Shown one piece after another: positions 1 through 64,000 of a stretch of DNA of 64,000 nt. Location: NCBI RefSeq assembly GCF_017551775.1, contig NZ_JAFZKX010000017.1:1-64000 (forward strand), given 5' to 3'. A program made the position numbers and the translations under genes. The stretch is from Fibrobacter sp. GTDB lineage: Bacteria; Fibrobacterota; Fibrobacteria; Fibrobacterales; Fibrobacteraceae. How positions within the stretch are numbered: position 1 is the stretch's first letter; each line of letters begins with the position of its first letter. The notes beneath the pieces were generated by a model. The model ran no database searches. It saw only the letters and a list, made by a program, of their open reading frames with translations, and was not told the DNA's origin.

Positions 1-1283
1 TCGTCGGTTTCCTTCGCCAAGGCCTGCTCCTCGATCTTCATCTGGAGTTCCTTACGCTGCAAGGTGTCCAAGGCTTCCGGCACCGTATCCATCTGCGTCT
101 TCACCAAACTTGCGGCTTCGTCAATCAAGTCGATGGCCTTGTCCGGCAAGAAACGGTCACTGATGTAACGGTTCGAAAGTTTCACCGCCGCCACGAGCGC
201 GTTGTCGTGCAGACGCACACCATGGTGCGCGTCAAAGCCGTCCTTGATGCCACGCAGAATAGAAATCGATTCTTCTTCGCTCGGTTCGTCGACCTGCACG
301 GGCTGGAAACGGCGTTCCAATGCGGAATCCTTCTCGATGTACTTGCGGTATTCCTGCGTGGTCGTCGCACCGATGCAGTGCAGTTCACCACGGGCCAGTT
401 TCGGCTTGAGCATGTTGCCCAAGTCCATGGAGCCCTCGGTCTTGCCCGCACCCACGATGGTGTGGATTTCATCGATAAACAGGAGCGTGTTGCCGTCTTC
501 TTCAAGAGCGTCCAGCACGGCTTTCAAACGTTCCTCGAAATCTCCACGGTATTTTGCACCCGCCATCAAGGCGGACAAATCCAGCGCGAACAACTTCTTG
601 CCCTTCAAAGCGTCAGGCACATCGCCGCGATAGATTCGCTCGGCGAGCCCTTCGACAATAGCGGTCTTGCCCACGCCCGGTTCACCGACCAGGCACGGGT
701 TGTTTTTCGTCTTTCGGCTAAGGATCAAGATGACACGGCGGATTTCCTCTTCACGGCCGATCACCGGCGAAAGCTTTCCGTCGGCGGCCATTTCCACGAG
801 TTCACGACCGTAGAGTTTCAAGGGAGATTGTTCTTCGGCGTTGGCAGCACCTGCAAACGGGTCCGAAAGCCACGTTTCCACGACTTCCACGGAGCCCAGC
901 GCATCTTCAAACACCTTCGCAAGGCCACGGTCGCCCGAGAACTTCATGAGGGCCACGAGCATATCACCCGGGGTCACCATGCGGTTCACCTGACGCGCCG
1001 CCTGCACGGAGGCACGCAAGATACGGTTCAAGTCGTTATCCGGTTCCACGTCGGGGTTCACGCCTTCCATACGCGGAATCTTCTGCACGAAGGGTTCCAA
1101 CTTGCCACGGAGCTCATTGGTTTTCGCGCCTTTGGACTTATAAAGTTTCTTCAGGGTGGCATCCGGGCCTTCTACAAGGCCAACAGCCAAATGTGCCGCT
1201 CCCAGGTACGAATGGGAACAGCGGTCGCGCAGGCTCTGTGCCTTCGCCAAGACTTTTTCTGCATCGTTGTTAAAATCAGACAT
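1..1283 (-). CDS. clpB: ATP-dependent chaperone ClpB, N-terminal part (cut by window edge)
   Basis: ClpB is the hexameric AAA+ disaggregase that works with DnaK to pull apart protein aggregates in the cytoplasm. About 427 residues are visible before the window edge. They include the N-terminal Clp repeat domain (about residues 1-145) and the first AAA+ module with Walker A GEPGVGKT (200-207), Walker B LLFIDEIH (267-274) and the sensor stretch CIGATT. The coiled-coil middle domain is just beginning at the edge. The ATG at 1283 is preceded by AAAGGA at good spacing, and a TATATAT box lies about 30 nt upstream. The gene sits alone downstream of a terminated lipoprotein gene. ClpA or ClpC are alternatives, but the linker between N-domain and AAA1 and the residues entering the M domain fit ClpB better. 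Confidence 0.93.
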
Positions 1284-1370
1284 AGCGTTTTTCCTTTATT
1301 TTTTACCGCCATATATATGCAAAGGCCGTGCCAAGGAGCCTAAACGGCCAAAAAAGCCCGAAATCGCCCA

Positions 1371-1405
1371 AAAACAAAAAAAATGTCGCATTTTACTGCA
1401 ACATT
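1371..1405 (-). terminator. Intrinsic terminator of the lipoprotein gene
   Basis: On the minus strand AATGTTGC and GCGACATT (one G-U pair) form an 8-bp stem around an 8-nt loop and are followed by a run of eight T. It lies about 40 nt past the lipoprotein stop codon and separates that gene from clpB. Confidence 0.7.
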
Positions 1406-1445
1406 TTTTCAAAAATAGACGTTTAAGCGTTTATTTTGGGAACAA

Positions 1446-1850
1446 TTAGTGGTGTCCACCCAGTTCTTCGCAAGACTTGCCATTGGCGTTCAGAATCTGG
1501 ATAGCGTCACCGCTGACCACCGGGCGAATAAAGCGCCAGGGCCAGAAACCGAACCTCTGGGAACCCTTATAGTTAGCAACGGAGTTACCGCCCTGCTTTT
1601 TAGCCTTATCTTCCAGCTTGGGCTTGAGACCGTCGGCAGAACCATAGAAACCGCCACCCACGACAACTCTCTTAAGCACCGTAAATGCGGCACCATTGGG
1701 CTCCGTGTCGAAGAAGCAGAAATCATTGAACGGTTCAACCTGCTGACCTTCGGCCAAGGGGGCCGGAGTGTAAACACGCGGCTGGTAGTTAGAACAGGCC
1801 TGAAGGGCGAGAGCGGCTGCTCCCATGAGAAGAATGCCTTTAAGTTTCAT
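1446..1850 (-). CDS. Small lipoprotein of unknown function
   Basis: A 134-residue protein with a clear lipoprotein signal: basic start MKLK, hydrophobic core, lipobox LQAC with the modified cysteine at residue 19. The mature part is about 115 residues, with no family I recognise, and contains several aromatic and glycine-rich stretches (VVVGGGFYG, FGFWPWRF). The start has a strong Shine-Dalgarno (AAAGGAG). It appears monocistronic, with its own terminator downstream. It is probably anchored in the inner or outer membrane facing the periplasm; nothing indicates its role. Confidence 0.8.
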   Translation of the reverse strand: MKLKGILLMGAAALALQACSNYQPRVYTPAPLAEGQQVEPFNDFCFFDTEPNGAAFTVLKRVVVGGGFYGSADGLKPKLEDKAKKQGGNSVANYKGSQRFGFWPWRFIRPVVSGDAIQILNANGKSCEELGGHH

Positions 1851-2145
1851 AAAATTCTCCTTTATAAAAGCGGAGATAAAGATATAAAAAAATATCCCAT
1901 CATTTTGTAAACTTTAAAATACACATTAGCGTTTAACAGGCCTTGCACCAAGTTTCTTGCCGGATTCGACATCCCGGCCAAAAGGTGTTGTAAAACATTA
2001 CAATGGAATTTATCTCAAATTATCTCCCAACCTGCGTTTATAATCTACATTACTACATGTAATCCAAACATCCCATACACCAACAACGGCATCTCCTCGC
2101 GAGGTGTCGTTGTGGTTTTATAGGGTTTTTGATAAATCGGGACGG
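1851..2145. other. Intergenic region with an imperfect hairpin at 2084-2112
   Basis: No convincing gene is seen. The part next to 1850 should hold the lipoprotein promoter (TATATCT box about 25 nt upstream). Around 2084-2112 the plus strand reads CAACGGC...GTCGTTG with pairing inside it, followed by TTTTATAGGGTTTTT. That resembles a plus-strand terminator, but no plus-strand gene precedes it. It could instead be a 3' structure behind tldD, although the minus-strand side lacks a T run. Confidence 0.35.
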
Positions 2146-3546
2146 TTACCGTCCGCCAACCAAGATCTGGTCGACCTTAATGGAAGGCTGACCGACCGTC
2201 ACAGGAACATGTCCAGAAGAGGCTCCGCATACGCCGGCAGCAACATCCCAGTCGCTCCCGACCATGCTTATGCGAGGCATGATTTCGTGGCCCTTGCCAA
2301 TCAGAGTGGCGCCACGGACAAGTTCGCAAATCTTTCCGTTACGGATAACATAGCCTTCACCGACAGCAAAGTTGAATTCACCGGTCGCGGGGTTCACGGA
2401 GCCGCCCGCCATGCGCGCGGCATAGAGTCCGTTGTCAACGCTCGCAATCATAGATTCAAGCGAATCCTTGCCGGGCGCAATGAACGTGTTGCGCATGCGG
2501 CTCACGGGCGCATACTTGTAGTTTTCGCGACGGGCGCTTCCCGTAAGGCCGATACCGACCTCGGCGGCGCCAACGCGGTCGCTCATGTAAGTCTTGAGGA
2601 TGCCGTTCTCGATAAGCACGGTACGCTGGGCCGGAGTGCCTTCGTCATCGTACTTGAGGCTTCCCCACATGCCCTCGATGGTACCATCATCAATCGCGGT
2701 AAGGCAAGGCTGTCCAATCGCCTCGCCAATCTTTCCGCAGAACGGGCTTGCCTTACGGCGTACCGATTCCGTCTCGAGCGGATGCCCGCAGGCCTCGTGG
2801 AAAATCACGCCACCGAATCCATTCCCCATCACCACGGGCATCTGGCCGCCGGCGATGTAGCCCGCATCGAGCATGCGGAGCACGCGCTCGCCGCATTCCG
2901 TCGCAAGCGCCTCGGGGGAATAATTCTGGATAAGTTCATAACCGCCAAGCGCACCCGGAGATTCGTGGGTCGTGAGGCGCTCGCTACCGTCGGTCGCGGT
3001 CACATTCACGTTCACGCGCAAACGCCCGCGGCTCATTTCCAAATGCAGGCCATCGCTGTTCATGAGCGTGATGGTGCTGCAGCTGTCCGTGACGCTCGCG
3101 CCCACCTGCGCAATCTTCGGGGAAAGCGCACGGGCCGCCTTGTCGGCGCGGAAAAGGAAATCCTGCTTGATGGCCTGCCCCAGCACGCGCGGGTCCTGGT
3201 ATGCGGCCGGATTGTAGTCGCAGACCCGCTTCTCGGGCGCGAACTCGAAAGATTTTGCTCCCGCGGTACCGGGCGCGTTCATGCCGGCGATACGCCCGAA
3301 GGCAAGAGTCTTGACCAGCTTCACAAGTGCTTCTTCGCTGTCGTCGCTCGTGAAACCGTACAGGACTTCCGTCCCGTAGAGCAGGCGCACGCCTATGCCG
3401 TATTCCGTGCCCGCGGTCGCCGTATCTATCTGGCGGTCCTTGAGCCCGAGACTGGAGCTGCGGGTTTCCTCTTCGAAAATTTCCACAAAGTCGGCACCGG
3501 CACTGCGGCCAGCCTCAAAAATCTTTACCGCGGTAGATGGATTCAC
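2146..3546 (-). CDS. tldD: TldD-family zinc metallopeptidase
   Basis: TldD pairs with PmbA/TldE to form a metalloprotease that degrades small unfolded peptides and, in some bacteria, matures peptide natural products or antitoxins. The 466-residue length is typical. The zinc site HEACGH is at residues 250-255, in the usual TldD context (VIFHEACGHPLE), and the C-terminal beta-rich domain ends normally. The start is GTG at 3546, one nucleotide after the hisF stop, so the two are probably co-transcribed and coupled. No pmbA partner is adjacent, so it must lie elsewhere or be absent. Confidence in the family is high; the substrate is unknown. Confidence 0.92.
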   Translation of the reverse strand: MNPSTAVKIFEAGRSAGADFVEIFEEETRSSSLGLKDRQIDTATAGTEYGIGVRLLYGTEVLYGFTSDDSEEALVKLVKTLAFGRIAGMNAPGTAGAKSFEFAPEKRVCDYNPAAYQDPRVLGQAIKQDFLFRADKAARALSPKIAQVGASVTDSCSTITLMNSDGLHLEMSRGRLRVNVNVTATDGSERLTTHESPGALGGYELIQNYSPEALATECGERVLRMLDAGYIAGGQMPVVMGNGFGGVIFHEACGHPLETESVRRKASPFCGKIGEAIGQPCLTAIDDGTIEGMWGSLKYDDEGTPAQRTVLIENGILKTYMSDRVGAAEVGIGLTGSARRENYKYAPVSRMRNTFIAPGKDSLESMIASVDNGLYAARMAGGSVNPATGEFNFAVGEGYVIRNGKICELVRGATLIGKGHEIMPRISMVGSDWDVAAGVCGASSGHVPVTVGQPSIKVDQILVGGR

Positions 3547-3547
3547 G

Positions 3548-4339
3548 CTACACCTCGCCGTTCATCTTCTTGCGCACCGGGATTCCCGCAGCGAGCATTT
3601 CGGACTTGATGCCGGGTACGGTATAATCGCCAAAGTGCACCATCGACGCCACCAGCGCCGCATCGGCAGATGTCTTGCGGAACAAATCCACGATATGGGC
3701 CGGAGTCCCGGCGCCACCGCTCGCAATAACGGGCACCTGCACGGCACGCGCCACCTGGTCGGTGATATTCAGTTCGTAACCATTACGGACACCGTCCGTA
3801 TCGATGGCGTTCAGGCAAATTTCGCCCACGCCCAAATCTTCGGCCTTCTTGGCCCATTCGACGGCATCGATGCCCATGGCCTGCCTGCCGCCGCGGATGT
3901 ACACCTCGTAGCCGCTCTTAAACTTGTCCGAAACGCCCACAAACTTGGCGTCCATACCGAGCACCACGCACTGGCGTCCAAAAGCCTTCGCGCCGTCGGC
4001 GATGATTTCGGGATGCAGCACGGCAAGGCTGTTCACGCTCACCTTCTCTGCCCCGGCCAAAAGAGCCTCGTGCATGTCGTCGAGGTTGCGGATTCCGCCA
4101 CCCACGGCAAACGGGATAAATACGCGCTTGGCGATCTGGCGAATCATCTCCATGTCGCACGGACGGTTTTCGGCACTTGCCGTGATATCGTAGAACACCA
4201 GTTCGTCGACACCGTCGGCGCTGTACTGCGCACCCATCTCCACGGGGTCGCCAATATCAATATTGCCCTTAAACTTGACGCCCTTCGTCACCTTGCGGTT
4301 ACGGACGTCCAAGCATACAATCAATCGTTTGGTTAGCAT
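3548..4339 (-). CDS. hisF: Imidazole glycerol phosphate synthase, cyclase subunit
   Basis: HisF is the TIM-barrel half of the HisHF enzyme. It uses ammonia from HisH to turn PRFAR into imidazole glycerol phosphate and AICAR in histidine biosynthesis. The protein begins MLTKRLIVCLDV, with the catalytic Asp11 in the first strand, and has the FAVGGGIR phosphate-binding loop and NAIDTDGV with the second catalytic Asp. A longer frame exists upstream, but the family always begins at this methionine, so the start is set at 4339. No hisH or other his genes adjoin it; its neighbours are thioredoxin and tldD. The leader has no clear ribosome site and contains a palindromic repeat. Confidence 0.96.
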   Translation of the reverse strand: MLTKRLIVCLDVRNRKVTKGVKFKGNIDIGDPVEMGAQYSADGVDELVFYDITASAENRPCDMEMIRQIAKRVFIPFAVGGGIRNLDDMHEALLAGAEKVSVNSLAVLHPEIIADGAKAFGRQCVVLGMDAKFVGVSDKFKSGYEVYIRGGRQAMGIDAVEWAKKAEDLGVGEICLNAIDTDGVRNGYELNITDQVARAVQVPVIASGGAGTPAHIVDLFRKTSADAALVASMVHFGDYTVPGIKSEMLAAGIPVRKKMNGEV

Positions 4340-4352
4340 ACAAAAATCAGGT

Positions 4353-4397
4353 CTGGATCCCTCGGCCGCACAACTTCGTCGCACGGCTCAGGATAAC
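4353..4397. repeat. Short palindromic repeat, TTATCCTGAGC...GGATCCAGA type
   Basis: On the minus strand the segment opens TTATCCTGAGC and closes GAGGGATCCAGA around a GC-rich pairing core. This resembles the widespread intergenic repeat bounded by GTCATCCTGAGC and GGATCCAG. It fills the gap between the thioredoxin gene and hisF. Related copies are at 28582-28656 and 42847-42883. Confidence 0.5.
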
Positions 4398-4404
4398 ACG
4401 CAGG

Positions 4405-4728
4405 TTACAGGTTCCGGTCGATGACGCCCTTGACGGTCGCCTTGGGTACGGCACCCACCACGTTGTCGACTTCCACGCCATTCCTGAAGAGTTTCATGTT
4501 CGGGATATTCGTAATGCCGAAACGGGCGCAAATGTCCTTCGCACCATCGTCATCCACGTTCATCTTGGCGATGATAGCCTTGCCTTCGTATTCGGCGGCG
4601 AGCTCATCCACGATCGGGCCCATCATCATGCACGGACGGCACCAGGTGGCCCAGAAGTCTACGAAGACCAGCTGGCCAGAGGTGATGGCCTTGTCAAAGT
4701 TTTCTGCGGTCAGGTGTATAGCAGACAT
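4405..4728 (-). CDS. trxA: Thioredoxin with WCRPC active site
   Basis: Thioredoxin passes electrons from thioredoxin reductase to cytoplasmic disulfides. The 107-residue protein has the full fold signature, FVDFWATWC (cysteines 30 and 33), the cis-Pro loop NIPNMKLF and the closing GAVPKATV. The active site is WCRPC instead of the usual WCGPC; replacing the glycine normally changes redox potential and partner choice. The ATG at 4728 has a good Shine-Dalgarno (CGGAGA); a longer frame upstream is not needed. It lies 43 nt after a surface lipoprotein gene and may be read through from it, or from a TATTTT box about 30 nt upstream. Confidence 0.93.
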   Translation of the reverse strand: MSAIHLTAENFDKAITSGQLVFVDFWATWCRPCMMMGPIVDELAAEYEGKAIIAKMNVDDDGAKDICARFGITNIPNMKLFRNGVEVDNVVGAVPKATVKGVIDRNL

Positions 4729-4771
4729 AAGAATCTCCGTTTTTTTCCCTAAAATAGCAAATTCTGAAGCA

Positions 4772-6595
4772 TCAGTAAATGAGACGCATCTCGTCGACCC
4801 AAAGAGTCGCCCCGACCGTCCCCTTATAGACGTTTCCGAGCGCACTGGAGGCCACAACGACGCGGATATGCGTCACGTCGAAATCGTCTGGAGAATCGGT
4901 CCGGACCATAGAATTGTTGATTCCGGCGGAATTCTTGAGGTTCTTGTTAAAGACGCTGGAATTGAAAATCGGCGAGCCTTCCAGGGGTTCCCCGTACTTG
5001 AGGGCAAGGCGTATGGTCTTGTAGCCCGAGCGCTTCGCATCGGTAATGGAGACCACGTCCGGGTCATCTTCGCTTTCGACCGTCGTCGCGCGGTACCAGG
5101 CAGAGGCGACCATCGTATTCACGTCGCTGGATGTCCTGTACTGGTTCTTGCCCTCGTTGCTCGTGCGGCTACGGTGTTCAAGAATCACATAGAGGTCGCA
5201 GGAATCCTTCTTGCCCTCGTACTTCACGTCGAATTCCACGAACTTCGGGCGACCATAGAACGGCCTGCCGAAATCGATAAGCTCGTTGCCGTCATCGTAA
5301 TTGGTCAACTTGAGCGTACCTACGCCCTTGGGATTGAAATAGCCGATAAACATGTTGCCACTCGCAAAGCGGCCTATGCCTAAAACAGTGGCATTTATCG
5401 ACTCCATCTTGATAACTTCTTCATTCTCGTTCACAGTAAGCGTCTTGGTCGAAGATATGGCATCGTTGTTACCGTTGTCCCAACCATTGATATCGTTCTT
5501 GTTGCCAAACGCATCCTTCACCCAGTGGTTGAAATCGCTGCCCGGATACTGGTAGCCCGCCTTCACGGTATAGGTCCGCTCGCCGCCGTCGCTTGTAAGC
5601 GTAACCTTGTAGCCACGCGTAAAGTCGTAGGATTTTCCCTTCTGGATATTCACGCTGGCGCCTTCGGAAACTTCGAGCGACTTGACCACCAAATCGCGGA
5701 GGTCCAAATCCGTCGCATAATCCATATCCAAGAAAACCGTCCCTGCATCCTGGTCTATATTGCCGACAACGTTGCCTTCACCTACCGATATCTTGAGGAG
5801 CTTCGGGGCGGAAGCGGGAACAGACGACGAAGACTGCGGTTCTTCGCCACCGGCCGAGGAATTGCCCTCGGTACTCGACGAAGAATTCGCCTTCGAAGAG
5901 GAGCTCCCGTCGCTGCTTGCCGAGCCATTATCGGAACCCTTGCTGCTGCTGGAATCGCCGCCCTTACTAGAAGACGACTTGCCCGAAGACGAGGACTTGT
6001 CCGAATCCTTCGCAGAAGACGAACTGGAGTCGGAATTCTTGCCCGTAGAGGACTTGCCGGTGTCTTCTTCCGGATCATCCTCCGGGTCTTCGTCCTTGCT
6101 GCTGCTCGAAACTTCCGGCTTCTCAGGAATTTCGAAGGCAATCTGCCACAAGTCGGGAATGCCGCTCTCCGAAACGACCACCACATAGATGACCGCGCTC
6201 GAAGGAATGCGGAGCTTGTCGCCTTCACGCAGGCGGTCCTTGGAATACGAGACTTCCTGCGCGAGGGAATCGATAGCGACGGAATCTTCGGGGAATTCCT
6301 TGAACTTGCTCGTCACCAGGTGGAGCGTCGCCATGGAGCTGATATCCAGGTTGCCAATGGTCACGGAATCCCACGTATCGAGGCTATCGGGAATTTCTGC
6401 AAGAGATACGATAATCTTGTGTTCCGACTCGTATATGGAAGGATTCCCGTCCTGTTCCTCGAAGCCGATTTCATTCATCTTGTGGTAATCGGACGCACCG
6501 AACGTATCGTAGTCCGCCGTACAGCCCGCCAAAACGAACAACGCCGTACAAATGGCGAGCAGGAATTCAAGAGGCAAAGCAGCAAACTTATTCAT
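4772..6595 (-). CDS. Surface lipoprotein with serine linker and PCMD-like C-terminal domain
   Basis: A 607-residue secreted lipoprotein with lipobox VLAGC (Cys25). The order is: N-terminal globular part (about 30-165), a long acidic and serine-rich linker (about 165-270, many SSSS and SSSSK blocks), a small beta-rich domain (about 270-345), then a C-terminal domain from the motif YPGSDFNHW to DEMRLIY. The last domain resembles the PCMD family (putative carbohydrate metabolism domain) of FCB-group surface proteins. The upstream paralogue 6596-8254 has the same plan, and its TAA stop directly abuts this ATG, so they are translationally coupled. A role in binding or handling polysaccharide at the cell surface is an inference. 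Confidence 0.8.
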   Translation of the reverse strand: MNKFAALPLEFLLAICTALFVLAGCTADYDTFGASDYHKMNEIGFEEQDGNPSIYESEHKIIVSLAEIPDSLDTWDSVTIGNLDISSMATLHLVTSKFKEFPEDSVAIDSLAQEVSYSKDRLREGDKLRIPSSAVIYVVVVSESGIPDLWQIAFEIPEKPEVSSSSKDEDPEDDPEEDTGKSSTGKNSDSSSSSAKDSDKSSSSGKSSSSKGGDSSSSKGSDNGSASSDGSSSSKANSSSSTEGNSSAGGEEPQSSSSVPASAPKLLKISVGEGNVVGNIDQDAGTVFLDMDYATDLDLRDLVVKSLEVSEGASVNIQKGKSYDFTRGYKVTLTSDGGERTYTVKAGYQYPGSDFNHWVKDAFGNKNDINGWDNGNNDAISSTKTLTVNENEEVIKMESINATVLGIGRFASGNMFIGYFNPKGVGTLKLTNYDDGNELIDFGRPFYGRPKFVEFDVKYEGKKDSCDLYVILEHRSRTSNEGKNQYRTSSDVNTMVASAWYRATTVESEDDPDVVSITDAKRSGYKTIRLALKYGEPLEGSPIFNSSVFNKNLKNSAGINNSMVRTDSPDDFDVTHIRVVVASSALGNVYKGTVGATLWVDEMRLIY

Positions 6596-8254
6596 TTATT
6601 CCCCCAGGTATTCCAGTTTGAAGTCATCGAGCACGAGCGCCGAATTTTCGCCGCCGCGGTACTTGCCCGAATTGCCCGCCGTTCCGCCGCTTACGACATG
6701 AGCGTATGCAGAAGAAGCGAACATCACGTGAATGGAGGTGACATCCTCGTCGCCCTTGCCGAGCGTAAGGCCTTCCGCAACCGCATAGCCGCCATCCAGG
6801 AGCCCGAACGGGTCCTTGCCGTAGGAAAGCTTCACCGTGCGGGTATTCATCTCGACGCTCTCGCTGTCCGAGAAGGCGCCCGTCGCAACAACCTTGCCAT
6901 TCTTGCCCACAAGCATCACATACACGAGGCTCTTCTGCGGGTAACTCGTAGACTTGTTGGCTTTATGGGTGTAGGAATACTTTACCGTGAAGGCTGTCGG
7001 GCGCGCAGTAAAGGGCTTGCCGAAGGTCATGTCCCTTGCGATGTAAGAATCGCCTGTCGAAGGAGTCCCGCTCGTATAGCCCTGCTGGTAAATATCGAGC
7101 GCCGTCGTGCCCGCGTATTCCCCGCTAAAGTAGAAGCCGCCCGCCATTTTCCAGCTGCCGTCAATAATCACAAGCGATCCCTCGACTTCGCGGGTCGTTA
7201 TTGTCGCCGTACCGCCGTCAAATTCAAGGTTCGCTGACGACGAGACCGTAATTGCCGCAACGGTTTTGTCTGTCGCCATCGCATCGCTCGTAGTCGCCCA
7301 GAAATCATCGCGGGCACTGAAATCCGAACCGGGCAACTGCACGCCGGCAACCACGCTGTAGGTGGCAACGTTGCCTTCATCGTCCGCAAATTCCATTTCT
7401 ACCGGCCAGCGCAAGTCGTTCACCGTGTCGAGGGGCAAAAGTTCCACCCTCGTGAGGTTCGTCCCATAGGGCAGTTCCACGTACACAAACGAATCCTTCA
7501 CCGAGACCATCCCCTTCGCGACAGAAAGCTCGGACAGTTTCACGGCCACGTTCGCGCTAGATGCGGGAGTCTCGCTGCTGGAAGATTCCTCCACGCTGCT
7601 GGACGATTCCTCGCTGCTCGAGGACTGCTCGACACTGCTAGAAGAAGGCTCTTCCGCGCTAGAGGAACTTTCGGCGGGTTCTTCGCTCGAAGACACCGCT
7701 TCTTCCGACGAGGACGATTCCTCCTGCGACGAGCTGGACTCCGCAGCCGAACTCGCCGGTTCCTTCTTGCTGCTCGAGGATTCTTCGCTTTCGCTGGAAC
7801 TGGACGCGGCCTTTGCGCTCGAAGAGGACTTCTTCGTACTGCTGGAAGACTTCTTTTTGGCGCGGCTCACATGCCACACGGCGACAACGCGCTTATCGCC
7901 ATCAAGAATGACCAGGTTCAGGCCGTCTTCGCCGACACCAAGCGTCGTTCCCGTCGACACCTCGTTGTCCCAGTCGATTTCGGGGTCCACAGGGTCATCG
8001 TCCAGAGCAAGGTAGCACGAACTTCCGCCCAAAGCCGCGACATTGTCCACCGTGAAGGAATCCGTCCCTTCAGGGAGTACTATCGTATGCGAAGCCACAT
8101 CGATTTCCGCATCGTCCAGGTCTTCAAAAAATTCATATGCGCTGGGAGGAACCACAGGAACGCTGGGCTGATCGGTGCAGGAGCAAAGGCAAAATGCGAA
8201 CGTGCACAGCGCACCCGCGACAACCAATTTCTTTTTCAAAAGTTCAAGCTGCAT
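6596..8254 (-). CDS. Surface lipoprotein with serine linker and PCMD-like C-terminal domain (paralogue)
   Basis: A 552-residue lipoprotein: lipobox-like LCSC (Cys26), N-terminal domain of about 105 residues, a linker built of SSSSEE and SSSSVE repeats (about 135-235), a short beta domain, then a PCMD-like domain starting at LPGSDFSARDDFW and ending VLDDFKLEYLGE. It has the same architecture as its downstream neighbour, so a tandem duplication followed by divergence is likely. The ATG follows AAGGGGG, which overlaps the stop of the barrel gene. Serine-rich linkers like these are common in Fibrobacter surface proteins. The function is not known; carbohydrate binding is a guess from the domain family. 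Confidence 0.8.
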   Translation of the reverse strand: MQLELLKKKLVVAGALCTFAFCLCSCTDQPSVPVVPPSAYEFFEDLDDAEIDVASHTIVLPEGTDSFTVDNVAALGGSSCYLALDDDPVDPEIDWDNEVSTGTTLGVGEDGLNLVILDGDKRVVAVWHVSRAKKKSSSSTKKSSSSAKAASSSSESEESSSSKKEPASSAAESSSSQEESSSSEEAVSSSEEPAESSSSAEEPSSSSVEQSSSSEESSSSVEESSSSETPASSANVAVKLSELSVAKGMVSVKDSFVYVELPYGTNLTRVELLPLDTVNDLRWPVEMEFADDEGNVATYSVVAGVQLPGSDFSARDDFWATTSDAMATDKTVAAITVSSSANLEFDGGTATITTREVEGSLVIIDGSWKMAGGFYFSGEYAGTTALDIYQQGYTSGTPSTGDSYIARDMTFGKPFTARPTAFTVKYSYTHKANKSTSYPQKSLVYVMLVGKNGKVVATGAFSDSESVEMNTRTVKLSYGKDPFGLLDGGYAVAEGLTLGKGDEDVTSIHVMFASSAYAHVVSGGTAGNSGKYRGGENSALVLDDFKLEYLGE

Positions 8255-8264
8255 CTGGGCCCCC

Positions 8265-9191
8265 TTAGAAGAACGTCACCAGCGAGAATTTCAACGCCAG
8301 GAGGTTAATGGTAAAATTCACGACATTGTACACGACACGGCTCTTCGTCTCGCCATTTTCTTCCACATCGATAATGCTCGAGCTCAAGCCCAGAAGCCCG
8401 ACAGAGGTTTCGAACGCGATGCGGTTCAACACCATCACGCAGATACCCGGATTGATACCCGCCTCGATGGACCAGCCCCTGTTGCGCGTCTTCTTCATAT
8501 CCTCGCCGTTATCCGTCTGCGAAATACCGTAGGAATACTCCACCATGATGGAGGTCTCGTTGAAGAGGTAGAACAGGCGGGAATCGAGCACCTTCAGGTA
8601 ATTTTTCAGGAGCGGCTGCACAAAGAACCCGTTGCTCACGTACTTGCGGTGTTCCTTGACATCCATCAAGTCCTCGAGAATCGAGAAGTCTATATCGAAC
8701 CAGGTGCGCGAATAGCCGGCCCGCACGCCGATTGCCATCGCGTCGCGGAAAAAGTACCCGCCAAAGGCCTCCACCGTGAACGTGTAGCCGTAGGCCTCGT
8801 AGACATCGCCGATAAGGATGTTCAGAGCATCGTCCTCGGTGTTCGCCTGGATAAGCGAAAGCGTCGCACCGGCATAGGCATGCCCCTTCGAAATCATCTC
8901 GTCCGGTTGGACCGGGAAAAGCGCATCCAGAAGCCCGCCCTTCTTCACCGAATCCGCAGGGGCCTTTTCCACCTTCACGGAATCCGGTTCAGTAAGCTTG
9001 ACAGCCAAGGCAGCCGAATCAGGCGCAGGCTCCACCGCCTTGGGGGCAGCGGGCGCAGTCGCCGCAGTATCCTGCGAAACCGACGGGATTACAGAATCCT
9101 GCGAAACAGGTTGCTGGGAAACAGATACAGGCGCCTCCTGAGCCAGGACAGACGCCACTACAAAAAAAACAGAAATAAAAATTCTCCGCAT
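8265..9191 (-). CDS. Outer-membrane beta-barrel protein, first gene of the PCMD lipoprotein operon
   Basis: A 308-residue exported protein with signal peptide MRRIFISVFFVVASVLAQ, a Pro/Ala/Ser/Asp-rich periplasmic stretch (about 20-85), and a C-terminal part with alternating beta strands ending in the aromatic SLVTFF, typical of outer-membrane barrels. ATG at 9191 is preferred over a GTG two codons earlier because a TAAATT box lies exactly 7 nt before it and no Shine-Dalgarno is present. The two lipoprotein genes follow at a 10-nt gap, so the three products may form one outer-membrane assembly. No specific family is recognised. Confidence 0.75.
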   Translation of the reverse strand: MRRIFISVFFVVASVLAQEAPVSVSQQPVSQDSVIPSVSQDTAATAPAAPKAVEPAPDSAALAVKLTEPDSVKVEKAPADSVKKGGLLDALFPVQPDEMISKGHAYAGATLSLIQANTEDDALNILIGDVYEAYGYTFTVEAFGGYFFRDAMAIGVRAGYSRTWFDIDFSILEDLMDVKEHRKYVSNGFFVQPLLKNYLKVLDSRLFYLFNETSIMVEYSYGISQTDNGEDMKKTRNRGWSIEAGINPGICVMVLNRIAFETSVGLLGLSSSIIDVEENGETKSRVVYNVVNFTINLLALKFSLVTFF

Positions 9192-9198
9192 ATACACG

Positions 9199-9204
9199 AA
9201 TTTA
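9199..9204 (-). promoter_or_regulatory. TAAATT -10-like box 7 nt before the start codon
   Basis: TAAATT, then CGTGTAT, then ATG on the minus strand. The spacing would put the transcription start at or next to the A of ATG, that is, a leaderless mRNA. Confidence 0.45.
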
Positions 9205-9296
9205 GTTTTTTATCGTGCAAATGCATAGCCTTGTATTACACGCCTGTGAGGAATTTCAACTAATTTAACCCAACCGCAACAAATTCAGGCAAAAAG

Positions 9297-9884
9297 TTAC
9301 TTTTTCTTGTACCGCAAATACAGGCCTTCTATTTCGGGACGGAACGCCTTGAACAGCGTGAGGCCATCAATCGCGTCGGAAAAATATTCGACCTCGAGTG
9401 TCGCCGGGGAATCGACTTCCGCATTCTCCATATCGGATGTCATCTGGATGTAATTCGACGGGTCGCCCACGACCACCACGAGCATCGTCCAATCCGCACC
9501 CGCAGGCTTCGAGAATTCCGACACGAAGTCGAGCACAAGCTTGCCCTTCACGAGGGACGCCTTGAACTTCTTGATATTCAGGACCTTCAAGAACTCCGAA
9601 CCCGCCTGTACGTAATTGTAGTAGTTGCTTTTCGCAATCGGGTCCAAGATGGCGGATTCAAGGCCTTTGCCTTCTTCCGCCGACAGCTTGCCGTCACCGT
9701 TCTTGTCGACCGAAGCCACCATCCCGGCGCTGTAAATTTCGTCGAAGACCCAGTGGTTGAGAATTCCGCAAAAACCGGCCTTGTCGTACATGATCTTCAC
9801 CTTGACATCGGCAAAGACATGAGGATGCGCAAAAGCCTGGCCCGAAAGGAGAGCCAGGACAAGAGCAAACAGCAATTTGCGCAT
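9297..9884 (-). CDS. DUF1007 family periplasmic protein with EF-hand loop
   Basis: A 195-residue protein with signal peptide MRKLLFALVLALLSGQAFA directly followed by HPHVF, the conserved N-terminal histidine motif of DUF1007. Residues 60-71 (DKNGDGKLSAEE) form a canonical EF-hand calcium loop, which is usual for this family. DUF1007 proteins often sit beside nickel or cobalt export genes; here the neighbour is a PEGA protein instead. The start at 9884 is chosen for the signal peptide; a longer upstream frame overlaps the PEGA gene. The gap to the PEGA stop is 13 nt, so the two form an operon. Metal-related function is inferred from the family only. Confidence 0.85.
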   Translation of the reverse strand: MRKLLFALVLALLSGQAFAHPHVFADVKVKIMYDKAGFCGILNHWVFDEIYSAGMVASVDKNGDGKLSAEEGKGLESAILDPIAKSNYYNYVQAGSEFLKVLNIKKFKASLVKGKLVLDFVSEFSKPAGADWTMLVVVVGDPSNYIQMTSDMENAEVDSPATLEVEYFSDAIDGLTLFKAFRPEIEGLYLRYKKK

Positions 9885-9897
9885 CGGAAAAATCACG

Positions 9898-11445
9898 CTA
9901 GAAGGTAAAGACAATCCCCGCCACAAGGAGGCCCAAGCCAACGGCACCGAGACCGGCAGCAATGCCGCCCTTGATATCGCCCTGCTTGTTCAGGTCGTGA
10001 TTGTCCTTGATGAGCCGCTGAGCCTTCTCGCTGTCGAACACGGAGCGGTTGTATTCATGCTTCTTGTCGGCGGCGTTGCTCCAGTTGCGTTCCGCCAGGT
10101 ACCAAAGTACCCCGCCCGCAATAATCGGCGCGATGGAACTGAACAGGAATACCTTTCCCACGCGGCGGTCGCTGCGCTTCTGGTTGAATTCCCTCTGTCC
10201 CTGGATATACTCGACATCCTCGACGGATTCCAGTTCCACGTTGATGAAGTTCGGCATGAACGCCTTGACTTCGGTCGTAATCGAGGTATCGCGGTATCCC
10301 ACCTTGCGGAAGAATATCTGCAACTGCGGCTGCGGATTGACTTCGTTCACCACGACATCGGTTTCGTAGTCGGGCATGTGATTCACCGAAGGCTCCTTGC
10401 CGATATAGACTTCGACCGCCTCGGGGTTCGTATTGAGCGTGAGCTTCGTGGACGGGCGTTCCACCGCGATTTCGACCTTGTTCAGGCTATCCGCGTTGAT
10501 CTTCACCGTCTTCGTGCCCCACCATTCCACATCGCGCAGGACCCTCATCACGGAGATGGTGTACTTGCCCGGCTTGATGTTCTTGATGGTATCGGGTGCA
10601 ATCTGGTGGAGCGGGATGCCGTTCACGAACAGGGAACAGGCTTCGGGGTTCGAGACCACAAGCAGGTTCGCCTTTCCGGGAGGATACAGTTCTATCGTCT
10701 CTTCCTCTTCCTTCACGACCGGGACCACGTAGTTCGAGAGAGAAAGGTCGATCATGACCTTGTCTTCGAGGTTGTAGAGGCGCTTCAAGTCGAGGCGGAA
10801 AATCTTGATGTACGGGTTTTCGACCACGTGTGCGAGGCTGTCCTGGATTTCGCGTTCGCGGATTTCGGCTTCGACCTTCGCGATTTCTTCCATCTTCAGG
10901 CGCTTCTCTTCTTTCTCGAGGGCGGCCTCCAGGTCATCTTCCGCATCGGCGGCGACTTCCGCGGCCTTGGCCGCCTCGGCGGCTGCGGCGGAATCGAGTT
11001 CGGACTGCGCGGCAAGCGAATCCTTCACGGCGTCCGTCATGATGACGTCGGCGGGCTTCTTCTCTTCCACCTTGTCGTCATCCTCGAATTCGTCTTCTTC
11101 CTCGACCTTCTGGCCGTTGCTCTTCTGCAACGCGGCAGCCTCAGCTTCGTTGATGGCATCGAAAATCTTCTGCGTGGATTCGTCCGGAGCCCGCAGGTAG
11201 ACGGTGTCCTTTTCGATTTTCACGAAGATGGCCTCAAGCTCCACGGAGTCCCCGATGACCCAGTAGCGCACGGGTACTTCGCGGGTCGTGGCCGTATCGG
11301 CCGGATTGACGACTGCAGGTGCTGCCTTGGGCGCTGCCTGTTTCGCGACAGGAGCTGCCGGAGCGGAAGCTGCGGTTGGGGCAGGTTCTGCGGCAAAGGC
11401 AAAAGGCACAGCAAAAAACACGAAAGGAATGAATCGTTTCAGCAT
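9898..11445 (-). CDS. PEGA-domain envelope protein
   Basis: A 515-residue exported protein. It has signal peptide MLKRFIPFVFFAVPFAFA, an Ala/Pro-rich stretch to residue 50, a short beta domain (REVPVRYWVIGDSVELEAIF), and an acidic Glu/Ala-rich probable coiled coil (about 95-205). Then come two PEGA-like repeats (VSNPEACSLFVNG... near 270, LNTNPEAVEVYIG near 345). At the C-terminus two hydrophobic segments (IAPIIAGGVLWYL and AAGLGAVGLGLLVAGIVF) suggest a membrane anchor. PEGA modules occur in surface and sensor proteins. DUF1007 follows 13 nt downstream. A TATATC box 8 nt before the ATG suggests very short or no leader. No precise function can be assigned. Confidence 0.82.
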   Translation of the reverse strand: MLKRFIPFVFFAVPFAFAAEPAPTAASAPAAPVAKQAAPKAAPAVVNPADTATTREVPVRYWVIGDSVELEAIFVKIEKDTVYLRAPDESTQKIFDAINEAEAAALQKSNGQKVEEEDEFEDDDKVEEKKPADVIMTDAVKDSLAAQSELDSAAAAEAAKAAEVAADAEDDLEAALEKEEKRLKMEEIAKVEAEIREREIQDSLAHVVENPYIKIFRLDLKRLYNLEDKVMIDLSLSNYVVPVVKEEEETIELYPPGKANLLVVSNPEACSLFVNGIPLHQIAPDTIKNIKPGKYTISVMRVLRDVEWWGTKTVKINADSLNKVEIAVERPSTKLTLNTNPEAVEVYIGKEPSVNHMPDYETDVVVNEVNPQPQLQIFFRKVGYRDTSITTEVKAFMPNFINVELESVEDVEYIQGQREFNQKRSDRRVGKVFLFSSIAPIIAGGVLWYLAERNWSNAADKKHEYNRSVFDSEKAQRLIKDNHDLNKQGDIKGGIAAGLGAVGLGLLVAGIVFTF

Positions 11446-11453
11446 ACCTTAAA

Positions 11454-11459
11454 GATATA
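11454..11459 (-). promoter_or_regulatory. TATATC -10-like box 8 nt before the start codon
   Basis: TATATC, then TTTAAGGT, then ATG on the minus strand. Close to the spacing seen before other probable leaderless genes, though TAAGG could also act as a weak ribosome site. Confidence 0.4.
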
Positions 11460-11494
11460 TTATTTGAAAAGAAAAAGATACGTGAAAAAAGGCC

Positions 11495-11516
11495 AAAAAC
11501 GGGGTTTTTCGCCCGT
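11495..11516 (-). terminator. Terminator at the end of the RNA methyltransferase gene
   Basis: On the minus strand ACGGG and CCCGT pair around an 8-nt loop and are followed by TTTTT. The 5' arm overlaps the stop codon region. The stem is short, so this is a moderate call. Confidence 0.5.
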
Positions 11517-12280
11517 TATGTGCCCGATTTCACAAGCCTAGCGCAATATATGGGCCCACGTCCCTCGGCATGGTCGGGCAAGATATGCACGCCGCATTCG
11601 GTGCGGTCCGCCCCCGCGGGTATTTCCGCGATCTCGTCGAGGCGCATCGCGGGGCGCTTCTTGAGGATTTTTTTCACCACGTCGTCGTTTTCCATCGGCG
11701 AAAGCGCGCAGGTACTGTAGACGAGGGTCCCGCCCGGGGCAAGGGCGTCCACCGCCGAGGCCAGAAGCGAGCCCTGTTCCACCGCGAGGCGCTTCACGCG
11801 CTTCACCGACCACACCTTGAGGTGCTCGGGAGCGTTGAGCACGTGCCGGTCCGAGGAACACGGAGCGTCCAGGAGAATCCTGTCGTAACTTTCCTTCTTG
11901 TGCATGCCGAACTTCACGCCGTCGTAGCCGGTCACGGAGATGACGGAGCGCCACTGTTCGGGCAAGGAATTTTCGAGCACGTGCGAAAGGCGGATCCTGC
12001 GGTCGGGCGAGCGGTCGTTGCTCTGCAGCGACCCCTCCCCCCCCAATCCGGAAGCGAGCACCAGGGACTTGCCACCGGGAGCGGCGCACATGTCGAGCAC
12101 TCGATCACCGGGAACAACCCCGAGCGACTCGGCCGCGAAGACGGACGCCTCGTCCAGGTAGTACGGCTCGAGCCCCTCGCCAAAGCGAAGTTCCGTAGCG
12201 CAGCCCTCGCCCTTCAGCGATTCGAGAAGGGCCGACCAGCGTTCGCCGTACAATTGAGAGAAGTAGTCGAAAAATTCCAT
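11516..12280 (-). CDS. RsmB/NOP2/Sun-family RNA cytosine-5 methyltransferase
   Basis: A 254-residue SAM-dependent methyltransferase that should add a methyl group to C5 of a cytosine in RNA. It has the SAM motif DMCAAPGGKS, the motif IV catalytic cysteine in DAPCSSDRHVL, and the motif VI releasing cysteine in YSTCALSPMEND. The protein is short and lacks the N-terminal NusB-like domain of RsmB and the C-terminal PUA region of RsmF. The DRH after motif IV recalls mitochondrial NSUN4-type enzymes. The target (rRNA or tRNA) cannot be told. The gene stands alone, with a TATCTT box 8 nt before the ATG and a weak terminator behind it. Confidence 0.88.
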   Translation of the reverse strand: MEFFDYFSQLYGERWSALLESLKGEGCATELRFGEGLEPYYLDEASVFAAESLGVVPGDRVLDMCAAPGGKSLVLASGLGGEGSLQSNDRSPDRRIRLSHVLENSLPEQWRSVISVTGYDGVKFGMHKKESYDRILLDAPCSSDRHVLNAPEHLKVWSVKRVKRLAVEQGSLLASAVDALAPGGTLVYSTCALSPMENDDVVKKILKKRPAMRLDEIAEIPAGADRTECGVHILPDHAEGRGPIYCARLVKSGT

Positions 12281-12314
12281 TTATTCCAAAGATACTCTTT
12301 TCAAAGTAACGGCG

Positions 12315-12336
12315 ATTCCGGCACAGAGGCCGGAAT
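12315..12336. repeat. Perfect inverted repeat, ATTCCGGC...GCCGGAAT
   Basis: ATTCCGGC, six-base loop ACAGAG, then GCCGGAAT, followed by GACA. This is the common small intergenic element ending in CGGAATGACA. It lies between the methyltransferase gene and the tRNA and may act as a transcript end or a REP-like element. Confidence 0.55.
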
Positions 12337-12350
12337 GACATTACGGCAAT

Positions 12351-12377
12351 AAAAAATCCCCCGCCGGATGACAGGGG
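12351..12377 (-). terminator. Probable terminator behind tRNA-Gln
   Basis: Just past the tRNA on the minus strand, CCCC and GGGG pair across a short GC-rich loop and run into ATTTTTT. The stem is short but the position and T run fit a tRNA terminator. Confidence 0.5.
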
Positions 12378-12382
12378 TTTCG

Positions 12383-12453
12383 TTGAGCTACCAGGATTCG
12401 AACCTAGACAAACAGAGTCAGAATCTGTTGTGCTACCGTTACACCATAGCTCA
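12383..12453 (-). tRNA. tRNA-Gln (anticodon CTG)
   Basis: The minus strand gives a full cloverleaf. The acceptor arm is TGAGCTA paired with TAGCTCA, the D-arm contains AACGGTAGC, and the anticodon stem ACAGA/TCTGT encloses loop TTCTGAC with anticodon CTG. The T-arm carries GGTTCGAATCC. The U1-A72 acceptor pair is typical of tRNA-Gln. The discriminator is A and the CCA end is not encoded. It reads codon CAG. Confidence 0.95.
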
Positions 12454-12506
12454 GTGTGCGCACAACTTTAGAAAAAAATCCTCAATTGTGCAAGGGGTAA
12501 TTTCAA

Positions 12507-13892
12507 TTATTTTGCAGATTTCGGGAGTGCCGGCGGGGTGTAGGTCATCCCCTGCCATTCGAGGTCGTCACCCTTCGGCAGGTTCACGAACGTGACCACC
12601 ACATACTCATCGACAGGAGTATCCGCAGCCTGTAGCGTCGAAATAACCTTCGTATCGCCGGAATAGAGCAGGAGTTCCTGTTCGCCCGAGGGCATCTCGT
12701 TGATTTTCAAAGAGTTGTAAGTCACCCCGCGAACGAAGTGCGCCGTTCCCTTTGCGCCAACCACCACGCTGTTCACCATGAGCGACTGCGTGGAATCGTT
12801 CGGGCCGATGACCAGGGCGATCGTGCTGACGAGTCCCGACGAGGGAGTCAGGTCAACGGTTCCCACATCCAGCGTGTCTTCCAGACCCGCGACTTCGGAG
12901 GCCATCACGTAACGGCTGAGTCCCATCATCACGGAATCACCTGCTTCTGCACGGAATTCCACGCGGAAGCTGTCGTAAGGAACTTCGGCCGGAACGGGGA
13001 GCCACCAGCGTCCGTCACTGTCCGTCACCGTCTGTGCCCGGAACACGGAGGAATCCCCGACAAAATCAAACCCGTAGATATCCGTAATCGCCATGACCTC
13101 GATGCCCGAGCAGACCCTGCCGGAATCGCAGTTCACCTGACCGGAAATCCTAGCGCGGCTCTTGCCATCGCCGTTCTTTTCCTTGATAAGAGTATCGACA
13201 TCAAACTCGGTGCTCCAGAAGAACGGGCCCACATCGAGCGTGCCGCCCGCATCCACCTCGATGGAATCCATGCTCCACACGCGGTAGATGAGACTATCAG
13301 CCACGCCGGAATCCTGCAGCTTGGCGACCATCTGCGGGTCACCCGGGCAGAACCCGAACCACCAGGAACCAGCCGGAATGAGCATGGAGAACGAATCCTT
13401 CGCGAAGACGTTCTGCACAAAGGGCATGCCCGGCATGTACACCAAGAAGTGAGACCCGACCTCGACCGCAGGCTCGGACTCGCGATCGTAGTAGAGTACG
13501 CTCTCGAAATGAGCGGCCTTCTCGAGCTTGATGTCTTCAAGGCTCTCGGCAGCCACCACGCGGGGCAGGTAAGAAATTTCTTCGGCGCTCTCGTCGATGA
13601 CCGCAAGCTGGAAGGTATCGGCGATAGCGGAATCGAACGCGAACACGCCCGCCGTATCGGTCTTCACCTCAACGAACTCGGGAACGCCATTCGTTTCATC
13701 CTTGGAATAAACACGCGACATGCGCACGACGACAGAATCCGCGCGCGTCCCGTCGGAACGCTTCACGAGCCCAGTCACCGACGCCGTCATCATGTTCTCG
13801 GTATCGGTCGCCGTACCGCCAACGTCCTTGCCGCCGGTACAGGCCAAAAGTAAAGCACCGCAAGCCATGACCATGGTCAAAGAGTATTTCAT
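12507..13892 (-). CDS. Lipoprotein with carboxypeptidase-regulatory-like repeats, partner of the TIGR02147 regulator
   Basis: A 461-residue lipoprotein: lipobox LLAC (Cys18), then a carboxypeptidase-regulatory-like beta-sandwich (ASVTGLVKRSDGT... with TDTAGVFAFD near 80-90). A middle beta-rich part follows, and then a second sandwich-like unit (ISGQVNCDSG... with VTDSDGRWWLPVP near 290). Its ATG overlaps the TGA of the TIGR02147 gene in an ATGA junction, so the two are translated from one message. In Fibrobacter, TIGR02147 proteins are often found next to predicted exported proteins; a sensor or target relationship is inferred, not shown. No catalytic motif is visible. Confidence 0.78.
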   Translation of the reverse strand: MKYSLTMVMACGALLLACTGGKDVGGTATDTENMMTASVTGLVKRSDGTRADSVVVRMSRVYSKDETNGVPEFVEVKTDTAGVFAFDSAIADTFQLAVIDESAEEISYLPRVVAAESLEDIKLEKAAHFESVLYYDRESEPAVEVGSHFLVYMPGMPFVQNVFAKDSFSMLIPAGSWWFGFCPGDPQMVAKLQDSGVADSLIYRVWSMDSIEVDAGGTLDVGPFFWSTEFDVDTLIKEKNGDGKSRARISGQVNCDSGRVCSGIEVMAITDIYGFDFVGDSSVFRAQTVTDSDGRWWLPVPAEVPYDSFRVEFRAEAGDSVMMGLSRYVMASEVAGLEDTLDVGTVDLTPSSGLVSTIALVIGPNDSTQSLMVNSVVVGAKGTAHFVRGVTYNSLKINEMPSGEQELLLYSGDTKVISTLQAADTPVDEYVVVTFVNLPKGDDLEWQGMTYTPPALPKSAK

Positions 13893-14743
13893 TTCGCGTC
13901 CTCCCCGTCCTTACCGGACTTGGCTTCCTTCTCCTTGCTGAGAGGGAAAAATTGAACGTTCAACTCACACACCATGGTTTCTCCGCTATCCGACCGCACA
14001 ATGTCCAGCACCTCCTTGCGGAACACGTCGATCTTGTTGATGATGCGTTCGAGCCCTTCGGCGGACACGCTCATCGTAGTACAAGATACATTTCTTCGTT
14101 CGGTGCTGTAGTGGTCCAGAGCGCCTTTTGCAAGGTCAATCATCTGTTTCTGGAACTGGTGGCCAAAAAGCGGGGCGATTTCGCGGCCGCTCGATATGGT
14201 CTTGTTTACGGAGCGGTAGAAGCCGTCTTCGGCGAGGTCAATAAGCCCGAGGTCGAGGAGCAGCTGGATGGCCTGCTTCGCCTGCGGGAGCGTAATCTTC
14301 GGGTTCAAGAACAGAGCCACTTCCTGGATGTTCTTTTCGTTTATATCGAGTACAGAAAGAGATTCACGAACGGCAACATAATACCACTTGCTGTAGTACT
14401 CCTGCTGGTTCTTGGTGAGCGTCTTGACGGTTCGCGGCAAAAGCGCCGACATCTGGTCGAATATCTGCTGCTTGGACGCAGGCGTCGTCGCATGGGTGAA
14501 ATCCACCATGAGGCTGAAGTAGCGGCCCTCGCGTTCATTCAAACCCAGGGCGGCGATAAACTTCGGGAGCATCTGCGGCGTAAGCGATTTGCGGCCGCGA
14601 ATAAGATCGAGGTAAAGTCCAGACGACGAATACCCCGCCTTCTTCGCGAAGGATCGGTACGAGAAATAACGCTGCACGGACTTTCTGTACTCGTAGTAGT
14701 CCTGCAGGTATTTTCTGTAGTTGTAATAGGCGTAGACGTTCAT
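13889..14743 (-). CDS. TIGR02147 family protein, probable transcription regulator
   Basis: A 284-residue cytoplasmic protein of the TIGR02147 family, a paralogous group that is expanded in Fibrobacter. The start MNVYAYYNYRKYLQDYYEYRK is typical. Residues about 28-70 (SYRSFAKKAGYSSSG..., LIRGRKSLTPQML, KFIAALGL) look like a helix-turn-helix of the XRE kind. The rest is helical, with a conserved-looking FFPLSKE near the C-terminus and a charged Lys/Glu tail. No Shine-Dalgarno is seen. Upstream are three GTGTTCCC repeats that could be its own operators. It is co-expressed with the lipoprotein downstream by a 4-nt overlap. DNA binding is inferred from the helix pattern. Confidence 0.88.
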   Translation of the reverse strand: MNVYAYYNYRKYLQDYYEYRKSVQRYFSYRSFAKKAGYSSSGLYLDLIRGRKSLTPQMLPKFIAALGLNEREGRYFSLMVDFTHATTPASKQQIFDQMSALLPRTVKTLTKNQQEYYSKWYYVAVRESLSVLDINEKNIQEVALFLNPKITLPQAKQAIQLLLDLGLIDLAEDGFYRSVNKTISSGREIAPLFGHQFQKQMIDLAKGALDHYSTERRNVSCTTMSVSAEGLERIINKIDVFRKEVLDIVRSDSGETMVCELNVQFFPLSKEKEAKSGKDGEDAK

Positions 14744-14773
14744 TATATTCTAAAAATAATTTTTTATTTTCTT

Positions 14774-14911
14774 GGGAACACCCCTGTTTTCCAAAAATTT
14801 GCAAAAAATCACGAATTTTCAAAGAAAACGGTAAAAAAGAACACTTGGGGAACACTTTTTATAAAAAAGGTATACCCTTTTGCGAAAAAATTGTCTACTT
14901 TTAGGGAACAC
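14774..14911 (-). promoter_or_regulatory. Three GTGTTCCC direct repeats upstream of the TIGR02147 gene
   Basis: GTGTTCCC (minus strand) occurs at 14774-14781, 14848-14855 and 14904-14911, with an extra GTGTTC at 14839-14844. All lie in the same orientation in an AT-rich segment between 31 and 168 nt upstream of the ATG. Repetition within one regulatory region suggests binding sites, most simply for the adjacent regulator. Confidence 0.5.
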
Positions 14912-14926
14912 CCAATCCCATCCCTC

Positions 14927-14963
14927 GGACCTTCGCTGATACTCCCAGCGAAGGTCCTTTTTT
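14927..14963 (+). terminator. Strong intrinsic terminator with no obvious plus-strand gene
   Basis: GGACCTTCGCT and AGCGAAGGTCC form a perfect 11-bp stem around a 9-nt loop, followed by TTTTTT on the plus strand. The minus-strand side has no T run. The gene upstream on the left runs the other way, so any transcript ended here must start inside the 14744-14926 regulatory region. Confidence 0.85.
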
Positions 14964-14966
14964 AGA

Positions 14967-15007
14967 CCGCTCGCGCTACGTTTATCATACCGTTCGCGCT
15001 ACGTTTA
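14967..15007. repeat. Two tandem copies of an 18-nt GC-rich unit
   Basis: CCGCTCGCGCTACGTTTA at 14967-14984 and CCGTTCGCGCTACGTTTA at 14990-15007 differ at one position and have a 23-nt period. They follow directly after the orphan terminator. Confidence 0.6.
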
Positions 15008-15215
15008 GGGATTTAAATTCCTCCGGGAGGCGCCAGTTCAGCGTTTTCATGGCTTGCGTGTTACATTTTCGTATCGTCCGTGCAACATTTTGGGGGCTAA
15101 ATTGTTACGGCATGCACTTGTTCGCACCCCTGGAAACCCCGCGGGGAGGGCTTGGGACAAAAGGCGGAATCTTTTGTTACATAAGTTTTACGTCCAAATT
15201 TGTCACACTTTTTTC
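15008..15215. other. Non-coding stretch with short GC palindromes
   Basis: No supported gene. The region holds small palindromes (CCTCCGGGAGG, CCCCGCGGGG) and becomes AT-rich towards the hydrolase-like gene. One short open frame crosses it, but it lacks a ribosome site and looks accidental. Confidence 0.4.
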
Positions 15216-15221
15216 TAAATT
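15216..15221 (+). promoter_or_regulatory. TAAATT -10-like box 6 nt before the start codon
   Basis: TAAATT, then TGGCGC, then ATG. Read as TAAATTTGG it also matches the TAnnTTTG -7 element of Bacteroidota promoters. It implies a leaderless transcript. Confidence 0.45.
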
Positions 15222-15227
15222 TGGCGC

Positions 15228-16001
15228 ATGGATGTTAAGAAAAAAGCTTTAGGAATAAGCTTACGCCTCCTCCGTATCGCTGGCGCACTCCTTCTCATCT
15301 ACGTAAGTATGGTATTCTACCTCGCGCTCACCGAACGCAGAAACGCGTTCCCGCGCGCCATTACGCACAAGGAAGCCCGTGAAGCCATCGCCGGCAAGGC
15401 CAAGTCCATCACGTGCTCCGTAGAAGACGGCACGGTTCTCGAAGGATGGATGCTCGGGAACCAGGGCGACCCCACGCTGCTCTACTTCCCCGACGCCGAT
15501 GAAGACGCGACGCAGTTCCTCGCCGAGATCCAGGAAATGCAGGGAACCGCGCTCATCACCTTTAACTACAGGGGTTCCGGCGAGAACAAGGGCACGCCCT
15601 CCGAAGAGACATTCGAGCTGGACGCCCGCAGTATCTTGGAATGCGCGCGCCAAGCAAACGGGGAACCCGCTTTCCTTGCCGGCCGCGGGACAGGCGCAAT
15701 CCCCGCAGCGAACCTCTCCGGGAAAGAAAAGAAGCTCATTCTCATAGATCCTGTAGGCAGTATCGCCGACGCCGTGAGCGGAAAATACAGGCTATTTTAC
15801 CCCAAATTTTTAGTCCGAGCTAACACGCAAATATCCCCCGAAACCCTAGATGGTGCAAGGCATCACACGATTTTGCTTGCAGACCGGAAAATGTTTGGTG
15901 ACAGAAATCACAGGTTTATTAACGTATTCGGGCAAATTAGCACCGTTGAACGTGGACAAAATACTCTTCGAAGAACTTTGTCTATCGCAATAAATGAATG
16001 A
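15228..16001 (+). CDS. Alpha/beta-hydrolase-fold membrane-anchored protein lacking the nucleophile serine
   Basis: A 257-residue protein with one N-terminal transmembrane helix (about 14-34) and an alpha/beta-hydrolase-like body. It shows FNYRGSGENKG after the third strand, then PAFLAGRGTGAIPA where the nucleophile elbow GxSxG should be, so the sequence is GRGTG with Gly replacing the catalytic Ser. A C-terminal Asp (LLADRKMFGD) and His (RNHRF) in the expected order remain. It may be a non-catalytic relative. The last 150 nt are more AT-rich than the rest. The gene stands alone, with a -10-like box 6 nt before its ATG. Confidence 0.65.
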   Translation: MDVKKKALGISLRLLRIAGALLLIYVSMVFYLALTERRNAFPRAITHKEAREAIAGKAKSITCSVEDGTVLEGWMLGNQGDPTLLYFPDADEDATQFLAEIQEMQGTALITFNYRGSGENKGTPSEETFELDARSILECARQANGEPAFLAGRGTGAIPAANLSGKEKKLILIDPVGSIADAVSGKYRLFYPKFLVRANTQISPETLDGARHHTILLADRKMFGDRNHRFINVFGQISTVERGQNTLRRTLSIAINE

Positions 16002-16142
16002 AACTAAAAAATAACAGTCCCTTATTTTATGCGGGTTCCAGAGCGATTGCATCAAAAAAGTAACAAAAAAATTTACAGATAATTTTGTCAAAAAATTACA
16101 GAAAAATGATTTTTTTACGTATGACTTTTCTCACAGTGGCAC

Positions 16143-16176
16143 TTGACATCCCCGCACAAAATATGCTAACTTATAC
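16143..16176 (+). promoter_or_regulatory. Promoter with TTGACA for the duplicated-domain gene
   Basis: A perfect TTGACA at 16143-16148, then -10 candidates CTAACT (17-nt spacing) and TTATAC at 16171-16176 (22-nt spacing), behind a very AT-rich tract. About 45 nt of leader with a GATGAGG ribosome site precedes the ATG. This is one of few classical-looking -35 boxes in the window. Confidence 0.5.
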
Positions 16177-16218
16177 GGCAGGGGGCAGCAAATAACAATC
16201 AAAGATGAGGTGTATAAA

Positions 16219-16914
16219 ATGGACAAAATCAACATCAAGATGGATATTCGCGGATTCATCCGCTTTTCCAACCAAGCAATGAAGGAGTTAAAACTCGACA
16301 AGAATCCCTATGCGGATATCGAAGTCGACACCGAGGGCAAGCGCATTGCCGTGACCCCCACCAAGACGCTCAAGACGTCCTCCTTCCGTTTCATGCCGAA
16401 CGGCGCTGGCTACCTCCTGTACTTCAAGGGTGCCATGAACGCCACCGGTTTCCAGATTGCCCCCGGGCCCTATACCATGGTCAAGGAAGGCAACAGGTTC
16501 GTGTTCACGGGCAAGGCCCCCGCCAAGAAGAAAGGCGCATGGCAGCCGTTTGCCTGCCGTAACTCCGTCGGCATCCCGATGCTCTCCATCGATTCCCGCG
16601 GCACCATCATTTTCGACAAGCGCACCAGCACCGCCGTCGAAACCGCGAAGAACGACACCATGGTCGCCGAATACGACGCCAGCAAGAAAACATTCACCCT
16701 GACCTTCAGCAAGAAGGGCTTCATCAACGTCCGCACCATCGCAAGCCATGCGAATGCCTCCTTCATGGGTACGCTTTCCTCTCACGGTATCGCGCTCCCG
16801 ACCAAGAGCTTCCGCACCGCCTGCAAGATCGATGGCAAGGTCGTCACGTTCAGCGTGGCCAGCTTGGTCGCTGAGCAGAAGGCGAAGTCCAAGGCTGCCA
16901 AGGCCAAAAAATAA
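16219..16914 (+). CDS. Unknown protein made of two duplicated beta-rich domains with a lysine tail
   Basis: A 231-residue soluble protein that I cannot assign to a named family. Its two halves appear related: residues about 6-92 (INIKMDIRGFIRFSN... to VKEGNRFVF) and about 115-220 (PMLSIDSRGTIIFDK... to KIDGKVVTF). Each begins with a short strand, then an RG-x-I-x-F motif, a helix-like part and strands. The tail AEQKAKSKAAKAKK is basic, suggesting nucleic acid or acidic-surface contact. ATG 16219 is preferred over GTG 16210 because GATGAGG sits at ideal spacing. A good promoter suggests real expression. A small two-TM protein gene follows at 15 nt. Confidence 0.7.
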   Translation: MDKINIKMDIRGFIRFSNQAMKELKLDKNPYADIEVDTEGKRIAVTPTKTLKTSSFRFMPNGAGYLLYFKGAMNATGFQIAPGPYTMVKEGNRFVFTGKAPAKKKGAWQPFACRNSVGIPMLSIDSRGTIIFDKRTSTAVETAKNDTMVAEYDASKKTFTLTFSKKGFINVRTIASHANASFMGTLSSHGIALPTKSFRTACKIDGKVVTFSVASLVAEQKAKSKAAKAKK

Positions 16915-16929
16915 ACCATAGGCACAATT

Positions 16930-17373
16930 ATGATAGACGTTCTGAAAGCATTCTACAGCGTGCACTACAATTTCGGCATTCTTGCCATCATCATCCTGCT
17001 GTTGGCGATTTTCTTCCTCTCGAAGAAGATCTACATCTTCGCCGGAATCACACTGCTCGTTGTAGTGGCCTTCAACATCGCGATCTACAAGATGACGGAC
17101 GGCAAGTCCTGGACTCTCGAGGCCGCGATAGTGAAGGACCAGTTCGGTATGGAAAAGAAGGGCGATCCCATGACCTTCTCCGTAAGCAAGAACTGGGTCA
17201 ACGAACAAGGCATCATCGTGGACCGTGGAGACACTATCCACCACTGGTGCTGGGTCGACCAGCTCTGGGAAAACTTCTCGGAGACAGACGTCATCGGTGC
17301 CCTGTGGGGCGAAAACAAGAGCAAGAAGATGATCAAAGCGTCGGAATCTCACGCGGGCGGCCTGTCCGAGTAA
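16930..17373 (+). CDS. Small membrane protein of unknown function
   Basis: 147 residues with two close transmembrane helices (about 16-31 and 34-53: FGILAIIILLLAIFFL and IYIFAGITLLVVVAFNIAIY), then a soluble domain of about 90 residues rich in Trp and charged residues (HHWCWVDQLWENF). It probably shares a message with the preceding duplicated-domain gene (15-nt gap). No family is recognised. It ends 6 nt before the convergent lpxH stop. Confidence 0.7.
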   Translation: MIDVLKAFYSVHYNFGILAIIILLLAIFFLSKKIYIFAGITLLVVVAFNIAIYKMTDGKSWTLEAAIVKDQFGMEKKGDPMTFSVSKNWVNEQGIIVDRGDTIHHWCWVDQLWENFSETDVIGALWGENKSKKMIKASESHAGGLSE

Positions 17374-17379
17374 GGTTCA

Positions 17380-18099
17380 CTACAACGTATCAAGGATAAT
17401 CCCGCCTTCTTCCATACGGAGGACGGCGGGTTTCCATATCCACTCCCCGGGAGAAGCGACTACACCATTCTTCACGTTCCAGATGCCCGCGATATGATGG
17501 TGTCCGTGAACGCAGATGTCGCAATTCCTCCGTTTGAGGACGGATGTACCCCAATCGAGATATTCATTTATATTGATTTCGCGGGACTCCCCGATTTTAC
17601 GGCTATTGCGGCCCACAAAACGGGCTATCGCCATGCCGCGATCAGGATGAATTTGTCTAAAGAGCCAGCGATTGAGCGGCAAATCGAGTATGCGGCGCAT
17701 GATGCGGTAACCGCGATCGGATTTTGCGACTCCGTCTCCATGATGGAAAAATACGCGTTTGCCCTGAATTTCTAGCACGAGGCTCCTGTGAACCTGCACG
17801 CCGAGCGTTTTCGGGAAGAAATCCCCGTAGGCGAAATCGTGGTTTCCCTGCATCACGTGCACTTCGCAGCCGGAACGGACAAGTTCTCGCAGCGCGAAGA
17901 ACAGTTCAAAATGATTGCGGTTCACGTAATCGCGGTATTCGTACCAAAATTCAAAAAGGTCGCCCACCAAGACCAAATGCGAGGCCTTTCCCCTGATAGA
18001 TTCCAGGAACTGGATGAGTTTTTTTTCACGCCCAGGAAGGGCTCCCGGAGGGTTTACCCCGAGATGCACGTCGGATATGAAATAAGCGGGCAAGGACAT
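17380..18099 (-). CDS. lpxH: UDP-2,3-diacylglucosamine diphosphatase
   Basis: LpxH splits UDP-2,3-diacylglucosamine into lipid X and UMP, the fourth step of lipid A synthesis, at the inner face of the cytoplasmic membrane. The 239-residue length is right. All calcineurin-type metal motifs are present: SDVHLG (9-14), GDLFEFW (46-52), GNHD, HHGDG and HGHHH. The ATG at 18099 has a TATATT box 8 nt before it and no ribosome site. It is divergent from a lipoprotein gene, and the two -10-like boxes face each other across about 30 nt. It indicates a lipid A-containing outer membrane. Confidence 0.95.
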   Translation of the reverse strand: MSLPAYFISDVHLGVNPPGALPGREKKLIQFLESIRGKASHLVLVGDLFEFWYEYRDYVNRNHFELFFALRELVRSGCEVHVMQGNHDFAYGDFFPKTLGVQVHRSLVLEIQGKRVFFHHGDGVAKSDRGYRIMRRILDLPLNRWLFRQIHPDRGMAIARFVGRNSRKIGESREININEYLDWGTSVLKRRNCDICVHGHHHIAGIWNVKNGVVASPGEWIWKPAVLRMEEGGIILDTL

Positions 18100-18107
18100 C
18101 GTGGAGG

Positions 18108-18113
18108 AATATA
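18108..18113 (-). promoter_or_regulatory. TATATT -10-like box 8 nt before lpxH
   Basis: TATATT, then CCTCCACG, then ATG on the minus strand. The spacing suggests a leaderless or nearly leaderless lpxH mRNA. Confidence 0.5.
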
Positions 18114-18142
18114 GTAATTAGAACGGAATCAGGAAAAGAATC

Positions 18143-18148
18143 TATATT
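18143..18148 (+). promoter_or_regulatory. TATATT -10-like box 7 nt before the lipoprotein gene
   Basis: TATATT, then TAAGGCG, then ATG. This is the divergent partner of the lpxH box. AAGG could also serve as a short ribosome site, so the leaderless reading is not certain. Confidence 0.5.
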
Positions 18149-18155
18149 TAAGGCG

Positions 18156-18728
18156 ATGAGATTTTCCAAGGTAAAGGCCTTCGCTTTCGCGATGTTCGCA
18201 GGCATGCTGTGCCTGTATTTCGCCGGCTGTTCAATGAGCCTCACTAAATACGACCTGCAGGAATTTCCAAAGACCATCCCGTTCTTCGAGCCCATATCGA
18301 TTGTCTACGGAGGCGACACAATACAGCTGGACGCGAACCTGCAGAGGGCCTACACCCGCGCGGTAGACACCGCGAGCTATCCGATGGAAAGCTGCCGCGG
18401 AGTCGCAAGCATACAAGCCTCCGTCGAACAGGACGAAGAACCGAGCGCCTGGAGCATCGGGGCGGTAATAATCCCGTTCTGGCCAATGCTCCCCGTGAAA
18501 GAAACGTGGCATTACAGCATGGATATGCGCATTTTCTGCAACGGGACGCTCACATTCAAGGCGACATTCGAAGAAAGCGAGCACGTAGATGCGTTCTGGT
18601 ACGGGAAACTCCGCGCCGACCTCGTGAACGACGCCTCGCAAGAAATGCACCGCAAGCTTATGGAACGCATCCGGTTCGAAACCCAGCTCGGAAGGCGCAC
18701 CGACTTGAACTCCGCACAGGACTTTTAA
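18156..18728 (+). CDS. Lipoprotein of unknown function
   Basis: 190 residues with signal peptide MRFSKVKAFAFAMFAGMLCLYFAGC (lipobox FAGC, Cys25). The mature part has an early YGGDTIQLD and a hydrophobic stretch (WSIGAVIIPFWPML, about 108-121) followed by WHYSMDMRIFCNG. This layout recalls small periplasmic lipoproteins with a beta core, but I recognise no family. Its TAA is one nucleotide from the rsmI ATG, so it is the first gene of a lipoprotein-rsmI-lnt operon. Confidence 0.75.
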   Translation: MRFSKVKAFAFAMFAGMLCLYFAGCSMSLTKYDLQEFPKTIPFFEPISIVYGGDTIQLDANLQRAYTRAVDTASYPMESCRGVASIQASVEQDEEPSAWSIGAVIIPFWPMLPVKETWHYSMDMRIFCNGTLTFKATFEESEHVDAFWYGKLRADLVNDASQEMHRKLMERIRFETQLGRRTDLNSAQDF

Positions 18729-18729
18729 A

Positions 18730-19413
18730 ATGCACACACTCTATGTAGTCGCGACCCCCATCGGGAACATGGAAGACATCACCTACCGTGCCGTGCGGAT
18801 CTTGAAAGAAGTCCCGCTCGTGCTCGCCGAAGACACGCGGCATACGCGAATCCTGTTCGACAACTACGGGATTACCACCCCAATGGAAGCCTACCACGAC
18901 TTCAACAAGGAGAAGGTGACCCCGAAGTACGTGGAATACCTGAAGAACGAAGGCGATATCGCGCTCGTGAGCGACGCGGGTACGCCAGGCGTTGCCGACC
19001 CGGCATTCAACCTGGTACGTGAATGCGTACGCGAAGGTATCGACGTGCGGGCCATACCCGGCCCCTGCGCCATGATTACCGCGCTTGTCTCGAGCGGCAT
19101 GCCCACCGACCATTTCACTTTCCAGTACTTTTCGCCCAAAAAGAGCGCTCAGCGCATCCACCTGCTCGAAAAACTGAAAGACGAAGAAGCGACCCAGATT
19201 TTTTACGCAAGCCCCCACAACATCGACAAGTTCGTCGAAGAAATCAAGCTGGTTTTCGGCGACATCAAAATCGCCCTGATGCGCGAACTCACCAAGAAGT
19301 TCGAGGAACACCTCATCGGAACCCCGACCGAGATTACGGCGCACTTCAAGGCGCACCCGCCCAAGGGCGAATTCGTACTCATATTCAACCCCCAGGACAA
19401 AAGCGGGCTGTAA
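18730..19413 (+). CDS. rsmI: 16S rRNA (cytidine1402-2'-O)-methyltransferase
   Basis: RsmI methylates the ribose of C1402 in the decoding centre of 16S rRNA. The 227-residue protein has the family signatures of the tetrapyrrole-methylase fold: LYVVATPIGNMEDITYRA at the start, AEDTRHT, LVSDAGTPGVADP and IPGPCAMITAL, then FFSPKK-like FQYFSPKKSAQR and MRELTKKFEE. It is shorter than E. coli RsmI, lacking the C-terminal extension. It lies between a lipoprotein gene (1-nt gap) and lnt (4-nt gap) in one operon. Confidence 0.96.
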   Translation: MHTLYVVATPIGNMEDITYRAVRILKEVPLVLAEDTRHTRILFDNYGITTPMEAYHDFNKEKVTPKYVEYLKNEGDIALVSDAGTPGVADPAFNLVRECVREGIDVRAIPGPCAMITALVSSGMPTDHFTFQYFSPKKSAQRIHLLEKLKDEEATQIFYASPHNIDKFVEEIKLVFGDIKIALMRELTKKFEEHLIGTPTEITAHFKAHPPKGEFVLIFNPQDKSGL

Positions 19414-19417
19414 AAAT

Positions 19418-21394
19418 ATGTTGGATAAAATTAAGACTCGACTGGAAGCGCTCCCGAAAATTTACTGGATCTATCTCGCGGTATTGATTGCCGTAGAAGT
19501 CTCCTGTTTTGCGTTCCGGCCCGACGAACCGGGACTCTACTCGGATTCCCAGCAGTTCGCTCCGATCCTCATCGCGCTCGGATTCCTGTTTTCAAGCGAA
19601 TCGCGCACGCATTTCCGGCGCCACATCTATACCTACGGCATATTGCAGTTCATATCCCTCGCCCTCGACTACACCCTCGGTGACGATACCGGCACCGGGC
19701 ATGCGGGCCTGTACCAGATAGCCACCCTGTTCATCCCGCTGTTCATCTTCTGGCTCGTACTTTTCGCGCGCTGGAACATCGCCCGCTTCCGCGAGTTCGA
19801 TTCCCGCCGTGCGCTCCTACTGAGTTCAATCGCCTGGGGACTTTTCGGATTCGCATTCCCGCCGCTCCCGCTCGGACCCGCCGCCCTCGTGCTGCTCGTG
19901 CCCTGGTTCATCGTCCTCAACCGATACAACAGGAACACCGCAATTTTCGCGACGTTCTGGTCGGGCATGGTGTACAACACCATCAACTACTACTGGATTT
20001 ACAACGTCATGCACGTGGATTCGGCCCCCTCCGGGCTCATCTTCCTCGGCGTCATCCTCCTCATCGCATTCTTCAGCGCCTACAGCGTGTTCGCCGCATT
20101 CATCTACACGCTCGCGAAAAACATCAAGTTCGGCGGCCGCGCCTGGCTGCTCGCACTCTACCCCATTTTCTACGCCGGTCTCGAAATGACGCGCACCCGC
20201 GGCGATTTCGCCTTCCCGTGGAGCCACCTCGGCTATGTTTTCGGCAGCACGCTCGAACTCCTGCAGGCCCTTTCCGTAATCGGCATCTTCGGGTACACGG
20301 CGCTCATCATCGCATCAAACATGATCGTTGCGAAGGCAATCGAAGGCCCGTGGAAATTGCCAGCAAACGAAAGCCGCGCGAAGTTTATCTGCGCGAAGCT
20401 CCCGCTCGCAGTACCCCTGCTGATTATCTCAATCCTTCTCGTGCATGGATCCGTCGTGCTGTCCAAACCCGAAGCGCAGCCCTTCTACGGCGCCGACGCA
20501 CCGGAAACACCCCGGATGGCGCTGATTCAGCCCAGCATCGAGCAGGGTGAAAAGTGGAGCAAGGCCCGATACGACTCCATCACGGCAAAGACCTTCGGCA
20601 TGGTAAACGACAGCGTGCAGACAGGAACCGACCTCATCATCCTCGCAGAGACCGCCATCCCGGACCATATCCGCAGGCAGCCCGCGACCATCAGGGAACT
20701 GCACAAACTAACGGATCAGCACAAGGCGAGCATCCTCACGGGGGCGCTAGACTTCCACCGCAACGGATCCGAAAAGGTGCGCAAGTACGACATCTACAAC
20801 GCCTCGTTCCTGTTTTCGCCCGAAGACCCCCACTCTTACCAGCGCTACATCAAGAAGCACCTCGTGCCCTTCAGCGAGCGCATCCCCTTCGATGAAATCT
20901 TCCCCATCCTGAACTACGTGGACCTGGGCGAAGGCGACTTTGTGCCCGGAAAGGAAACCCCCGTATACGAGCCGTTCAAGTGGACTCCGTTTATCTGCTA
21001 CGACGCGATATTCGGCGACCTCGTACGCGAAGCCATCAACGCAGGATCCCGCCTGATGGTGAACATCACGAACGACGGCTGGTTCGGCCGCAGTACCGCA
21101 CCCTACCAGCACCTGAACCTCGTGCGCTACCGCGCCATCGAGAACGGCATGCCCACAGCGAGGCTTGCGAACAGCGGCGTCTCGGCATTTATCGACCAGT
21201 ACGGCCACTACGACCTGAATACCGACATCTTCGTCGATGCGGTCATCCAGCGCAAGATGCAGCTCAAGACCCGCGATACGCCTTACCAGCACTACGGCGA
21301 CGACGTCGAGACCGCCCTCCTGTGGTTCTTCCTCATCTACGTGGTAGGGACTTTCGCCGGGGCTATCGCGAAGAGAAAAGCGAATAGCATATAA
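19418..21394 (+). CDS. lnt: Apolipoprotein N-acyltransferase with extra N-terminal membrane region
   Basis: Lnt adds the third acyl chain to the N-terminal cysteine of lipoproteins, at the periplasmic face of the inner membrane. At 658 residues it is longer than the usual roughly 500 because about 125 residues with several hydrophobic helices precede the normal start of the family (FGFAFPPLPLGP). The nitrilase domain carries the catalytic triad: Glu411 in ILAETAIP, Lys479 in YIKKHLVPFSER and Cys527 in FICYDAIFGD. It is the last gene of the lipoprotein-rsmI-lnt operon. Many lipoproteins encoded in this window would be its substrates. Confidence 0.95.
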   Translation: MLDKIKTRLEALPKIYWIYLAVLIAVEVSCFAFRPDEPGLYSDSQQFAPILIALGFLFSSESRTHFRRHIYTYGILQFISLALDYTLGDDTGTGHAGLYQIATLFIPLFIFWLVLFARWNIARFREFDSRRALLLSSIAWGLFGFAFPPLPLGPAALVLLVPWFIVLNRYNRNTAIFATFWSGMVYNTINYYWIYNVMHVDSAPSGLIFLGVILLIAFFSAYSVFAAFIYTLAKNIKFGGRAWLLALYPIFYAGLEMTRTRGDFAFPWSHLGYVFGSTLELLQALSVIGIFGYTALIIASNMIVAKAIEGPWKLPANESRAKFICAKLPLAVPLLIISILLVHGSVVLSKPEAQPFYGADAPETPRMALIQPSIEQGEKWSKARYDSITAKTFGMVNDSVQTGTDLIILAETAIPDHIRRQPATIRELHKLTDQHKASILTGALDFHRNGSEKVRKYDIYNASFLFSPEDPHSYQRYIKKHLVPFSERIPFDEIFPILNYVDLGEGDFVPGKETPVYEPFKWTPFICYDAIFGDLVREAINAGSRLMVNITNDGWFGRSTAPYQHLNLVRYRAIENGMPTARLANSGVSAFIDQYGHYDLNTDIFVDAVIQRKMQLKTRDTPYQHYGDDVETALLWFFLIYVVGTFAGAIAKRKANSI

Positions 21395-21424
21395 ATTCAT
21401 GCACAAATGAGCAAAAAATTTTGC

Positions 21425-21430
21425 TATATT
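21425..21430 (+). promoter_or_regulatory. TATATT -10-like box 7 nt before the SNF2 gene
   Basis: TATATT, then TGGTGTA, then ATG, in the 43-nt gap after lnt. Read as TATATTTGG it also fits the Bacteroidota TAnnTTTG element. No ribosome site is present. Confidence 0.5.
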
Positions 21431-21437
21431 TGGTGTA

Positions 21438-24400
21438 ATGGATTTTGGAAAGTACGGGAAAACTTGGTGGTGCAACAAATGGCTGGAAGGCCTTTTCCGG
21501 TCGTGTGACGACCAGACCGTCATCCAGGGCATGCGCTTCGTGGAACGCGGGCAGGTCACGAGCATCGACATCATCGACAACCGCGTCATTTCCGTAGTGA
21601 AGGGGCCAAACGGCGGCCTCCACAACAACTACATCGTATTCCCCAAATTCCACGACGAAAAAATCGGGGTCTTCATAAACCTGCTGATGCAGCAGCCCTC
21701 CGAGATGCTCGCCCTCAAGAACGGGGCGATGAACCCGCCTATAGAACTTTTGCTCGCGAAGAGCGGCATCAACATTTTCGATAACAGCGAAGATGTGAAG
21801 ATGGGCTGCGACTGCCGCGACCCAGTCCCGTGCAAGTATATCGCCGCGACCTTCCTCAAGATTGCCGAAATGGCCAGCACCGAGCCCGCGCTCCTATTCA
21901 AGCTCCACGGACTCGACCTCGCCCACTACCAGGAACGCCCCGCCATGACGTCGAACATCGACGCCCCCGACGAGAAGAACCTCGTGCGGACCGCAGGCGG
22001 CAGGAACAAGATTTTCGAAGAAAAGGTCGACAACAGCCTCGACTTCGCCGAAGACGCCAGCACCAGCCTCTTCGCCGGATCGCCGCAAGGGGTTTCGCGC
22101 ACGCCGCCACAGCGCCTGCCCGTATTCAACTACGTTGACTGGAAGGACTACTCGCGCATACTGCCCGCCATGCTGCAGAACTTCCCGTCGTTCTGCCCCG
22201 CCGGCAACTTCCGCAAGAGCTACACCGACGAACTGGAAGGCTGCCGCAAGTTCTTCTTGAACTACGAGAACTTCGACGTATTCGCGGAACACTTCCGCGC
22301 GAACAACGCGAAGACGTTCCTGATGGAAAAAGAAAGCCTGCGCCTGTTCCACAAGGACGGCTGGCGTTGGTATTTCGAGCAAGCGGGCGAAAACGGGAAC
22401 GTCATCAAGAGCGGACTCGCCGTCTCGAGCGTGATGGGCGCACTCTGCTGTCTCGACAAAGGGAACCTCTCGTGGCACAGCTATTCGGTACGTTACCTGC
22501 TGTTGCTCCTGAACGTCGCCTACCACTTGGTACGGACAGGCGCCATCTACCCGCAGGTCCTATGGATCGGCAAGGACGTCGCGCAGATGCGCTGGCTCCC
22601 CGCGGAAATGCTCCCCGACATTCTCGGGATTGTCGCGGACCTCGAAGCAGCCGCCCCGCCAAAGTTCGCGTTCACGGCAAAAGAAGACGAATTTGTCGAA
22701 ATTGCCGAACCGGCGGAACATGTGCTTTCGCTTTTCATTTCGCAGTTGCTCAAGTTCGCGCACACCTACAAGACGCCCCTCAAGACGAACCACACGAACC
22801 TGCTTTCGTTCTTCTTCACCAGCGTCTCGGGCAAACTCGCCAACAGCGCGCACGCCATCCCCGGGAAAATCCAGAAGTGGTTCTCAGTCTACTCGAGTTT
22901 GGATTTCCGCACGCAACTGCTTTTCAAGTGCTACGAGACAGGCGAACAGGTCGCTCTCGAAGTTTTCGTCTTTGACGCAGACAAGCTCACGCCGCTTTCC
23001 ACCCTGTTCGAAGAAAACGACGCGCGGCTCCTCTCGATTCTGAACATCCTGAACGGCATCGCGGATTCCTTCAAGCCGATGGGCACCTACATCGAAAACC
23101 GGGCGGCCTCCCCCATCATGATGCAAGGAGGCGTGCTTCTCGAATTTTTGCAGGATTGCCTGAAGAAACTCGAAATTTTCGGCATCAAGACCGAAATCCC
23201 GAAGAACCTGCTGAACGTGGGCAAGCCCAAACCCAAGATACGCCTGCAGGGGAGCATGAGCTTCGGAGCGTTTACCGCGAACGACCTGCTCGATTTCGAC
23301 TGGGAAGTGGCAATCGGCGACGAGAACATCTCGGCGGAAGAATTCCTGGAGCTTGCCGAAAACGCGGACGGGCTCCTGAAATACAAATCGCAGTACGTGA
23401 CCGTCTCGGAAGAAGATTTGAAAGCCATCCGCGAAAAGTTGGAGGGCAAGTCGGACGCGAAGAGTTCTGGTAAGGAAGGCGCCGGCAAAAAAGGTTCAAA
23501 CGCGGGCACGGAAAGCGCCTCGGGCTCGGAGGCCGCGAGCGATGCGGATTCAGACGAAGAAGCGGACGGCGTTCCCGAAATCACGCAGGCCAAGCTCGTG
23601 CAGGCATGCTTCACCGGCGAATGCGACGGCATCCCGGTCGACATGGCGGGCGAATTCAAGCAGCAGTTCGATTCCTGGCGCAGCGAAACCGAAGTCGCCC
23701 TGCCCGAACACCTGAACGCGACGCTCCGCCCCTACCAAGTGCGCGGCTACTCATGGATGTACAAGAACCTCGAAATCGGTTTCGGATGTATTCTCGCCGA
23801 CGACATGGGTCTTGGAAAAACGCTCCAGGTCATCGCCTTCCTCCTCAAGATGCACGAAGAAGGCAAGCTCGCCGAACGCAAGGCCATCGTGGTGCTGCCC
23901 GCGGGCCTGCTTTGCAACTGGCAGGTCGAAATCAAGAAATTCGCGCCCGACCTCACGTTCTTCGCCTACCATGGCGGAAGCCGCGACCTCGAAAAGTTCC
24001 ATGCCGACGTGCTGCTCACCACTTACGCCACCTTCCGCAAGGATTTTGAAGCCCTGAATGCGCTCCAGTGGCAGGCCATCATCATCGACGAAGCGCAGAA
24101 CATCAAGAACGCCGACAGTGAACAGAGCAAGCTGCTCCGTAAAATGCGCGCCCCCATGAAAATCGCGATGAGCGGCACGCCTGTAGAAAACCGCCTCATG
24201 GAATTCTGGACCATCATGGATTTCGCGAACCGCGGGTTCTTCCCGAGCGCGGCGGAATTCCGCGAAAAGTTCGAGACGCCTATCCAGAAAATGGGCAACG
24301 AGAAGGTGGCGGAAACCTTCCGCAAGATTACCGCGCCGTTCATGCTGCGCCGCCTCAAGACCGACAAGAGCATCATCAGCGACTTGCCCGACAAGATTAT

Positions 24401-25286
24401 CCAGGACGAGTACGCCGAACTCACCAAGCCGCAGGCGGCTCTGTACCAGAAGACGCTCGAGCACTTCATGCAGGAACTCGAGATGGAACAGGCGCTCAGC
24501 GAGAAGGCGAACGACGCGCACGCCCTCTTCAAGCGCAAGGGAATCATCTTGCAGATGATACTCGCGCTCAAGCAGATTTGCAACCACCCGGCGACATTCC
24601 TCAAGGGTGCGACGGCAGCAAATGTAGAGTCCGAGGGCGATGCGCCCGCAGGTGAAAACGGAGCCGCGGCAAGCGACTCGCAGGCCGATACCGCGCAGGC
24701 GTCAAGTGCGCCGGCAGAAAAAACGCCCGCAGAAAAGGCGCCGGAACTCACTTCGGGCAAGTTGCAGATGCTCCTCGACCTGCTCACCTCCATACAAGAA
24801 CAGGGCGAAAAGACCCTCATCTTCACGCAGTTTGCCGAAATGGGAGAACTGCTGAAATCGACAATCGAGAAGGAACTGAAACTGAAGGTGCATTTCTACC
24901 ACGGTGGCTGCTCGCAGACACAGCGCGAGGCCATGGTGCGCGACCTCCAGGAAAACCCGGATTGCAAGGTGCTCATCCTCTCGCTAAAGGCGGGCGGAAC
25001 AGGCCTCAACCTCACCGCCGCATCGCAGGTCATCCATTACGACCTCTGGTGGAACCCCGCCATCGAAGCGCAGGCCACCGACCGCGCCTTCCGTATCGGG
25101 CAGACGCGCAACGTGCAAGTCCACAGGTTCATTACCAAGGGAACGTTCGAAGAAAAAATCAACGCGTTGTTGGAAACCAAGAAGTCTATCGCCAACATGA
25201 CCGTGAGCGCCGGCGAAACATGGCTCGCCGACATGGACGACAAGCAGCTCGGCGAAGTCTTCGGGCTCGACAACACTCTCGTATAG
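21438..25286 (+). CDS. SWIM-zinc-finger SNF2-family helicase
   Basis: A 1282-residue DNA-dependent ATPase of the bacterial SNF2/HepA-like group. Order: N-terminal SWIM-like zinc motif (Cys124, Cys126, Cys132, with Tyr134 where His is usual), a long middle region with a helicase-associated segment (ISAEEFLELAENADG, about 635), and a low-complexity Gly/Ser/Glu linker (about 670-715). Then come RecA-like lobe 1 with LRPYQVRGYSWM, DDMGLGKTLQ (about 787-796) and DEAQ (about 885), and lobe 2 with LSLKAGGTGLNLTAA and ATDRAFRIGQ. An Ala/Glu-rich insert of about 45 residues lies between the lobes. It probably remodels or translocates on DNA-protein complexes; the exact role is unknown. It is monocistronic with a terminator behind it. 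Confidence 0.9.
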   Translation: MDFGKYGKTWWCNKWLEGLFRSCDDQTVIQGMRFVERGQVTSIDIIDNRVISVVKGPNGGLHNNYIVFPKFHDEKIGVFINLLMQQPSEMLALKNGAMNPPIELLLAKSGINIFDNSEDVKMGCDCRDPVPCKYIAATFLKIAEMASTEPALLFKLHGLDLAHYQERPAMTSNIDAPDEKNLVRTAGGRNKIFEEKVDNSLDFAEDASTSLFAGSPQGVSRTPPQRLPVFNYVDWKDYSRILPAMLQNFPSFCPAGNFRKSYTDELEGCRKFFLNYENFDVFAEHFRANNAKTFLMEKESLRLFHKDGWRWYFEQAGENGNVIKSGLAVSSVMGALCCLDKGNLSWHSYSVRYLLLLLNVAYHLVRTGAIYPQVLWIGKDVAQMRWLPAEMLPDILGIVADLEAAAPPKFAFTAKEDEFVEIAEPAEHVLSLFISQLLKFAHTYKTPLKTNHTNLLSFFFTSVSGKLANSAHAIPGKIQKWFSVYSSLDFRTQLLFKCYETGEQVALEVFVFDADKLTPLSTLFEENDARLLSILNILNGIADSFKPMGTYIENRAASPIMMQGGVLLEFLQDCLKKLEIFGIKTEIPKNLLNVGKPKPKIRLQGSMSFGAFTANDLLDFDWEVAIGDENISAEEFLELAENADGLLKYKSQYVTVSEEDLKAIREKLEGKSDAKSSGKEGAGKKGSNAGTESASGSEAASDADSDEEADGVPEITQAKLVQACFTGECDGIPVDMAGEFKQQFDSWRSETEVALPEHLNATLRPYQVRGYSWMYKNLEIGFGCILADDMGLGKTLQVIAFLLKMHEEGKLAERKAIVVLPAGLLCNWQVEIKKFAPDLTFFAYHGGSRDLEKFHADVLLTTYATFRKDFEALNALQWQAIIIDEAQNIKNADSEQSKLLRKMRAPMKIAMSGTPVENRLMEFWTIMDFANRGFFPSAAEFREKFETPIQKMGNEKVAETFRKITAPFMLRRLKTDKSIISDLPDKIIQDEYAELTKPQAALYQKTLEHFMQELEMEQALSEKANDAHALFKRKGIILQMILALKQICNHPATFLKGATAANVESEGDAPAGENGAAASDSQADTAQASSAPAEKTPAEKAPELTSGKLQMLLDLLTSIQEQGEKTLIFTQFAEMGELLKSTIEKELKLKVHFYHGGCSQTQREAMVRDLQENPDCKVLILSLKAGGTGLNLTAASQVIHYDLWWNPAIEAQATDRAFRIGQTRNVQVHRFITKGTFEEKINALLETKKSIANMTVSAGETWLADMDDKQLGEVFGLDNTLV

Positions 25287-25312
25287 CAGCCTTCAGCACA
25301 GCCCCTTAACGC

Positions 25313-25337
25313 AAAAGGCCGCCGGAGCGACCTTTTT
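25313..25337 (+). terminator. Terminator of the SNF2 helicase gene
   Basis: AAAAGGCCGC and GCGACCTTTTT pair with one mismatch around CGGA and end in TTTTT. It lies 26 nt after the stop. Confidence 0.65.
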
Positions 25338-25339
25338 AA

Positions 25340-25762
25340 TCATTTCATTTTACGCTTTTGAGAAGCCATCCTTCGTATTTTTTCTTCAATTGTTTCTTTG
25401 GCATATGGAGCGTAATAGTCTATTTCCTTTATACCATTTTTATCAACACAAAAATTTCTTGCATCAGGTTTTCTTATCCATTTCCCATTTTTCTTAGACA
25501 CGCCTCCAGGCACACTTACATTCAAATACGCCATATAATCATTCCATACAATTAATGATGTGCTCACATAATCTATCAAAAAAACATAATTCTTGTATGG
25601 AAAATCCTTAACACAATCGCTTAATTCTATTTCGTTATATACAACGCACTGTTTCCCTGTATCACGAATCATAAATAAGTCCGACTGCACCATTTTTTGG
25701 GGACAGTCAGCATATAGCAATCCAAACAAACTCAACACAATACAGGAAAACTTCTGCATCAT
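25340..25762 (-). CDS. Small exported protein, AT-rich gene 3 of 3
   Basis: 140 residues with an N-terminal signal peptide (MMQKFSCIVLSLFGLLYADC) and an early Cys that could be a poor lipobox or a signal peptidase I site. The mature part has four cysteines that may pair and a basic tail (RRMASQKRKMK). No family is recognised. The gene is strikingly AT-rich compared with the SNF2 and ribF genes on either side, as are the two upstream neighbours, which suggests transfer from outside. Confidence 0.6.
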   Translation of the reverse strand: MMQKFSCIVLSLFGLLYADCPQKMVQSDLFMIRDTGKQCVVYNEIELSDCVKDFPYKNYVFLIDYVSTSLIVWNDYMAYLNVSVPGGVSKKNGKWIRKPDARNFCVDKNGIKEIDYYAPYAKETIEEKIRRMASQKRKMK

Positions 25763-25816
25763 AATCCTTATCCGCGTTCTTTTAGAGTTTCTTCACTTGA
25801 GCTTGCCCTCGGTCAC

Positions 25817-26419
25817 TTAAAAAGCTAATAGAAGATGTTTTTTGCATCCATGAACAAAGACTTCTTTCGCAAAGAAATTGTACATATCATCTTCTCCTCT
25901 GATTTCTTCATTGCCTGGAAAATACTCAAATCTATCTTTTAATGTACCATACTTTTTACTTTTCCCCTTCCACACGAACAAGGAAATTCTTGGTCCATTT
26001 TTTGTCGATTCTTTTTTTGTCACAACTCTTACTTTATTTTCAATATTATTTAATCTTTCCATTTGCTCCGGCGATAGATTCTCATATACACCACAAACAC
26101 CCGACCAGACCTTATTTACTTCTTTGTTCTTGGTGTACATAAAATAATTGTCATCCGCCGGAAGCTTATAAATCACAAGATCATCATCTAAAGAAAAAGA
26201 GTTGTCAAAATGACTAAAGTAATACCTCAAGAACAGCTCAAAAGTCATATAAAAGTCTTCATTATATGAGCACTGCTTGCACCGATTTATCTTCGCTCTG
26301 TCAAGGGTTGATTGACTAGAACTGATTTCGCTAAATACCGAATCTACTTTTTCTGTTTCCTCGCTTTTCTCACAGCCCAGGAAAACAAGCAATAGTAAAA
26401 AGCAGCATTTTATTTTCAT
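25817..26419 (-). CDS. Lipoprotein of unknown function, AT-rich gene 2 of 3
   Basis: 200 residues from ATG 26419, which has GGAGAGG upstream; a GTG four codons earlier would overlap that site. Signal MKIKCCFLLLLVFLGC gives a lipobox at Cys16. A Ser/Glu-rich tether leads into a domain with a Cys pair (CKQC), aromatic YYFSHFDNSF and a long charged half. There is no known family. Composition is AT-rich. Confidence 0.65.
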   Translation of the reverse strand: MKIKCCFLLLLVFLGCEKSEETEKVDSVFSEISSSQSTLDRAKINRCKQCSYNEDFYMTFELFLRYYFSHFDNSFSLDDDLVIYKLPADDNYFMYTKNKEVNKVWSGVCGVYENLSPEQMERLNNIENKVRVVTKKESTKNGPRISLFVWKGKSKKYGTLKDRFEYFPGNEEIRGEDDMYNFFAKEVFVHGCKKHLLLAF

Positions 26420-26455
26420 GTTGAACCCCACCTCTCCAATAAAAAAAAATCCTAA

Positions 26456-26977
26456 TTACTTATGAATTCTTTTTGCCGAATTCACAATATCATCGCACGT
26501 TTGTGAATCAAAAAAATTTAGAATACAGATGAACTCAAACATAATAGGAAAATTATGCATTACTGGTTCATTACGAATGATCACTTTCTCTAAACGATTC
26601 GCTTGTAGCACAACTATTCTTTCCTTATAGATTTTGTCTTCCCAATAGATGCTTGTATCAACTTTATTGTTGACGCTAAACTCATCGGTTGAATAAATTG
26701 CGCGTTCATTTAAGGCATAAACTGAATTCGAACCGCTACGGATTGTCATCACATGCTCATTTTTTTTATTCTTCAAAAAATAGGCACGTCCCATTTCCCA
26801 ATGGTCTGCTGAATCAATGCTGTAAGACAGGGGAACCTCTATTTCCCAGAAGGATGTTCTGAATGTTTTCGTTTGTTCTTTTTCTTGCACAGGCTCTGTT
26901 TTTGTGCAAGAAAGAAAACAAAAAATGGAGAATAAAAACCAAAGTAAAGCGTAAAACCCAATATTACAATTCTTCAT
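26456..26977 (-). CDS. Lipoprotein of unknown function, AT-rich gene 1 of 3
   Basis: 173 residues with signal MKNCNIGFYALLWFLFSIFC and lipobox FLSC (Cys24). The mature domain (TSFWEIEVPLSYSIDSADHW... MTIRSGSN) looks like a small beta protein of the kind that occurs in short lipoproteins of unknown role. A ribosome site GGAG lies about 10 nt before the ATG. It follows ribF in the same direction at a 57-nt gap and starts the AT-rich trio. Confidence 0.65.
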   Translation of the reverse strand: MKNCNIGFYALLWFLFSIFCFLSCTKTEPVQEKEQTKTFRTSFWEIEVPLSYSIDSADHWEMGRAYFLKNKKNEHVMTIRSGSNSVYALNERAIYSTDEFSVNNKVDTSIYWEDKIYKERIVVLQANRLEKVIIRNEPVMHNFPIMFEFICILNFFDSQTCDDIVNSAKRIHK

Positions 26978-27034
26978 CTTTCACAAACTCCGCTCTAAAA
27001 TCATAGGAAATTTTCGGCGGCGTGGGCTTGGTTT

Positions 27035-27946
27035 CTATTCGGCCCAGTGGTTGCCGTTGTAGTTCTTGGCGGTGTCGGCGTCCATGCCGATTTGGCGGAC
27101 AAGGTCTTCCATGCTGGCGAATTTCTGTTCCGGGCGCAAATAGGCCATCAGGTCGAGCACCAGGTGCTGCCCGTAGATATCCTCGCTGAAATCGAGAAGG
27201 TAGGCCTCGATGGCCATCTGGTGGAGTCCAGGCGCAGAGGGCTGCACGCCGATATTCACCACGGCGCGGAAAATGCGGCCATCCGCAAGTCTGGCGGACG
27301 CCACGTACACGCCGGTTTTCGGCAAGAACTTGTACTGTTCTACCTGCAGGTTCGCAGTCGGGAACCCGATGGTATGCCCAAGGCGCTTGCCAACGACTAC
27401 GGTGCCGGAGAGGCGGTAGGGGCGCCCGAGGTAAGTCTGCGCGCGGGAAACGTCACCGTTCAAAAGCGCATTGCGCACCGCAGAAGAACTCACGCGCTCG
27501 CCCTTATGCAGCACGATGGAAAGCATCGCCGTCGAAAGTTCAGGGAACGCAGCGGTAATCGTCTCGTAGTTTCCCTTGCCGCCAGCGCCAAAGCAGTGAT
27601 CGTGTCCAAAGAACATGGAGCACACGCCGCGCTTTTCGATGAGTTCCTTGCGGACAAATACATCGAACGGGAGTTTCGCGACTTCGGGCGTAAACGGCAG
27701 CACCAAGAAATCGAGTCCGAGGCTTTCAATAAACTCGCGCTTTTCTTCGGTGGTGGTAAGGAGCAGCGGGTCGCCAGGGCCACGCAGCACATAGTTGGAA
27801 TGAGGTTCAAAGCTGATGACCGTCGGAATCCAGCCGTTCACTTCAGCGACGGCCTTCAGGGTACGGAAAAGCGCCTGGTGTCCCAGGTGGCACCCATCGA
27901 AATTGCCCATCGTCACGGCGCGTTTCACTTGATCCGACAAACTCAT
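27035..27946 (-). CDS. ribF: Bifunctional riboflavin kinase / FAD synthetase
   Basis: RibF phosphorylates riboflavin to FMN and adenylates FMN to FAD. The N-terminal FAD synthetase half has VTMGNFDGCHLGHQ and FGHDHCFGAGGKGN. The C-terminal kinase half has GKRLGHTIGFPTANL, the usual (G)xxxGxPTAN motif, and GVYVASARL. The start at 27946 shares one nucleotide with the truB stop (TGATG), so it is coupled. It is last in the rimP-nusA-infB-rbfA-truB-ribF operon, a placement seen in many bacteria. Confidence 0.96.
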   Translation of the reverse strand: MSLSDQVKRAVTMGNFDGCHLGHQALFRTLKAVAEVNGWIPTVISFEPHSNYVLRGPGDPLLLTTTEEKREFIESLGLDFLVLPFTPEVAKLPFDVFVRKELIEKRGVCSMFFGHDHCFGAGGKGNYETITAAFPELSTAMLSIVLHKGERVSSSAVRNALLNGDVSRAQTYLGRPYRLSGTVVVGKRLGHTIGFPTANLQVEQYKFLPKTGVYVASARLADGRIFRAVVNIGVQPSAPGLHQMAIEAYLLDFSEDIYGQHLVLDLMAYLRPEQKFASMEDLVRQIGMDADTAKNYNGNHWAE

Positions 27947-28950
27947 CAATCTTCTCCCAAATAAATCTTCGGGCAAATGCGGCCCGGCTCATAGCGGCAC
28001 ACGCTCAGCACATTGCCATTTGAATCGGCGGCGAACACGAGCCTCTCGCAATCTTCACCGCGCCCCTGCTGCATCTTGGCGCCTTCCACGGGCTCATGCC
28101 ATGGAATCCAATTTCCCTTGTGGATGATAGCCATCTGCTCGTCATCGAGTTTCAGGACCGGAAAATCGAGCACCTCTTCCACCGACTTCAAATGTTCGCG
28201 GGTCAAGTCTTCCCCGCGCACGGCGGATTCCACAGAAACCTTGCCAATGCGATGACGGCGAATCTGCGAGACACACCCGCAGGTCTTAAGAGCACGAGCA
28301 ATGTCGCGTCCGAGCGCGCGCACGTAGGTTCCCTTGCTGCACACGCATTCGATATCGAACGTCGCGAATTCCTTGCCGGAACTGCCTTCGGTCACGCCAC
28401 CCTCGCCCACAATCCGGAGCGACTCGATGTGGATGCGACGCGGTTTCAGTTCGAAATCCCTTCCGCGTTCGGCCAAGTCGCTTGCACGACGGCCATCAAT
28501 TTTCACAGCGCAATAGCGGGGCGGAACCTGGTCAATATCGCCAGTGAATTGCGGGAGAACCGCCTCCAAGTCTGCGCGAGAAATCCTTCGACTCCGAGGC
28601 TCCGCCTCGGAGTTCACCCTGAGCTTGTCGAATGGGCTCAGGATGACACTGCTGTTTTGTTCCTCCAGCAACACCTCATCCTGTTCCACCACGTCACCGT
28701 CCCATTCGAGGGTATCGGTCTCGTAGCCCAAATGCAGGCGGAACGTGTAGCACTTGTCCTTCGCTTCCACATAAGGCAGCAGGCGCGTCGCACGGCCCGT
28801 AGCCGCGATAATCAGGCCCGAAGCCCGCAAATCGAGCGTTCCGGCATGCCCCACGCGCTTAGTAGAAAAGACCCTTTTCAACGGGAAAAGGGCCTTAAAC
28901 GAAGTTTCGCCTGCGACTTTGTCCAACAGGATGAATCCCGAGGGAGCCAA
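27946..28950 (-). CDS. truB: tRNA pseudouridine(55) synthase with an in-frame palindromic-repeat insertion
   Basis: TruB makes the universal pseudouridine 55 in the T-loop of tRNA. The N-terminus GFILLDKVAGETS and the catalytic motif GHAGTLDLRASG (Asp40) are clear, followed by a C-terminal PUA-like domain (LDDEQMAIIHKGNWIPW). The start is TTG at 28950, directly after the rbfA TAG; the family N-terminus leaves no other choice. Residues about 99-123 (containing SPFDKLRVNSEAEPRSRR) do not belong to the family and are the translation of a short DNA palindromic repeat inserted in frame. They lie in a loop before ISRADLEAVLPQFTG, so activity may be kept. Confidence 0.94.
   Translation of the reverse strand: MAPSGFILLDKVAGETSFKALFPLKRVFSTKRVGHAGTLDLRASGLIIAATGRATRLLPYVEAKDKCYTFRLHLGYETDTLEWDGDVVEQDEVLLEEQNSSVILSPFDKLRVNSEAEPRSRRISRADLEAVLPQFTGDIDQVPPRYCAVKIDGRRASDLAERGRDFELKPRRIHIESLRIVGEGGVTEGSSGKEFATFDIECVCSKGTYVRALGRDIARALKTCGCVSQIRRHRIGKVSVESAVRGEDLTREHLKSVEEVLDFPVLKLDDEQMAIIHKGNWIPWHEPVEGAKMQQGRGEDCERLVFAADSNGNVLSVCRYEPGRICPKIYLGED
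28582..28656. repeat. Palindromic repeat element inside the truB reading frame
   Basis: The core 28592-28612 is a perfect 9-bp inverted repeat, CTCCGAGGC-TCC-GCCTCGGAG. It is flanked by TCCTTCGA on one side and by TTCACCCTGAGCTTGTCGAA plus GGGCTCAGGATGACA on the other. This is the widely distributed CCCTGAGCTTGTCGAA / CTCAGGATGACA repeat type, normally intergenic. Here it adds about 25 codons to truB without breaking the frame. Confidence 0.85.
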
Positions 28951-29304
28951 CTAGAGTTCCCCTTTCTGCTTCAGCTCGGCGAGGATTTCCTCGATGTGCA
29001 TCGCATGTTCCAAGTTTTCGTCCAGCACGAAGTTCAGTTCAGGAATCTTGCGAATCTTGAGCGCCTTGCCAAGAACCCCGCGGATATAGCCGGCGGAATT
29101 GTTGAGGCCAATCAAAGAATCGCGCTTTTCCTTGTCCGAACCCATCACCGAAACGAGAACCTTCGCATAGCTCAGGTCTTCGGTAATCGTTACGCGCGTA
29201 ATGCTCGAAAGGCTGCTCACGCGAGGATCCTTCAGCCCCTTCTGCAGGAGCTTTCCGATTTCCTCGCGGAACTGTTCGCCCAGTCTGTCAGTCCTACGAC
29301 TCAT
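28951..29304 (-). CDS. rbfA: Ribosome-binding factor A
   Basis: RbfA binds the immature 30S subunit and helps 16S rRNA 5'-end maturation. The 117-residue KH-like protein starts MSRRTDRLGEQFREEIGKLL and contains the typical DPRVSSLSSITRVTITEDLSYAKV and IPELNFVLDENLEHAMHIEEIL. ATG 29304 is chosen for the conserved N-terminus; it overlaps the infB end by 11 nt. It is followed without gap by truB (TTG). Confidence 0.95.
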   Translation of the reverse strand: MSRRTDRLGEQFREEIGKLLQKGLKDPRVSSLSSITRVTITEDLSYAKVLVSVMGSDKEKRDSLIGLNNSAGYIRGVLGKALKIRKIPELNFVLDENLEHAMHIEEILAELKQKGEL

Positions 29305-32300
29305 TCGAACCCTCGGCGGCCTTCTTGGCCTTCTCTTCGGCTTCTTCGCGGGCGACATCCTTCAGAGTACGTGCAACCTTGACTTCCTTGAAGAAGATAA
29401 GGCTGTCGCCTTCCTTGATATCGTCGTAGCCCTTGAGGCCGATACCGCATTCGAAACCGCGTACGACGGACTTCACGTCGTCCTTCATGCGCTTGAGCGA
29501 CTGGACCACGGTAGTACCGAGTTCCACGCCGTTGCGGTACACGCGAACGTGAGAGGTACGGTCGACTTCGCCGTCGGTAACCATACAGCCGGCGATGAGG
29601 CCGATCTTCGGAATCTTGAACACCTGACGGATTTCGGCTTCGCCGGAGAGTTCCTCGCGCATGATAGGCTTGAGGAGGCCTTCTACGGCGTTCGTGATAT
29701 CTTCGATGCAGTCGTAAATCACGCGGTAGTTGCGGATTTCGATACCTTCCTTCTGCGCCATTTCGCGGATGGAGAGCGAAGGCATCAGGTGGAACGAAAT
29801 GATAATCGCCTGTGCGGTCGTCGCGAGGAGGATATCGGATTCCGTAATGGTACCCACACCCTTGCGGATAATGTTGACGCGCACTTCCTTGTTGGTAAGC
29901 TTTTCGAGAGAGGCGGCAAGAGCTTCGGCAGAACCACCCACGTCGGCCTTGACGATGAGGTTGAGTTCGGAAAGCTTGCCTTCCTTCCTATCGTTAAACG
30001 TATCTTCCAGGGTCTTGACGTTACGGGAGCGCAGGTCGCGTTCACGAGCGGCCATGCGGCGCTTGCTCGCAATTTCACGTGCGGTCTTTTCGTCGTCGAC
30101 CACGATGAGGTCGTCACCAGCCTGCGGCGTACCGTCGAAACCGAGCACCTGGCAGGGGCTGGAAGGCGGCACGGCCTTGAGCTGTTCACCACGTTCGTTG
30201 AACATGGCGCGCACCTTACCGGCGTAGATACCGCACACAAACGGGTCACCCACATGGAGCGTACCGTTCTGCACGAGGATCGTGGCCATGGAGCCCTTGC
30301 CCACGTCGAGCTTGGATTCCACCACGGCACCGCGAGCATGAGCGTCCGGATTCGCCTTGAGTTCCTGAACTTCGGCTTCGAGGGCGAGCGTTTCCAAAAG
30401 CTGATCCATGCCCTGGCCCGTACGCGCGGAAACTTCCACGCAGCTCGTCTGGCCACCCCACTGTTCCACTTCCACGCCGCGTTCGGCAAGCTGGGAGCGA
30501 ATCTTGTCGGGGTTCGCCGTCGGAAGGTCGATCTTCGTGATGGCGACAACCATCGGGACCTTCTCGCGCTTTGCAAGTTCAATACATTCGACAGTCTGGG
30601 GCATCACCATGGAGTCGGCAGCCACCACGAGCACGATAACGTCGGTCACCTGGGAACCGCGAGCACGCATGGCGCTGAACGCCTCGTGACCCGGAGTATC
30701 GAGGAACGTCACCTTGCCCTGCGCCGTCGTCACTTCGTAAGCACCAATGTGCTGCGTAATGCCGCCCGATTCGCCGGACACAACGTGAGTCTTGCGAATC
30801 CAGTCGAGGAGAGAGGTCTTACCATGGTCAACGTGGCCCATCACGGTCACCACCGGATGACGCGGCTTCATGTTTTCCTGGGATTCCTCTTCCACGCCGA
30901 GTGCTTCTTCCTCGTATTCTTCCATCAGCTGAGCTTCGTAACCGAATTCGTCGGCAAGAATCTGGATGGTCTCGAAATCGAGGCGGGCGTTGATGGTCAC
31001 CATCATGCCCATTTCCATGCACTTCGCAATCACGCGGGCCGGCATCTGGTCCATAAGACCGGCGAGTTCACCCACAGTGATGAAGTCGGACGTCTTGAGA
31101 ATCTTCTTCTCTTCGCCCGTAGAATTGTCGTTGTGTTCCTTGCGGTAAACCTTCTTGACAGGCTTCTTGGAGAGGTCAGCCATAACGCGGGAAACGTTCT
31201 GGCGAACCATTTCCTGCTGCTGTTCCTTCTGCTGCTCCTGGCGGTCACGGCCATTGCCGCGACGGTTCTTGTCGTTGCCATGACGGCCGTTCTGGCCCTT
31301 CGCTGCATTGCCGCCCTTGCCCGCATTCTGCGAACCCATTCCGGATGCGCTAGCGTTGAAGGCTTCCTGCATGGAGCCGCTGGAGAATCCACCGCTACGG
31401 CCGGTGTAGCCGCCGCGGGAACTGCTGGCGCCACCACCCTGACCGGGTCTGCGCTGGCCATTGCCGCGATTGTCGCCTGTGCCACCGGTACGCGGGCCGA
31501 ACGAACCCGTATAGCCCTGGGCATTACCCTGGCCACGGCCACCCGGTCCCGGACGGCGGTTGTTGCCACGGGCGTTGCCGGCCTGCTGCTGCGACTTCGC
31601 GATACGCGCGAGGATGGCAGCATCGGGTTTGAACACCTGCGCCTTCATCGGCGGCTGCTTAAGTTCTGTATTCGCGGTCATCATCGTCGGCTGCGGTGCA
31701 GGCGACGGTGCGGGAGCCGCGGGCTTCGGGGCGGGAGCTTCTTCCGCCTTCGGTGCCGGAGTCTTGACTTCGGGAGCGGCCGGCGCTGCAACAGGCTCAG
31801 GGGCAGCGGCGGGCTTCACGGAAATCTTGGGTTCGGCGGGAGCCTCCACGGGCTTTTCGACCTTGACCGGTTCGGGCTTCTTCACCTCGGCCGGAGCAGC
31901 GGGCGCTGCCGGAGCGGGTGCGACTGCCGGAGCAGCCGGTGCCTCGACCTTCGCGGCCGGAGCGGCGGGAGCGGCAGGTGCAACGGGCGCTGCGGGAGCA
32001 GCAGGAGCGGCAGCGGCTGCCTTCGGGGCAGCGGTCTTTGTCGCGGCCGGCTTCTTCACCGTCGAGCGCTTGAGGCTCACCTTCACGCCGTTCTTGGTCG
32101 TAGTCGATGTCGTGGACTTGGTCTTTTCGACGGGAGCCGCGGCGGCATCCGAAGAAGCGGGCTTCTTCAGGTTCTTGGCGCGGGCTTCCTGCTTTTTCTT
32201 TTCTTCGGCGACGGCAGCTTCGATCTTCTCGAATTCAGAAGCGTTCACCTTCGACACCTGCGTCAATACCTTGACACCGTTGTCGCGCAGAAGTTTCACC

Positions 32301-32368
32301 ACGAAATCGCTCTTGACCCCGTGTTCCTTCGCCCAATCGATTGGTTTAATCTGTTCTTCTATACTCAT
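29294..32368 (-). CDS. infB: Translation initiation factor IF-2
   Basis: IF-2 is the GTPase that brings fMet-tRNA to the 30S subunit and promotes subunit joining. The 1024-residue protein has an N-terminal IF2_N-like module (IDWAKEHGVKSDFVVKLLRDNG), a very long Ala/Pro-rich linker (about 75-225), and a Gly/Arg/Asn-rich region (about 265-345) that may be disordered. Then come a second N-module and the G domain with GHVDHGKT (about 510), DTPGHEAF and TKID, then domains II to IV. It sits between nusA (41-nt gap) and rbfA (11-nt overlap). The linker is larger than in E. coli IF-2. Confidence 0.97.
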   Translation of the reverse strand: MSIEEQIKPIDWAKEHGVKSDFVVKLLRDNGVKVLTQVSKVNASEFEKIEAAVAEEKKKQEARAKNLKKPASSDAAAAPVEKTKSTTSTTTKNGVKVSLKRSTVKKPAATKTAAPKAAAAAPAAPAAPVAPAAPAAPAAKVEAPAAPAVAPAPAAPAAPAEVKKPEPVKVEKPVEAPAEPKISVKPAAAPEPVAAPAAPEVKTPAPKAEEAPAPKPAAPAPSPAPQPTMMTANTELKQPPMKAQVFKPDAAILARIAKSQQQAGNARGNNRRPGPGGRGQGNAQGYTGSFGPRTGGTGDNRGNGQRRPGQGGGASSSRGGYTGRSGGFSSGSMQEAFNASASGMGSQNAGKGGNAAKGQNGRHGNDKNRRGNGRDRQEQQKEQQQEMVRQNVSRVMADLSKKPVKKVYRKEHNDNSTGEEKKILKTSDFITVGELAGLMDQMPARVIAKCMEMGMMVTINARLDFETIQILADEFGYEAQLMEEYEEEALGVEEESQENMKPRHPVVTVMGHVDHGKTSLLDWIRKTHVVSGESGGITQHIGAYEVTTAQGKVTFLDTPGHEAFSAMRARGSQVTDVIVLVVAADSMVMPQTVECIELAKREKVPMVVAITKIDLPTANPDKIRSQLAERGVEVEQWGGQTSCVEVSARTGQGMDQLLETLALEAEVQELKANPDAHARGAVVESKLDVGKGSMATILVQNGTLHVGDPFVCGIYAGKVRAMFNERGEQLKAVPPSSPCQVLGFDGTPQAGDDLIVVDDEKTAREIASKRRMAARERDLRSRNVKTLEDTFNDRKEGKLSELNLIVKADVGGSAEALAASLEKLTNKEVRVNIIRKGVGTITESDILLATTAQAIIISFHLMPSLSIREMAQKEGIEIRNYRVIYDCIEDITNAVEGLLKPIMREELSGEAEIRQVFKIPKIGLIAGCMVTDGEVDRTSHVRVYRNGVELGTTVVQSLKRMKDDVKSVVRGFECGIGLKGYDDIKEGDSLIFFKEVKVARTLKDVAREEAEEKAKKAAEGSNES

Positions 32369-32409
32369 TCAATAGCCTGTTAATAAATCCCTTTTCTTGA
32401 AGAAAGAAC

Positions 32410-33627
32410 CTAGTTGCCTTCTTCCTGTTTTTCGGCTTCACCAAAGAGCGCTTCGACCTTCTGCACGGCGCTGCGATGGAGTTCCTGCGGACGCGGAGCC
32501 AGAACCTGAGCCTTGGCTTCGTCATCCTTCTCGGACCATTCCTTCTCGCCGAACACGTCGAGGTCGCGTTCCACCAACTGGGAAGCGAGCTTCACGTTCT
32601 GGCCGTTCTTGCCGATTGCCTGGGCCAGGTTGTCGTCGTTGATGACGACCACCACGCGGCGCGTACCCGGAACTTCAGCGAGCTTCACGACATTCGCCGG
32701 AGAAAGGGCGCGAGTGATGAACACGTCAAGGTTTTCGTTCCAGTGAACGATATCGATGCGTTCGTTGCCGAGTTCGCGAACAATCGTCTGCACGCGGGCA
32801 CCCTTCATGCCAACGCATGCGCCGACCGGGTCGATCTTCTCGTCGCGAGAGTAAACGGCAATCTTGGCGCGGTAACCCGGTTCGCGGGCGACACCCTTGA
32901 TTTCGACGGAGCCTTCGTAAATTTCCGGAACTTCCTGGCGGAAGAGTTCCTTGAGGAATTCGCCACTTGCACGGGACAGGATGACCTGCGCACCGTTCTT
33001 CGCGGATTCTTCCACGCGGGCGATGACGGCCTTCACGGACTGGCCCTGCACGAGGCGTTCGTGACCAATCTGTTCACGCGGCGGAATCATGGCTTCGGTC
33101 TGCTTGCCCAAGGAAACGATCACGTTGCGGCCTTCGAGACGCAGCACTTCGCCGCTGATCATCGTTCCGATACGGCCACGGTAGGTGTTCATGATCTTCT
33201 GGCGTTCTGCATCGCGAATCTGCTGGGTCAAAAGCTGCTTGGCGGTCTGGATGGCCTGGCGACCGAAGGAGGTGGTCGGCACTTCCATTTCGAGGAAGTC
33301 ACCCGGCTGAGCGTCTTCGTTGTATTCCTGGGCTTCGGCGACGAGCATGTAGCCTTCGTCCATTTCTTCAACTTCTTCGGCGGTCATGTTCGGGTCGTAG
33401 TCCGGATAGTCGTCCACGACTTCAACGCGCAGGAACACATGGATGTCGTTCGTTTCCTTGTCGATATCCACTTCAATTTTCTTGTCGATGTGCAAATACT
33501 TGCGAGCGGCAGAAATCAGGGCCTGCTTGAGGGCACCCTCGATGATTTCGTCGTCCATGTTCTTGGCTTCCATCACTTCCTTGAGCACTTCAACCAAATT
33601 AACCTTGGGTTCGTTCTTTTTAGCCAT
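32410..33627 (-). CDS. nusA: Transcription termination/antitermination factor NusA
   Basis: NusA binds RNA polymerase and nascent RNA to control pausing, termination and antitermination. The 405-residue protein has the N-terminal polymerase-binding domain (about 1-135), S1 domain (about 140-205, with GEVLRLEGRNVIVSLG) and two KH domains (DPVGACVGMKGARVQ and QAIGKNGQNVKLASQL). It ends in a short acidic tail without the C-terminal acidic repeats of E. coli. The ribosome site is AGGAAGG. Second gene of the rimP operon. Confidence 0.97.
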   Translation of the reverse strand: MAKKNEPKVNLVEVLKEVMEAKNMDDEIIEGALKQALISAARKYLHIDKKIEVDIDKETNDIHVFLRVEVVDDYPDYDPNMTAEEVEEMDEGYMLVAEAQEYNEDAQPGDFLEMEVPTTSFGRQAIQTAKQLLTQQIRDAERQKIMNTYRGRIGTMISGEVLRLEGRNVIVSLGKQTEAMIPPREQIGHERLVQGQSVKAVIARVEESAKNGAQVILSRASGEFLKELFRQEVPEIYEGSVEIKGVAREPGYRAKIAVYSRDEKIDPVGACVGMKGARVQTIVRELGNERIDIVHWNENLDVFITRALSPANVVKLAEVPGTRRVVVVINDDNLAQAIGKNGQNVKLASQLVERDLDVFGEKEWSEKDDEAKAQVLAPRPQELHRSAVQKVEALFGEAEKQEEGN

Positions 33628-33641
33628 TTTAGACCTTCCTA

Positions 33642-34088
33642 TTATATTTGTACATCCACTTTCGCGACCAGCACTTCGGAGCGGGGCACGACAACGTCAC
33701 CGGCATTTCCCTTGAGGGTGATCGTCAAATTCTCTTCGTCCGCAGCCTTCAGCTTTCCGGTAATGGGTTTACCGGTACTGCGCGTCACGCGCACGAACCG
33801 CCCGATGTTGCGGGTAAAATCAGCAACCGACTTGAGGGGGCGGTCTAACCCCGGCGACGACACTTCGAGCGTATAGGCGCCATCAATAATGTCCGGATCG
33901 AGGTCCAGAGCGTCGGAAAGGTGACGGCTCACATTGGAGCAATCGTCAATCGTTACCCCTTCGGGCTTGTCTATGTATAGGCGGAGCGTCTTGCGCTTCC
34001 CGGCACGGAACATGTCCTGTTCCACCAATGTTACGCCAACAGCCTCGCATGCCTGGGCGATGAGCGTATCCAACTTCTGGTTAACCAA
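33642..34088 (-). CDS. rimP: Ribosome maturation factor RimP
   Basis: RimP assists 30S assembly. The 148-residue protein has the N-terminal alpha/beta domain with LRLYIDKPEGVTIDDCSNVSRHLSDALD and YTLEVSSPGLDRPL, and the C-terminal SH3-like domain. The start codon is TTG at 34088 with GAGG five nucleotides upstream; no ATG is near. It heads the operon. TTATTATAC just before GAGG may be a -10 box, giving a leader of only a few nucleotides. Confidence 0.95.
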   Translation of the reverse strand: MVNQKLDTLIAQACEAVGVTLVEQDMFRAGKRKTLRLYIDKPEGVTIDDCSNVSRHLSDALDLDPDIIDGAYTLEVSSPGLDRPLKSVADFTRNIGRFVRVTRSTGKPITGKLKAADEENLTITLKGNAGDVVVPRSEVLVAKVDVQI

Positions 34089-34340
34089 ATAAACCTCGTA
34101 TAATAAACGGCGTTCGTATACGGCCCCGAAATCTGCTCATTTAAGCCGAAATCGGGTCCACGAACGTCAAGACACACCAAATAGAGAAATTTTTAGTGGT
34201 CTAGGCAACCGCGATTCGCTAAAAACAAGGGATTAAAAGGAAAAAACGCCTCAAATAAACGGCAAAAAGCGAGATGGAAAGTGAAAAAACAAAAAGTTAA
34301 ACAATTCATTTTTAGTTTTTCATTTTCAACTCTTAATTCC

Positions 34341-34346
34341 TATATT
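34341..34346 (+). promoter_or_regulatory. TATATT -10-like box 6 nt before a small membrane protein gene
   Basis: TATATT, then TACCGC, then ATG at 34353. No ribosome site. Confidence 0.5.
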
Positions 34347-34352
34347 TACCGC

Positions 34353-34565
34353 ATGGCTTACGTACTTCTGATTATCGCATCCCTCATCGGCATCGCCGTT
34401 TCCGTATTCTACCTGTACAAGAACATCGTCCGCATCCGCGAAAAGAACAAGAGCGAGCCGAAGGCGTACAAGCGCGCATCGAACTACATCCTCACCGGAC
34501 TCTGGTACGGCTACCTGCTCGTGTTCTTCGTAGGCGTCACCGTCAATAACCTAGGGAACTGGTAA
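34353..34565 (+). CDS. Small two-helix membrane protein
   Basis: 70 residues from ATG 34353: helix 1 AYVLLIIASLIGIAVSVFYLY, a positively charged loop (NIVRIREKNKSEPKAYKR), helix 2 WYGYLLVFFVGVTV. An upstream GTG in the same frame would add 24 residues, but the -10-like box sits between it and this ATG, so the shorter form is preferred. It is flanked by the divergent rimP operon and the convergent Nudix gene. The function is unknown. Confidence 0.6.
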   Translation: MAYVLLIIASLIGIAVSVFYLYKNIVRIREKNKSEPKAYKRASNYILTGLWYGYLLVFFVGVTVNNLGNW

Positions 34566-34574
34566 GCACAGTTC

Positions 34575-34655
34575 CTAGTTCCAAGTTCTGAGTTACTAGT
34601 AAAGCCTTAATCTAGAAGCCTCTTGATAATAGAAATACTAGTCACTAGCGACTAG
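34575..34655. repeat. CTAG-rich repeat region with a hairpin
   Basis: Six CTAG tetramers lie within 81 nt (34575, 34596, 34612, 34638, 34645, 34652), in phrases such as TTACTAGTAA and ACTAGTCACTAGCGACTAGT. The last phrase is a hairpin with arms ACTAGTC and GACTAGT. It runs over the stop codon of the Nudix gene and supplies its last three codons. Confidence 0.65.
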
Positions 34656-35382
34656 TAACCGCATTAGCTTCCAGCCAGCGTTCGTAAAGGAAAAGAGCAA
34701 TCAGATTCTTGCCGTCCACAAACTTGTGGGCGGCTTCTTCGTACGGGAGCACTTCCGTGCGGATCCACTCGTTCTCTTCGACATAGGTCTGGTTTTTCCC
34801 ATTCATGGCATCGAGCTGCTCACGGGTCACGTCGCGTTCAATTGCGTACAACCGAATACGCTCGTCCAAGAGCCCGCAGCTGCCCGCAAAACCGGGAGTC
34901 GAGCCCTTCCACCAGAATTCGGTAAGGTCGATCAGTTCCGAATCGTCGGCCACAATCTGCGCTTCTTCTTCCAGTTCAGAAAGCGCCACCTTGCGGTAGT
35001 CTCCGCTCCAGTCGAGAATTCCCGCGGGTATTTCGAGGGATGTCGTCTCGGAAATGGCCAGGCGGGGCTGGCGCACGAGCAGCAGGTACTTTTCGCCTTC
35101 GCAGCGCAGCACCACAAGCACGCCCACCGCGTTCCCGCGCAGAACCACGATTCCGTTGACAGGGCGATTGTCCGAAAGAGTCGCCGTCGCAGACAACTTA
35201 ATAAACAGCGGACGGTGTTCCTTCCTAAAAAAGTCGACCGAAGCAAAATGAATCTTCTGCACCCTGAACTTGGACTTTACCGCCGAAAGCCAGTCCCTGA
35301 AAAAATTGCAGTCGAGAACGACCTGGTAATCGTCTGCCGCGATCTCGGGGGCAAACGTAAATTCAATACCGTCAACAAGCAT
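34645..35382 (-). CDS. Nudix hydrolase with a partly degenerate Nudix box
   Basis: 245 residues. The segment from GILDWSG to ALSELEEEAQI lines up with the Nudix box GX5EX7REUXEEXGU: the core E-x-x-EE is kept, but the first Glu is Gly, the Arg is Ser and the last Gly is Gln. The surrounding fold (LEIPAGILD, ELEEEAQI, then LYAIERDVT) fits the ADP-ribose or UDP-sugar pyrophosphatase type. The C-terminus FLYERWLEANA is typical of that group. It is the last gene of the STAS operon, 18 nt after the lipoprotein. The substrate is unknown. Confidence 0.75.
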   Translation of the reverse strand: MLVDGIEFTFAPEIAADDYQVVLDCNFFRDWLSAVKSKFRVQKIHFASVDFFRKEHRPLFIKLSATATLSDNRPVNGIVVLRGNAVGVLVVLRCEGEKYLLLVRQPRLAISETTSLEIPAGILDWSGDYRKVALSELEEEAQIVADDSELIDLTEFWWKGSTPGFAGSCGLLDERIRLYAIERDVTREQLDAMNGKNQTYVEENEWIRTEVLPYEEAAHKFVDGKNLIALFLYERWLEANAVTSR

Positions 35383-35400
35383 TAGAAAACCTCGCTAGCC

Positions 35401-36471
35401 TTACTTTACGACTGTCGCCTCGGACTTCCAGATTCCATAAAGCGAATCGACATCGAGGGAATCGGGGAAGAAGCGCATGCGCTGGATATCATAAACGAAA
35501 AGGTCCTTCCTGGCAGCAGGCCCGCAGAACGTCTCGTCACCGTCGGGAACCATGAGTTCTCGCACTATGGTAAAATCATGGTCCAAGGCAAACGTCCCGA
35601 AGGAGATGGAGTTCACCGAAGCGCATTCGGGAATCTTTTCCACGTAGTAGAGGCTCGTGTGCCATACCGTGTCGGCGCGTTCCTGCACGTCACCCAACTT
35701 CGTCGAGTCGTTCACCCAGCGGGCACTCACACAATAAACGGAATCGCCGAGCGCGCAGAGTTTGCGCATGGGCACGAGCGCCGTATCGCTCAAATCCCAA
35801 GAAGACGGGAAAATCGTATCGTTTACCACCGAATCGCACATGTCGACACGCAATTCGCAATCCGACTTCATCGGCCGCCAGTAAAACACTCGGGGCGTAA
35901 GACTGTCCAGCACCCTCATTATCGAGGGGGAACCCTTCGTGCGCAACGGAAGCGCATGTACGGAATCGAACAGGGAATCCACAAACAACTTGAACGTATC
36001 GAGTTCGAATTTTCCGCGACGCAGGAGGATGGAATCGAGCAGCGAGTCCTCGTCGTTGCGTACCAAGATTTGCGAGACATCCTCCATTTCGTCTTCATCG
36101 AGCACGAGCGAAAGGACCGTATCCGGATGGTAGTACGGAGCGGGGCAATCCTCCCCGTCGTATTCAAGAATCACCTTGGGCGAAATAACGAGCGACTGTC
36201 CTTCCCTGCTCTTATCGATTTCGATTTCCTTGAGGGCGCAATTGGCGAACGTCCAGAGGTAGCCCATCTGCAGGAACAGCGTATCGGAAACAAGGTGGAT
36301 GCGCGCACCGGAATCGAGTTCCGCCTTGCGGAAAAAGCCCATGCCCGAAAAGTAATCGTCGCCCGACGAAAGCGGGAGCGCCCCGTCGTCATCCTGCGTA
36401 CATGCGGTCACGCAGAAGAACAGCGCAAAAAGCGCGACGAGGAGGATTACAACAGGATTTCGATTCGACAC
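35401..36471 (-). CDS. Lipoprotein of unknown function in the STAS operon
   Basis: 356 residues; GTG start at 36471 with TGGAGAG upstream. Signal and lipobox VTAC (Cys24) in MSNRNPVVILLVALFALFF. The mature protein is Asp/Ser-rich, with many short strands and paired cysteines (NCALKE, CELRVDMCD, CALGDSVYC). I recognise no family. It lies between the degenerate LytM gene (16-nt gap) and the Nudix gene, so it is probably made with them. Confidence 0.7.
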   Translation of the reverse strand: MSNRNPVVILLVALFALFFCVTACTQDDDGALPLSSGDDYFSGMGFFRKAELDSGARIHLVSDTLFLQMGYLWTFANCALKEIEIDKSREGQSLVISPKVILEYDGEDCPAPYYHPDTVLSLVLDEDEMEDVSQILVRNDEDSLLDSILLRRGKFELDTFKLFVDSLFDSVHALPLRTKGSPSIMRVLDSLTPRVFYWRPMKSDCELRVDMCDSVVNDTIFPSSWDLSDTALVPMRKLCALGDSVYCVSARWVNDSTKLGDVQERADTVWHTSLYYVEKIPECASVNSISFGTFALDHDFTIVRELMVPDGDETFCGPAARKDLFVYDIQRMRFFPDSLDVDSLYGIWKSEATVVK

Positions 36472-36487
36472 GTGCTCTCCAGAAATG

Positions 36488-37411
36488 CTAAAGCTTTATC
36501 TGCTTTACGAATTTAGCAATTTCGACACTGTCGAGCGGATGCGTCTGCGCATAGAGATCGGCCCAGCGCACAAAGAAACCGTTCTGACGCACGGTGAGGA
36601 AGAACTTCGCGCTGTCGCGCGGGGCAAGGCGACCGACCGTAGAATTCATGTCGAGATATTCGCCGACGATGAACGGAACCGTATCGGCGGGATTCACAGG
36701 ATACATGCCCGACATGCGCGAGGTGATGTTGTTCCCGTGATCGAGTTCCACGAAATGCCCCAGGGAATCCTTTCCCGAAGAAAGCACGTAGCCCGGAAGA
36801 ATCGGATGGATAGGCGCCTCCCCTATGCCGAGCATGGCGTCCATCGTAAGCATCGATTCCTTGCCTTCGAAGTCAAAGTCGCCGGTGATGGTGACCGCCG
36901 ACCAGTCGAGCGGTTGCCTGGGACAGATTCCCGGATAGCGGCAGCCGTTGTCGATGCTCACCCAGTAAAAGAGCGAATCCTGGCCCATCACGTGGAGGTA
37001 CGTATAAACTAACGAGTCCTCCCGCTGTACAAGAACGGCGCTCGAAAAATCCTCACGCGGTGCGATCCAATGCAACTTGGCATGCGGAGTCTTCGCCTGC
37101 GACGCGACATACCGCAAGAAATCGTTCGGCAAGAAGAATACGGAATCGGAAACGACCCAGGAGCACTGTCCGAGCCCGCCGTTCAGTTCGAACGGAGTCC
37201 CGCGCATCGACTCGCACTTCGCCTTCCAGTCGTTTACCACGACCTCCTCGTTTTCCGGAAGCGGGAGCATGTTCACCAGCTTCTCGGCAAAACCCAGCTT
37301 TATGAAAAGGAAAAAGAAAAGGCACAGGAGGAACACCCGGACTACCGGATAGTTCCGCCGTTTAGACTTGTACTTCTTTTTACAACGATGTTCCGAAAAG
37401 CCTTCAGCCAT
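36488..37411 (-). CDS. Membrane-anchored degenerate LytM/M23-like protein
   Basis: 307 residues with a basic N-terminus and one transmembrane helix (VVRVFLLCLFFFLFIKLGF, about 23-41), then a periplasmic part. The C-terminal half resembles the LytM (peptidase M23) fold: HPILPGYVLSSG, then GHFVELDHGNNITSRMSGM and VGRLA. However, the metal ligands are lost: the first HxxxD site is absent and the HxH end motif is replaced (MSGM). It may be a non-enzymatic activator, like EnvC or NlpD. It starts 4 nt after the tail-anchored STAS gene. The assignment is moderate. Confidence 0.6.
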   Translation of the reverse strand: MAEGFSEHRCKKKYKSKRRNYPVVRVFLLCLFFFLFIKLGFAEKLVNMLPLPENEEVVVNDWKAKCESMRGTPFELNGGLGQCSWVVSDSVFFLPNDFLRYVASQAKTPHAKLHWIAPREDFSSAVLVQREDSLVYTYLHVMGQDSLFYWVSIDNGCRYPGICPRQPLDWSAVTITGDFDFEGKESMLTMDAMLGIGEAPIHPILPGYVLSSGKDSLGHFVELDHGNNITSRMSGMYPVNPADTVPFIVGEYLDMNSTVGRLAPRDSAKFFLTVRQNGFFVRWADLYAQTHPLDSVEIAKFVKQIKL

Positions 37412-37415
37412 CCGA

Positions 37416-38078
37416 TTACATCAGGAAATAGGCGGCAAGACCGCCACCGAGCAGCAGAAGGATAAGGATAATGAAGAATACGGTCTTGCCCGAGGAGGAT
37501 TCTTCCTCGAAAGGCATGTTCATGCCCTTCGCGGCAAGCTTCTTCTCGTCTTTCACGACCGCATTGAAACTCTTGGTAAAGCGACGGTTATGGCTGGTGC
37601 GGCGTTCGGACCGCATATCGCTTTCCGCCATGGAGCCATTCTGCGACGCGACCGGAGACGGTTCCGGCTCCACCGGAGCGGCAGGAGCGGGTTCCTGTGC
37701 AGCAGGAGATTCTGCCGGCCCGCGGCTATGCAGGGAGAACGACATCATCTCGGCTTCGAACGAGAACACCTTGAGCGAGCGATCGAGGCCAGCCTTCCTG
37801 AGACCGTCGGCGATGGAAGGACTGTTGCTGAGGAGAGCAAGCATGCCCCCCTTACTCGAAAGTTCACTCTGGAACTGCACAAAAGCATTGTAGGCATCGC
37901 TATAAACGAAATCGAGCCCAGTCAGGTCGACCGCCACGAACTTATCATCGGGATTGTCATCGATCAACTTGCGGGCGTCCTTCTTGAACTGCTCAGCGTC
38001 AAACGCCCCAATCGGATTGAGCGGTGCGGACAACAAGTCAAAAATGCCAACTTCGCGATAGTTCTTCAATTGCGTCAT
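37416..38078 (-). CDS. STAS-domain protein with a C-terminal membrane anchor
   Basis: 220 residues. Residues about 1-110 form a STAS domain like that of anti-sigma-factor antagonists (FVAVDLTGLDFVYSDAYNAFVQF, with Ser in the usual phosphorylation position, then LRKAGLDRSLKVF). A Pro/Ala linker (about 118-145) and a basic stretch follow, ending in one transmembrane helix TVFFIILILLLLGGGLAAYFLM at the very C-terminus. That makes it tail-anchored with the STAS domain in the cytoplasm. It heads an operon with the LytM-like protein, a lipoprotein and a Nudix hydrolase. A TATATT box is 7 nt before the ATG. Confidence 0.75.
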   Translation of the reverse strand: MTQLKNYREVGIFDLLSAPLNPIGAFDAEQFKKDARKLIDDNPDDKFVAVDLTGLDFVYSDAYNAFVQFQSELSSKGGMLALLSNSPSIADGLRKAGLDRSLKVFSFEAEMMSFSLHSRGPAESPAAQEPAPAAPVEPEPSPVASQNGSMAESDMRSERRTSHNRRFTKSFNAVVKDEKKLAAKGMNMPFEEESSSGKTVFFIILILLLLGGGLAAYFLM

Positions 38079-38085
38079 ATGCAGA

Positions 38086-38091
38086 AATATA
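38086..38091 (-). promoter_or_regulatory. TATATT -10-like box 7 nt before the STAS gene
   Basis: TATATT, then TCTGCAT, then ATG on the minus strand; no ribosome site. Suggests a leaderless operon mRNA. Confidence 0.5.
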
Positions 38092-38153
38092 AACTAAAAA
38101 ACGGGGGATGTGAAAAATTTGGCTCGAAAAATGTTAAAATCAGGCAACATTTG

Positions 38154-39365
38154 TCACTCTTCCCACTGTATACCGCCGGAAGGACGCGTTTCCAAGACTT
38201 CCTCGGAAGTTTCCTCCACGACCGGCGCTGCCGGAGCGTTCTCCTGCGGGGCCGGTTCATCCTCGGCCTTCACTTCGGGCTCTTCCGCCTCCGCACCGAG
38301 AAGCGTGGTCGGGGCCGCAGCAGCGGGCCTTACCGGCTCGGGCCTGGGCGCATGCGAGAACAGGTACGGGCTAACGCTTATGCTCACGCGGTGCACCGGC
38401 GAAAGAACCGGGTGCGATTCAAACGCATAGTCGACACGCAGGAACTTCGCGATGACGATACCCGCACCCGCGGTAAAGCTCCGGAACGTCGTAAAGCTAG
38501 ACAGGCCCGCGCGCAGGCTGAGCCCGAAATCGAAGGAAAACTCTATACCGCCACGGCCACCCGAAAGCCAGTCCAGCGGATTCCTCCAGAGGGGATCGCC
38601 GCGGGATTCGTCGGTCTCGAACCCGAGGTCGCGCGCCTCGTGCCTAAACACGCCGGCGCTCTGCCAGTAGAGCCCGAGCTTCCCGTAAAGGTAGCGGATG
38701 TCCAGGCCGTAGCTTGCAGCAAGGAAGAGGTCCGGAGCGGAATATTCGAACTCGCCCGAATCCCATTTCGTCGCAGAAGAGGTCCAGCCCTTCAAGAGTC
38801 CCGAAACGTAAAGGTCATCCAAAATGCGGTAACGCAGGCCCACATCGCCGCGGAAGCCGAAACCCGACTGGTCCATGTCGCGGTACAACAGGTGGAATCC
38901 TACGCCCAGTTCGAAACGGTCAAAAATGCGGCGGCCCCATGTAGCCGAAAGCATCCAGTCGGCAATCGAAAGCGTCTCGTAGTCGCTACCTTCGGGCAGC
39001 GCATCGCCCTCGCGAATGAGCGGAATGTCGTCGGCGCCGAAGCGAGCAAAAGAAATCCCCAGCCCCTGGTCGAGCCCCAGCGGAAGAGTCACCGACGCAT
39101 AATCGTAACGCGTGTCCTCGAAATATTCCGTATGCGAGAAACTCGCCCACATGTAGCGCACATTGGAAAGCTGGTACGGGTTGGAAACAAGCCCGAGGTA
39201 ATCGCCATCAATCGCCATCGTCGTAGAACCGAGCGCGGCAGAACGTGCTCCCGGTTCGATATCGAGGGAGGCGTTCGCACCAGCCACGCGGTCGACGGCC
39301 AGAGCAGGCACGGACACGAGCGCCACCATGCCGACAAACATTTCAAAAAAACTCGCGATTCTCAT
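38154..39365 (-). CDS. PorV/PorQ-like outer-membrane barrel protein
   Basis: 403 residues from ATG 39365; a GTG nine codons earlier gives a poorer signal peptide. Signal MRIASFFEMFVGMVALVSVPALA is followed by the family start LDIEPGARSAALGSTTMAIDGDYLGLVSNPYQLS. That segment is typical of the PorV/PorQ/UPF0164 barrel group (GARxxAMG... NPAGL). Beta strands continue to about residue 330, then a Pro/Ala/Glu-rich tail of about 75 residues ends GGIQWEE. Such proteins often act in outer-membrane secretion or surface attachment. It stands alone, divergent from the Xer gene. Confidence 0.8.
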   Translation of the reverse strand: MRIASFFEMFVGMVALVSVPALAVDRVAGANASLDIEPGARSAALGSTTMAIDGDYLGLVSNPYQLSNVRYMWASFSHTEYFEDTRYDYASVTLPLGLDQGLGISFARFGADDIPLIREGDALPEGSDYETLSIADWMLSATWGRRIFDRFELGVGFHLLYRDMDQSGFGFRGDVGLRYRILDDLYVSGLLKGWTSSATKWDSGEFEYSAPDLFLAASYGLDIRYLYGKLGLYWQSAGVFRHEARDLGFETDESRGDPLWRNPLDWLSGGRGGIEFSFDFGLSLRAGLSSFTTFRSFTAGAGIVIAKFLRVDYAFESHPVLSPVHRVSISVSPYLFSHAPRPEPVRPAAAAPTTLLGAEAEEPEVKAEDEPAPQENAPAAPVVEETSEEVLETRPSGGIQWEE

Positions 39366-39535
39366 ATTCTGTCCATAAAATAGATTTTTCACATTTCTGA
39401 GACCAACCTAAAAAGCCCTTATTGCGCATTTCAAGACAATTCGAGCGTATTTCGCAAGCAAAGCCAGTGCCGCGCAATGAATGCAAAAAGAGCCTTCACA
39501 TGCCACCATGCAGCCAAGCACCGCCAGCCGTTTGT

Positions 39536-39541
39536 TAAATT
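39536..39541 (+). promoter_or_regulatory. TAAATT -10-like box 7 nt before the Xer gene
   Basis: TAAATT, then ACGCAGC, then ATG at 39549. It argues for the internal ATG over an in-frame ATG 72 nt upstream. Confidence 0.45.
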
Positions 39542-39548
39542 ACGCAGC

Positions 39549-40463
39549 ATGGAACTTCCGGAACACATCGAACAATTTCTGCAGTACATCGCGGAGAGGC
39601 GCAGGTTCTCGCCGCGCACCGTAGACACGTACCGAAAGTCGCTCGAGAAGTTCCTCTCGCACCTGGGTTACGACGCATCGCGCATCGAAAACGCTCCGGC
39701 ACTTTCCGTCTTCTCCGAGATGAACGTGAAAGCCTTCGTGTGGGACCTGAAGATGAAGCAGAAGCTCGCCCCCACGAGCATTTGCGAGCACCTCGCCGCC
39801 CTGAAGAGTTTCGGCAAGTACCTCATCAAGAGCAAGACGCTCGAGAAAAATCCCGCAGAGAACATCCCGATGCCCAAACGGCCGAAGCGGCTCGTGAACG
39901 TACTCGGCCAGAAGGACCTCGCGCCCGAGAAATTCCCTGAACTCGAGAACCCGACGCTCCCGCAGGTACGGGCGCGCATTCTGCTCGAACTCATCTACGG
40001 TTCCGGGCTCCGCATCTCGGAATGCCAGATGCTCACGTGGGACCGGATCGACACCAACGCGAAACTCGTGCGCGTGCTTGGCAAGGGGAACAAGGAACGC
40101 ATCGTGCCGCTCACCGGAAGTTTCATCGAACGCATCGCAAATTACAGACAAATGCAAATCGAAGCAGGTCACCAGCCTACCGCCACAGGCTACGTATTCC
40201 TAAGCGAAGACGGCAGGCCCTATGGACTGCGCACCCTCCGGAACGACATCCACGACTTGCTCCGCGAAATCGGATGGGAGGGCAAGGCGAGCCCGCACGT
40301 GCTGCGGCACAGCTTCGCCACGCACCTGCTCGAAAACGGCGCCGAAATCATGAGCGTAAAAGAGATGCTCGGTCATTCGAACATCTCCACCACTCAAGTT
40401 TATACGCATGTAAATGCAGAACGCCTGCGCGCCGCCTTCAAGAAGACGCACCCGCGAGCCTAG
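39549..40463 (+). CDS. xerC: Tyrosine recombinase XerC/XerD family
   Basis: Xer recombinases resolve chromosome dimers at dif with FtsK. The 304-residue protein has the N-terminal SAM-like domain (ELPEHIEQFLQYIAERR) and the catalytic domain with all residues: Arg in GSGLRISE, Lys in GKGNKERIVP, His-x-x-Arg in HVLRHSFATHLLE, His in LGHSNISTT and Tyr in QVYTHV. Length and complete active site fit a housekeeping XerC or XerD rather than a phage integrase. Which of the two cannot be decided here. No dif site was recognised nearby. Confidence 0.9.
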   Translation: MELPEHIEQFLQYIAERRRFSPRTVDTYRKSLEKFLSHLGYDASRIENAPALSVFSEMNVKAFVWDLKMKQKLAPTSICEHLAALKSFGKYLIKSKTLEKNPAENIPMPKRPKRLVNVLGQKDLAPEKFPELENPTLPQVRARILLELIYGSGLRISECQMLTWDRIDTNAKLVRVLGKGNKERIVPLTGSFIERIANYRQMQIEAGHQPTATGYVFLSEDGRPYGLRTLRNDIHDLLREIGWEGKASPHVLRHSFATHLLENGAEIMSVKEMLGHSNISTTQVYTHVNAERLRAAFKKTHPRA

Positions 40464-40525
40464 AGTTTCGTGATGCAGCGGACAGATTCAAGAATCGGAC
40501 TGCCGACGCCGCAATTTTATACAAA

Positions 40526-41647
40526 CTAGAAGAAACTTCCCTTTATGCCGACAGCGATAGTCCACTGCTGGAGGATATCATTCCAGTCCGGAGCATCCCA
40601 TTTGCGCATCGGAGAATCATCGTATTCATTTTTCGGATTGGCAGGATTGCTCTTGTCGTGAATAGGCACAGACAGCGCAAGGAACACCGGGAAATCCGCA
40701 TTCGAGAATTCGATGCCGTAAGCAATCGCAAGCGACCAGGCCTGGTGATCGGGATCCGGACGCGGGTCGTACGTATCCGCCTTCTCGGAACTGATCCACG
40801 CCACGCCGAGAGGCACGGAGAAATTGAGACCGAGGCTCTGCACAATCCCCGGACGACCACGGTAGCCATAGGCGACAGACGCGCTCACGGAAGGCGGCGT
40901 GTAGGCGCCCAAATCGTTTTCGCCATAGGGTTTGAAACGGTATTCGAAGCGGTCGCCTTCGTGCTTGATATCCTTCCAATAAGTATCGTTGAACTCGTTC
41001 TCACCCGAAATCAAATGCATTGCGAACGGGTGCGTGTAACTCAGGCTGTAAAGCCAGATTCCCTTGTCGGTATCGCGGCTGTAATCCCAGCCGAGCGTGA
41101 GGGAATAAAGGCCCGAGCCCTTCTGGAAACTCGAAGGCAGAAACTCTTGTGCGGCATCGTTACCGCGCTTGATGTCGTACTGGCCCGTAGGAATCGAGAG
41201 GCTTGCCGAAAGCGATGCTGCGCCACCGCTACCGATGGTCTTGCTGAAATCGAAACTGATATCGCCGAGGCCACCTGTGCTCCTGTCTGCCGGAGCCTGG
41301 TTACTGCGATACTGCACTTCGCCCTGATGCGACACGAACGGGATGGAAACACCGAGCTTCGTGGACCAGGTAGGCTTGATGGAGAAATGCGGGGTGAGCG
41401 TCAAGGCGGAGAAGTTCTGCCCGACATTGTACTTGGTGAACACTTCCGTCTCAAGGTAGCCACCGGAGACTCCCTGACCAATCCACTTGATGCCGTCGCC
41501 GGAACCACCACCGGAACCGCCCGCACCGCAGCCGCCAATGGACTGCCACGGAGTCGCAGGTTCGACAGGAACATTGTACGAAACAAAGAAAGAGGCAGCG
41601 GCCAAAACCGCAACTGCACCGTATTTAAAAATATTCTGCTTTTTCAT
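40526..41647 (-). CDS. Outer-membrane beta-barrel protein
   Basis: 373 residues with signal peptide MKKQNIFKYGAVAVLAAASFFVS, a Gly-rich linker (about 38-52, CGAGGSGGGSGDG), then barrel strands (TLTPHFSIKPTWSTKLGVSIPF, SLSASLSIPTGQYD...) and a C-terminal Phe (IKGSFF). The pattern with repeated SIPTGQYD and LALSVPI resembles the transporter or phenol-MetA-like outer-membrane family. ATG 41647 has TGAGGTG upstream. It follows a lipoprotein gene by 8 nt, so the two may work together. The substrate is unknown. Confidence 0.72.
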   Translation of the reverse strand: MKKQNIFKYGAVAVLAAASFFVSYNVPVEPATPWQSIGGCGAGGSGGGSGDGIKWIGQGVSGGYLETEVFTKYNVGQNFSALTLTPHFSIKPTWSTKLGVSIPFVSHQGEVQYRSNQAPADRSTGGLGDISFDFSKTIGSGGAASLSASLSIPTGQYDIKRGNDAAQEFLPSSFQKGSGLYSLTLGWDYSRDTDKGIWLYSLSYTHPFAMHLISGENEFNDTYWKDIKHEGDRFEYRFKPYGENDLGAYTPPSVSASVAYGYRGRPGIVQSLGLNFSVPLGVAWISSEKADTYDPRPDPDHQAWSLAIAYGIEFSNADFPVFLALSVPIHDKSNPANPKNEYDDSPMRKWDAPDWNDILQQWTIAVGIKGSFF

Positions 41648-41655
41648 GGTGCACC

Positions 41656-42825
41656 TCACGGGAGTTCAAGCAGGAAGCCGTAGTTTGTACCAGTAGCAAG
41701 GAACTTGCCATCGGGAGAACGCCCTCCCATCATGGGAACGGAAGCCACCGTACGGGCTTCCCCCACCCATTCAACAGAGAGGTCGACAGGCGCGCCCGCA
41801 AGCAAACGGACTTCGCGCATCACGGTACGGCCGACGGAACCATCCTGAGTAGACGTTTCACGGAGGTCGCTCTTGTTGAGCATCTGCGGCCAATTCTGCG
41901 GGAACTCGGTCCACAACACGTACAGGTGTCCATTGTATTCAAACCAGTGCGGCTGAGCCGGATCCGATGTCGAACCCGACAAGCGTTCAATCTTCACCGG
42001 AACGGAAGACGAAGAAAGTTCCTGGATGTAAGCTTCCCAGGTGGCTGGATTTTCCAGCATGTTATACACAACGAACTTGCCATCCGGAGAAATCAACGGG
42101 CTGTCTATATCCCAGGAAGAACGGTCAGCAGGCTTCTTGAGCGTCTTGGCCTTCTTGAGCCCGCCATTAGCAAAATCGACAAACACGATTTCTTTCTTCT
42201 CGCTCACGTAAGTAAGACGGACATCCTTCGTACCGAAGAATCCCTCCACAGTGGAGTCAGCGGCATCTTCTTCGACGCTTGCATCCGGAGAAACCCAGAG
42301 ATGCGGAGTCGCCGTTTCAATAATATCCTTGTCGTAGAACCAGAACTTCTTGCTGTCGGAAAGGCGCACGGCAAACATGCCATAGTCCAAGTCATAACAC
42401 GACTTGCGGCCATTGATATCGTAGGCTCGGAGCGCCACGACATAATCGGGATGCGTACTCCATTCCGGATCCTGGAACTGGCAATCGCCCGCATCAAAAT
42501 CCGCCATCATGTACCAAAGCACCTTGCCCGCCGTATCGGAAATCGTCAAGCGGTCATGCTGGACAACATCCGCCTTTGAAACCGTATATTCCGAATCGGG
42601 ACGAGTCACCTTAAGGTCACTGCCGAAGTTGAGCCAAAGCATGGACGCCGGGAAATTCACCGTATCCTGCGAAACGGACGGATTGCAAATCTGCTCCATC
42701 GTATTCACCGGATACACTGAACCAGAAGCCTGGCTAGCGGTATCACCCGCCTCGGCCTCGAACGGTTCGGGAGAATAGCACGCGACAAGCAACGCGGGCA
42801 ACAATATTCCAAATAACTTCTTCAT
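41656..42825 (-). CDS. Lipoprotein with PD40/beta-propeller-like repeats
   Basis: 389 residues: signal MKKLFGILLPALLVAC (lipobox LVAC, Cys16), then a mature protein with TolB-like blades such as LISPDGKFVVYNMLE and GGRSPDGKFLATG near the C-terminus, and HLWVSPDA in the middle. The SPDG motif is the hallmark of PD40 repeats. A Cys pair may bond. It is upstream partner of the barrel 40526-41647 (8-nt gap). A periplasmic or surface scaffold role is inferred. Confidence 0.72.
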   Translation of the reverse strand: MKKLFGILLPALLVACYSPEPFEAEAGDTASQASGSVYPVNTMEQICNPSVSQDTVNFPASMLWLNFGSDLKVTRPDSEYTVSKADVVQHDRLTISDTAGKVLWYMMADFDAGDCQFQDPEWSTHPDYVVALRAYDINGRKSCYDLDYGMFAVRLSDSKKFWFYDKDIIETATPHLWVSPDASVEEDAADSTVEGFFGTKDVRLTYVSEKKEIVFVDFANGGLKKAKTLKKPADRSSWDIDSPLISPDGKFVVYNMLENPATWEAYIQELSSSSVPVKIERLSGSTSDPAQPHWFEYNGHLYVLWTEFPQNWPQMLNKSDLRETSTQDGSVGRTVMREVRLLAGAPVDLSVEWVGEARTVASVPMMGGRSPDGKFLATGTNYGFLLELP

Positions 42826-42846
42826 TTACTTTTTTCCAAATAACCC

Positions 42847-42883
42847 CTATCGTTCGCCCTACGGACTCACTTCAGGATGACAC
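42847..42883. repeat. Intergenic repeat, GTGTCATCCTGAAGTGAGTC type
   Basis: On the minus strand GTGTCATCCTGAAG...GAACGATAGG. It shares the TCATCCTGA end with the truB and hisF copies but has a different inner part. It lies between purT and the lipoprotein gene. Confidence 0.5.
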
Positions 42884-42889
42884 AAACAA

Positions 42890-44074
42890 TTACAGTTTCA
42901 CCTTCACCTTCTCGCGCATGGCCATGACCTGCGCCTTGGCTTCTTCCACGGTATCGCGACGGGCAAGCAACACGCCCAGGCGGCGGTGGCCCTTAAGTTC
43001 GGGCTTACCGAACAGGCGGAGCGCCGTATCGGGTTCGGCGAGCACATCTTCCAAGCCACCGAACTTCACGTGGTCGGAATTGCCGTCCACCACAATCGCC
43101 TTCGAGGCGCTCGGGCCGTGGAACGCAATGTTCGGGATGGGCAAGCCAAGGATGGCGCGGGCATGCAGTGCAAATTCAGAGAGGTCCTGGCTGATGAGGG
43201 TCACCATGCCGGTATCGTGCGGACGCGGGGAAACTTCGCTGAACAGCACCTCGTCCTTGCACACGAAGAGTTCCACGCCGAAGATGCCGCGACCACCGAG
43301 GGCGTCCGTCACCTTCTTCGCAATCACCTTCGCCTGTTCCAGCAGTTCCGGTTTCATCGGCTGCGGCTGCCAAGATTCCTGGTAATCACCGCCCACCTGG
43401 TGGTGGCCAATCGGTTCCAGGAAACTCGTGCCCGCCACATGGCGAACCGTGAGCAGGGTAATTTCGTAATCGAACGGCACGAAACCTTCCACAATCACAC
43501 GGCTGGCATGGCCCGTACGGCCCTCATGCTGGGAAATATCCCAGGAGTTCTGGATATCGGCTTCGGTCTTGATGACACTCTGGCCGTGGCCCGAGGAACT
43601 CATCACCGGCTTCACCACGCAGGGGATGCCGATTTCCTTGACGGCGGCCTTGAAATCTTCAAAATTGTCGGCGAAGCGGTACGGGCTCGTCTTGATGCCG
43701 AGTTCTTCGGCAGCCAGGCGACGGATGCCTTCGCGGTTCATGGTAAGCTTGGTGGCCTTCGCGGTCGGGATGACGGTAAAGCCTTCCTTTTCGAGTTCTA
43801 CGAGCGTATCGGTCGCAATCGCCTCCACCTCGGGAACGATGTAGTCCGGCTTTTCCAGTTCAATCACGCGGCGGAGTTCGGCACCGTCGAGCATGTTGAT
43901 GACATGGCTGCGATGAGCCACCTGCATACCGGGAGCATTGGCGTAGCGGTCCACGGCAATCACTTCGACGCCCAGACGCATCATCTCGATGATGACTTCC
44001 TTGCCCAGTTCGCCTGCTCCACAGAACAGGACCTTGGTAGCGCTAGAACTTAGAGGTGTACCGATTTCTGCCAT
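42890..44074 (-). CDS. purT: Formate-dependent phosphoribosylglycinamide formyltransferase
   Basis: PurT makes formyl-GAR in purine synthesis from GAR, formate and ATP, replacing the folate-dependent PurN step. The 394-residue ATP-grasp protein has [33 protein letters not shown] and [31 protein letters not shown], all diagnostic. ATG 44074 has a strong AAGGAG; an upstream start in frame is unnecessary. It is monocistronic. Formate is a plentiful fermentation product, which fits such a metabolism. Confidence 0.97.
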
Positions 44075-44138
44075 AAAATACTCCTTGATTTTCAAATAAT
44101 ATAGATATTAGACAACAAGAAAACACACCCAAAGTACC

Positions 44139-44161
44139 AAAAAGCCCTGCCGAGGCAGAGC
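44139..44161 (-). terminator. Terminator of the barrel gene upstream of purT
   Basis: On the minus strand GCTCTGCC-TC-GGCAGGGC forms a stem (one G-U pair) followed by TTTTT, 42 nt after the stop of the barrel gene. Confidence 0.75.
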
Positions 44162-44202
44162 TTCTTCAATTTTTATGGATTTGCCAAAATGTTTTGCCTA
44201 GT

Positions 44203-45759
44203 CTAAAATTTCAAGTCAACCGGATTGAACGTGAAGCGTATGCCCGAACGGAGCCAGCCATCAAAGCCGTCGTCACCTTTGACATGAGTGAGATTTTCGT
44301 AATAGCGGAAGCCGCCACCCACGTAGAAACCGAACCAGCCGTTCACCTTCATGCGGTAGACACCGTCGAGCAGGTATTGCGCTTCCTCAATTCCCGACGG
44401 AGAATTTTCGGCACCGGCAAGTGCCACGTTGTAATCGGTGTACATTTCCTTGTCGCCCTGGCGGAGCCATGCGAGCGTAAGCGCAAGTGAATGCGGGCCA
44501 CGGGACCAGCCGATATCAAGCCACACGTCAAGAGCATCGGCGCCACGACGGTACCCAATCGGATAATCCACAAAATAGGCATCGGCGTAATCTATGTCCT
44601 GCTGCTCACGGAAGTTGCTGCGGTAGTTGCGACGGCTCGTGTACTTGAGCAGCGGAAGCCTGCTGTTGTTCGCCACAGGGTCGGTACGCACCACGTCGAG
44701 TCTCCAGGAGAACTTTCCCGCAGTCCGCGTTTCCAGTTCATGGTAATAGCCGAAAAGGAAGTTGATGACGGAACGGCTCGTGCCAAAATTGTCATCCTCG
44801 CCCACCGGGCTATTGATATCTTCCATGTTCACCTGGCCGTAGAACCGCGCACCGTTCGAAGTCTTGTAGCCCAGTTCCACGGAAGTCGCCGCGGAGGTGT
44901 ATCCGTTTGCATAATTGTCGTGCCAATAGATGAAGGGGCTGATGGAACGGAACTCGGGCGACTTGCCCCCTATCATGCTCTGCTCGGCCACGTATATCCA
45001 GAACTTGCCGGTCTCGATACCGAAGCGGTGAAACACGAACGTCTTGACATTCTCATCGTACACGCGATTGCGCTGGTTTGCCACCTGGTTGCCGGGGTCG
45101 GTACATTTTTGCACATAGGCCTCAGTGCCCACGGGCGGGCAGCCGTTTTCGCCACGCATGTCGCCGTAAAGCCATGCATTGAGGGAACTGAAAAGGAAAT
45201 CGTAGCGGAAGATGCTCGGAGCGAATTTCCAGTACAGGCCGTCGTGATACGGGGCCCCGCCCACAAGGATATCGTTCTTGGAAACCTTCAGTTCGTCAAC
45301 CGCAAAGCGACCGAACTGCACGTAGCCCACGGGATTTTCCCACACGGCATAGGCATTGTTCGGAACGTTGATATCGAGTTCGCTCGGCTTGTACGTAAAA
45401 TTCTTGTGCAAATTGTCTTGATACCAGGCTTCGAGATCGCGCCGGAGAGGCAGATCCAGCAAGACGTGGAAATCCTTGTAAGCTGCGCGGAAACTGAGCG
45501 TGAAGAACGGCGACACGTGTTCCTCGTAACTGCGGGCGTTCTCGAGCGGAATCTGCAGGCCGCGCCAGTTGTGCCCGTACCAGTCCGCGGTATCCACAGC
45601 GAAGGTGGGGTCGGTCGGGCCACCATTGAACCCGAAATCGACATCGGCGCCAATCTGGAAATAGCCGTTCTGGCCCGACTCCGGATGCGCCGGAGCCGCA
45701 TTGCACATGACCGCCATAAACAGCGAACAGAAGCCTATGAACGAACTGCGGAAAGCCAT
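44203..45759 (-). CDS. Large outer-membrane beta-barrel protein
   Basis: 518 residues from ATG 45759 with signal MAFRSSFIGFCSLFMAVMCNA. The rest is full of aromatic-rich strands (YFQIGADVDFGFNGG, GYVQFGRFAVDELKV, KFWIYVAEQSMIGG, SLALTLAWLRQGD) and ends RSGIRFTFNPVDLKF, as outer-membrane barrels do. The FGRFAVDELKVSKNDIL region and overall layout recall the capsule-assembly Wzi family, but this is only a resemblance. It stands alone, with a terminator hairpin just upstream and a -10-like box 6 nt before the ATG. Confidence 0.7.
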   Translation of the reverse strand: MAFRSSFIGFCSLFMAVMCNAAPAHPESGQNGYFQIGADVDFGFNGGPTDPTFAVDTADWYGHNWRGLQIPLENARSYEEHVSPFFTLSFRAAYKDFHVLLDLPLRRDLEAWYQDNLHKNFTYKPSELDINVPNNAYAVWENPVGYVQFGRFAVDELKVSKNDILVGGAPYHDGLYWKFAPSIFRYDFLFSSLNAWLYGDMRGENGCPPVGTEAYVQKCTDPGNQVANQRNRVYDENVKTFVFHRFGIETGKFWIYVAEQSMIGGKSPEFRSISPFIYWHDNYANGYTSAATSVELGYKTSNGARFYGQVNMEDINSPVGEDDNFGTSRSVINFLFGYYHELETRTAGKFSWRLDVVRTDPVANNSRLPLLKYTSRRNYRSNFREQQDIDYADAYFVDYPIGYRRGADALDVWLDIGWSRGPHSLALTLAWLRQGDKEMYTDYNVALAGAENSPSGIEEAQYLLDGVYRMKVNGWFGFYVGGGFRYYENLTHVKGDDGFDGWLRSGIRFTFNPVDLKF

Positions 45760-45765
45760 ACCTGT

Positions 45766-45771
45766 AAAATA
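45766..45771 (-). promoter_or_regulatory. TATTTT -10-like box 6 nt before the barrel gene
   Basis: TATTTT, then ACAGGT, then ATG on the minus strand; it directly follows the T run of the hairpin at 45774-45806. Confidence 0.4.
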
Positions 45772-45773
45772 AT

Positions 45774-45806
45774 AAAAAAAGCGAACGCCTGGCATTAAGC
45801 CAGGCG
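45774..45806 (-). terminator. Terminator hairpin, last of a series behind ftsZ
   Basis: CGCCTGGC-TTAAT-GCCAGGCG, then TTCGC and TTTTTTT on the minus strand. A strong 8-bp stem that closes the ftsZ transcript just ahead of the barrel gene. Confidence 0.75.
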
Positions 45807-45822
45807 CGCAAAAATCAAAGAA

Positions 45823-45854
45823 GAGTCGCCCGAGCAGGGAGACCCGGGCGACTC
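45823..45854 (-). terminator. Second hairpin behind ftsZ
   Basis: A perfect 10-bp stem GAGTCGCCCG / CGGGCGACTC with a 12-nt loop, followed on the minus strand by TTCTTTGATTTTT. Confidence 0.65.
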
Positions 45855-45870
45855 CCTTGTGTTGTGGTGA

Positions 45871-45930
45871 GTGCGCTAGAGAGGCGCACCCTGTGTGTGT
45901 GTGTGTTATTTTTTCCCGTTAACGGGAAAA
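45871..45930. repeat. Small hairpin, TG microsatellite and 20-nt palindrome after ftsZ
   Basis: GTGCGC and GCGCAC pair at 45871-45889. Bases 45892-45906 are seven TG units plus T. Bases 45911-45930 (TTTTCCCGTTAACGGGAAAA) are a perfect palindrome starting 4 nt from the ftsZ stop codon. Confidence 0.7.
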
Positions 45931-45934
45931 CTTG

Positions 45935-47533
45935 CTAAAACACGTCGCTTCCGCGGAGGAATGCCGGCACGTCGTAGTCGACGCCACGGCTCCTGAGAGC
46001 GCAAGCTTCGTGGGCAGCCGTAACCGCGGCCGGGATGCTCTTCTCGGCCATCGTGTTGCGGATGTACGTCGGGGTATCGAGCGACGGTTCTTCCTGCATC
46101 GGGGCAGGCTTTTCAGAAACCGTGTTCATGATATCCATGTCGGCAACAGGAGAAAATTCCTGGGTTTCCGGAAGCGAGGCGTTCGGAGTTCCGAGAATCA
46201 CTTCTTCTGCGGGAGCCGTTGCCGAGAATCCCGGTGCGGCAAAGCTGGAAGACGTGCCCTGCACGGCGCCATGCTGAGTGAACACGGACTGCGGAGCGGC
46301 AGGAACTTCGGTCCTCACGGCAGGCATGGGAACAGTCTGCGCGAGGGCGACAAAGTTGAGCGACGTCGGACGCGGAGTGGCGGCGACAGGCTGCGGCTGC
46401 TGCGGGGCTGCCTGCGGAGCCGGTGCCGACGGAGCACCGAGGGAATTCACGAGATCGCTTGCACGGGGAGCAGCCGGAGCAGTGTAGGTCTGCTGCATCG
46501 GGGCAACCTGAGCCTGGGTCATCTGCTGGTAGCCGGTATTGCCGCAGCCGGTAGCGATGATGGTGATGCACACCTTGTCGCCGAGTTCCGGAAGCAGGAT
46601 ATCGCCCATGATGATGTTCGGGTCGTTCTTGTCGCTGACTGCTTCGTGGATGTGTTCCATCGCCTCGTTGTATTCGAGCATGGAGAAGTTTTCGCCATGG
46701 GAAACGTTCACGAGCACGCCGGTAGCACCGTCCACGTTGATGTCTTCAAGCAGCGGAGAAGAAAGTGCCATGTCGGTAGCGCGGATGCCGCGGCCTTCGC
46801 CTTCGGCGATGCCGGTACCCATGAGGGCGGAGCCGCCGTTGGTCATCACGGTCTTGATGTCGGCAAAGTCGACGTGGATGAGGCCATGACGGAACATGAT
46901 GTCGCAAATGCTGCGCACTGCGTTGCCAAGGATTTCGTCGGTGAGCTTGAAGGCGCCATCAAGGGTAAGACCCTTGTCGGTGTTCTGCACGACGTTCATG
47001 AGCTTCTCGTTGTCCACCACGATCATGGTGTCCACGGAGGTGCGGAGGTTCGCGATACCTTCGGAAGCGAGAGTGCCGCGGCGCTTGCCTTCGAACTTGA
47101 ACGGCTTCGTAACGACAGCAACCGTGAGGATACCCATTTCGCGGGCGACATTACCCACGACAGGAGCAGCACCCGTACCGGTACCACCACCCATGCCGGC
47201 GGTAATGAAAATCATGTCGGCGCCCTTCATGGCTTCCTTGATTTCCTCGATGTTCTCTTCGGCGGCCTTGCGACCGACTTCGGGCTTCATGCCAGCACCG
47301 AGAGCCTTCGTGAGCTTCTTGCCAATCTGGATCTTGTGATCGGCAAGGCTCAGTTCGAGAGCCTTAGCGTCGGTATTCACAGCGTAGTATTCCACGCCCT
47401 CGATGTTCATGCCGACCATGCGGTTCACCGTGTTGCCGCCGGCACCGCCGACGCCAAACACTTTCACCTTGGCGTTATTGAGGATGGATTCATCCATTTC
47501 GATATGGGTCGCCCCGTTTATGAATTCACTCAT
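45935..47533 (-). CDS. ftsZ: Cell division protein FtsZ
   Basis: FtsZ is the tubulin-like GTPase that forms the division ring. The 532-residue protein has the nucleotide-binding core with VGGAGGNTVNRM, GGGTGTGAAP (about 116-125) and NTDAKAL. A long Pro/Gln/Ala-rich C-terminal linker (about 335-515) leads to the conserved tail DYDVPAFLRG that binds FtsA. The linker is longer than in E. coli. ATG 47533 has AGGGAG upstream. It is last in the dcw cluster, 39 nt after ftsA, and is followed by several hairpins. Confidence 0.98.
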   Translation of the reverse strand: MSEFINGATHIEMDESILNNAKVKVFGVGGAGGNTVNRMVGMNIEGVEYYAVNTDAKALELSLADHKIQIGKKLTKALGAGMKPEVGRKAAEENIEEIKEAMKGADMIFITAGMGGGTGTGAAPVVGNVAREMGILTVAVVTKPFKFEGKRRGTLASEGIANLRTSVDTMIVVDNEKLMNVVQNTDKGLTLDGAFKLTDEILGNAVRSICDIMFRHGLIHVDFADIKTVMTNGGSALMGTGIAEGEGRGIRATDMALSSPLLEDINVDGATGVLVNVSHGENFSMLEYNEAMEHIHEAVSDKNDPNIIMGDILLPELGDKVCITIIATGCGNTGYQQMTQAQVAPMQQTYTAPAAPRASDLVNSLGAPSAPAPQAAPQQPQPVAATPRPTSLNFVALAQTVPMPAVRTEVPAAPQSVFTQHGAVQGTSSSFAAPGFSATAPAEEVILGTPNASLPETQEFSPVADMDIMNTVSEKPAPMQEEPSLDTPTYIRNTMAEKSIPAAVTAAHEACALRSRGVDYDVPAFLRGSDVF

Positions 47534-47572
47534 GGTTTATCTCCCTGTATTAGATTGAGTGGTTGTTTTTGT

Positions 47573-48814
47573 TTAAAAGTATGTGCGAACAAGATCCTTG
47601 AGCCACTGTAAGCCCTTCTTGACGGAGACCGTAAGCTGTTTCCCCGTCTCGTACTTCTTGTTCTCGCTGCGCTGGCGCGCCGCATAATGCAATAGACCGA
47701 TACCCGTCGCGTACGAAGGCTTGCGGAATGCATCCTGAATTCCGCTGACGCCCTTCGGGCGACCGATACGTACCGGTTTCTCGAAAACCTTCTCGGCAAT
47801 CTCGTCGATACCGTCAAGAGCGCAGCACCCGCCGGTAAGCACGATGCCTCCATTGATGAGGCCGACAATCCCGTGCTTTTCGAGATCCTTCTTCAGGAGC
47901 TTGAAGATTTCTTCGACACGGGCGGTAATCACGCGGGCAAGCAAATTGCGCGAGCACAGAACGTCTCCGCGTTCACCGACACCGGGAACCGGGAACGTCT
48001 CGTCCGCATTGAGGTTGGTAATCTTGCACGTACCGTATTTCTTCTTGATTTCTTCGGCCTTCGAAAGCGAGATAGGCACCTTCAGGCACTTGCTGATATC
48101 GCTCGTGATGCTGTTGCCCGCGATGTCGAGCGACGCGGTATAGCGCAGCGATTCACCCACGAAAACGGCGACATCGGCGGTACCTGCGCCCACGTCCACG
48201 AGGGCGACGCCCAGTTCCTTTTCATCGGCGGTGAGCACGGCGTATGCGGCGGCAAGAGGTTCCCAAACAAACTCGACGGTATGGAGACCGGCGCTACGCA
48301 CGCACTTGTCCAGGTTCTGGATAGCGCTCGGGCGTGAGGTGACCACCTGAACTTCCACACCGAGGCGGCGTCCGTTGAGCCCCTTCGGATTCCTGATACC
48401 CGTCTGGTCGTCAAGAGTGTATTCACCCGGGAACACGTGAATAATCTGGCCTGCGGACTCGGGAATGGTGCTAGCCTGATCCTTCACCATCTCGATATCC
48501 TGGCTGCGGACTTCGCCGGTCGGGAGCGTAATCAGCCCCTTGTAATTGACGGCGGAGACATGCATTCCCGCAATGCCCACGTACACATCGTGGACATCCA
48601 CTCCGGTAATAGATTCGACAGTCTGTGCGGCCTGCTTCAGCATTTCGACCACATGGTCGAACTCGTCGGCATTGGTCAGCGGGAAATCGCCGCATTCCAG
48701 CACGCGCACGGAATCTCCGTTCGCCACTCCCGCGAACAGATTGATTTTTGAGGCACCGATATCCAACCCGAATATCAGATCTTCTTTCCTTATTTCATTT
48801 CTCGGTTCATCCAT
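47573..48814 (-). CDS. ftsA: Cell division protein FtsA
   Basis: FtsA is the actin-like membrane tether of FtsZ. The 413-residue protein starts MDEPRNEIRKEDLIFGLDIGASK, with phosphate-binding GLDIGASKINLF and LVDVGAGTADVAVF. It ends in the amphipathic helix KKGLQWLKDLVRTYF that attaches to the membrane. ATG 48814 overlaps the ftsQ stop by 8 nt and has GAGG at ideal spacing; a GTG two codons earlier is less likely. Confidence 0.96.
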   Translation of the reverse strand: MDEPRNEIRKEDLIFGLDIGASKINLFAGVANGDSVRVLECGDFPLTNADEFDHVVEMLKQAAQTVESITGVDVHDVYVGIAGMHVSAVNYKGLITLPTGEVRSQDIEMVKDQASTIPESAGQIIHVFPGEYTLDDQTGIRNPKGLNGRRLGVEVQVVTSRPSAIQNLDKCVRSAGLHTVEFVWEPLAAAYAVLTADEKELGVALVDVGAGTADVAVFVGESLRYTASLDIAGNSITSDISKCLKVPISLSKAEEIKKKYGTCKITNLNADETFPVPGVGERGDVLCSRNLLARVITARVEEIFKLLKKDLEKHGIVGLINGGIVLTGGCCALDGIDEIAEKVFEKPVRIGRPKGVSGIQDAFRKPSYATGIGLLHYAARQRSENKKYETGKQLTVSVKKGLQWLKDLVRTYF

Positions 48815-49649
48815 TGACACACCTCTTGTCGAAATTCCTTACATAAGCAAAACCGGCATATCGCAAATCAATTTCACCAGCGCAACGCAAATCCTGCGGG
48901 AAACCCACCTTCACCATGTCGTACAGGGCGAACAGATCTCCATTCCATCCCGTCGCCGGGTAGAGTACGTGGAATTCCACGTCCCTGAAAATCACTTCAA
49001 AAGCCTTGTCCTTCTGCGACCAGCCAACCTGCGACACGAGCGCATACTGGTTCGGGTCCGCCTTCTTCATCTCGGCGAGGAACCTGCAGATAGGCTTTAT
49101 CTCGCTCATCGATTCGCGTTCCACAATCGGCAGGCGGAGCGCAGTCGATGTCGAAAGCGGGAGCGGCACTCCCCTTTCGGAATACACGGTCGCCTTTCCG
49201 CCGTCGAAGAACGAAGCCACGGCCTTCGATTCCTCGAGCACGATGGACATCGAAGACGGGAAATGCTTCTGCACCCGCACCGAACGAATAAGCGGGACCT
49301 GGATGAGCATCTTCTCAATAGAATCCGGGTAGACTTCGGACATGAGCATGCCCGGTTCCACCTGAGCGTTCTGGATGACATCTTCCCATGAAAGCATGCG
49401 GTTCCCTTCGATATCGATATAGCGCAGGTGACGCAGTTCCAGCGGGTTGAAGCGCTGCACATAGAAGCGGTTCGTCCAGAGAGCCACCCCGGCAACAATC
49501 AAGAGGACGCAGAGGATCCAGCCACGACGCTTGAACCAGCGGAAAGTATCCTGGACACGGCGCTTCATCTTCTGCGCACGGGCCTGCTTCCGCTTGCCTT
49601 CGTTGTAGCCTATACGGCGTCCCAAGAATGTCGTCTTGGATTCGGTCAA
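48807..49649 (-). CDS. ftsQ: Cell division protein FtsQ
   Basis: FtsQ links the cytoplasmic and periplasmic parts of the divisome. About 280 residues: a basic cytoplasmic N-terminus (about 1-42), one transmembrane helix GWILCVLLIVAGVALW, a POTRA-like domain (LRHLRYIDIEGNRMLSWEDVIQNA...) and the FtsQ beta domain. I chose TTG 49649, which makes a TTGA 4-nt overlap with the murC stop and has GGAGGA six nt upstream; GTG at 49655 is the alternative but sits against the ribosome site. Confidence 0.9.
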   Translation of the reverse strand: MTESKTTFLGRRIGYNEGKRKQARAQKMKRRVQDTFRWFKRRGWILCVLLIVAGVALWTNRFYVQRFNPLELRHLRYIDIEGNRMLSWEDVIQNAQVEPGMLMSEVYPDSIEKMLIQVPLIRSVRVQKHFPSSMSIVLEESKAVASFFDGGKATVYSERGVPLPLSTSTALRLPIVERESMSEIKPICRFLAEMKKADPNQYALVSQVGWSQKDKAFEVIFRDVEFHVLYPATGWNGDLFALYDMVKVGFPQDLRCAGEIDLRYAGFAYVRNFDKRCVNG

Positions 49650-51028
49650 ACGCACTCCTCCAGAATACGGGTTCCAAGCTTGTAGATGTTGCCGGCGCCC
49701 ATCAAGACCACCACGTCGTTCTTGCGCAGTTCCGTCTTGAGAATCGGGAGCAGGTTCATCTGGTCGCCCACGAACCGCGCGTTGCGGTGACCGCGGTCGC
49801 TTGCGCTATTGGCCACAAGCGCCCCGGTGACGCCCTCGATCGGGCGTTCGCGGGCTGCATAAATATCGGTCACGAGAAGCACGTCGCAGTTGGCGAAAGC
49901 CATACCGAAGGCTTCGTGCTGGTCGCGCGTGCGGGAGTAAAGGTGCGGCTGGAACGCGACAACGATGCGCTTGTCCGGGAATGCCTCGCGGAACCCGAGA
50001 AGCGTCGCGGTCGATTCCGTCGGGTGGTGCGCATAATCGTTGAACACCATCACGCCGTTCTTCTCGCCCATGAATTCAAAGCGGCGGGTCACGCCCTGGA
50101 AGGCCGCACAGGCCTTGCGCGCGACATCGGCAGAAATACCTTCCTCGACAGCGAGCGCCACCGCGGCAGTCGCATTGAGCACGTTGTGGCGGCCGGGAAT
50201 CTGGAGGCGGAATTCGCCCAGATTTTCGCCGTCGTTCAAAATTTCAAATACCGGGAAGCCCTTTTCGAAGCGCAGGTTGTCCACGCGGTACTTGGCCTGA
50301 CGGCTGAAACCGTAGGTAATCACCGGCTTCCTCACGCGGGAGAGAATCGCCTGCACGTTCGGGTCGTCAAGGCACAAAATAGCCTGTCCGTAGAACGGAA
50401 TCTTGTTCACGAACTGCACGAACGCATCCTTGATTTCCTCGATGTTCTCGTAGGTATCCAGGTGGTCGGCATCGATATTGGTGACGATGGCCGAAGACGG
50501 CATCATCGAAAGGAAACTGCGGTCGAACTCGTCGCTTTCGGCAATCAGGTAATCGCCCTTGCCCACCTTGGCGCCGGAGCCCTTGCCCTTCACCACGCCG
50601 CCCACGATGATAGTCGGGTCGAGGCCGGCCTCTTCCCAGATTTCACCGACGATGGATGTCGTAGTCGTCTTGCCGTGCGTTCCGCAAATCGACAGCGTGT
50701 ACTTCATGCGCATGAGCTCGCCGAGCATTTCGGCGCGACGGATTACCGGAATACGGCGGTTACGCGCTTCGACCAGTTCGGGATTGTCGTGCGGCACAGC
50801 GGAGGAATAGACGACCAGGTCGGCGCTTTCCACATTCTTCGCCTCGTGCTTCGGAGCAATCTTGATGCCCAGGCCCTTGAGGTAGTCGATCACCGGACTC
50901 TCGCCTGTATCGGAACCGCTCACCTCGAAGCCGTTCACGTGCAACACTTCCGCGATGCCCGACATTCCGGCACCACCGATGCCCACAAAGTGCAGGCGAC
51001 GGACTCGTTTACAATCATTAATCTGCAT
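49646..51028 (-). CDS. murC: UDP-N-acetylmuramate--L-alanine ligase
   Basis: MurC adds L-Ala to UDP-MurNAc, the first step of the peptide stem. 460 residues with the N-terminal Rossmann-like part (HFVGIGGAGMSGIAEVL), ATP loop CGTHGKTTTTS, and C-terminal domain (AFQPHLYSRT). ATG 51028 shares one base with the murG stop (TAATG). It feeds directly into the MurE and MurF steps encoded upstream. Confidence 0.97.
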   Translation of the reverse strand: MQINDCKRVRRLHFVGIGGAGMSGIAEVLHVNGFEVSGSDTGESPVIDYLKGLGIKIAPKHEAKNVESADLVVYSSAVPHDNPELVEARNRRIPVIRRAEMLGELMRMKYTLSICGTHGKTTTTSIVGEIWEEAGLDPTIIVGGVVKGKGSGAKVGKGDYLIAESDEFDRSFLSMMPSSAIVTNIDADHLDTYENIEEIKDAFVQFVNKIPFYGQAILCLDDPNVQAILSRVRKPVITYGFSRQAKYRVDNLRFEKGFPVFEILNDGENLGEFRLQIPGRHNVLNATAAVALAVEEGISADVARKACAAFQGVTRRFEFMGEKNGVMVFNDYAHHPTESTATLLGFREAFPDKRIVVAFQPHLYSRTRDQHEAFGMAFANCDVLLVTDIYAARERPIEGVTGALVANSASDRGHRNARFVGDQMNLLPILKTELRKNDVVVLMGAGNIYKLGTRILEECV

Positions 51029-52167
51029 TAGACATCTTCCTTTGAAATGCTCTCACGCACAGTCAATTCGCTCTTTTGAGGATCACCCGCAAAAATATTA
51101 CAACCCTCTTTTAAGAGAATCTCTTTCGCAATCCTGTCCGCGGCATCGGGCATCCCGAGGCCTTTAGCGGCGACCGCCATCGAACCAAGTTTATCAGAAT
51201 CAGCAAGGAGGTTTTCCACCTTGTTCCACAAATCATTCGGCTCGCTGTCCAGTTCCACAAGGCATGCGCCCGCCTTCTCGACCACGCGGGCATTGTGTTC
51301 CTGGTGGTTCGCCGTCGCATGCGGGAACGGAAGCAGAATCGAGGGTTTCCCGAAGGCGAGAATCTCGGCAAGGGCCGACGCACCCGCACGGCTGATGATC
51401 AGGTCGGCATGCTTCATGTAGGCATAGATTCCATCGAGGAACCCGCGGATAGCGATATTCGGTACATCGCCCACGCGAGCGGTGATGGCGTCCACGTTCT
51501 TCACGCCCACCTGCCACACGACACTCACGTCGTCACGGGCGGCAATCCGCTTGATGCTTTCTTCGATTTTAGCATTGATGCCGGCAGCACCCTGCGAACC
51601 GCCCACGATGAACACGGCCTTCTTGCCTTCCGCAAATTCGGCCGGACGGGGAAGCGAATCGCCATCGGGCAACTTGCGCACCGGGTTTCCGAACACCATG
51701 CACCTTCCCGCGGGGAAGAACTTCGCCGCATCTTCGGAAGACACGAAAATAGTCTTAGCGTAACGGGAACCGAACTTGTTCGCAACGCCGGCAACCGCAT
51801 TCTGTTCTTGCAGGTAGACGGGAATGCCGAACGAACCCGCGGCAAGCACGATCGGGAGCGAAACGTAACCGCCGGTAGCGACGACCACATCGGGGTTCAC
51901 CTTCTTCACGACGCTCTTCGCGCGCACCAGCGACTTCGAAAGCTTGAAGGGAAGCGCCAGGTTCTTGAGGAACGGCCCGCGGTGCAGCGGTTCGGCCGTG
52001 ATGTATTCATAGGGCCAGTTGCCTGCCACCAGGCGTTCTTCCATAGAATCCTTACGGCCGGCAAACGTAATGTCCGCCACGCCCATTTTCTTGAGGCTCT
52101 CGGCAATAGCTACTGCCGGGAAGATGTGGCCACCGGTGCCACCGCATACAAACAGGAACTTTTTCAT
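51028..52167 (-). CDS. murG: UDP-GlcNAc:lipid I N-acetylglucosaminyltransferase
   Basis: MurG converts lipid I into lipid II at the inner face of the cytoplasmic membrane. 379 residues with VCGGTGGHIFPAVAIAESL, the acceptor loop GGYVSLPIVLAA, and the UDP-GlcNAc site SRAGASALAEIL with PFPHATANHQEHNA. Overlaps ftsW by four nucleotides (ATGA). Confidence 0.97.
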   Translation of the reverse strand: MKKFLFVCGGTGGHIFPAVAIAESLKKMGVADITFAGRKDSMEERLVAGNWPYEYITAEPLHRGPFLKNLALPFKLSKSLVRAKSVVKKVNPDVVVATGGYVSLPIVLAAGSFGIPVYLQEQNAVAGVANKFGSRYAKTIFVSSEDAAKFFPAGRCMVFGNPVRKLPDGDSLPRPAEFAEGKKAVFIVGGSQGAAGINAKIEESIKRIAARDDVSVVWQVGVKNVDAITARVGDVPNIAIRGFLDGIYAYMKHADLIISRAGASALAEILAFGKPSILLPFPHATANHQEHNARVVEKAGACLVELDSEPNDLWNKVENLLADSDKLGSMAVAAKGLGMPDAADRIAKEILLKEGCNIFAGDPQKSELTVRESISKEDV

Positions 52168-53366
52168 GTTTCAGTCCTCGCTATATCAAATCCACCAAAC
52201 GTATAGACGTTCGTGCGGTCTCCGCCCGAATACGCCTCGTCAATCTTCTTTCCGGTACCCGCCTTCGAAATGTTCAGCAAGATGCCGATGAACAGTCCGG
52301 AAATAATCAGGTTCGTGCCGCCGAAGCTCAGGAAGGGCAGCGGCTGTCCCGTAGTCGGGCCCAGCCCCGTACTCACGCAGACATGCACGATGAAATTCAA
52401 GAAAAGCGAAATAGTCAACGCCACCGAGAGGCACTTGCCAAATCGCGTCGGGCAGTTCCTCGCGATCTCGAAGCCCTGGTAGAAAATGACCGCAAACACA
52501 CCGAGAACGGCAGCCGTCCCCAGGAACCCGAACTCTTCGCCAATCACGCTGTAAACCACGTCCTTGTGCGCCTCGGGCAAATAACCGAACTTCACGGAAC
52601 CGTTTCCGACACCCGCACCGAAGAACCCGCCGTTTCCGAGAGCCTCCAGCGAGCGCTCCACCTGTTCAACGCCGTTCTTGTGTTCATCCGGATTGAGGAA
52701 CGCCCCGATACGGTTCGCCACATGGAATCCCTTTTCGGAGACCGCCGATTTCACAAGTAGGCCTATGATACCCACAAGCCCGTAGACGCCAAATCCGGCA
52801 GCAACATACTTCAGCCTCGCACCGGCGACAAACAGCATCGAAAGCATGATTCCGCAGAACATGATGAGCATGGAGTAGTTCGGCTGCAGCACCAGCAATG
52901 CCGACACGATGACCAGCGGAACCGCGGGCTGCTTGAGACTGCACCTGATGGACTTGATATCGGCCCCGGCGTCGGACACCTTGGTCGCAATCATCAGGAT
53001 AAACCCGAACTTCATGATTTCGGAAGGCTGTATGCCCAGAATCCAGCGGTTTGCCCCCTTGATTGCAGTTTCAGGATGGAGCCATCCCTTGGCAATGGCC
53101 GCAAACGTGAGCGCGCAACCCAAGAAGAAGATGACGCGAGAGCCCTTCTTCCAGATGGAATAATCGACACGGGCACCGAAGAACATGGCGACAAGGCAGG
53201 CGACCACCTTGGTGCAATGCTGCACCAGATAGTATTCCGGAGACCTGCCGTCAAGCACCGCACGCGGCGAAGTCGCCGTGTACACGACAAATATGCCGAA
53301 CACTATCAACAGCATCGTTGACAGCATCAGCAATTTGTTTACGCCTGTCGCCTGGGTGTTACTCAT
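52164..53366 (-). CDS. ftsW: SEDS peptidoglycan polymerase FtsW
   Basis: FtsW is the septal glycosyltransferase that works with FtsI. 400 residues with about ten membrane helices and the SEDS signatures KGANRWI, QPSEIMKFG and GLGPTTGQPLPFLSFGG. The long periplasmic loop includes RIGAFLNPDEHKNGVEQVERSLEALGNGG. It lies between murF (16-nt gap) and murG. The genes mraY and murD, usual in this interval, are missing. Confidence 0.95.
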   Translation of the reverse strand: MSNTQATGVNKLLMLSTMLLIVFGIFVVYTATSPRAVLDGRSPEYYLVQHCTKVVACLVAMFFGARVDYSIWKKGSRVIFFLGCALTFAAIAKGWLHPETAIKGANRWILGIQPSEIMKFGFILMIATKVSDAGADIKSIRCSLKQPAVPLVIVSALLVLQPNYSMLIMFCGIMLSMLFVAGARLKYVAAGFGVYGLVGIIGLLVKSAVSEKGFHVANRIGAFLNPDEHKNGVEQVERSLEALGNGGFFGAGVGNGSVKFGYLPEAHKDVVYSVIGEEFGFLGTAAVLGVFAVIFYQGFEIARNCPTRFGKCLSVALTISLFLNFIVHVCVSTGLGPTTGQPLPFLSFGGTNLIISGLFIGILLNISKAGTGKKIDEAYSGGDRTNVYTFGGFDIARTET

Positions 53367-53382
53367 ATATTCCTAATCTCTA

Positions 53383-54771
53383 CTATTTCACCTTCGCGGG
53401 AGTGAAGTTCATGAGGGCTTCCACCACCTGCTCCATTTTCATTCCGCGGCTGCCCTTCACCAAAAGCACATCGCCTTCAGAAACGACATCGCCGAGGAAC
53501 TCGATGGCATCCTTCACGGAATCGAAGTGAAACGCATGCGCCATGCCGCGCTCTTCTGCGCCCTTGACAAATTCCTTCGCCTGTTCGCCCACGGCAAGCA
53601 GGAGGTCAAAATTCATTTCCGGCACGAGCCTGCCGATTTCCCTGTGCAAATCCTTGCTAGCCGCGCCGAGTTCGAGCATGTCGCCCAGAATCGCGATACG
53701 GCTACCCTGCACGTTCATGTTCCCGATGGTCTGGAGCGCCATGCGGGTAGAAGACGGATTCGCGTTGTAGCAATCCGAGACTATCTTGAAGCCGTTGCCC
53801 TTGCGGATTTCCATGCGCATGTTGGTCGCGCGGAAGTTCTTGAGCGCCTTCGCGATATCGGCCTTCGGCACGCGGAAAGCCGTACCCACGGCAATCGCCG
53901 CGAGCGCATTGTAAAGGTTATGGATTCCCGGGACTCCGAGTTCGAAATGCGTACGGCCGATGTAGAAGTCAGCGCAGGCATTCGCGTTCCAGGCAAGCTT
54001 TTCGGGCTTCACCATACCGCGGCGCACGCCGAAAGTCACCACCTTCATGTTCTTCGTCGAACGGACCTTGCAGAGGTGCGCGTCGTCCGCATTCACGATA
54101 AGCGTTCCACCGGCCTTGAGACCGTCCTTGATGGTAATCTTCTCGTTGAACACGCCGTCCAGATCCTTGAGGCGTTCCAGGTGGCTAGCGCCGATATTGG
54201 TAATCACGGCCACGTCGGGTTCAGTAGCGAGCGAAAGCGGGCGGATTTCGTCCGGGCCGCTAGTGCCCATTTCGACGACGGCGGCTTCGTGGCTGTGCTT
54301 CAGCTGGAAAAGCGTCATCGGGACACCGATGTGGTTGTTAAAGTTTCCCTGCGTCGCATGGGTGTTGAACTTCATCGAGAGAACGGCCTTCGTCATCTCC
54401 TTGGTGGTGGTCTTGCCGTTGCTGCCGGTAATGGCGACCTTCTTCAGCTTGAAGAGGCGCTGGTAGCCCTTGGCGAGTTTCAGGAGAGCCTTGGTGGTAT
54501 CGTCCACCGGGGCGTACATCTTGATGGCATTCTGTTCAACAGATTCCTGGTTCACTACACTCATCAGTGCACCATCCTTTTCCATTTGAGAAACAAACTT
54601 GTGCGCATCGAAACGTGCGCCCTTGATAGGCCAGAACACCACGCCCTTGGCCTTTTCGCGTGAATCCAGGCACAGATTCACCTTGCGCTTGAGAGTGCGG
54701 GCCGGGACGCCCACCGGGGCCGTCTCCAAAATGTCCAGCATCTCCTGAACTGTCAAATCAAGCTTCAGCAT
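53383..54771 (-). CDS. murF: UDP-MurNAc-tripeptide--D-Ala-D-Ala ligase
   Basis: MurF attaches D-Ala-D-Ala to complete the pentapeptide. 462 residues with ITGSNGKTTTKEM, NFNNHIGVPMTLF, MGTSGPDEI and YNANPSSTRMAL, all typical. Its ATG overlaps the murE end by seven nucleotides (ATGCTGA). Confidence 0.97.
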   Translation of the reverse strand: MLKLDLTVQEMLDILETAPVGVPARTLKRKVNLCLDSREKAKGVVFWPIKGARFDAHKFVSQMEKDGALMSVVNQESVEQNAIKMYAPVDDTTKALLKLAKGYQRLFKLKKVAITGSNGKTTTKEMTKAVLSMKFNTHATQGNFNNHIGVPMTLFQLKHSHEAAVVEMGTSGPDEIRPLSLATEPDVAVITNIGASHLERLKDLDGVFNEKITIKDGLKAGGTLIVNADDAHLCKVRSTKNMKVVTFGVRRGMVKPEKLAWNANACADFYIGRTHFELGVPGIHNLYNALAAIAVGTAFRVPKADIAKALKNFRATNMRMEIRKGNGFKIVSDCYNANPSSTRMALQTIGNMNVQGSRIAILGDMLELGAASKDLHREIGRLVPEMNFDLLLAVGEQAKEFVKGAEERGMAHAFHFDSVKDAIEFLGDVVSEGDVLLVKGSRGMKMEQVVEALMNFTPAKVK

Positions 54772-56189
54772 TCTTCCATTGCCTTCACCGCTTCTTCGCG
54801 GTCGTCAAAATGATGTTTCGTCTTGCCGACAATCTGGTAGTCTTCGTGACCCTTGCCGGCAATGACGAGCCAATCGCCGTCCTTCAGGGCTGCGCATGCC
54901 TTGCGAATCGCTTCGGCGCGGTCGGCAACTACGACAAACTTATCCGTACTCATGCCCGCACGCACATCTTCGATAATGGCGATCGGGTCTTCGGTACGCG
55001 GGTTATCCGAGGTGAGCCATGCCGTATCGGCAATCGTCTCGGCGATATGCCCCATAATCGGGCGCTTGGTGCGGTCGCGGTCACCACCGCAGCCGAACAC
55101 CGTTGAAAGCTTTCCGCGGCAGAGCTTGCGGGCCGTCGTAAGCACGCGTTCCAGAGCGTCGGGCGTATGCGCATAATCGACGACCACATGCTTCCCGCCC
55201 CTGTTCCAAACCTTTTCGAAACGGCCGGGCACGCGCACGCTGGCAAGCGCCGCACGCATAGAGAGTTCCGGAATTTCAAGAGCGTTCGCCCAGGCGAGCA
55301 CGAGCAACACGTTGTCCACGTTAAAGTCGCCGCACAGGGGCGTTTCGAACTTTTCCTTCGCCACCATCGGGAGCGTAAATTCAAGCCCGTTTTCGGTATT
55401 GACGACGCTTCCCTCGGGCTTCACGAAGGCCTTTACGTTCCCGAGTCTCGACACGGCAACCGCCTTGCGGCCTGCCGCCTTCATCTCGTCATAAATCTGT
55501 TCGCCATGCGCATCATCGACATTCAGAACCGCAACGCCGTCTTCGGCAAGGTATTTCGTGAACAGGAGCTTCTTCGCTTCGAAATAGGCTTCCATCGTCT
55601 TGTGATAATCGAGATGGTCCTGCGTGAGGTTGCTGAACAGCGCGCTCCTGAACGAAATTCCGGCGACGCGGCCCTGATGCAGCGAATGGCTGGAAGTTTC
55701 CATCACGAGGTCGGTGCAGCCAGCGGCAACCGCCTTCGCGGCAAAGGCAAAGAGGTCCAGAAGGCCCGGGGTCGTGAGCGTCGCCGGCACCGACGAATCG
55801 CCAATCTTGTTCTTGATAGTCCCGAGCAGCGCGGTCTTCTTGCCGGCGGATTCGAGCATCGCGTTCATGAGGAAGGCGCTGGTCGTCTTCCCGTTGGTCC
55901 CGGTAACCGCATGGCACTTGAGTTTCGAGAACGGATCCTTGTAAAAGAGCTTCGCGGCTTCCAGGCGGGCGGCCTTCACGTCGGCCACCTGAATCCACTT
56001 GGAGGCAATCCCTTCGGGAGCCGCCTGCTCGCTCACTACCGCAACCGCGCCCGAGGCGACCGCATTGCGGGCGAATTCCTCGTAGCCTTCCGCAGGCATC
56101 GAGAAGAACAGGTCCTGCGCCTTCACGCGGCGGGAGTCATCGCAAAGTCCTTTCACATCCAAATTGCGCATCAAGCCTTCAGATATCAT
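54765..56189 (-). CDS. murE: UDP-MurNAc-dipeptide--meso-diaminopimelate ligase
   Basis: MurE adds the third residue of the stem peptide. 474 residues with VTGTNGKTTSAFLMN, METSSHSL and TSDNPRTEDP. The DNPR motif marks specificity for meso-diaminopimelate rather than lysine. ATG 56189 shares one base with the ftsI stop (TAATG); a second Met six codons in is possible. Confidence 0.97.
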   Translation of the reverse strand: MISEGLMRNLDVKGLCDDSRRVKAQDLFFSMPAEGYEEFARNAVASGAVAVVSEQAAPEGIASKWIQVADVKAARLEAAKLFYKDPFSKLKCHAVTGTNGKTTSAFLMNAMLESAGKKTALLGTIKNKIGDSSVPATLTTPGLLDLFAFAAKAVAAGCTDLVMETSSHSLHQGRVAGISFRSALFSNLTQDHLDYHKTMEAYFEAKKLLFTKYLAEDGVAVLNVDDAHGEQIYDEMKAAGRKAVAVSRLGNVKAFVKPEGSVVNTENGLEFTLPMVAKEKFETPLCGDFNVDNVLLVLAWANALEIPELSMRAALASVRVPGRFEKVWNRGGKHVVVDYAHTPDALERVLTTARKLCRGKLSTVFGCGGDRDRTKRPIMGHIAETIADTAWLTSDNPRTEDPIAIIEDVRAGMSTDKFVVVADRAEAIRKACAALKDGDWLVIAGKGHEDYQIVGKTKHHFDDREEAVKAMEEC

Positions 56190-58135
56190 TAGCCTCTCTC
56201 CTTAAGCGTAAGCTTGCACGTCGTTCCCTTTTGGAGCAATTCCTCGGGCTTGGGCGTCTGCGCCACAACGCGGCCCTTGCCTTCGTATTCGACATTCACG
56301 CGGATATTGCCCATAATTTCCATCGCGTCGCGCAAAGAAAGTCCCTTCAAGTCGGGCATCTTCGATGCCACCATCTCGCCGAGGGAAAGCACGACGCCCG
56401 ATTCCCCCGTCACATCCAGGTTCTGCGAAACCACGCGGACGCCGGCACCCGTGAAAGCCACCTTGCAGCCCTTATCCGAAGCGAGCTTCTTGGCAGCATC
56501 CGCGGTAAGGCCCATAAAGTCCACATCGCAGGGATTGCTCTTCTTCACCTGCGCGAGGTTGTACGATGCCGGAGAAATTTCCGGATGGTAGTAAATGCCT
56601 TCCATGATGCGACGGAAAATCGGACCCGCGGTAAGGCCGCCCACATGCTTGCCCTGCGGGTCGTCCACCAGCACCAGGCACACATAGCGCGTATTCTCGA
56701 CAGGCGCAAGCCCGATGAACGAAGCCACCTGATGGTCGCGGTCGTATTTCTGAGTTTCCTGGTTGAACTTTTCGGCTGTACCCGTCTTGCCGCCGAAGAA
56801 CACGTCGGGGAGCTTCTTGGACACGACCTTCTTAGCCGTACCGCTGTTCACCACGCGGAAGAGCATGGAGCGGATGGTCGCCGCCGTGCTTTCCGAAATC
56901 ACGCGGCGCACTTCCGTAGGCTTGTTCTTCTCGACCACGTTCCCGTTGGCATCGACCCATTCGCGCACGATCATCGGTTCCATCAGCACGCCGCCGTTCG
57001 CAACCGCCGCATAGGCCATCGCCATCTGGATAGGCGTAACGGAAATCGCATGGCCAAAGCCCATCGTCTTGAGCGTACGGTCATCGCGCGTGAGCTCGTA
57101 GGGCATGAGCAGGCGGCCCTTTTCTTCGCCCTGGAAGTATTCCGAGGTCGGCATGCCGAACCCGAAATTGCGAGCCATAAAGTAAAGTTTTTCGGCACCG
57201 ACTTCCGCGGCAATCTTCGCGAACACGATGTTCGAGGACTGCACCATCGCTTCCGACATGTCCATGTCACCGTAGACGTGCGTATCGCAAATCTTCTCGG
57301 ATTTCGGGTTCCATGTCCAGCAACGCCCTTCGTTCTCGAAAATGCGCGTCGGCGGCACAATCTTGTTTTCGAGGGCCGCGGCGGCGGTAATCACCTTGAA
57401 CGTCGATCCCGGTTCATACGAAAGCGAAACGATTTCGTTTTTCGACATGCGGCCCACGCCTTGCGTCTTGGAATTCGGGTCGAATGTCGGGTAGCTCGCC
57501 ATGGCAAGGATTTCGCCGGTATAGGGTTCGACGACGACTGCGCTCGCGCTCTTCGCCTCGAACTCGTTCACGCCATCCTTCAGCGCCTTTTCCACAATCT
57601 CCTGCATGTTGCCGTCGATGGTCAACACGAGATTCAATCCGGGTTCGGCCTTTGCCACTTCGCGGGTACGCGCATATATTTCGCGCTTCACGATAACCCT
57701 CACCTTCTTCACCGAGTCGCCCTCGGTCGAGGTGACAGTTTCCACCGCCTGGCCGTCAACGCCCACGCGGATTCCGCTAATACCGCTCAACTTCGTGTCG
57801 AAAGTCCTTTCGAGGCCCATGTTCCCGTGGCCGTTGAAGTCGACCTTGCCCACCACCTGGCTCGCGAGCTGGCCATGCAAGAATATGCGGCTATAATCAA
57901 TCTTGTTGGTGGTATCCCTGAAGTTGTCGGCAAGCACGACGCCGTTCCTGTCCATAATCCGACCGCGGTCGGCATAGACGTTGCGCGTGCTCGTCACCAT
58001 GTTCTTGGCCTTGGTCTGGTACACTTCACGGTTCAGCACCTGGATGCTGAAGGTCTGCCACAAAAGCACACCGACAAGGCTCATCACGAGCCACTTGAGG
58101 AAGGCGAGCGGTTCTATCTTGATCTTATTGTTCAT
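56189..58135 (-). CDS. ftsI: Septal transpeptidase FtsI (PBP3) with C-terminal PASTA domains
   Basis: FtsI cross-links septal peptidoglycan. 648 residues: one N-terminal transmembrane helix (about 11-28), dimerisation domain with RGRIMDRNGVVLA, then the transpeptidase with STFK (EPGSTFKVITAAAAL), SSN and KTGTAEKF. The C-terminus holds a degenerate PASTA (DFMGLTADAAKKLA) and a clear PASTA (MPDLKGLSLRDAMEIMG... to LTLKERG). E. coli FtsI has none; such a form is known in Gram-positive and some other phyla. Overlaps ftsL by 11 nt. Confidence 0.95.
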   Translation of the reverse strand: MNNKIKIEPLAFLKWLVMSLVGVLLWQTFSIQVLNREVYQTKAKNMVTSTRNVYADRGRIMDRNGVVLADNFRDTTNKIDYSRIFLHGQLASQVVGKVDFNGHGNMGLERTFDTKLSGISGIRVGVDGQAVETVTSTEGDSVKKVRVIVKREIYARTREVAKAEPGLNLVLTIDGNMQEIVEKALKDGVNEFEAKSASAVVVEPYTGEILAMASYPTFDPNSKTQGVGRMSKNEIVSLSYEPGSTFKVITAAAALENKIVPPTRIFENEGRCWTWNPKSEKICDTHVYGDMDMSEAMVQSSNIVFAKIAAEVGAEKLYFMARNFGFGMPTSEYFQGEEKGRLLMPYELTRDDRTLKTMGFGHAISVTPIQMAMAYAAVANGGVLMEPMIVREWVDANGNVVEKNKPTEVRRVISESTAATIRSMLFRVVNSGTAKKVVSKKLPDVFFGGKTGTAEKFNQETQKYDRDHQVASFIGLAPVENTRYVCLVLVDDPQGKHVGGLTAGPIFRRIMEGIYYHPEISPASYNLAQVKKSNPCDVDFMGLTADAAKKLASDKGCKVAFTGAGVRVVSQNLDVTGESGVVLSLGEMVASKMPDLKGLSLRDAMEIMGNIRVNVEYEGKGRVVAQTPKPEELLQKGTTCKLTLKERG

Positions 58136-58442
58136 AAGACCCTCCCTCGCCCTTGATTTTCACGGGAAGCGCATTCAGCCCGAGGCCGGTCTGCTCGGCA
58201 TACCCGCGCAGGTGTTCCAGAGTGGACAGCTGGTTTATCTTCAGTTCCAGCCGCATCACGTCGCTTTCCAGGAAAACGACCTCTTCGGTGAGCTTGCGGT
58301 ACTTGGAATAAAGGCTGTTGATACGGTTCTGGAGGTACAGAGGAGTCATGAGTCCCGAGACGACCGCGACAACGGCAAGCGAGACGATCACGACGATCGC
58401 CTTGTTTGTCTTCGGCAGTGGTATCTTCTCGCTTACGCTCAT
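58125..58442 (-). CDS. ftsL: Cell division protein FtsL-like
   Basis: 105 residues, one transmembrane helix (AIVVIVSLAVVAVVSGLM, about 15-32), then a leucine-rich coiled coil (RINSLYSKYRKLTEEVVFLES...) and a short tail. Size, topology and position between rsmH and ftsI define FtsL, whose sequence is poorly conserved. Its ATG overlaps the rsmH stop (ATGA). Confidence 0.88.
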   Translation of the reverse strand: MSVSEKIPLPKTNKAIVVIVSLAVVAVVSGLMTPLYLQNRINSLYSKYRKLTEEVVFLESDVMRLELKINQLSTLEHLRGYAEQTGLGLNALPVKIKGEGGSYEQ

Positions 58443-59395
58443 ACTCGTTCGTAAACCCTCAGTTTCGCAGAGCGGGCCCTGCTGTTTTTCGCAATTTCTT
58501 CGTCCGTCGGCAGAATCGGCTTGCGATTGACCTTTTTAAGCTTCTGGTGGTTCCCGCCGCACATGCATACGGGCAAGTTCTCGGGACAGATGCACGCCTT
58601 CTCGAATTCGGCGGCAGTCTCCTTGACGCAGCGGTCTTCCACGGAATGGTAGCTCATCACCACCAGGCGTCCGCCCACCTTGAGGCAATCCACCGCAGCG
58701 CGCAGGCTGTCTTCAATTTCTTTCAGTTCCCCGTTCACTTCCATGCGGACAGCCTGGAACACTCGGGCCAGGAGGCCGTTCACTTCGCGGCGCTTGTCCG
58801 GGAAAACGGATTCCACTACAGATTTCACATCGTTCGGGAGTATAGCGCGGTCCTGCCTCTTGATATCCGCAGCCATTTCGACAAGGCGGGTAGCAAGCTT
58901 GAACGCCCTGTCCATATCTGCATTCTTGCGCAGTGCGGCGGCAAGTGTATCGGCATCCACGTTGCACATCCAATCCTGCGCAGAGACCCCTTCCCGGCGA
59001 TCCATGCGCAGGTCGAGCGGGTTATTGCCAACGAAGGTGAACCCGCGTTCAGAATCATCAACCTGGTGGCTGCTGATTCCAAGATCATACAGAATACCAT
59101 CCAGCGTACCGGCGGGGATTTCGTTCTTCAGTTCGCCAAAGCGCACCGGATGCACAATGAACTTCGGGGCTACTCCTGCAAGGCGCTTTGTCGCATAGGC
59201 CACGGCTTCTTCGTCACGGTCGAAGGCATGGAGCGTCCCCGAGGAATTTAATTTGTTTGCAATTGCGTAGGAATGTCCGCCTCCACCGAGGGTGCAGTCC
59301 GCATAGGTGCCGTCAGCCTTGAGGTTCAGTGCCTCCAGGCATTCCGGAAGCATTACGGGAGCATGATAGAAAGCGCTTTCGTCAACGATTGACAT
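58439..59395 (-). CDS. rsmH: 16S rRNA (cytosine1402-N4)-methyltransferase
   Basis: RsmH (MraW) methylates N4 of C1402 in 16S rRNA; the same nucleotide is 2'-O-methylated by RsmI, encoded at 18730. 318 residues with HAPVMLPECLEAL, DCTLGGGGHSYAI, LYDLGISSHQVDD and MSYHSVEDRCVK. ATG 59395 has GGAGGG five nt upstream and overlaps mraZ by 14 nt; a GTG two codons earlier is less likely. Confidence 0.96.
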   Translation of the reverse strand: MSIVDESAFYHAPVMLPECLEALNLKADGTYADCTLGGGGHSYAIANKLNSSGTLHAFDRDEEAVAYATKRLAGVAPKFIVHPVRFGELKNEIPAGTLDGILYDLGISSHQVDDSERGFTFVGNNPLDLRMDRREGVSAQDWMCNVDADTLAAALRKNADMDRAFKLATRLVEMAADIKRQDRAILPNDVKSVVESVFPDKRREVNGLLARVFQAVRMEVNGELKEIEDSLRAAVDCLKVGGRLVVMSYHSVEDRCVKETAAEFEKACICPENLPVCMCGGNHQKLKKVNRKPILPTDEEIAKNSRARSAKLRVYERV

Positions 59396-59858
59396 CGCCA
59401 CCCTCCGTCAAGCTTTCTCCGTAGAACGCGGCATCGAATGCAGCAATATCTTCACTTGTCTGCAAACCATACTTGGCATTGAAGCGTTCAGGATTCCATA
59501 GTTCGAGAGTTTTACCGCTAGCTTGTACGTAAAGGACTTCGCCCTTTAGACCAGCATACTCCAGCAAAGCCTTGGGAAGTAAAATGCGGTTCTGGCCATC
59601 CAACTCCACTACAGTGGGGTGCAGGCCTCTCCGAACTAGGTCGGCTTGACGGCGGTCGGACCGGCAGTCCAGGTCCGCCATGAACTTTTCGTATTCGGGC
59701 ACGGTAAAGAACCTCAGGGTTTGATCGGGGCCACGCGTGACCACGAACTCATTCCCGTCGGTTCCCAACAGCTGACGACGGAATTCCCTGGGGAAGGAAG
59801 TCCTTCCCTTTCCATCGATAGCCGTTTGGGCCTGACCTATGAAAGACGTAAAGTTCAT
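59382..59858 (-). CDS. mraZ: Transcriptional regulator MraZ
   Basis: MraZ is an AbrB-like DNA-binding protein that represses the dcw operon in E. coli. 158 residues with two half-domains, each starting like GQAQTAIDGKGRTSFPREFR and VVELDGQNRILLPKALLEYA. ATG 59858 (MNFTSFIGQAQT) is chosen over an upstream GTG since it matches the family start. It is first gene of the dcw cluster, and GTGG repeats upstream look like its operators. Confidence 0.95.
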   Translation of the reverse strand: MNFTSFIGQAQTAIDGKGRTSFPREFRRQLLGTDGNEFVVTRGPDQTLRFFTVPEYEKFMADLDCRSDRRQADLVRRGLHPTVVELDGQNRILLPKALLEYAGLKGEVLYVQASGKTLELWNPERFNAKYGLQTSEDIAAFDAAFYGESLTEGGDVNR

Positions 59859-59877
59859 ACTAGTTTTTGACACATTT

Positions 59878-59914
59878 TACCACAACACTATCAAATCTAC
59901 CCACTTTCTACCAC
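59878..59914 (-). promoter_or_regulatory. MraZ-box-like GTGG repeats and -10 box
   Basis: On the minus strand GTGG recurs at 59911-59914 and 59901-59904 (10-nt period), and again at 59880-59883 (21 nt on). The last copy runs into TAAAAT, a likely -10 box. MraZ operators in other bacteria are direct repeats of TGGG or GTGG at one helical turn, so autoregulation is probable. Confidence 0.55.
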
Positions 59915-60184
59915 CTTGGCAAGAGATAAGTCCGATTTTCACACTCGAAGCATACAAAAAACATACTTCGACCCCTAGTCCGGCGTAATTTTAGTGAACA
60001 TTTGTTCACGTTTTTGTAAAAAGCACTATATAATAGCACCTATATGAAACGCTACCGACACCATTTCAGCCCGAAAAAACATATTCCAGAGAGTTTCATC
60101 ACGCGATTTTCCCATTAGTCGGCTTTTCGAGATAGCTCATCTTTTTTTCCAAGCATCATTAGACTTTTTCCATAATTTGTTTGT
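59915..60184. promoter_or_regulatory. Divergent intergenic region with two inverted repeats
   Basis: Between mraZ and the barrel gene. GTGAACA-TT-TGTTCAC at 59994-60009 is a perfect 14-bp operator-like palindrome followed by GTTTTT. Around 59947-59971 CGAAGCAT and ATACTTCG face each other over AT-rich sequence. No gene is seen here; the rest is AT-rich and probably promoter. Confidence 0.45.
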
Positions 60185-60190
60185 TATATT
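60185..60190 (+). promoter_or_regulatory. TATATT -10-like box 6 nt before the barrel gene
   Basis: TATATT, then ATTGAC, then ATG at 60197; no ribosome site. Leaderless mRNA expected. Confidence 0.5.
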
Positions 60191-60196
60191 ATTGAC

Positions 60197-61132
60197 ATGC
60201 GTAAATACAAACTTATACTTCTCTCTCTTGCCACCGCCGCATTTGCCAACGTGAATGACGGCACAACAGAAACCTCTACCCCGGCTGCACAGGCAGTTCC
60301 GGCACAGCAAATCGAAGCTCCGGCTGAAGCGGCCGCCCAGGCCCCCGCAGCAGAAGTTTCCGCCCCTGTCGCAACAGAAGCGCCCGCACAAAACGCGGCA
60401 CCCGTTATTATTATTCCGGCCCCCGCTCCGGCACCCGCCCAGGCCGAGGCTCCGGCTCCCGCTCCGGCACCCAAGACAATCGTAGTCCAGGAAAAGCCCG
60501 TTGTAGCAAAGCAGGCCAACAAGTCCGCTAACCGCAGCAGCTTCTTCTTCAGCTCGAACTTCGGCGTACGCTACATGAAGCTTGCGTACCAGTCCTACGA
60601 CGACTTGGAATACGGTTACAACAAAAGCGGTTCCACCAGCAGGTTCAAGGGTTTCGGCCCTGATATCGGCCTCAAGTTCGGTGGACTCATCGCCAACCGT
60701 CTCGCCATGTACTGCACCATGGAATTCGGCACGTTCGACGGTAACTACAAGGCCAACGTGAAGGATTATAAAGGGGTCTCCGAAGAATACGACTTCGATA
60801 CGGACGCAATCCGATTCACGTTCGGCGGCGGTACCACGCTCTTCTTGACCAACGACACGAACAGCGTTCTGAACGGAGCCTTCGTCGGCATCACGGCTAG
60901 CGTCTTCGTTGCATCGGCCGGTATGATCGACCCCGATATTGATGCACTCGAAATAGACGAAGCCGGTCTCGCCTTCGGTATGGAAATCGGAAAAGTCTGG
61001 AGCCTGGGCGACTCCTGGAGCGCAGGTCTCGTGGCCAAGGGCTCTCTCGACGGCACCATCCGTGACGGTACGAGCGGCAACAATACCGACTGCTACACCG
61101 TCGGCCTCAGCCTGGTCGTAGTCCGCAAGTAA
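60197..61132 (+). CDS. Outer-membrane beta-barrel protein with Pro/Ala-rich N-terminal region
   Basis: 311 residues: signal MRKYKLILLSLATAAFA, a disordered Pro/Ala/Glu-rich stretch (about 25-105, with APAPAPAQAEAPAPAPAP), then a compact barrel of about 200 residues (NFGVRYMKLAYQSYDD... DIGLKFGGLIANRLAMYCTMEFGTFDG... GLSLVVVRK). The Pro/Ala part may span the peptidoglycan. It resembles OmpA-like or opacity-type barrels in size, but no specific family is seen. It is monocistronic with a strong terminator behind it. Confidence 0.78.
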   Translation: MRKYKLILLSLATAAFANVNDGTTETSTPAAQAVPAQQIEAPAEAAAQAPAAEVSAPVATEAPAQNAAPVIIIPAPAPAPAQAEAPAPAPAPKTIVVQEKPVVAKQANKSANRSSFFFSSNFGVRYMKLAYQSYDDLEYGYNKSGSTSRFKGFGPDIGLKFGGLIANRLAMYCTMEFGTFDGNYKANVKDYKGVSEEYDFDTDAIRFTFGGGTTLFLTNDTNSVLNGAFVGITASVFVASAGMIDPDIDALEIDEAGLAFGMEIGKVWSLGDSWSAGLVAKGSLDGTIRDGTSGNNTDCYTVGLSLVVVRK

Positions 61133-61167
61133 AATTTCTGGGCCCCATTATCGGGGCTATCTAGATC

Positions 61168-62151
61168 TTAGCGACCGAGCAGCATGCAATTTTCGCATGC
61201 TGCTCCTTTTTTTGTGCGGTCACCGAAACGGCGTTCCGGATTCGGGCAACGTTCTTCCGTTCCGTCGGGCAGGATCCAGATTTCATCCTTGAAAAAGTCG
61301 CAGGGGCCCTCGCCCGAGGCAATTTTACGAACGGGCATGGCGCCGGCGGTATCAGCCCCGAAAAAGAGGCTACCTTCGCAACGCACCCGCGGGTAATGCG
61401 TCCGCAGGGATTCCAGCTCCCGGCGGATTTCGTGCACGGAGGAACCCGCGATTCCGTATTCAGCGCGAAGGGTTTCCCCCGCCGAAATAAACACCGGAAG
61501 GTTCCACTTGATGCGCACAATCCCGACAGAATCCGCCCAGCGTAGAATTTCAGGAACGCCGCGCAGGAGATTCTTGTGCAACGTCACCTGAAGCGAGACC
61601 GTCGCGACCCAAGATTGTCCGCTATTCTTTTCATGTTCCTGCCCGCAGGCGATTCTTTGCCGCAACTCGCCCGCAAGGGAAAGCAGTTTTTCCACGTTGG
61701 AGCACCAGCAATCGAAAGACAATCCCGGCATCATCTCGGCGAATGTGGGAGCGTCGAACCCCATGCAGCTCACCTTGATATCGCTGCAGGCAAGGAGCAG
61801 GCGCTCCATCCCTGCAGCCGTGCCCCATATTCCGGGGAAGCTGCCGTTTGTCGTGAGGTTGAGCGGGATTTTCTTTTCACCGCAAAACTCGAGCAATTCC
61901 TCAAATTTTGAATAAAGTAATGGTTCACCCATCGTACTCGGGATGACCTCGCGAAGCCCGCACTGCCCTTTACCGGGCAAGCCGCTTGAGGCATCGCCCG
62001 CGATTACCCCCGCATACTTTTCGATAGCGGCCTTCGCGACTTCGAGAGGCATCTCGCCCATCCCGAAAGGCCTTCCCCGCTGGTTCAAGAAACACAACGG
62101 GCAGCGCAGGTTGCACTTGTCCGGATTCGTGAGGAGGGTGAGCCGGCGCAT
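61168..62151 (-). CDS. Radical SAM protein with SPASM-like C-terminal cysteines
   Basis: 327 residues. The radical SAM cluster motif CNLRCPLC is at Cys13, Cys17 and Cys20, followed by the GEPLL and LTTNGS motifs of the TIM barrel. The C-terminal third is cysteine-rich (RCEG, GPCDFF, ERCPNPERR, CENC), like the auxiliary cluster of SPASM or twitch domains. IWILPDGTEERCPNPE is typical of such regions. It is co-transcribed with a thioredoxin-reductase-like gene 24 nt upstream. No peptide precursor gene is seen nearby, so the substrate is unknown. The last codons also encode the hairpin of the opposing terminator. Confidence 0.85.
   Translation of the reverse strand: MRRLTLLTNPDKCNLRCPLCFLNQRGRPFGMGEMPLEVAKAAIEKYAGVIAGDASSGLPGKGQCGLREVIPSTMGEPLLYSKFEELLEFCGEKKIPLNLTTNGSFPGIWGTAAGMERLLLACSDIKVSCMGFDAPTFAEMMPGLSFDCWCSNVEKLLSLAGELRQRIACGQEHEKNSGQSWVATVSLQVTLHKNLLRGVPEILRWADSVGIVRIKWNLPVFISAGETLRAEYGIAGSSVHEIRRELESLRTHYPRVRCEGSLFFGADTAGAMPVRKIASGEGPCDFFKDEIWILPDGTEERCPNPERRFGDRTKKGAACENCMLLGR
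61177..61213 (+). terminator. Strong terminator of the barrel gene, inside the 3' end of the radical SAM gene
   Basis: GAGCAGCATGC-AATTTTC-GCATGCTGCTC, an 11-bp perfect stem, then C and TTTTTTT on the plus strand. On the minus strand the same bases encode AACENCMLL near the radical SAM C-terminus. Confidence 0.88.
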
Positions 62152-62175
62152 CGCACAGATACCGCGGGTGCGATT

Positions 62176-63045
62176 CTAGCCTTCCCGCGTCTCCCGCAAA
62201 TACTTGATGGCGGCAAGGCCCGCAATGGCGCCCTCGCCTACGGCGACGGCGACCTGCAACGTCCCGCCGGTACAGTCGCCCGCGGCGAACAGTCCGGGAA
62301 CCGTCGTCATGAAGTTCTTGTCGAGCACCACATTCCCGTTCTCGAAGGCGGCTCCCGCCTTGCGGGCAAGGTCCATCGCACTCGCGCTCCCGAGGGCAAC
62401 GAACAACCCGTCGAGCTTGATTTCGGATTCATCCATGAACACCGCTCCGGCAAGCTGGCCTTCGCCAAGCAGCGCCTTGAGCGGGCGCTTCTCGATTTTC
62501 ACAGTCTCCGGGAATTCAGCCGTGACCTCGGCCCCGTTGGTCAAGAGCGTCACGCTGCCGGCGATATTCAAAAGTTCCTTGCACTCGTGGAGGGCGTACT
62601 CCCCGGCCCCGAGTACGGCGACGTTCTTGCCGCGATAGAAGAAGGCGTCGCATATGGCGCAATAGCTCACGCCGTGGCCTTCCAGTTCGGCCATCTTCGG
62701 CAGGGGCTGTTTTTTGCGGGCAGAACCGGTCGCCATGATGCATGCGCGTCCGCGGTATTCCCCCGCAAGCCCTGTTGCGACAAACATATTGCCGTCGAAG
62801 TACAGGTCCGTCACCTCGTCGTCCACGATATGAGCACCGAGGGATTGCGCCTGGCGCTTGCCGACCGCAAAAAGCTCGGAGCCGGCCAGAGGCTTCTCCA
62901 GGCCATAGTAATTCTCTATCATGTGCGCTTTTTCGAGCGCCCCGGAATCCTTGCCTACCAGCACGACGTCCAATCCGGACCTCAATGCGTACAAGCTAGC
63001 CGACACACCTGCCGGCCCATAACCGATAATAATTACATCTGACAT
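62176..63045 (-). CDS. Thioredoxin-reductase-like FAD/NAD(P) oxidoreductase
   Basis: 289 residues with the FAD motif IIGYGPAGVSASLYA, the redox pair CAIC (Cys129, Cys132; CATC in standard TrxB), a second dinucleotide motif AVLGAGEYALHE, and TTVPGLFAAGDCTGG near the end. It is slightly shorter than E. coli TrxB (about 320). The usual NADPH-site GGGxSAxE is replaced by GAGEYALHE, so cofactor choice may differ. ATG 63045 has GGAGG. It is followed by the radical SAM gene at 24 nt, which suggests it supplies electrons to it or shares a pathway; it may also reduce thioredoxin. Confidence 0.88.
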   Translation of the reverse strand: MSDVIIIGYGPAGVSASLYALRSGLDVVLVGKDSGALEKAHMIENYYGLEKPLAGSELFAVGKRQAQSLGAHIVDDEVTDLYFDGNMFVATGLAGEYRGRACIMATGSARKKQPLPKMAELEGHGVSYCAICDAFFYRGKNVAVLGAGEYALHECKELLNIAGSVTLLTNGAEVTAEFPETVKIEKRPLKALLGEGQLAGAVFMDESEIKLDGLFVALGSASAMDLARKAGAAFENGNVVLDKNFMTTVPGLFAAGDCTGGTLQVAVAVGEGAIAGLAAIKYLRETREG

Positions 63046-63110
63046 AAGAACCTCCATTCCAAAAATACGAAAAAAATTTATTTTAGTGTATATATAAAAG
63101 GACTATAACC

Positions 63111-64000
63111 ATGGATTGCAAAAAGCCCCGCGACATGTTCGTCGAAGCAGGCTACGGCCCCAACTTCGCCGATCAACTTATCCAGAACGCATTCAGCAAG
63201 CTTTTTGAAGGCGACCCCATCGACGAGCGGGTCTGCTTCGACGCCTCCGATGACATGGCATACATCATCGATATCGGGCACGACGACATCCGTTCCGAGG
63301 GCATGAGCTACGGCATGTTCATCGCGGCCCTCACCGGCCACGACAAGCTGTTCCAGAAACTGTGGAACTTCGCGAAGAAATACCTGAGGAACAACGACGG
63401 CCCGCACAAGGGATACTTCTCCTGGCAGGTATCCACCACCGACTTCTCGATGATGGACCCGGGTGCCGCCCCCGACGGCGAAGAATACATCGCCGCAGCC
63501 CTCCTCATCGCCGCAAGGGAATTCAACCGCGACGACTACAAGCAAGAAGCCATCGAGCTCATCAACTGCATCAAGGACAAGCCGTTCAACGAGCTCGTGG
63601 GCCCGATGATCGACCCCGTAAAAAAGCTCGTCAAGTTCTCGCCCGTGCTCGGCAACGACTTTACCGACCCGAGCTACCACACCATCGCCTTCTACCGCGC
63701 ATTCGCAGTGGCTACCGGCGACAACGAATGGCTCGAAATCGCAAAGAAAAGCATTGAATACCTGAAAAAGGCCGCGCACCCGGTCACCGGGCTCTGCGGA
63801 GACTACTCCGAATACGACGGCACCCCGAAGGCCATGCCCTGGTTCCCAGAAAGCAACTGCTTCAGCGGCGACGCATGGCGCGTGGCGCTCAACCTGAGCC
63901 TCGACTACGCGCTCAACCGCGGCGACGAAAGCGAAAAGGACACCTGCACGCGACTGCTGAACTTCTTCGAGAGCCGCAGGCCCTACCTTTCGGACTACGC
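63111..64000 (+). CDS. GH8 family glycoside hydrolase, exo-oligoxylanase-like (cut by window end)
   Basis: At least 296 residues are visible. The GH8 signature DIGHDDIRSEGMSYGMF contains the general-acid Glu63, and PGAAPDGEEYIAAALL follows. The spacing matches reducing-end xylose-releasing exo-oligoxylanase, which trims xylose from the reducing end of xylo-oligosaccharides. There is no signal peptide: the protein starts MDCKKPRDMFVEAGYG and is presumably cytoplasmic, acting on imported oligosaccharides. ATG 63111 has AAAGGA upstream and a TATATA box before that. The 3' end lies beyond the window. Confidence 0.87.
   Translation, partial: MDCKKPRDMFVEAGYGPNFADQLIQNAFSKLFEGDPIDERVCFDASDDMAYIIDIGHDDIRSEGMSYGMFIAALTGHDKLFQKLWNFAKKYLRNNDGPHKGYFSWQVSTTDFSMMDPGAAPDGEEYIAAALLIAAREFNRDDYKQEAIELINCIKDKPFNELVGPMIDPVKKLVKFSPVLGNDFTDPSYHTIAFYRAFAVATGDNEWLEIAKKSIEYLKKAAHPVTGLCGDYSEYDGTPKAMPWFPESNCFSGDAWRVALNLSLDYALNRGDESEKDTCTRLLNFFESRRPYLSDY

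Follow-up and report, generated by a model that had tools for sequence, protein, structure and literature searches.

A TIGR02147 regulator–lipoprotein operon of Fibrobacter with conserved upstream boxes and a putative divergent small RNA, one of many candidate autoregulated cassettes

Fibrobacter is a major rumen cellulose degrader in which little is known of gene regulation, and recognisable regulators were described as scarce near the cellulases in the genome paper of F. succinogenes S85 (PMC3079729). The TIGR02147/DUF4423 family (Fsuc_second) is found in 157 of 168 Fibrobacterota genomes. The literature searched, with subscription journals outside its scope, contained no functional account of TIGR02147, and DUF4423 was met as an incidental mention in a Bdellovibrio proteome (PMC12546842). 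The window analysed here, a 64,000-nt stretch of a Fibrobacter sp. contig, contains one such gene, followed by a lipoprotein gene and preceded by short repeated boxes (Table 1). This arrangement raises the question of whether cytoplasmic regulator, exported partner and repeated operator form a self-contained autoregulated module, as a sequence-only reading of the locus had proposed. The coupled lipoprotein and operator-like boxes of that proposal stand; what it missed is a divergent putative small RNA (sRNA) at the most distal box.

The gene pair and its upstream boxes

The regulator matches NCBIfam TIGR02147 with 347 bits (cut-off 50) over model positions 2–271 of 272, upholding its earlier assignment to the family, and Pfam DUF4423 with 98 bits, while a weak match to HTH_3 (E 0.044) falls below the cut-off. 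Its closest named match, at 100%, is in the F. succinogenes MAG RUG11683. An AF2 model (pLDDT 79, pTM 0.54) has an XRE-like HTH N-terminus (residues ~9–84, with predicted HTH helices at 29–36 and 42–48), a predicted winged-HTH-like middle and a long helical C-terminus. Foldseek matched the N-terminus to XRE HTH folds with a probability of 0.94–0.96 over ~75 residues, and returned partial HTH matches only, with no whole-fold match in the PDB.

The start codon of the lipoprotein gene lies inside the ATGA at the end of the regulator gene, confirming the reported junction as a 4-bp overlap. Orthologues of the lipoprotein occur in 78 of 80 genus genomes; in an alignment of 34, Cys18 of the predicted export signal (...GALLLAC) is invariant, as is, in core lipoprotein orthologues, a G-T-x-T-x-T-x-N motif directly after this lipid cysteine. 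The AF2 model (pLDDT 83) is a chain of several predicted beta-sandwich domains. Foldseek matched it best to pilin-like stalk proteins, with low TM-scores, and a match to CarboxypepD_reg is sub-threshold; the model is compatible with a structural or adhesive role at the surface. A tRNA-Gln (CTG) gene lies just downstream on the same strand, at 12382–12453.

The two proteins might instead constitute an envelope-sensing pair, with the lipoprotein sensing a surface condition and controlling the regulator. Near-universal coupling and the conserved post-cysteine motif would suit such a role, but no membrane segment is obvious in the regulator model while the lipoprotein is predicted to be exported, the operon encodes no transducing protein, and the stalk-like beta-sandwich model is equally well explained by a structural or adhesive product. 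This reading is considered improbable. In NCBIfam and Pfam profile searches, neither protein had a significant match to a sigma or anti-sigma (FecR-like) domain.

Table 1. Features of the regulator–lipoprotein locus (window positions)
Feature	Position	Strand	Remarks
Lipoprotein partner	12507..13892	-	461 aa; lipobox ...LLLAC then GGTATDTEN
TIGR02147/DUF4423 regulator	13889..14743	-	284 aa; ends ...GAAATGA
Predicted -10-like element TATTTTTA (TAnnTTTR)	14751..14758	-	7 nt before regulator ATG
Proximal box P, GTGTTCCC	14774..14781	-	-35 position of regulator promoter; conserved 83/83
Middle box M2, GTGTTCTT	14837..14844	-	M1–M2 distance 11 bp in 83/83
Middle box M1, GTGTTCCC	14848..14855	-	AAAGTGTTC nearly unchanged across 83 orthologues
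sRNA predicted -10-like element TACTTTTA (TAnnTTTR)	14896..14903	+	TAnnTT there in 81/83 orthologues
Distal box D, GTGTTCCC	14904..14911	-	TGGGTGTTC invariant 83/83; + strand = sRNA 5' end
Putative sRNA, ~58 nt	14904..14963	+	GGGAACACCCAATCCCATCCCTCGG, terminator hairpin and U-run
sRNA terminator hairpin	14927..14957	+	terminator scan; T6 next, 14958–14963

Upstream of the regulator, the three identical, like-oriented copies of GTGTTCCC that had been described are indeed present (minus strand, 14774, 14848 and 14904), and the partial copy is M2, with GTGTTC at 14839–14844. A fourth copy lies far off at 48429, and a window-wide count of four is ordinary, being reached in 13 of 100 shuffles. Three copies of an 8-mer with at least four G/C in a 250-bp upstream region are uncommon: this occurred in one of 5000 Markov shuffles and upstream of one of 100 other genes, and, among the 31 TIGR02147 genes of this genome, upstream of no other. 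Genome-wide, GTGTTCCC occurs 116 times in 3.2 Mb (68 forward, 48 reverse) against 81 for a reversed-pattern control, so it is no global motif, and its use as a genome-wide regulon motif was rejected, the copies being scattered. The proposal had been exposed to the 8-mer being equally common elsewhere; its clustering is not, as no other places among the 100 listed are within 150 bp of each other.

Conservation across orthologues is far stronger evidence for an operator than these counts. In 83 orthologous upstream regions, 69 from Fibrobacter and 14 belonging to five further genera in the family, all four GTGTTC-type boxes (D, M1, M2 and P) are kept in every locus, with RTGTTC occurring 3.77 times per region against 0.12 expected, and the DNA between them drifts in sequence and length. 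It is this conservation that bears out their operator-like character. The consensus is invariant at D and reads AAAGTGTTCNC at M1 and GTGTTCCCA at P. A short minus-strand peptide, MGLGVP, spanning the conserved element was discarded: its frame is lost after the element and its synonymous positions are fixed, which indicates selection at the nucleotide level.

Spacing is constrained as well. Beyond the exact 11 bp between M1 and M2, D–M1 distances fall into two classes, 55–57 or 64–67 bp, one helical turn apart, and M1–P distances of 31–32, 62–64, 73–74, 83–85, 94 or 105 bp, close to 3, 6, 7, 8, 9 and 10 turns, account for 73 of 83 loci, the other 10 being off-phase. A formal phasing test on distinct values gave p 0.0004 for D–M1 and a weak p 0.04 for M1–P, both approximate because the loci are phylogenetically related. 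A more distant regulator (68% identical; L196, from a MAG of an uncultured Fibrobacteres bacterium) retains the 11-bp pair and a AGTGTTCTC box near its start, even though the sRNA can hardly be recognised there. In six loci (L042, L045, L054, L056, L058 and L064), an additional GTTC-type box ~12–15 bp upstream of M1 extends the tandem array.

Downstream of the proximal box, TAnnTTT is found after 10–24 nt in 76 of 83 orthologues, placing a predicted promoter ~14 bp before the ATG; the regulator mRNA is probably leaderless or nearly so.

A putative small RNA at the distal box

On the plus strand, predicted elements provide the putative sRNA with its own promoter and an intrinsic terminator. Its start coincides with box D, and its C-rich 5' end is near-invariant. 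A 21-mer, GGAACACCCAATCCCATCCCT, allowing up to two mismatches, occurs exactly once per genome in 76 of 80 genus genomes, in none of which its reversed control was found; in the four genomes without it the core lipoprotein is missing or only 36–39% identical. In the 11-bp stem, 8 of 11 pairs show compensatory changes and 96.5% of cells are paired; the covariation score is 0.446 against 0.208 +/- 0.016 for shuffled alignments. A covariance model (R1) scores 80 bits at the window locus and matches in five further genera of the family (E 1e-7 to 1e-14), where in 14 of 14 genomes the match adjoins a TIGR02147 regulator with the same boxes; outside the family it has no convincing match. No Rfam family reached its gathering score, the best being rnk_leader with 21–25 bits against 50, and literature searches found no sRNA reported for the phylum Fibrobacterota. 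The putative ~58-nt sRNA would be a previously undescribed, highly conserved gene.

Alternatively, the plus-strand element may be no RNA gene; GGGATGGGATTGGG would then serve as operator DNA, with the hairpin blocking transcription between neighbours. The overlap of the distal box with the supposed 5' end is what such an arrangement would produce. It accounts poorly for the presence on a single strand of a -10-like element, a 5' segment that never varies, a compensated hairpin and a U-run, for the immediate divergence of orthologues past the U-run, and for the lack of any plus-strand gene just upstream that would need a terminator. An RNA gene is preferred, and its absence is judged rather unlikely.

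No sRNA targets emerged among the regulator and lipoprotein start regions, and the idea that the sRNA targets the starts of paralogues or lipoprotein genes in general was rejected, there being no excess over controls. Mimicry of 5S rRNA was likewise set aside (best alignment score 11, against 8.3 +/- 1.6 for shuffled sequences).

Beyond the hairpin, window positions 14958–15011 carry a 23-nt tandem repeat (ACCGCTCGCGCTACG), and relatives (L032–L059) have other repeat-like stretches in the same place, such as GCGTTATAGGCC and AAGCTTGCTTGGACATGACC; that in L047 breaks the terminator hairpin. These look like mobile intergenic repeats.

Paralogous cassettes and their own boxes

The Fibrobacter genome to which the window belongs (3.2 Mb, 114 contigs) encodes 31 TIGR02147 genes. 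In nearly all of the 30 loci read, a lipobox gene lies within a few bases, often overlapping, so that the coupling seen in the window extends to nearly all paralogues. Many partners, very different in sequence, share by eye an (A/S)GGTTEExNxIA-like motif shortly after the lipid cysteine, which could be a sorting or surface-export signal. Five cassettes (L005, L006, L007, L020 and L028) are clustered in ~17 kb (C12:2172-18594, a contig of G000), where several partners carry the AGVSQKGPFVKG motif; tandem duplication is probable for this cluster.

It had been anticipated that there would be many such pairs, each with its own operator, and the upstream regions are in keeping with this for candidate operators. 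For direct matches within the 250 bp upstream of the 31 genes, at a 68–76 bp spacing chosen after an unrestricted scan had been seen, the mean was 14.4 within genes (self) and 10.5 between genes (non-self), which none of 20000 permutations reached (p<1e-4). The unrestricted best direct repeat per region gave 18.1 against 16.5, diluted by unrelated repeats. The offset profile within genes peaks at 70–72 and 20–22 bp (7 and 2 turns), and these peaks are absent from between-gene and control-gene profiles. The paralogue boxes share a layout, with copies 70–74 bp apart, and differ in sequence: CATGTTCT (L005), TTTGTATCATG (L018), GTTGCATA (L021), TTGTTTCATA (L022), TGTATAGTATTT (L023) and CGTATCATTC (L024). 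Most of the other paralogues have one proximal copy and one or two distal copies; a plain threefold 8-mer, as seen in the window, is not typical of them. The layout is not universal, about a third of paralogues having no clear box pair (e.g. L002, L003, L004, L019, L030 and P31).

The spacing signal is confirmed by independent orthologue groups, the 83 loci described above and 29 loci of the L018 group. In the latter, both copies of TGTATCAT are kept in 25 of 29 loci, 73–74 bp apart, and GTGTTC is absent from this group. Several paralogues (L021, L022, L024 and L007) combine a single proximal copy with an inverted distal pair (e.g. TATGCAACAAGGCGTTGCATA). The element TATATTTG occurs in 9 of 31 paralogue upstream regions and in 1 of 100 control genes. 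With TAnnTTTR so near the ATG, many TIGR02147 mRNAs should be leaderless.

Box type tracks the residues of the predicted recognition helix. Across 22 paralogues, for which some boxes were picked by eye, box distance correlates with recognition-helix distance after whole-protein distance is removed (partial r 0.31, p 0.0015). KY(V/I), in which a tyrosine follows LK, is found in six helices, and every one of them goes with a box that has TT at the same position; the three SPN helices go with boxes lacking TCAT. The helices paired with GTGTTCCC and TGTATCAT are SSGLYLDLIRGR and SPVFLKLVCDGK. This co-variation of box and helix strongly suggests autoregulation.

It also bears on the possibility that another, global regulator or an ECF sigma factor binds the boxes, the TIGR02147 gene being merely a target. 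The 116 genomic copies of GTGTTCCC would suit such a regulator, and the complement of every full box, GGGAACAC, contains GGAAC, the usual core of ECF -35 elements. Yet the copies elsewhere are unclustered among the places listed. The paralogue boxes are unrelated in sequence, share one layout and track the recognition helices of their own regulators, a pattern that one common regulator would not produce. As -35 elements, moreover, the boxes would point away from the regulator and misfit the sRNA start; the ECF reading was rejected on this orientation and on the paralogue boxes, and binding by another regulator of either kind is considered quite improbable.

A proposed mechanism and its relation to known systems

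The reading preferred here, and thought fairly likely, is that the operon regulates itself locally and has two divergent outputs, regulator plus lipoprotein and sRNA, and that it is set among parallel cassettes with diverged operators. The TIGR02147 protein would bind GTGTTCYC boxes through its XRE-like recognition helix, occupying P at its own -35, the tandem M1 and M2 one turn apart, and D at the sRNA start; this binding, and any ligand that governs it, we infer. Bound proteins could touch where the copies lie on one face of the helix, probably by looping or bending of the A/T-rich DNA between the copies, and through such contacts regulator plus lipoprotein and sRNA would be controlled together. 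Repression is slightly favoured, at about even odds, since the boxes cover a -35 and a +1, and class-II-like activation of the regulator's own promoter is given a somewhat smaller chance. The sRNA, if expressed, probably acts in trans by base pairing through its invariant C-rich single-stranded 5' end. Action in cis, in which the sRNA would pair with RNA that contains GTGTTCCC and lies ahead of the regulator, is very unlikely: its 5' end can pair with the P box and this regulator's start region forms the strongest duplex of 31 (-22.3 kcal/mol), but that complementarity is the P box itself, upstream of the predicted mRNA start, and pairing with the coding mRNA does not exceed that of shuffled seeds.

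The other TIGR02147 genes would be parallel cassettes, many with a diverged operator matching a diverged recognition helix, and such matching would leave them largely insulated from one another. A bolder extension, regarded as doubtful, envisages some thirty insulated regulator–lipoprotein cassettes across a Fibrobacteraceae genome, their specificity code written in co-diverged operators and helices, and one family-core cassette whose sRNA coordinates the envelope or the other cassettes.

A large family, so far a name without a regulatory role in the literature searched, and matched over its full length by the regulator described here, thereby gains candidate operators, an sRNA neighbour and a testable role. 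The paralogues offer a natural set of diverged regulator–operator pairs in which to study how cross-talk between paralogous regulators is avoided, and a conserved sRNA candidate is added to the phylum Fibrobacterota.

Several known systems share parts of this arrangement. Lambda CI-like XRE autoregulators use several operators, palindromic dimer sites and a divergent promoter pair. The present locus resembles them in its XRE-like HTH, its cooperative-looking sites in helical phase, one at the regulator's own -35, and its divergent promoters; it differs in that the boxes are short direct repeats and not palindromic (some paralogues have an inverted distal pair) and that the C-terminal part is DUF4423, the relationship being an HTH-level structural match only. 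In OxyR/OxyS, a local regulator is accompanied by a divergently encoded sRNA, and here too the two genes diverge from a control region that they share, whereas the sequence, the ~58-nt RNA length and the regulator family are unrelated, and the RNA matches no Rfam family. A parallel at the genome scale is offered by the SusCD-type and surface-lipoprotein operon arrays of Bacteroidota, in which many cassettes each combine a local regulator with a surface lipoprotein. The TIGR02147 cassettes show the same parallel organisation; unlike those arrays, the operon described here has no ECF sigma, anti-sigma or TonB-dependent transporter, and relies on a one-component HTH regulator whose gene overlaps that of the lipoprotein.
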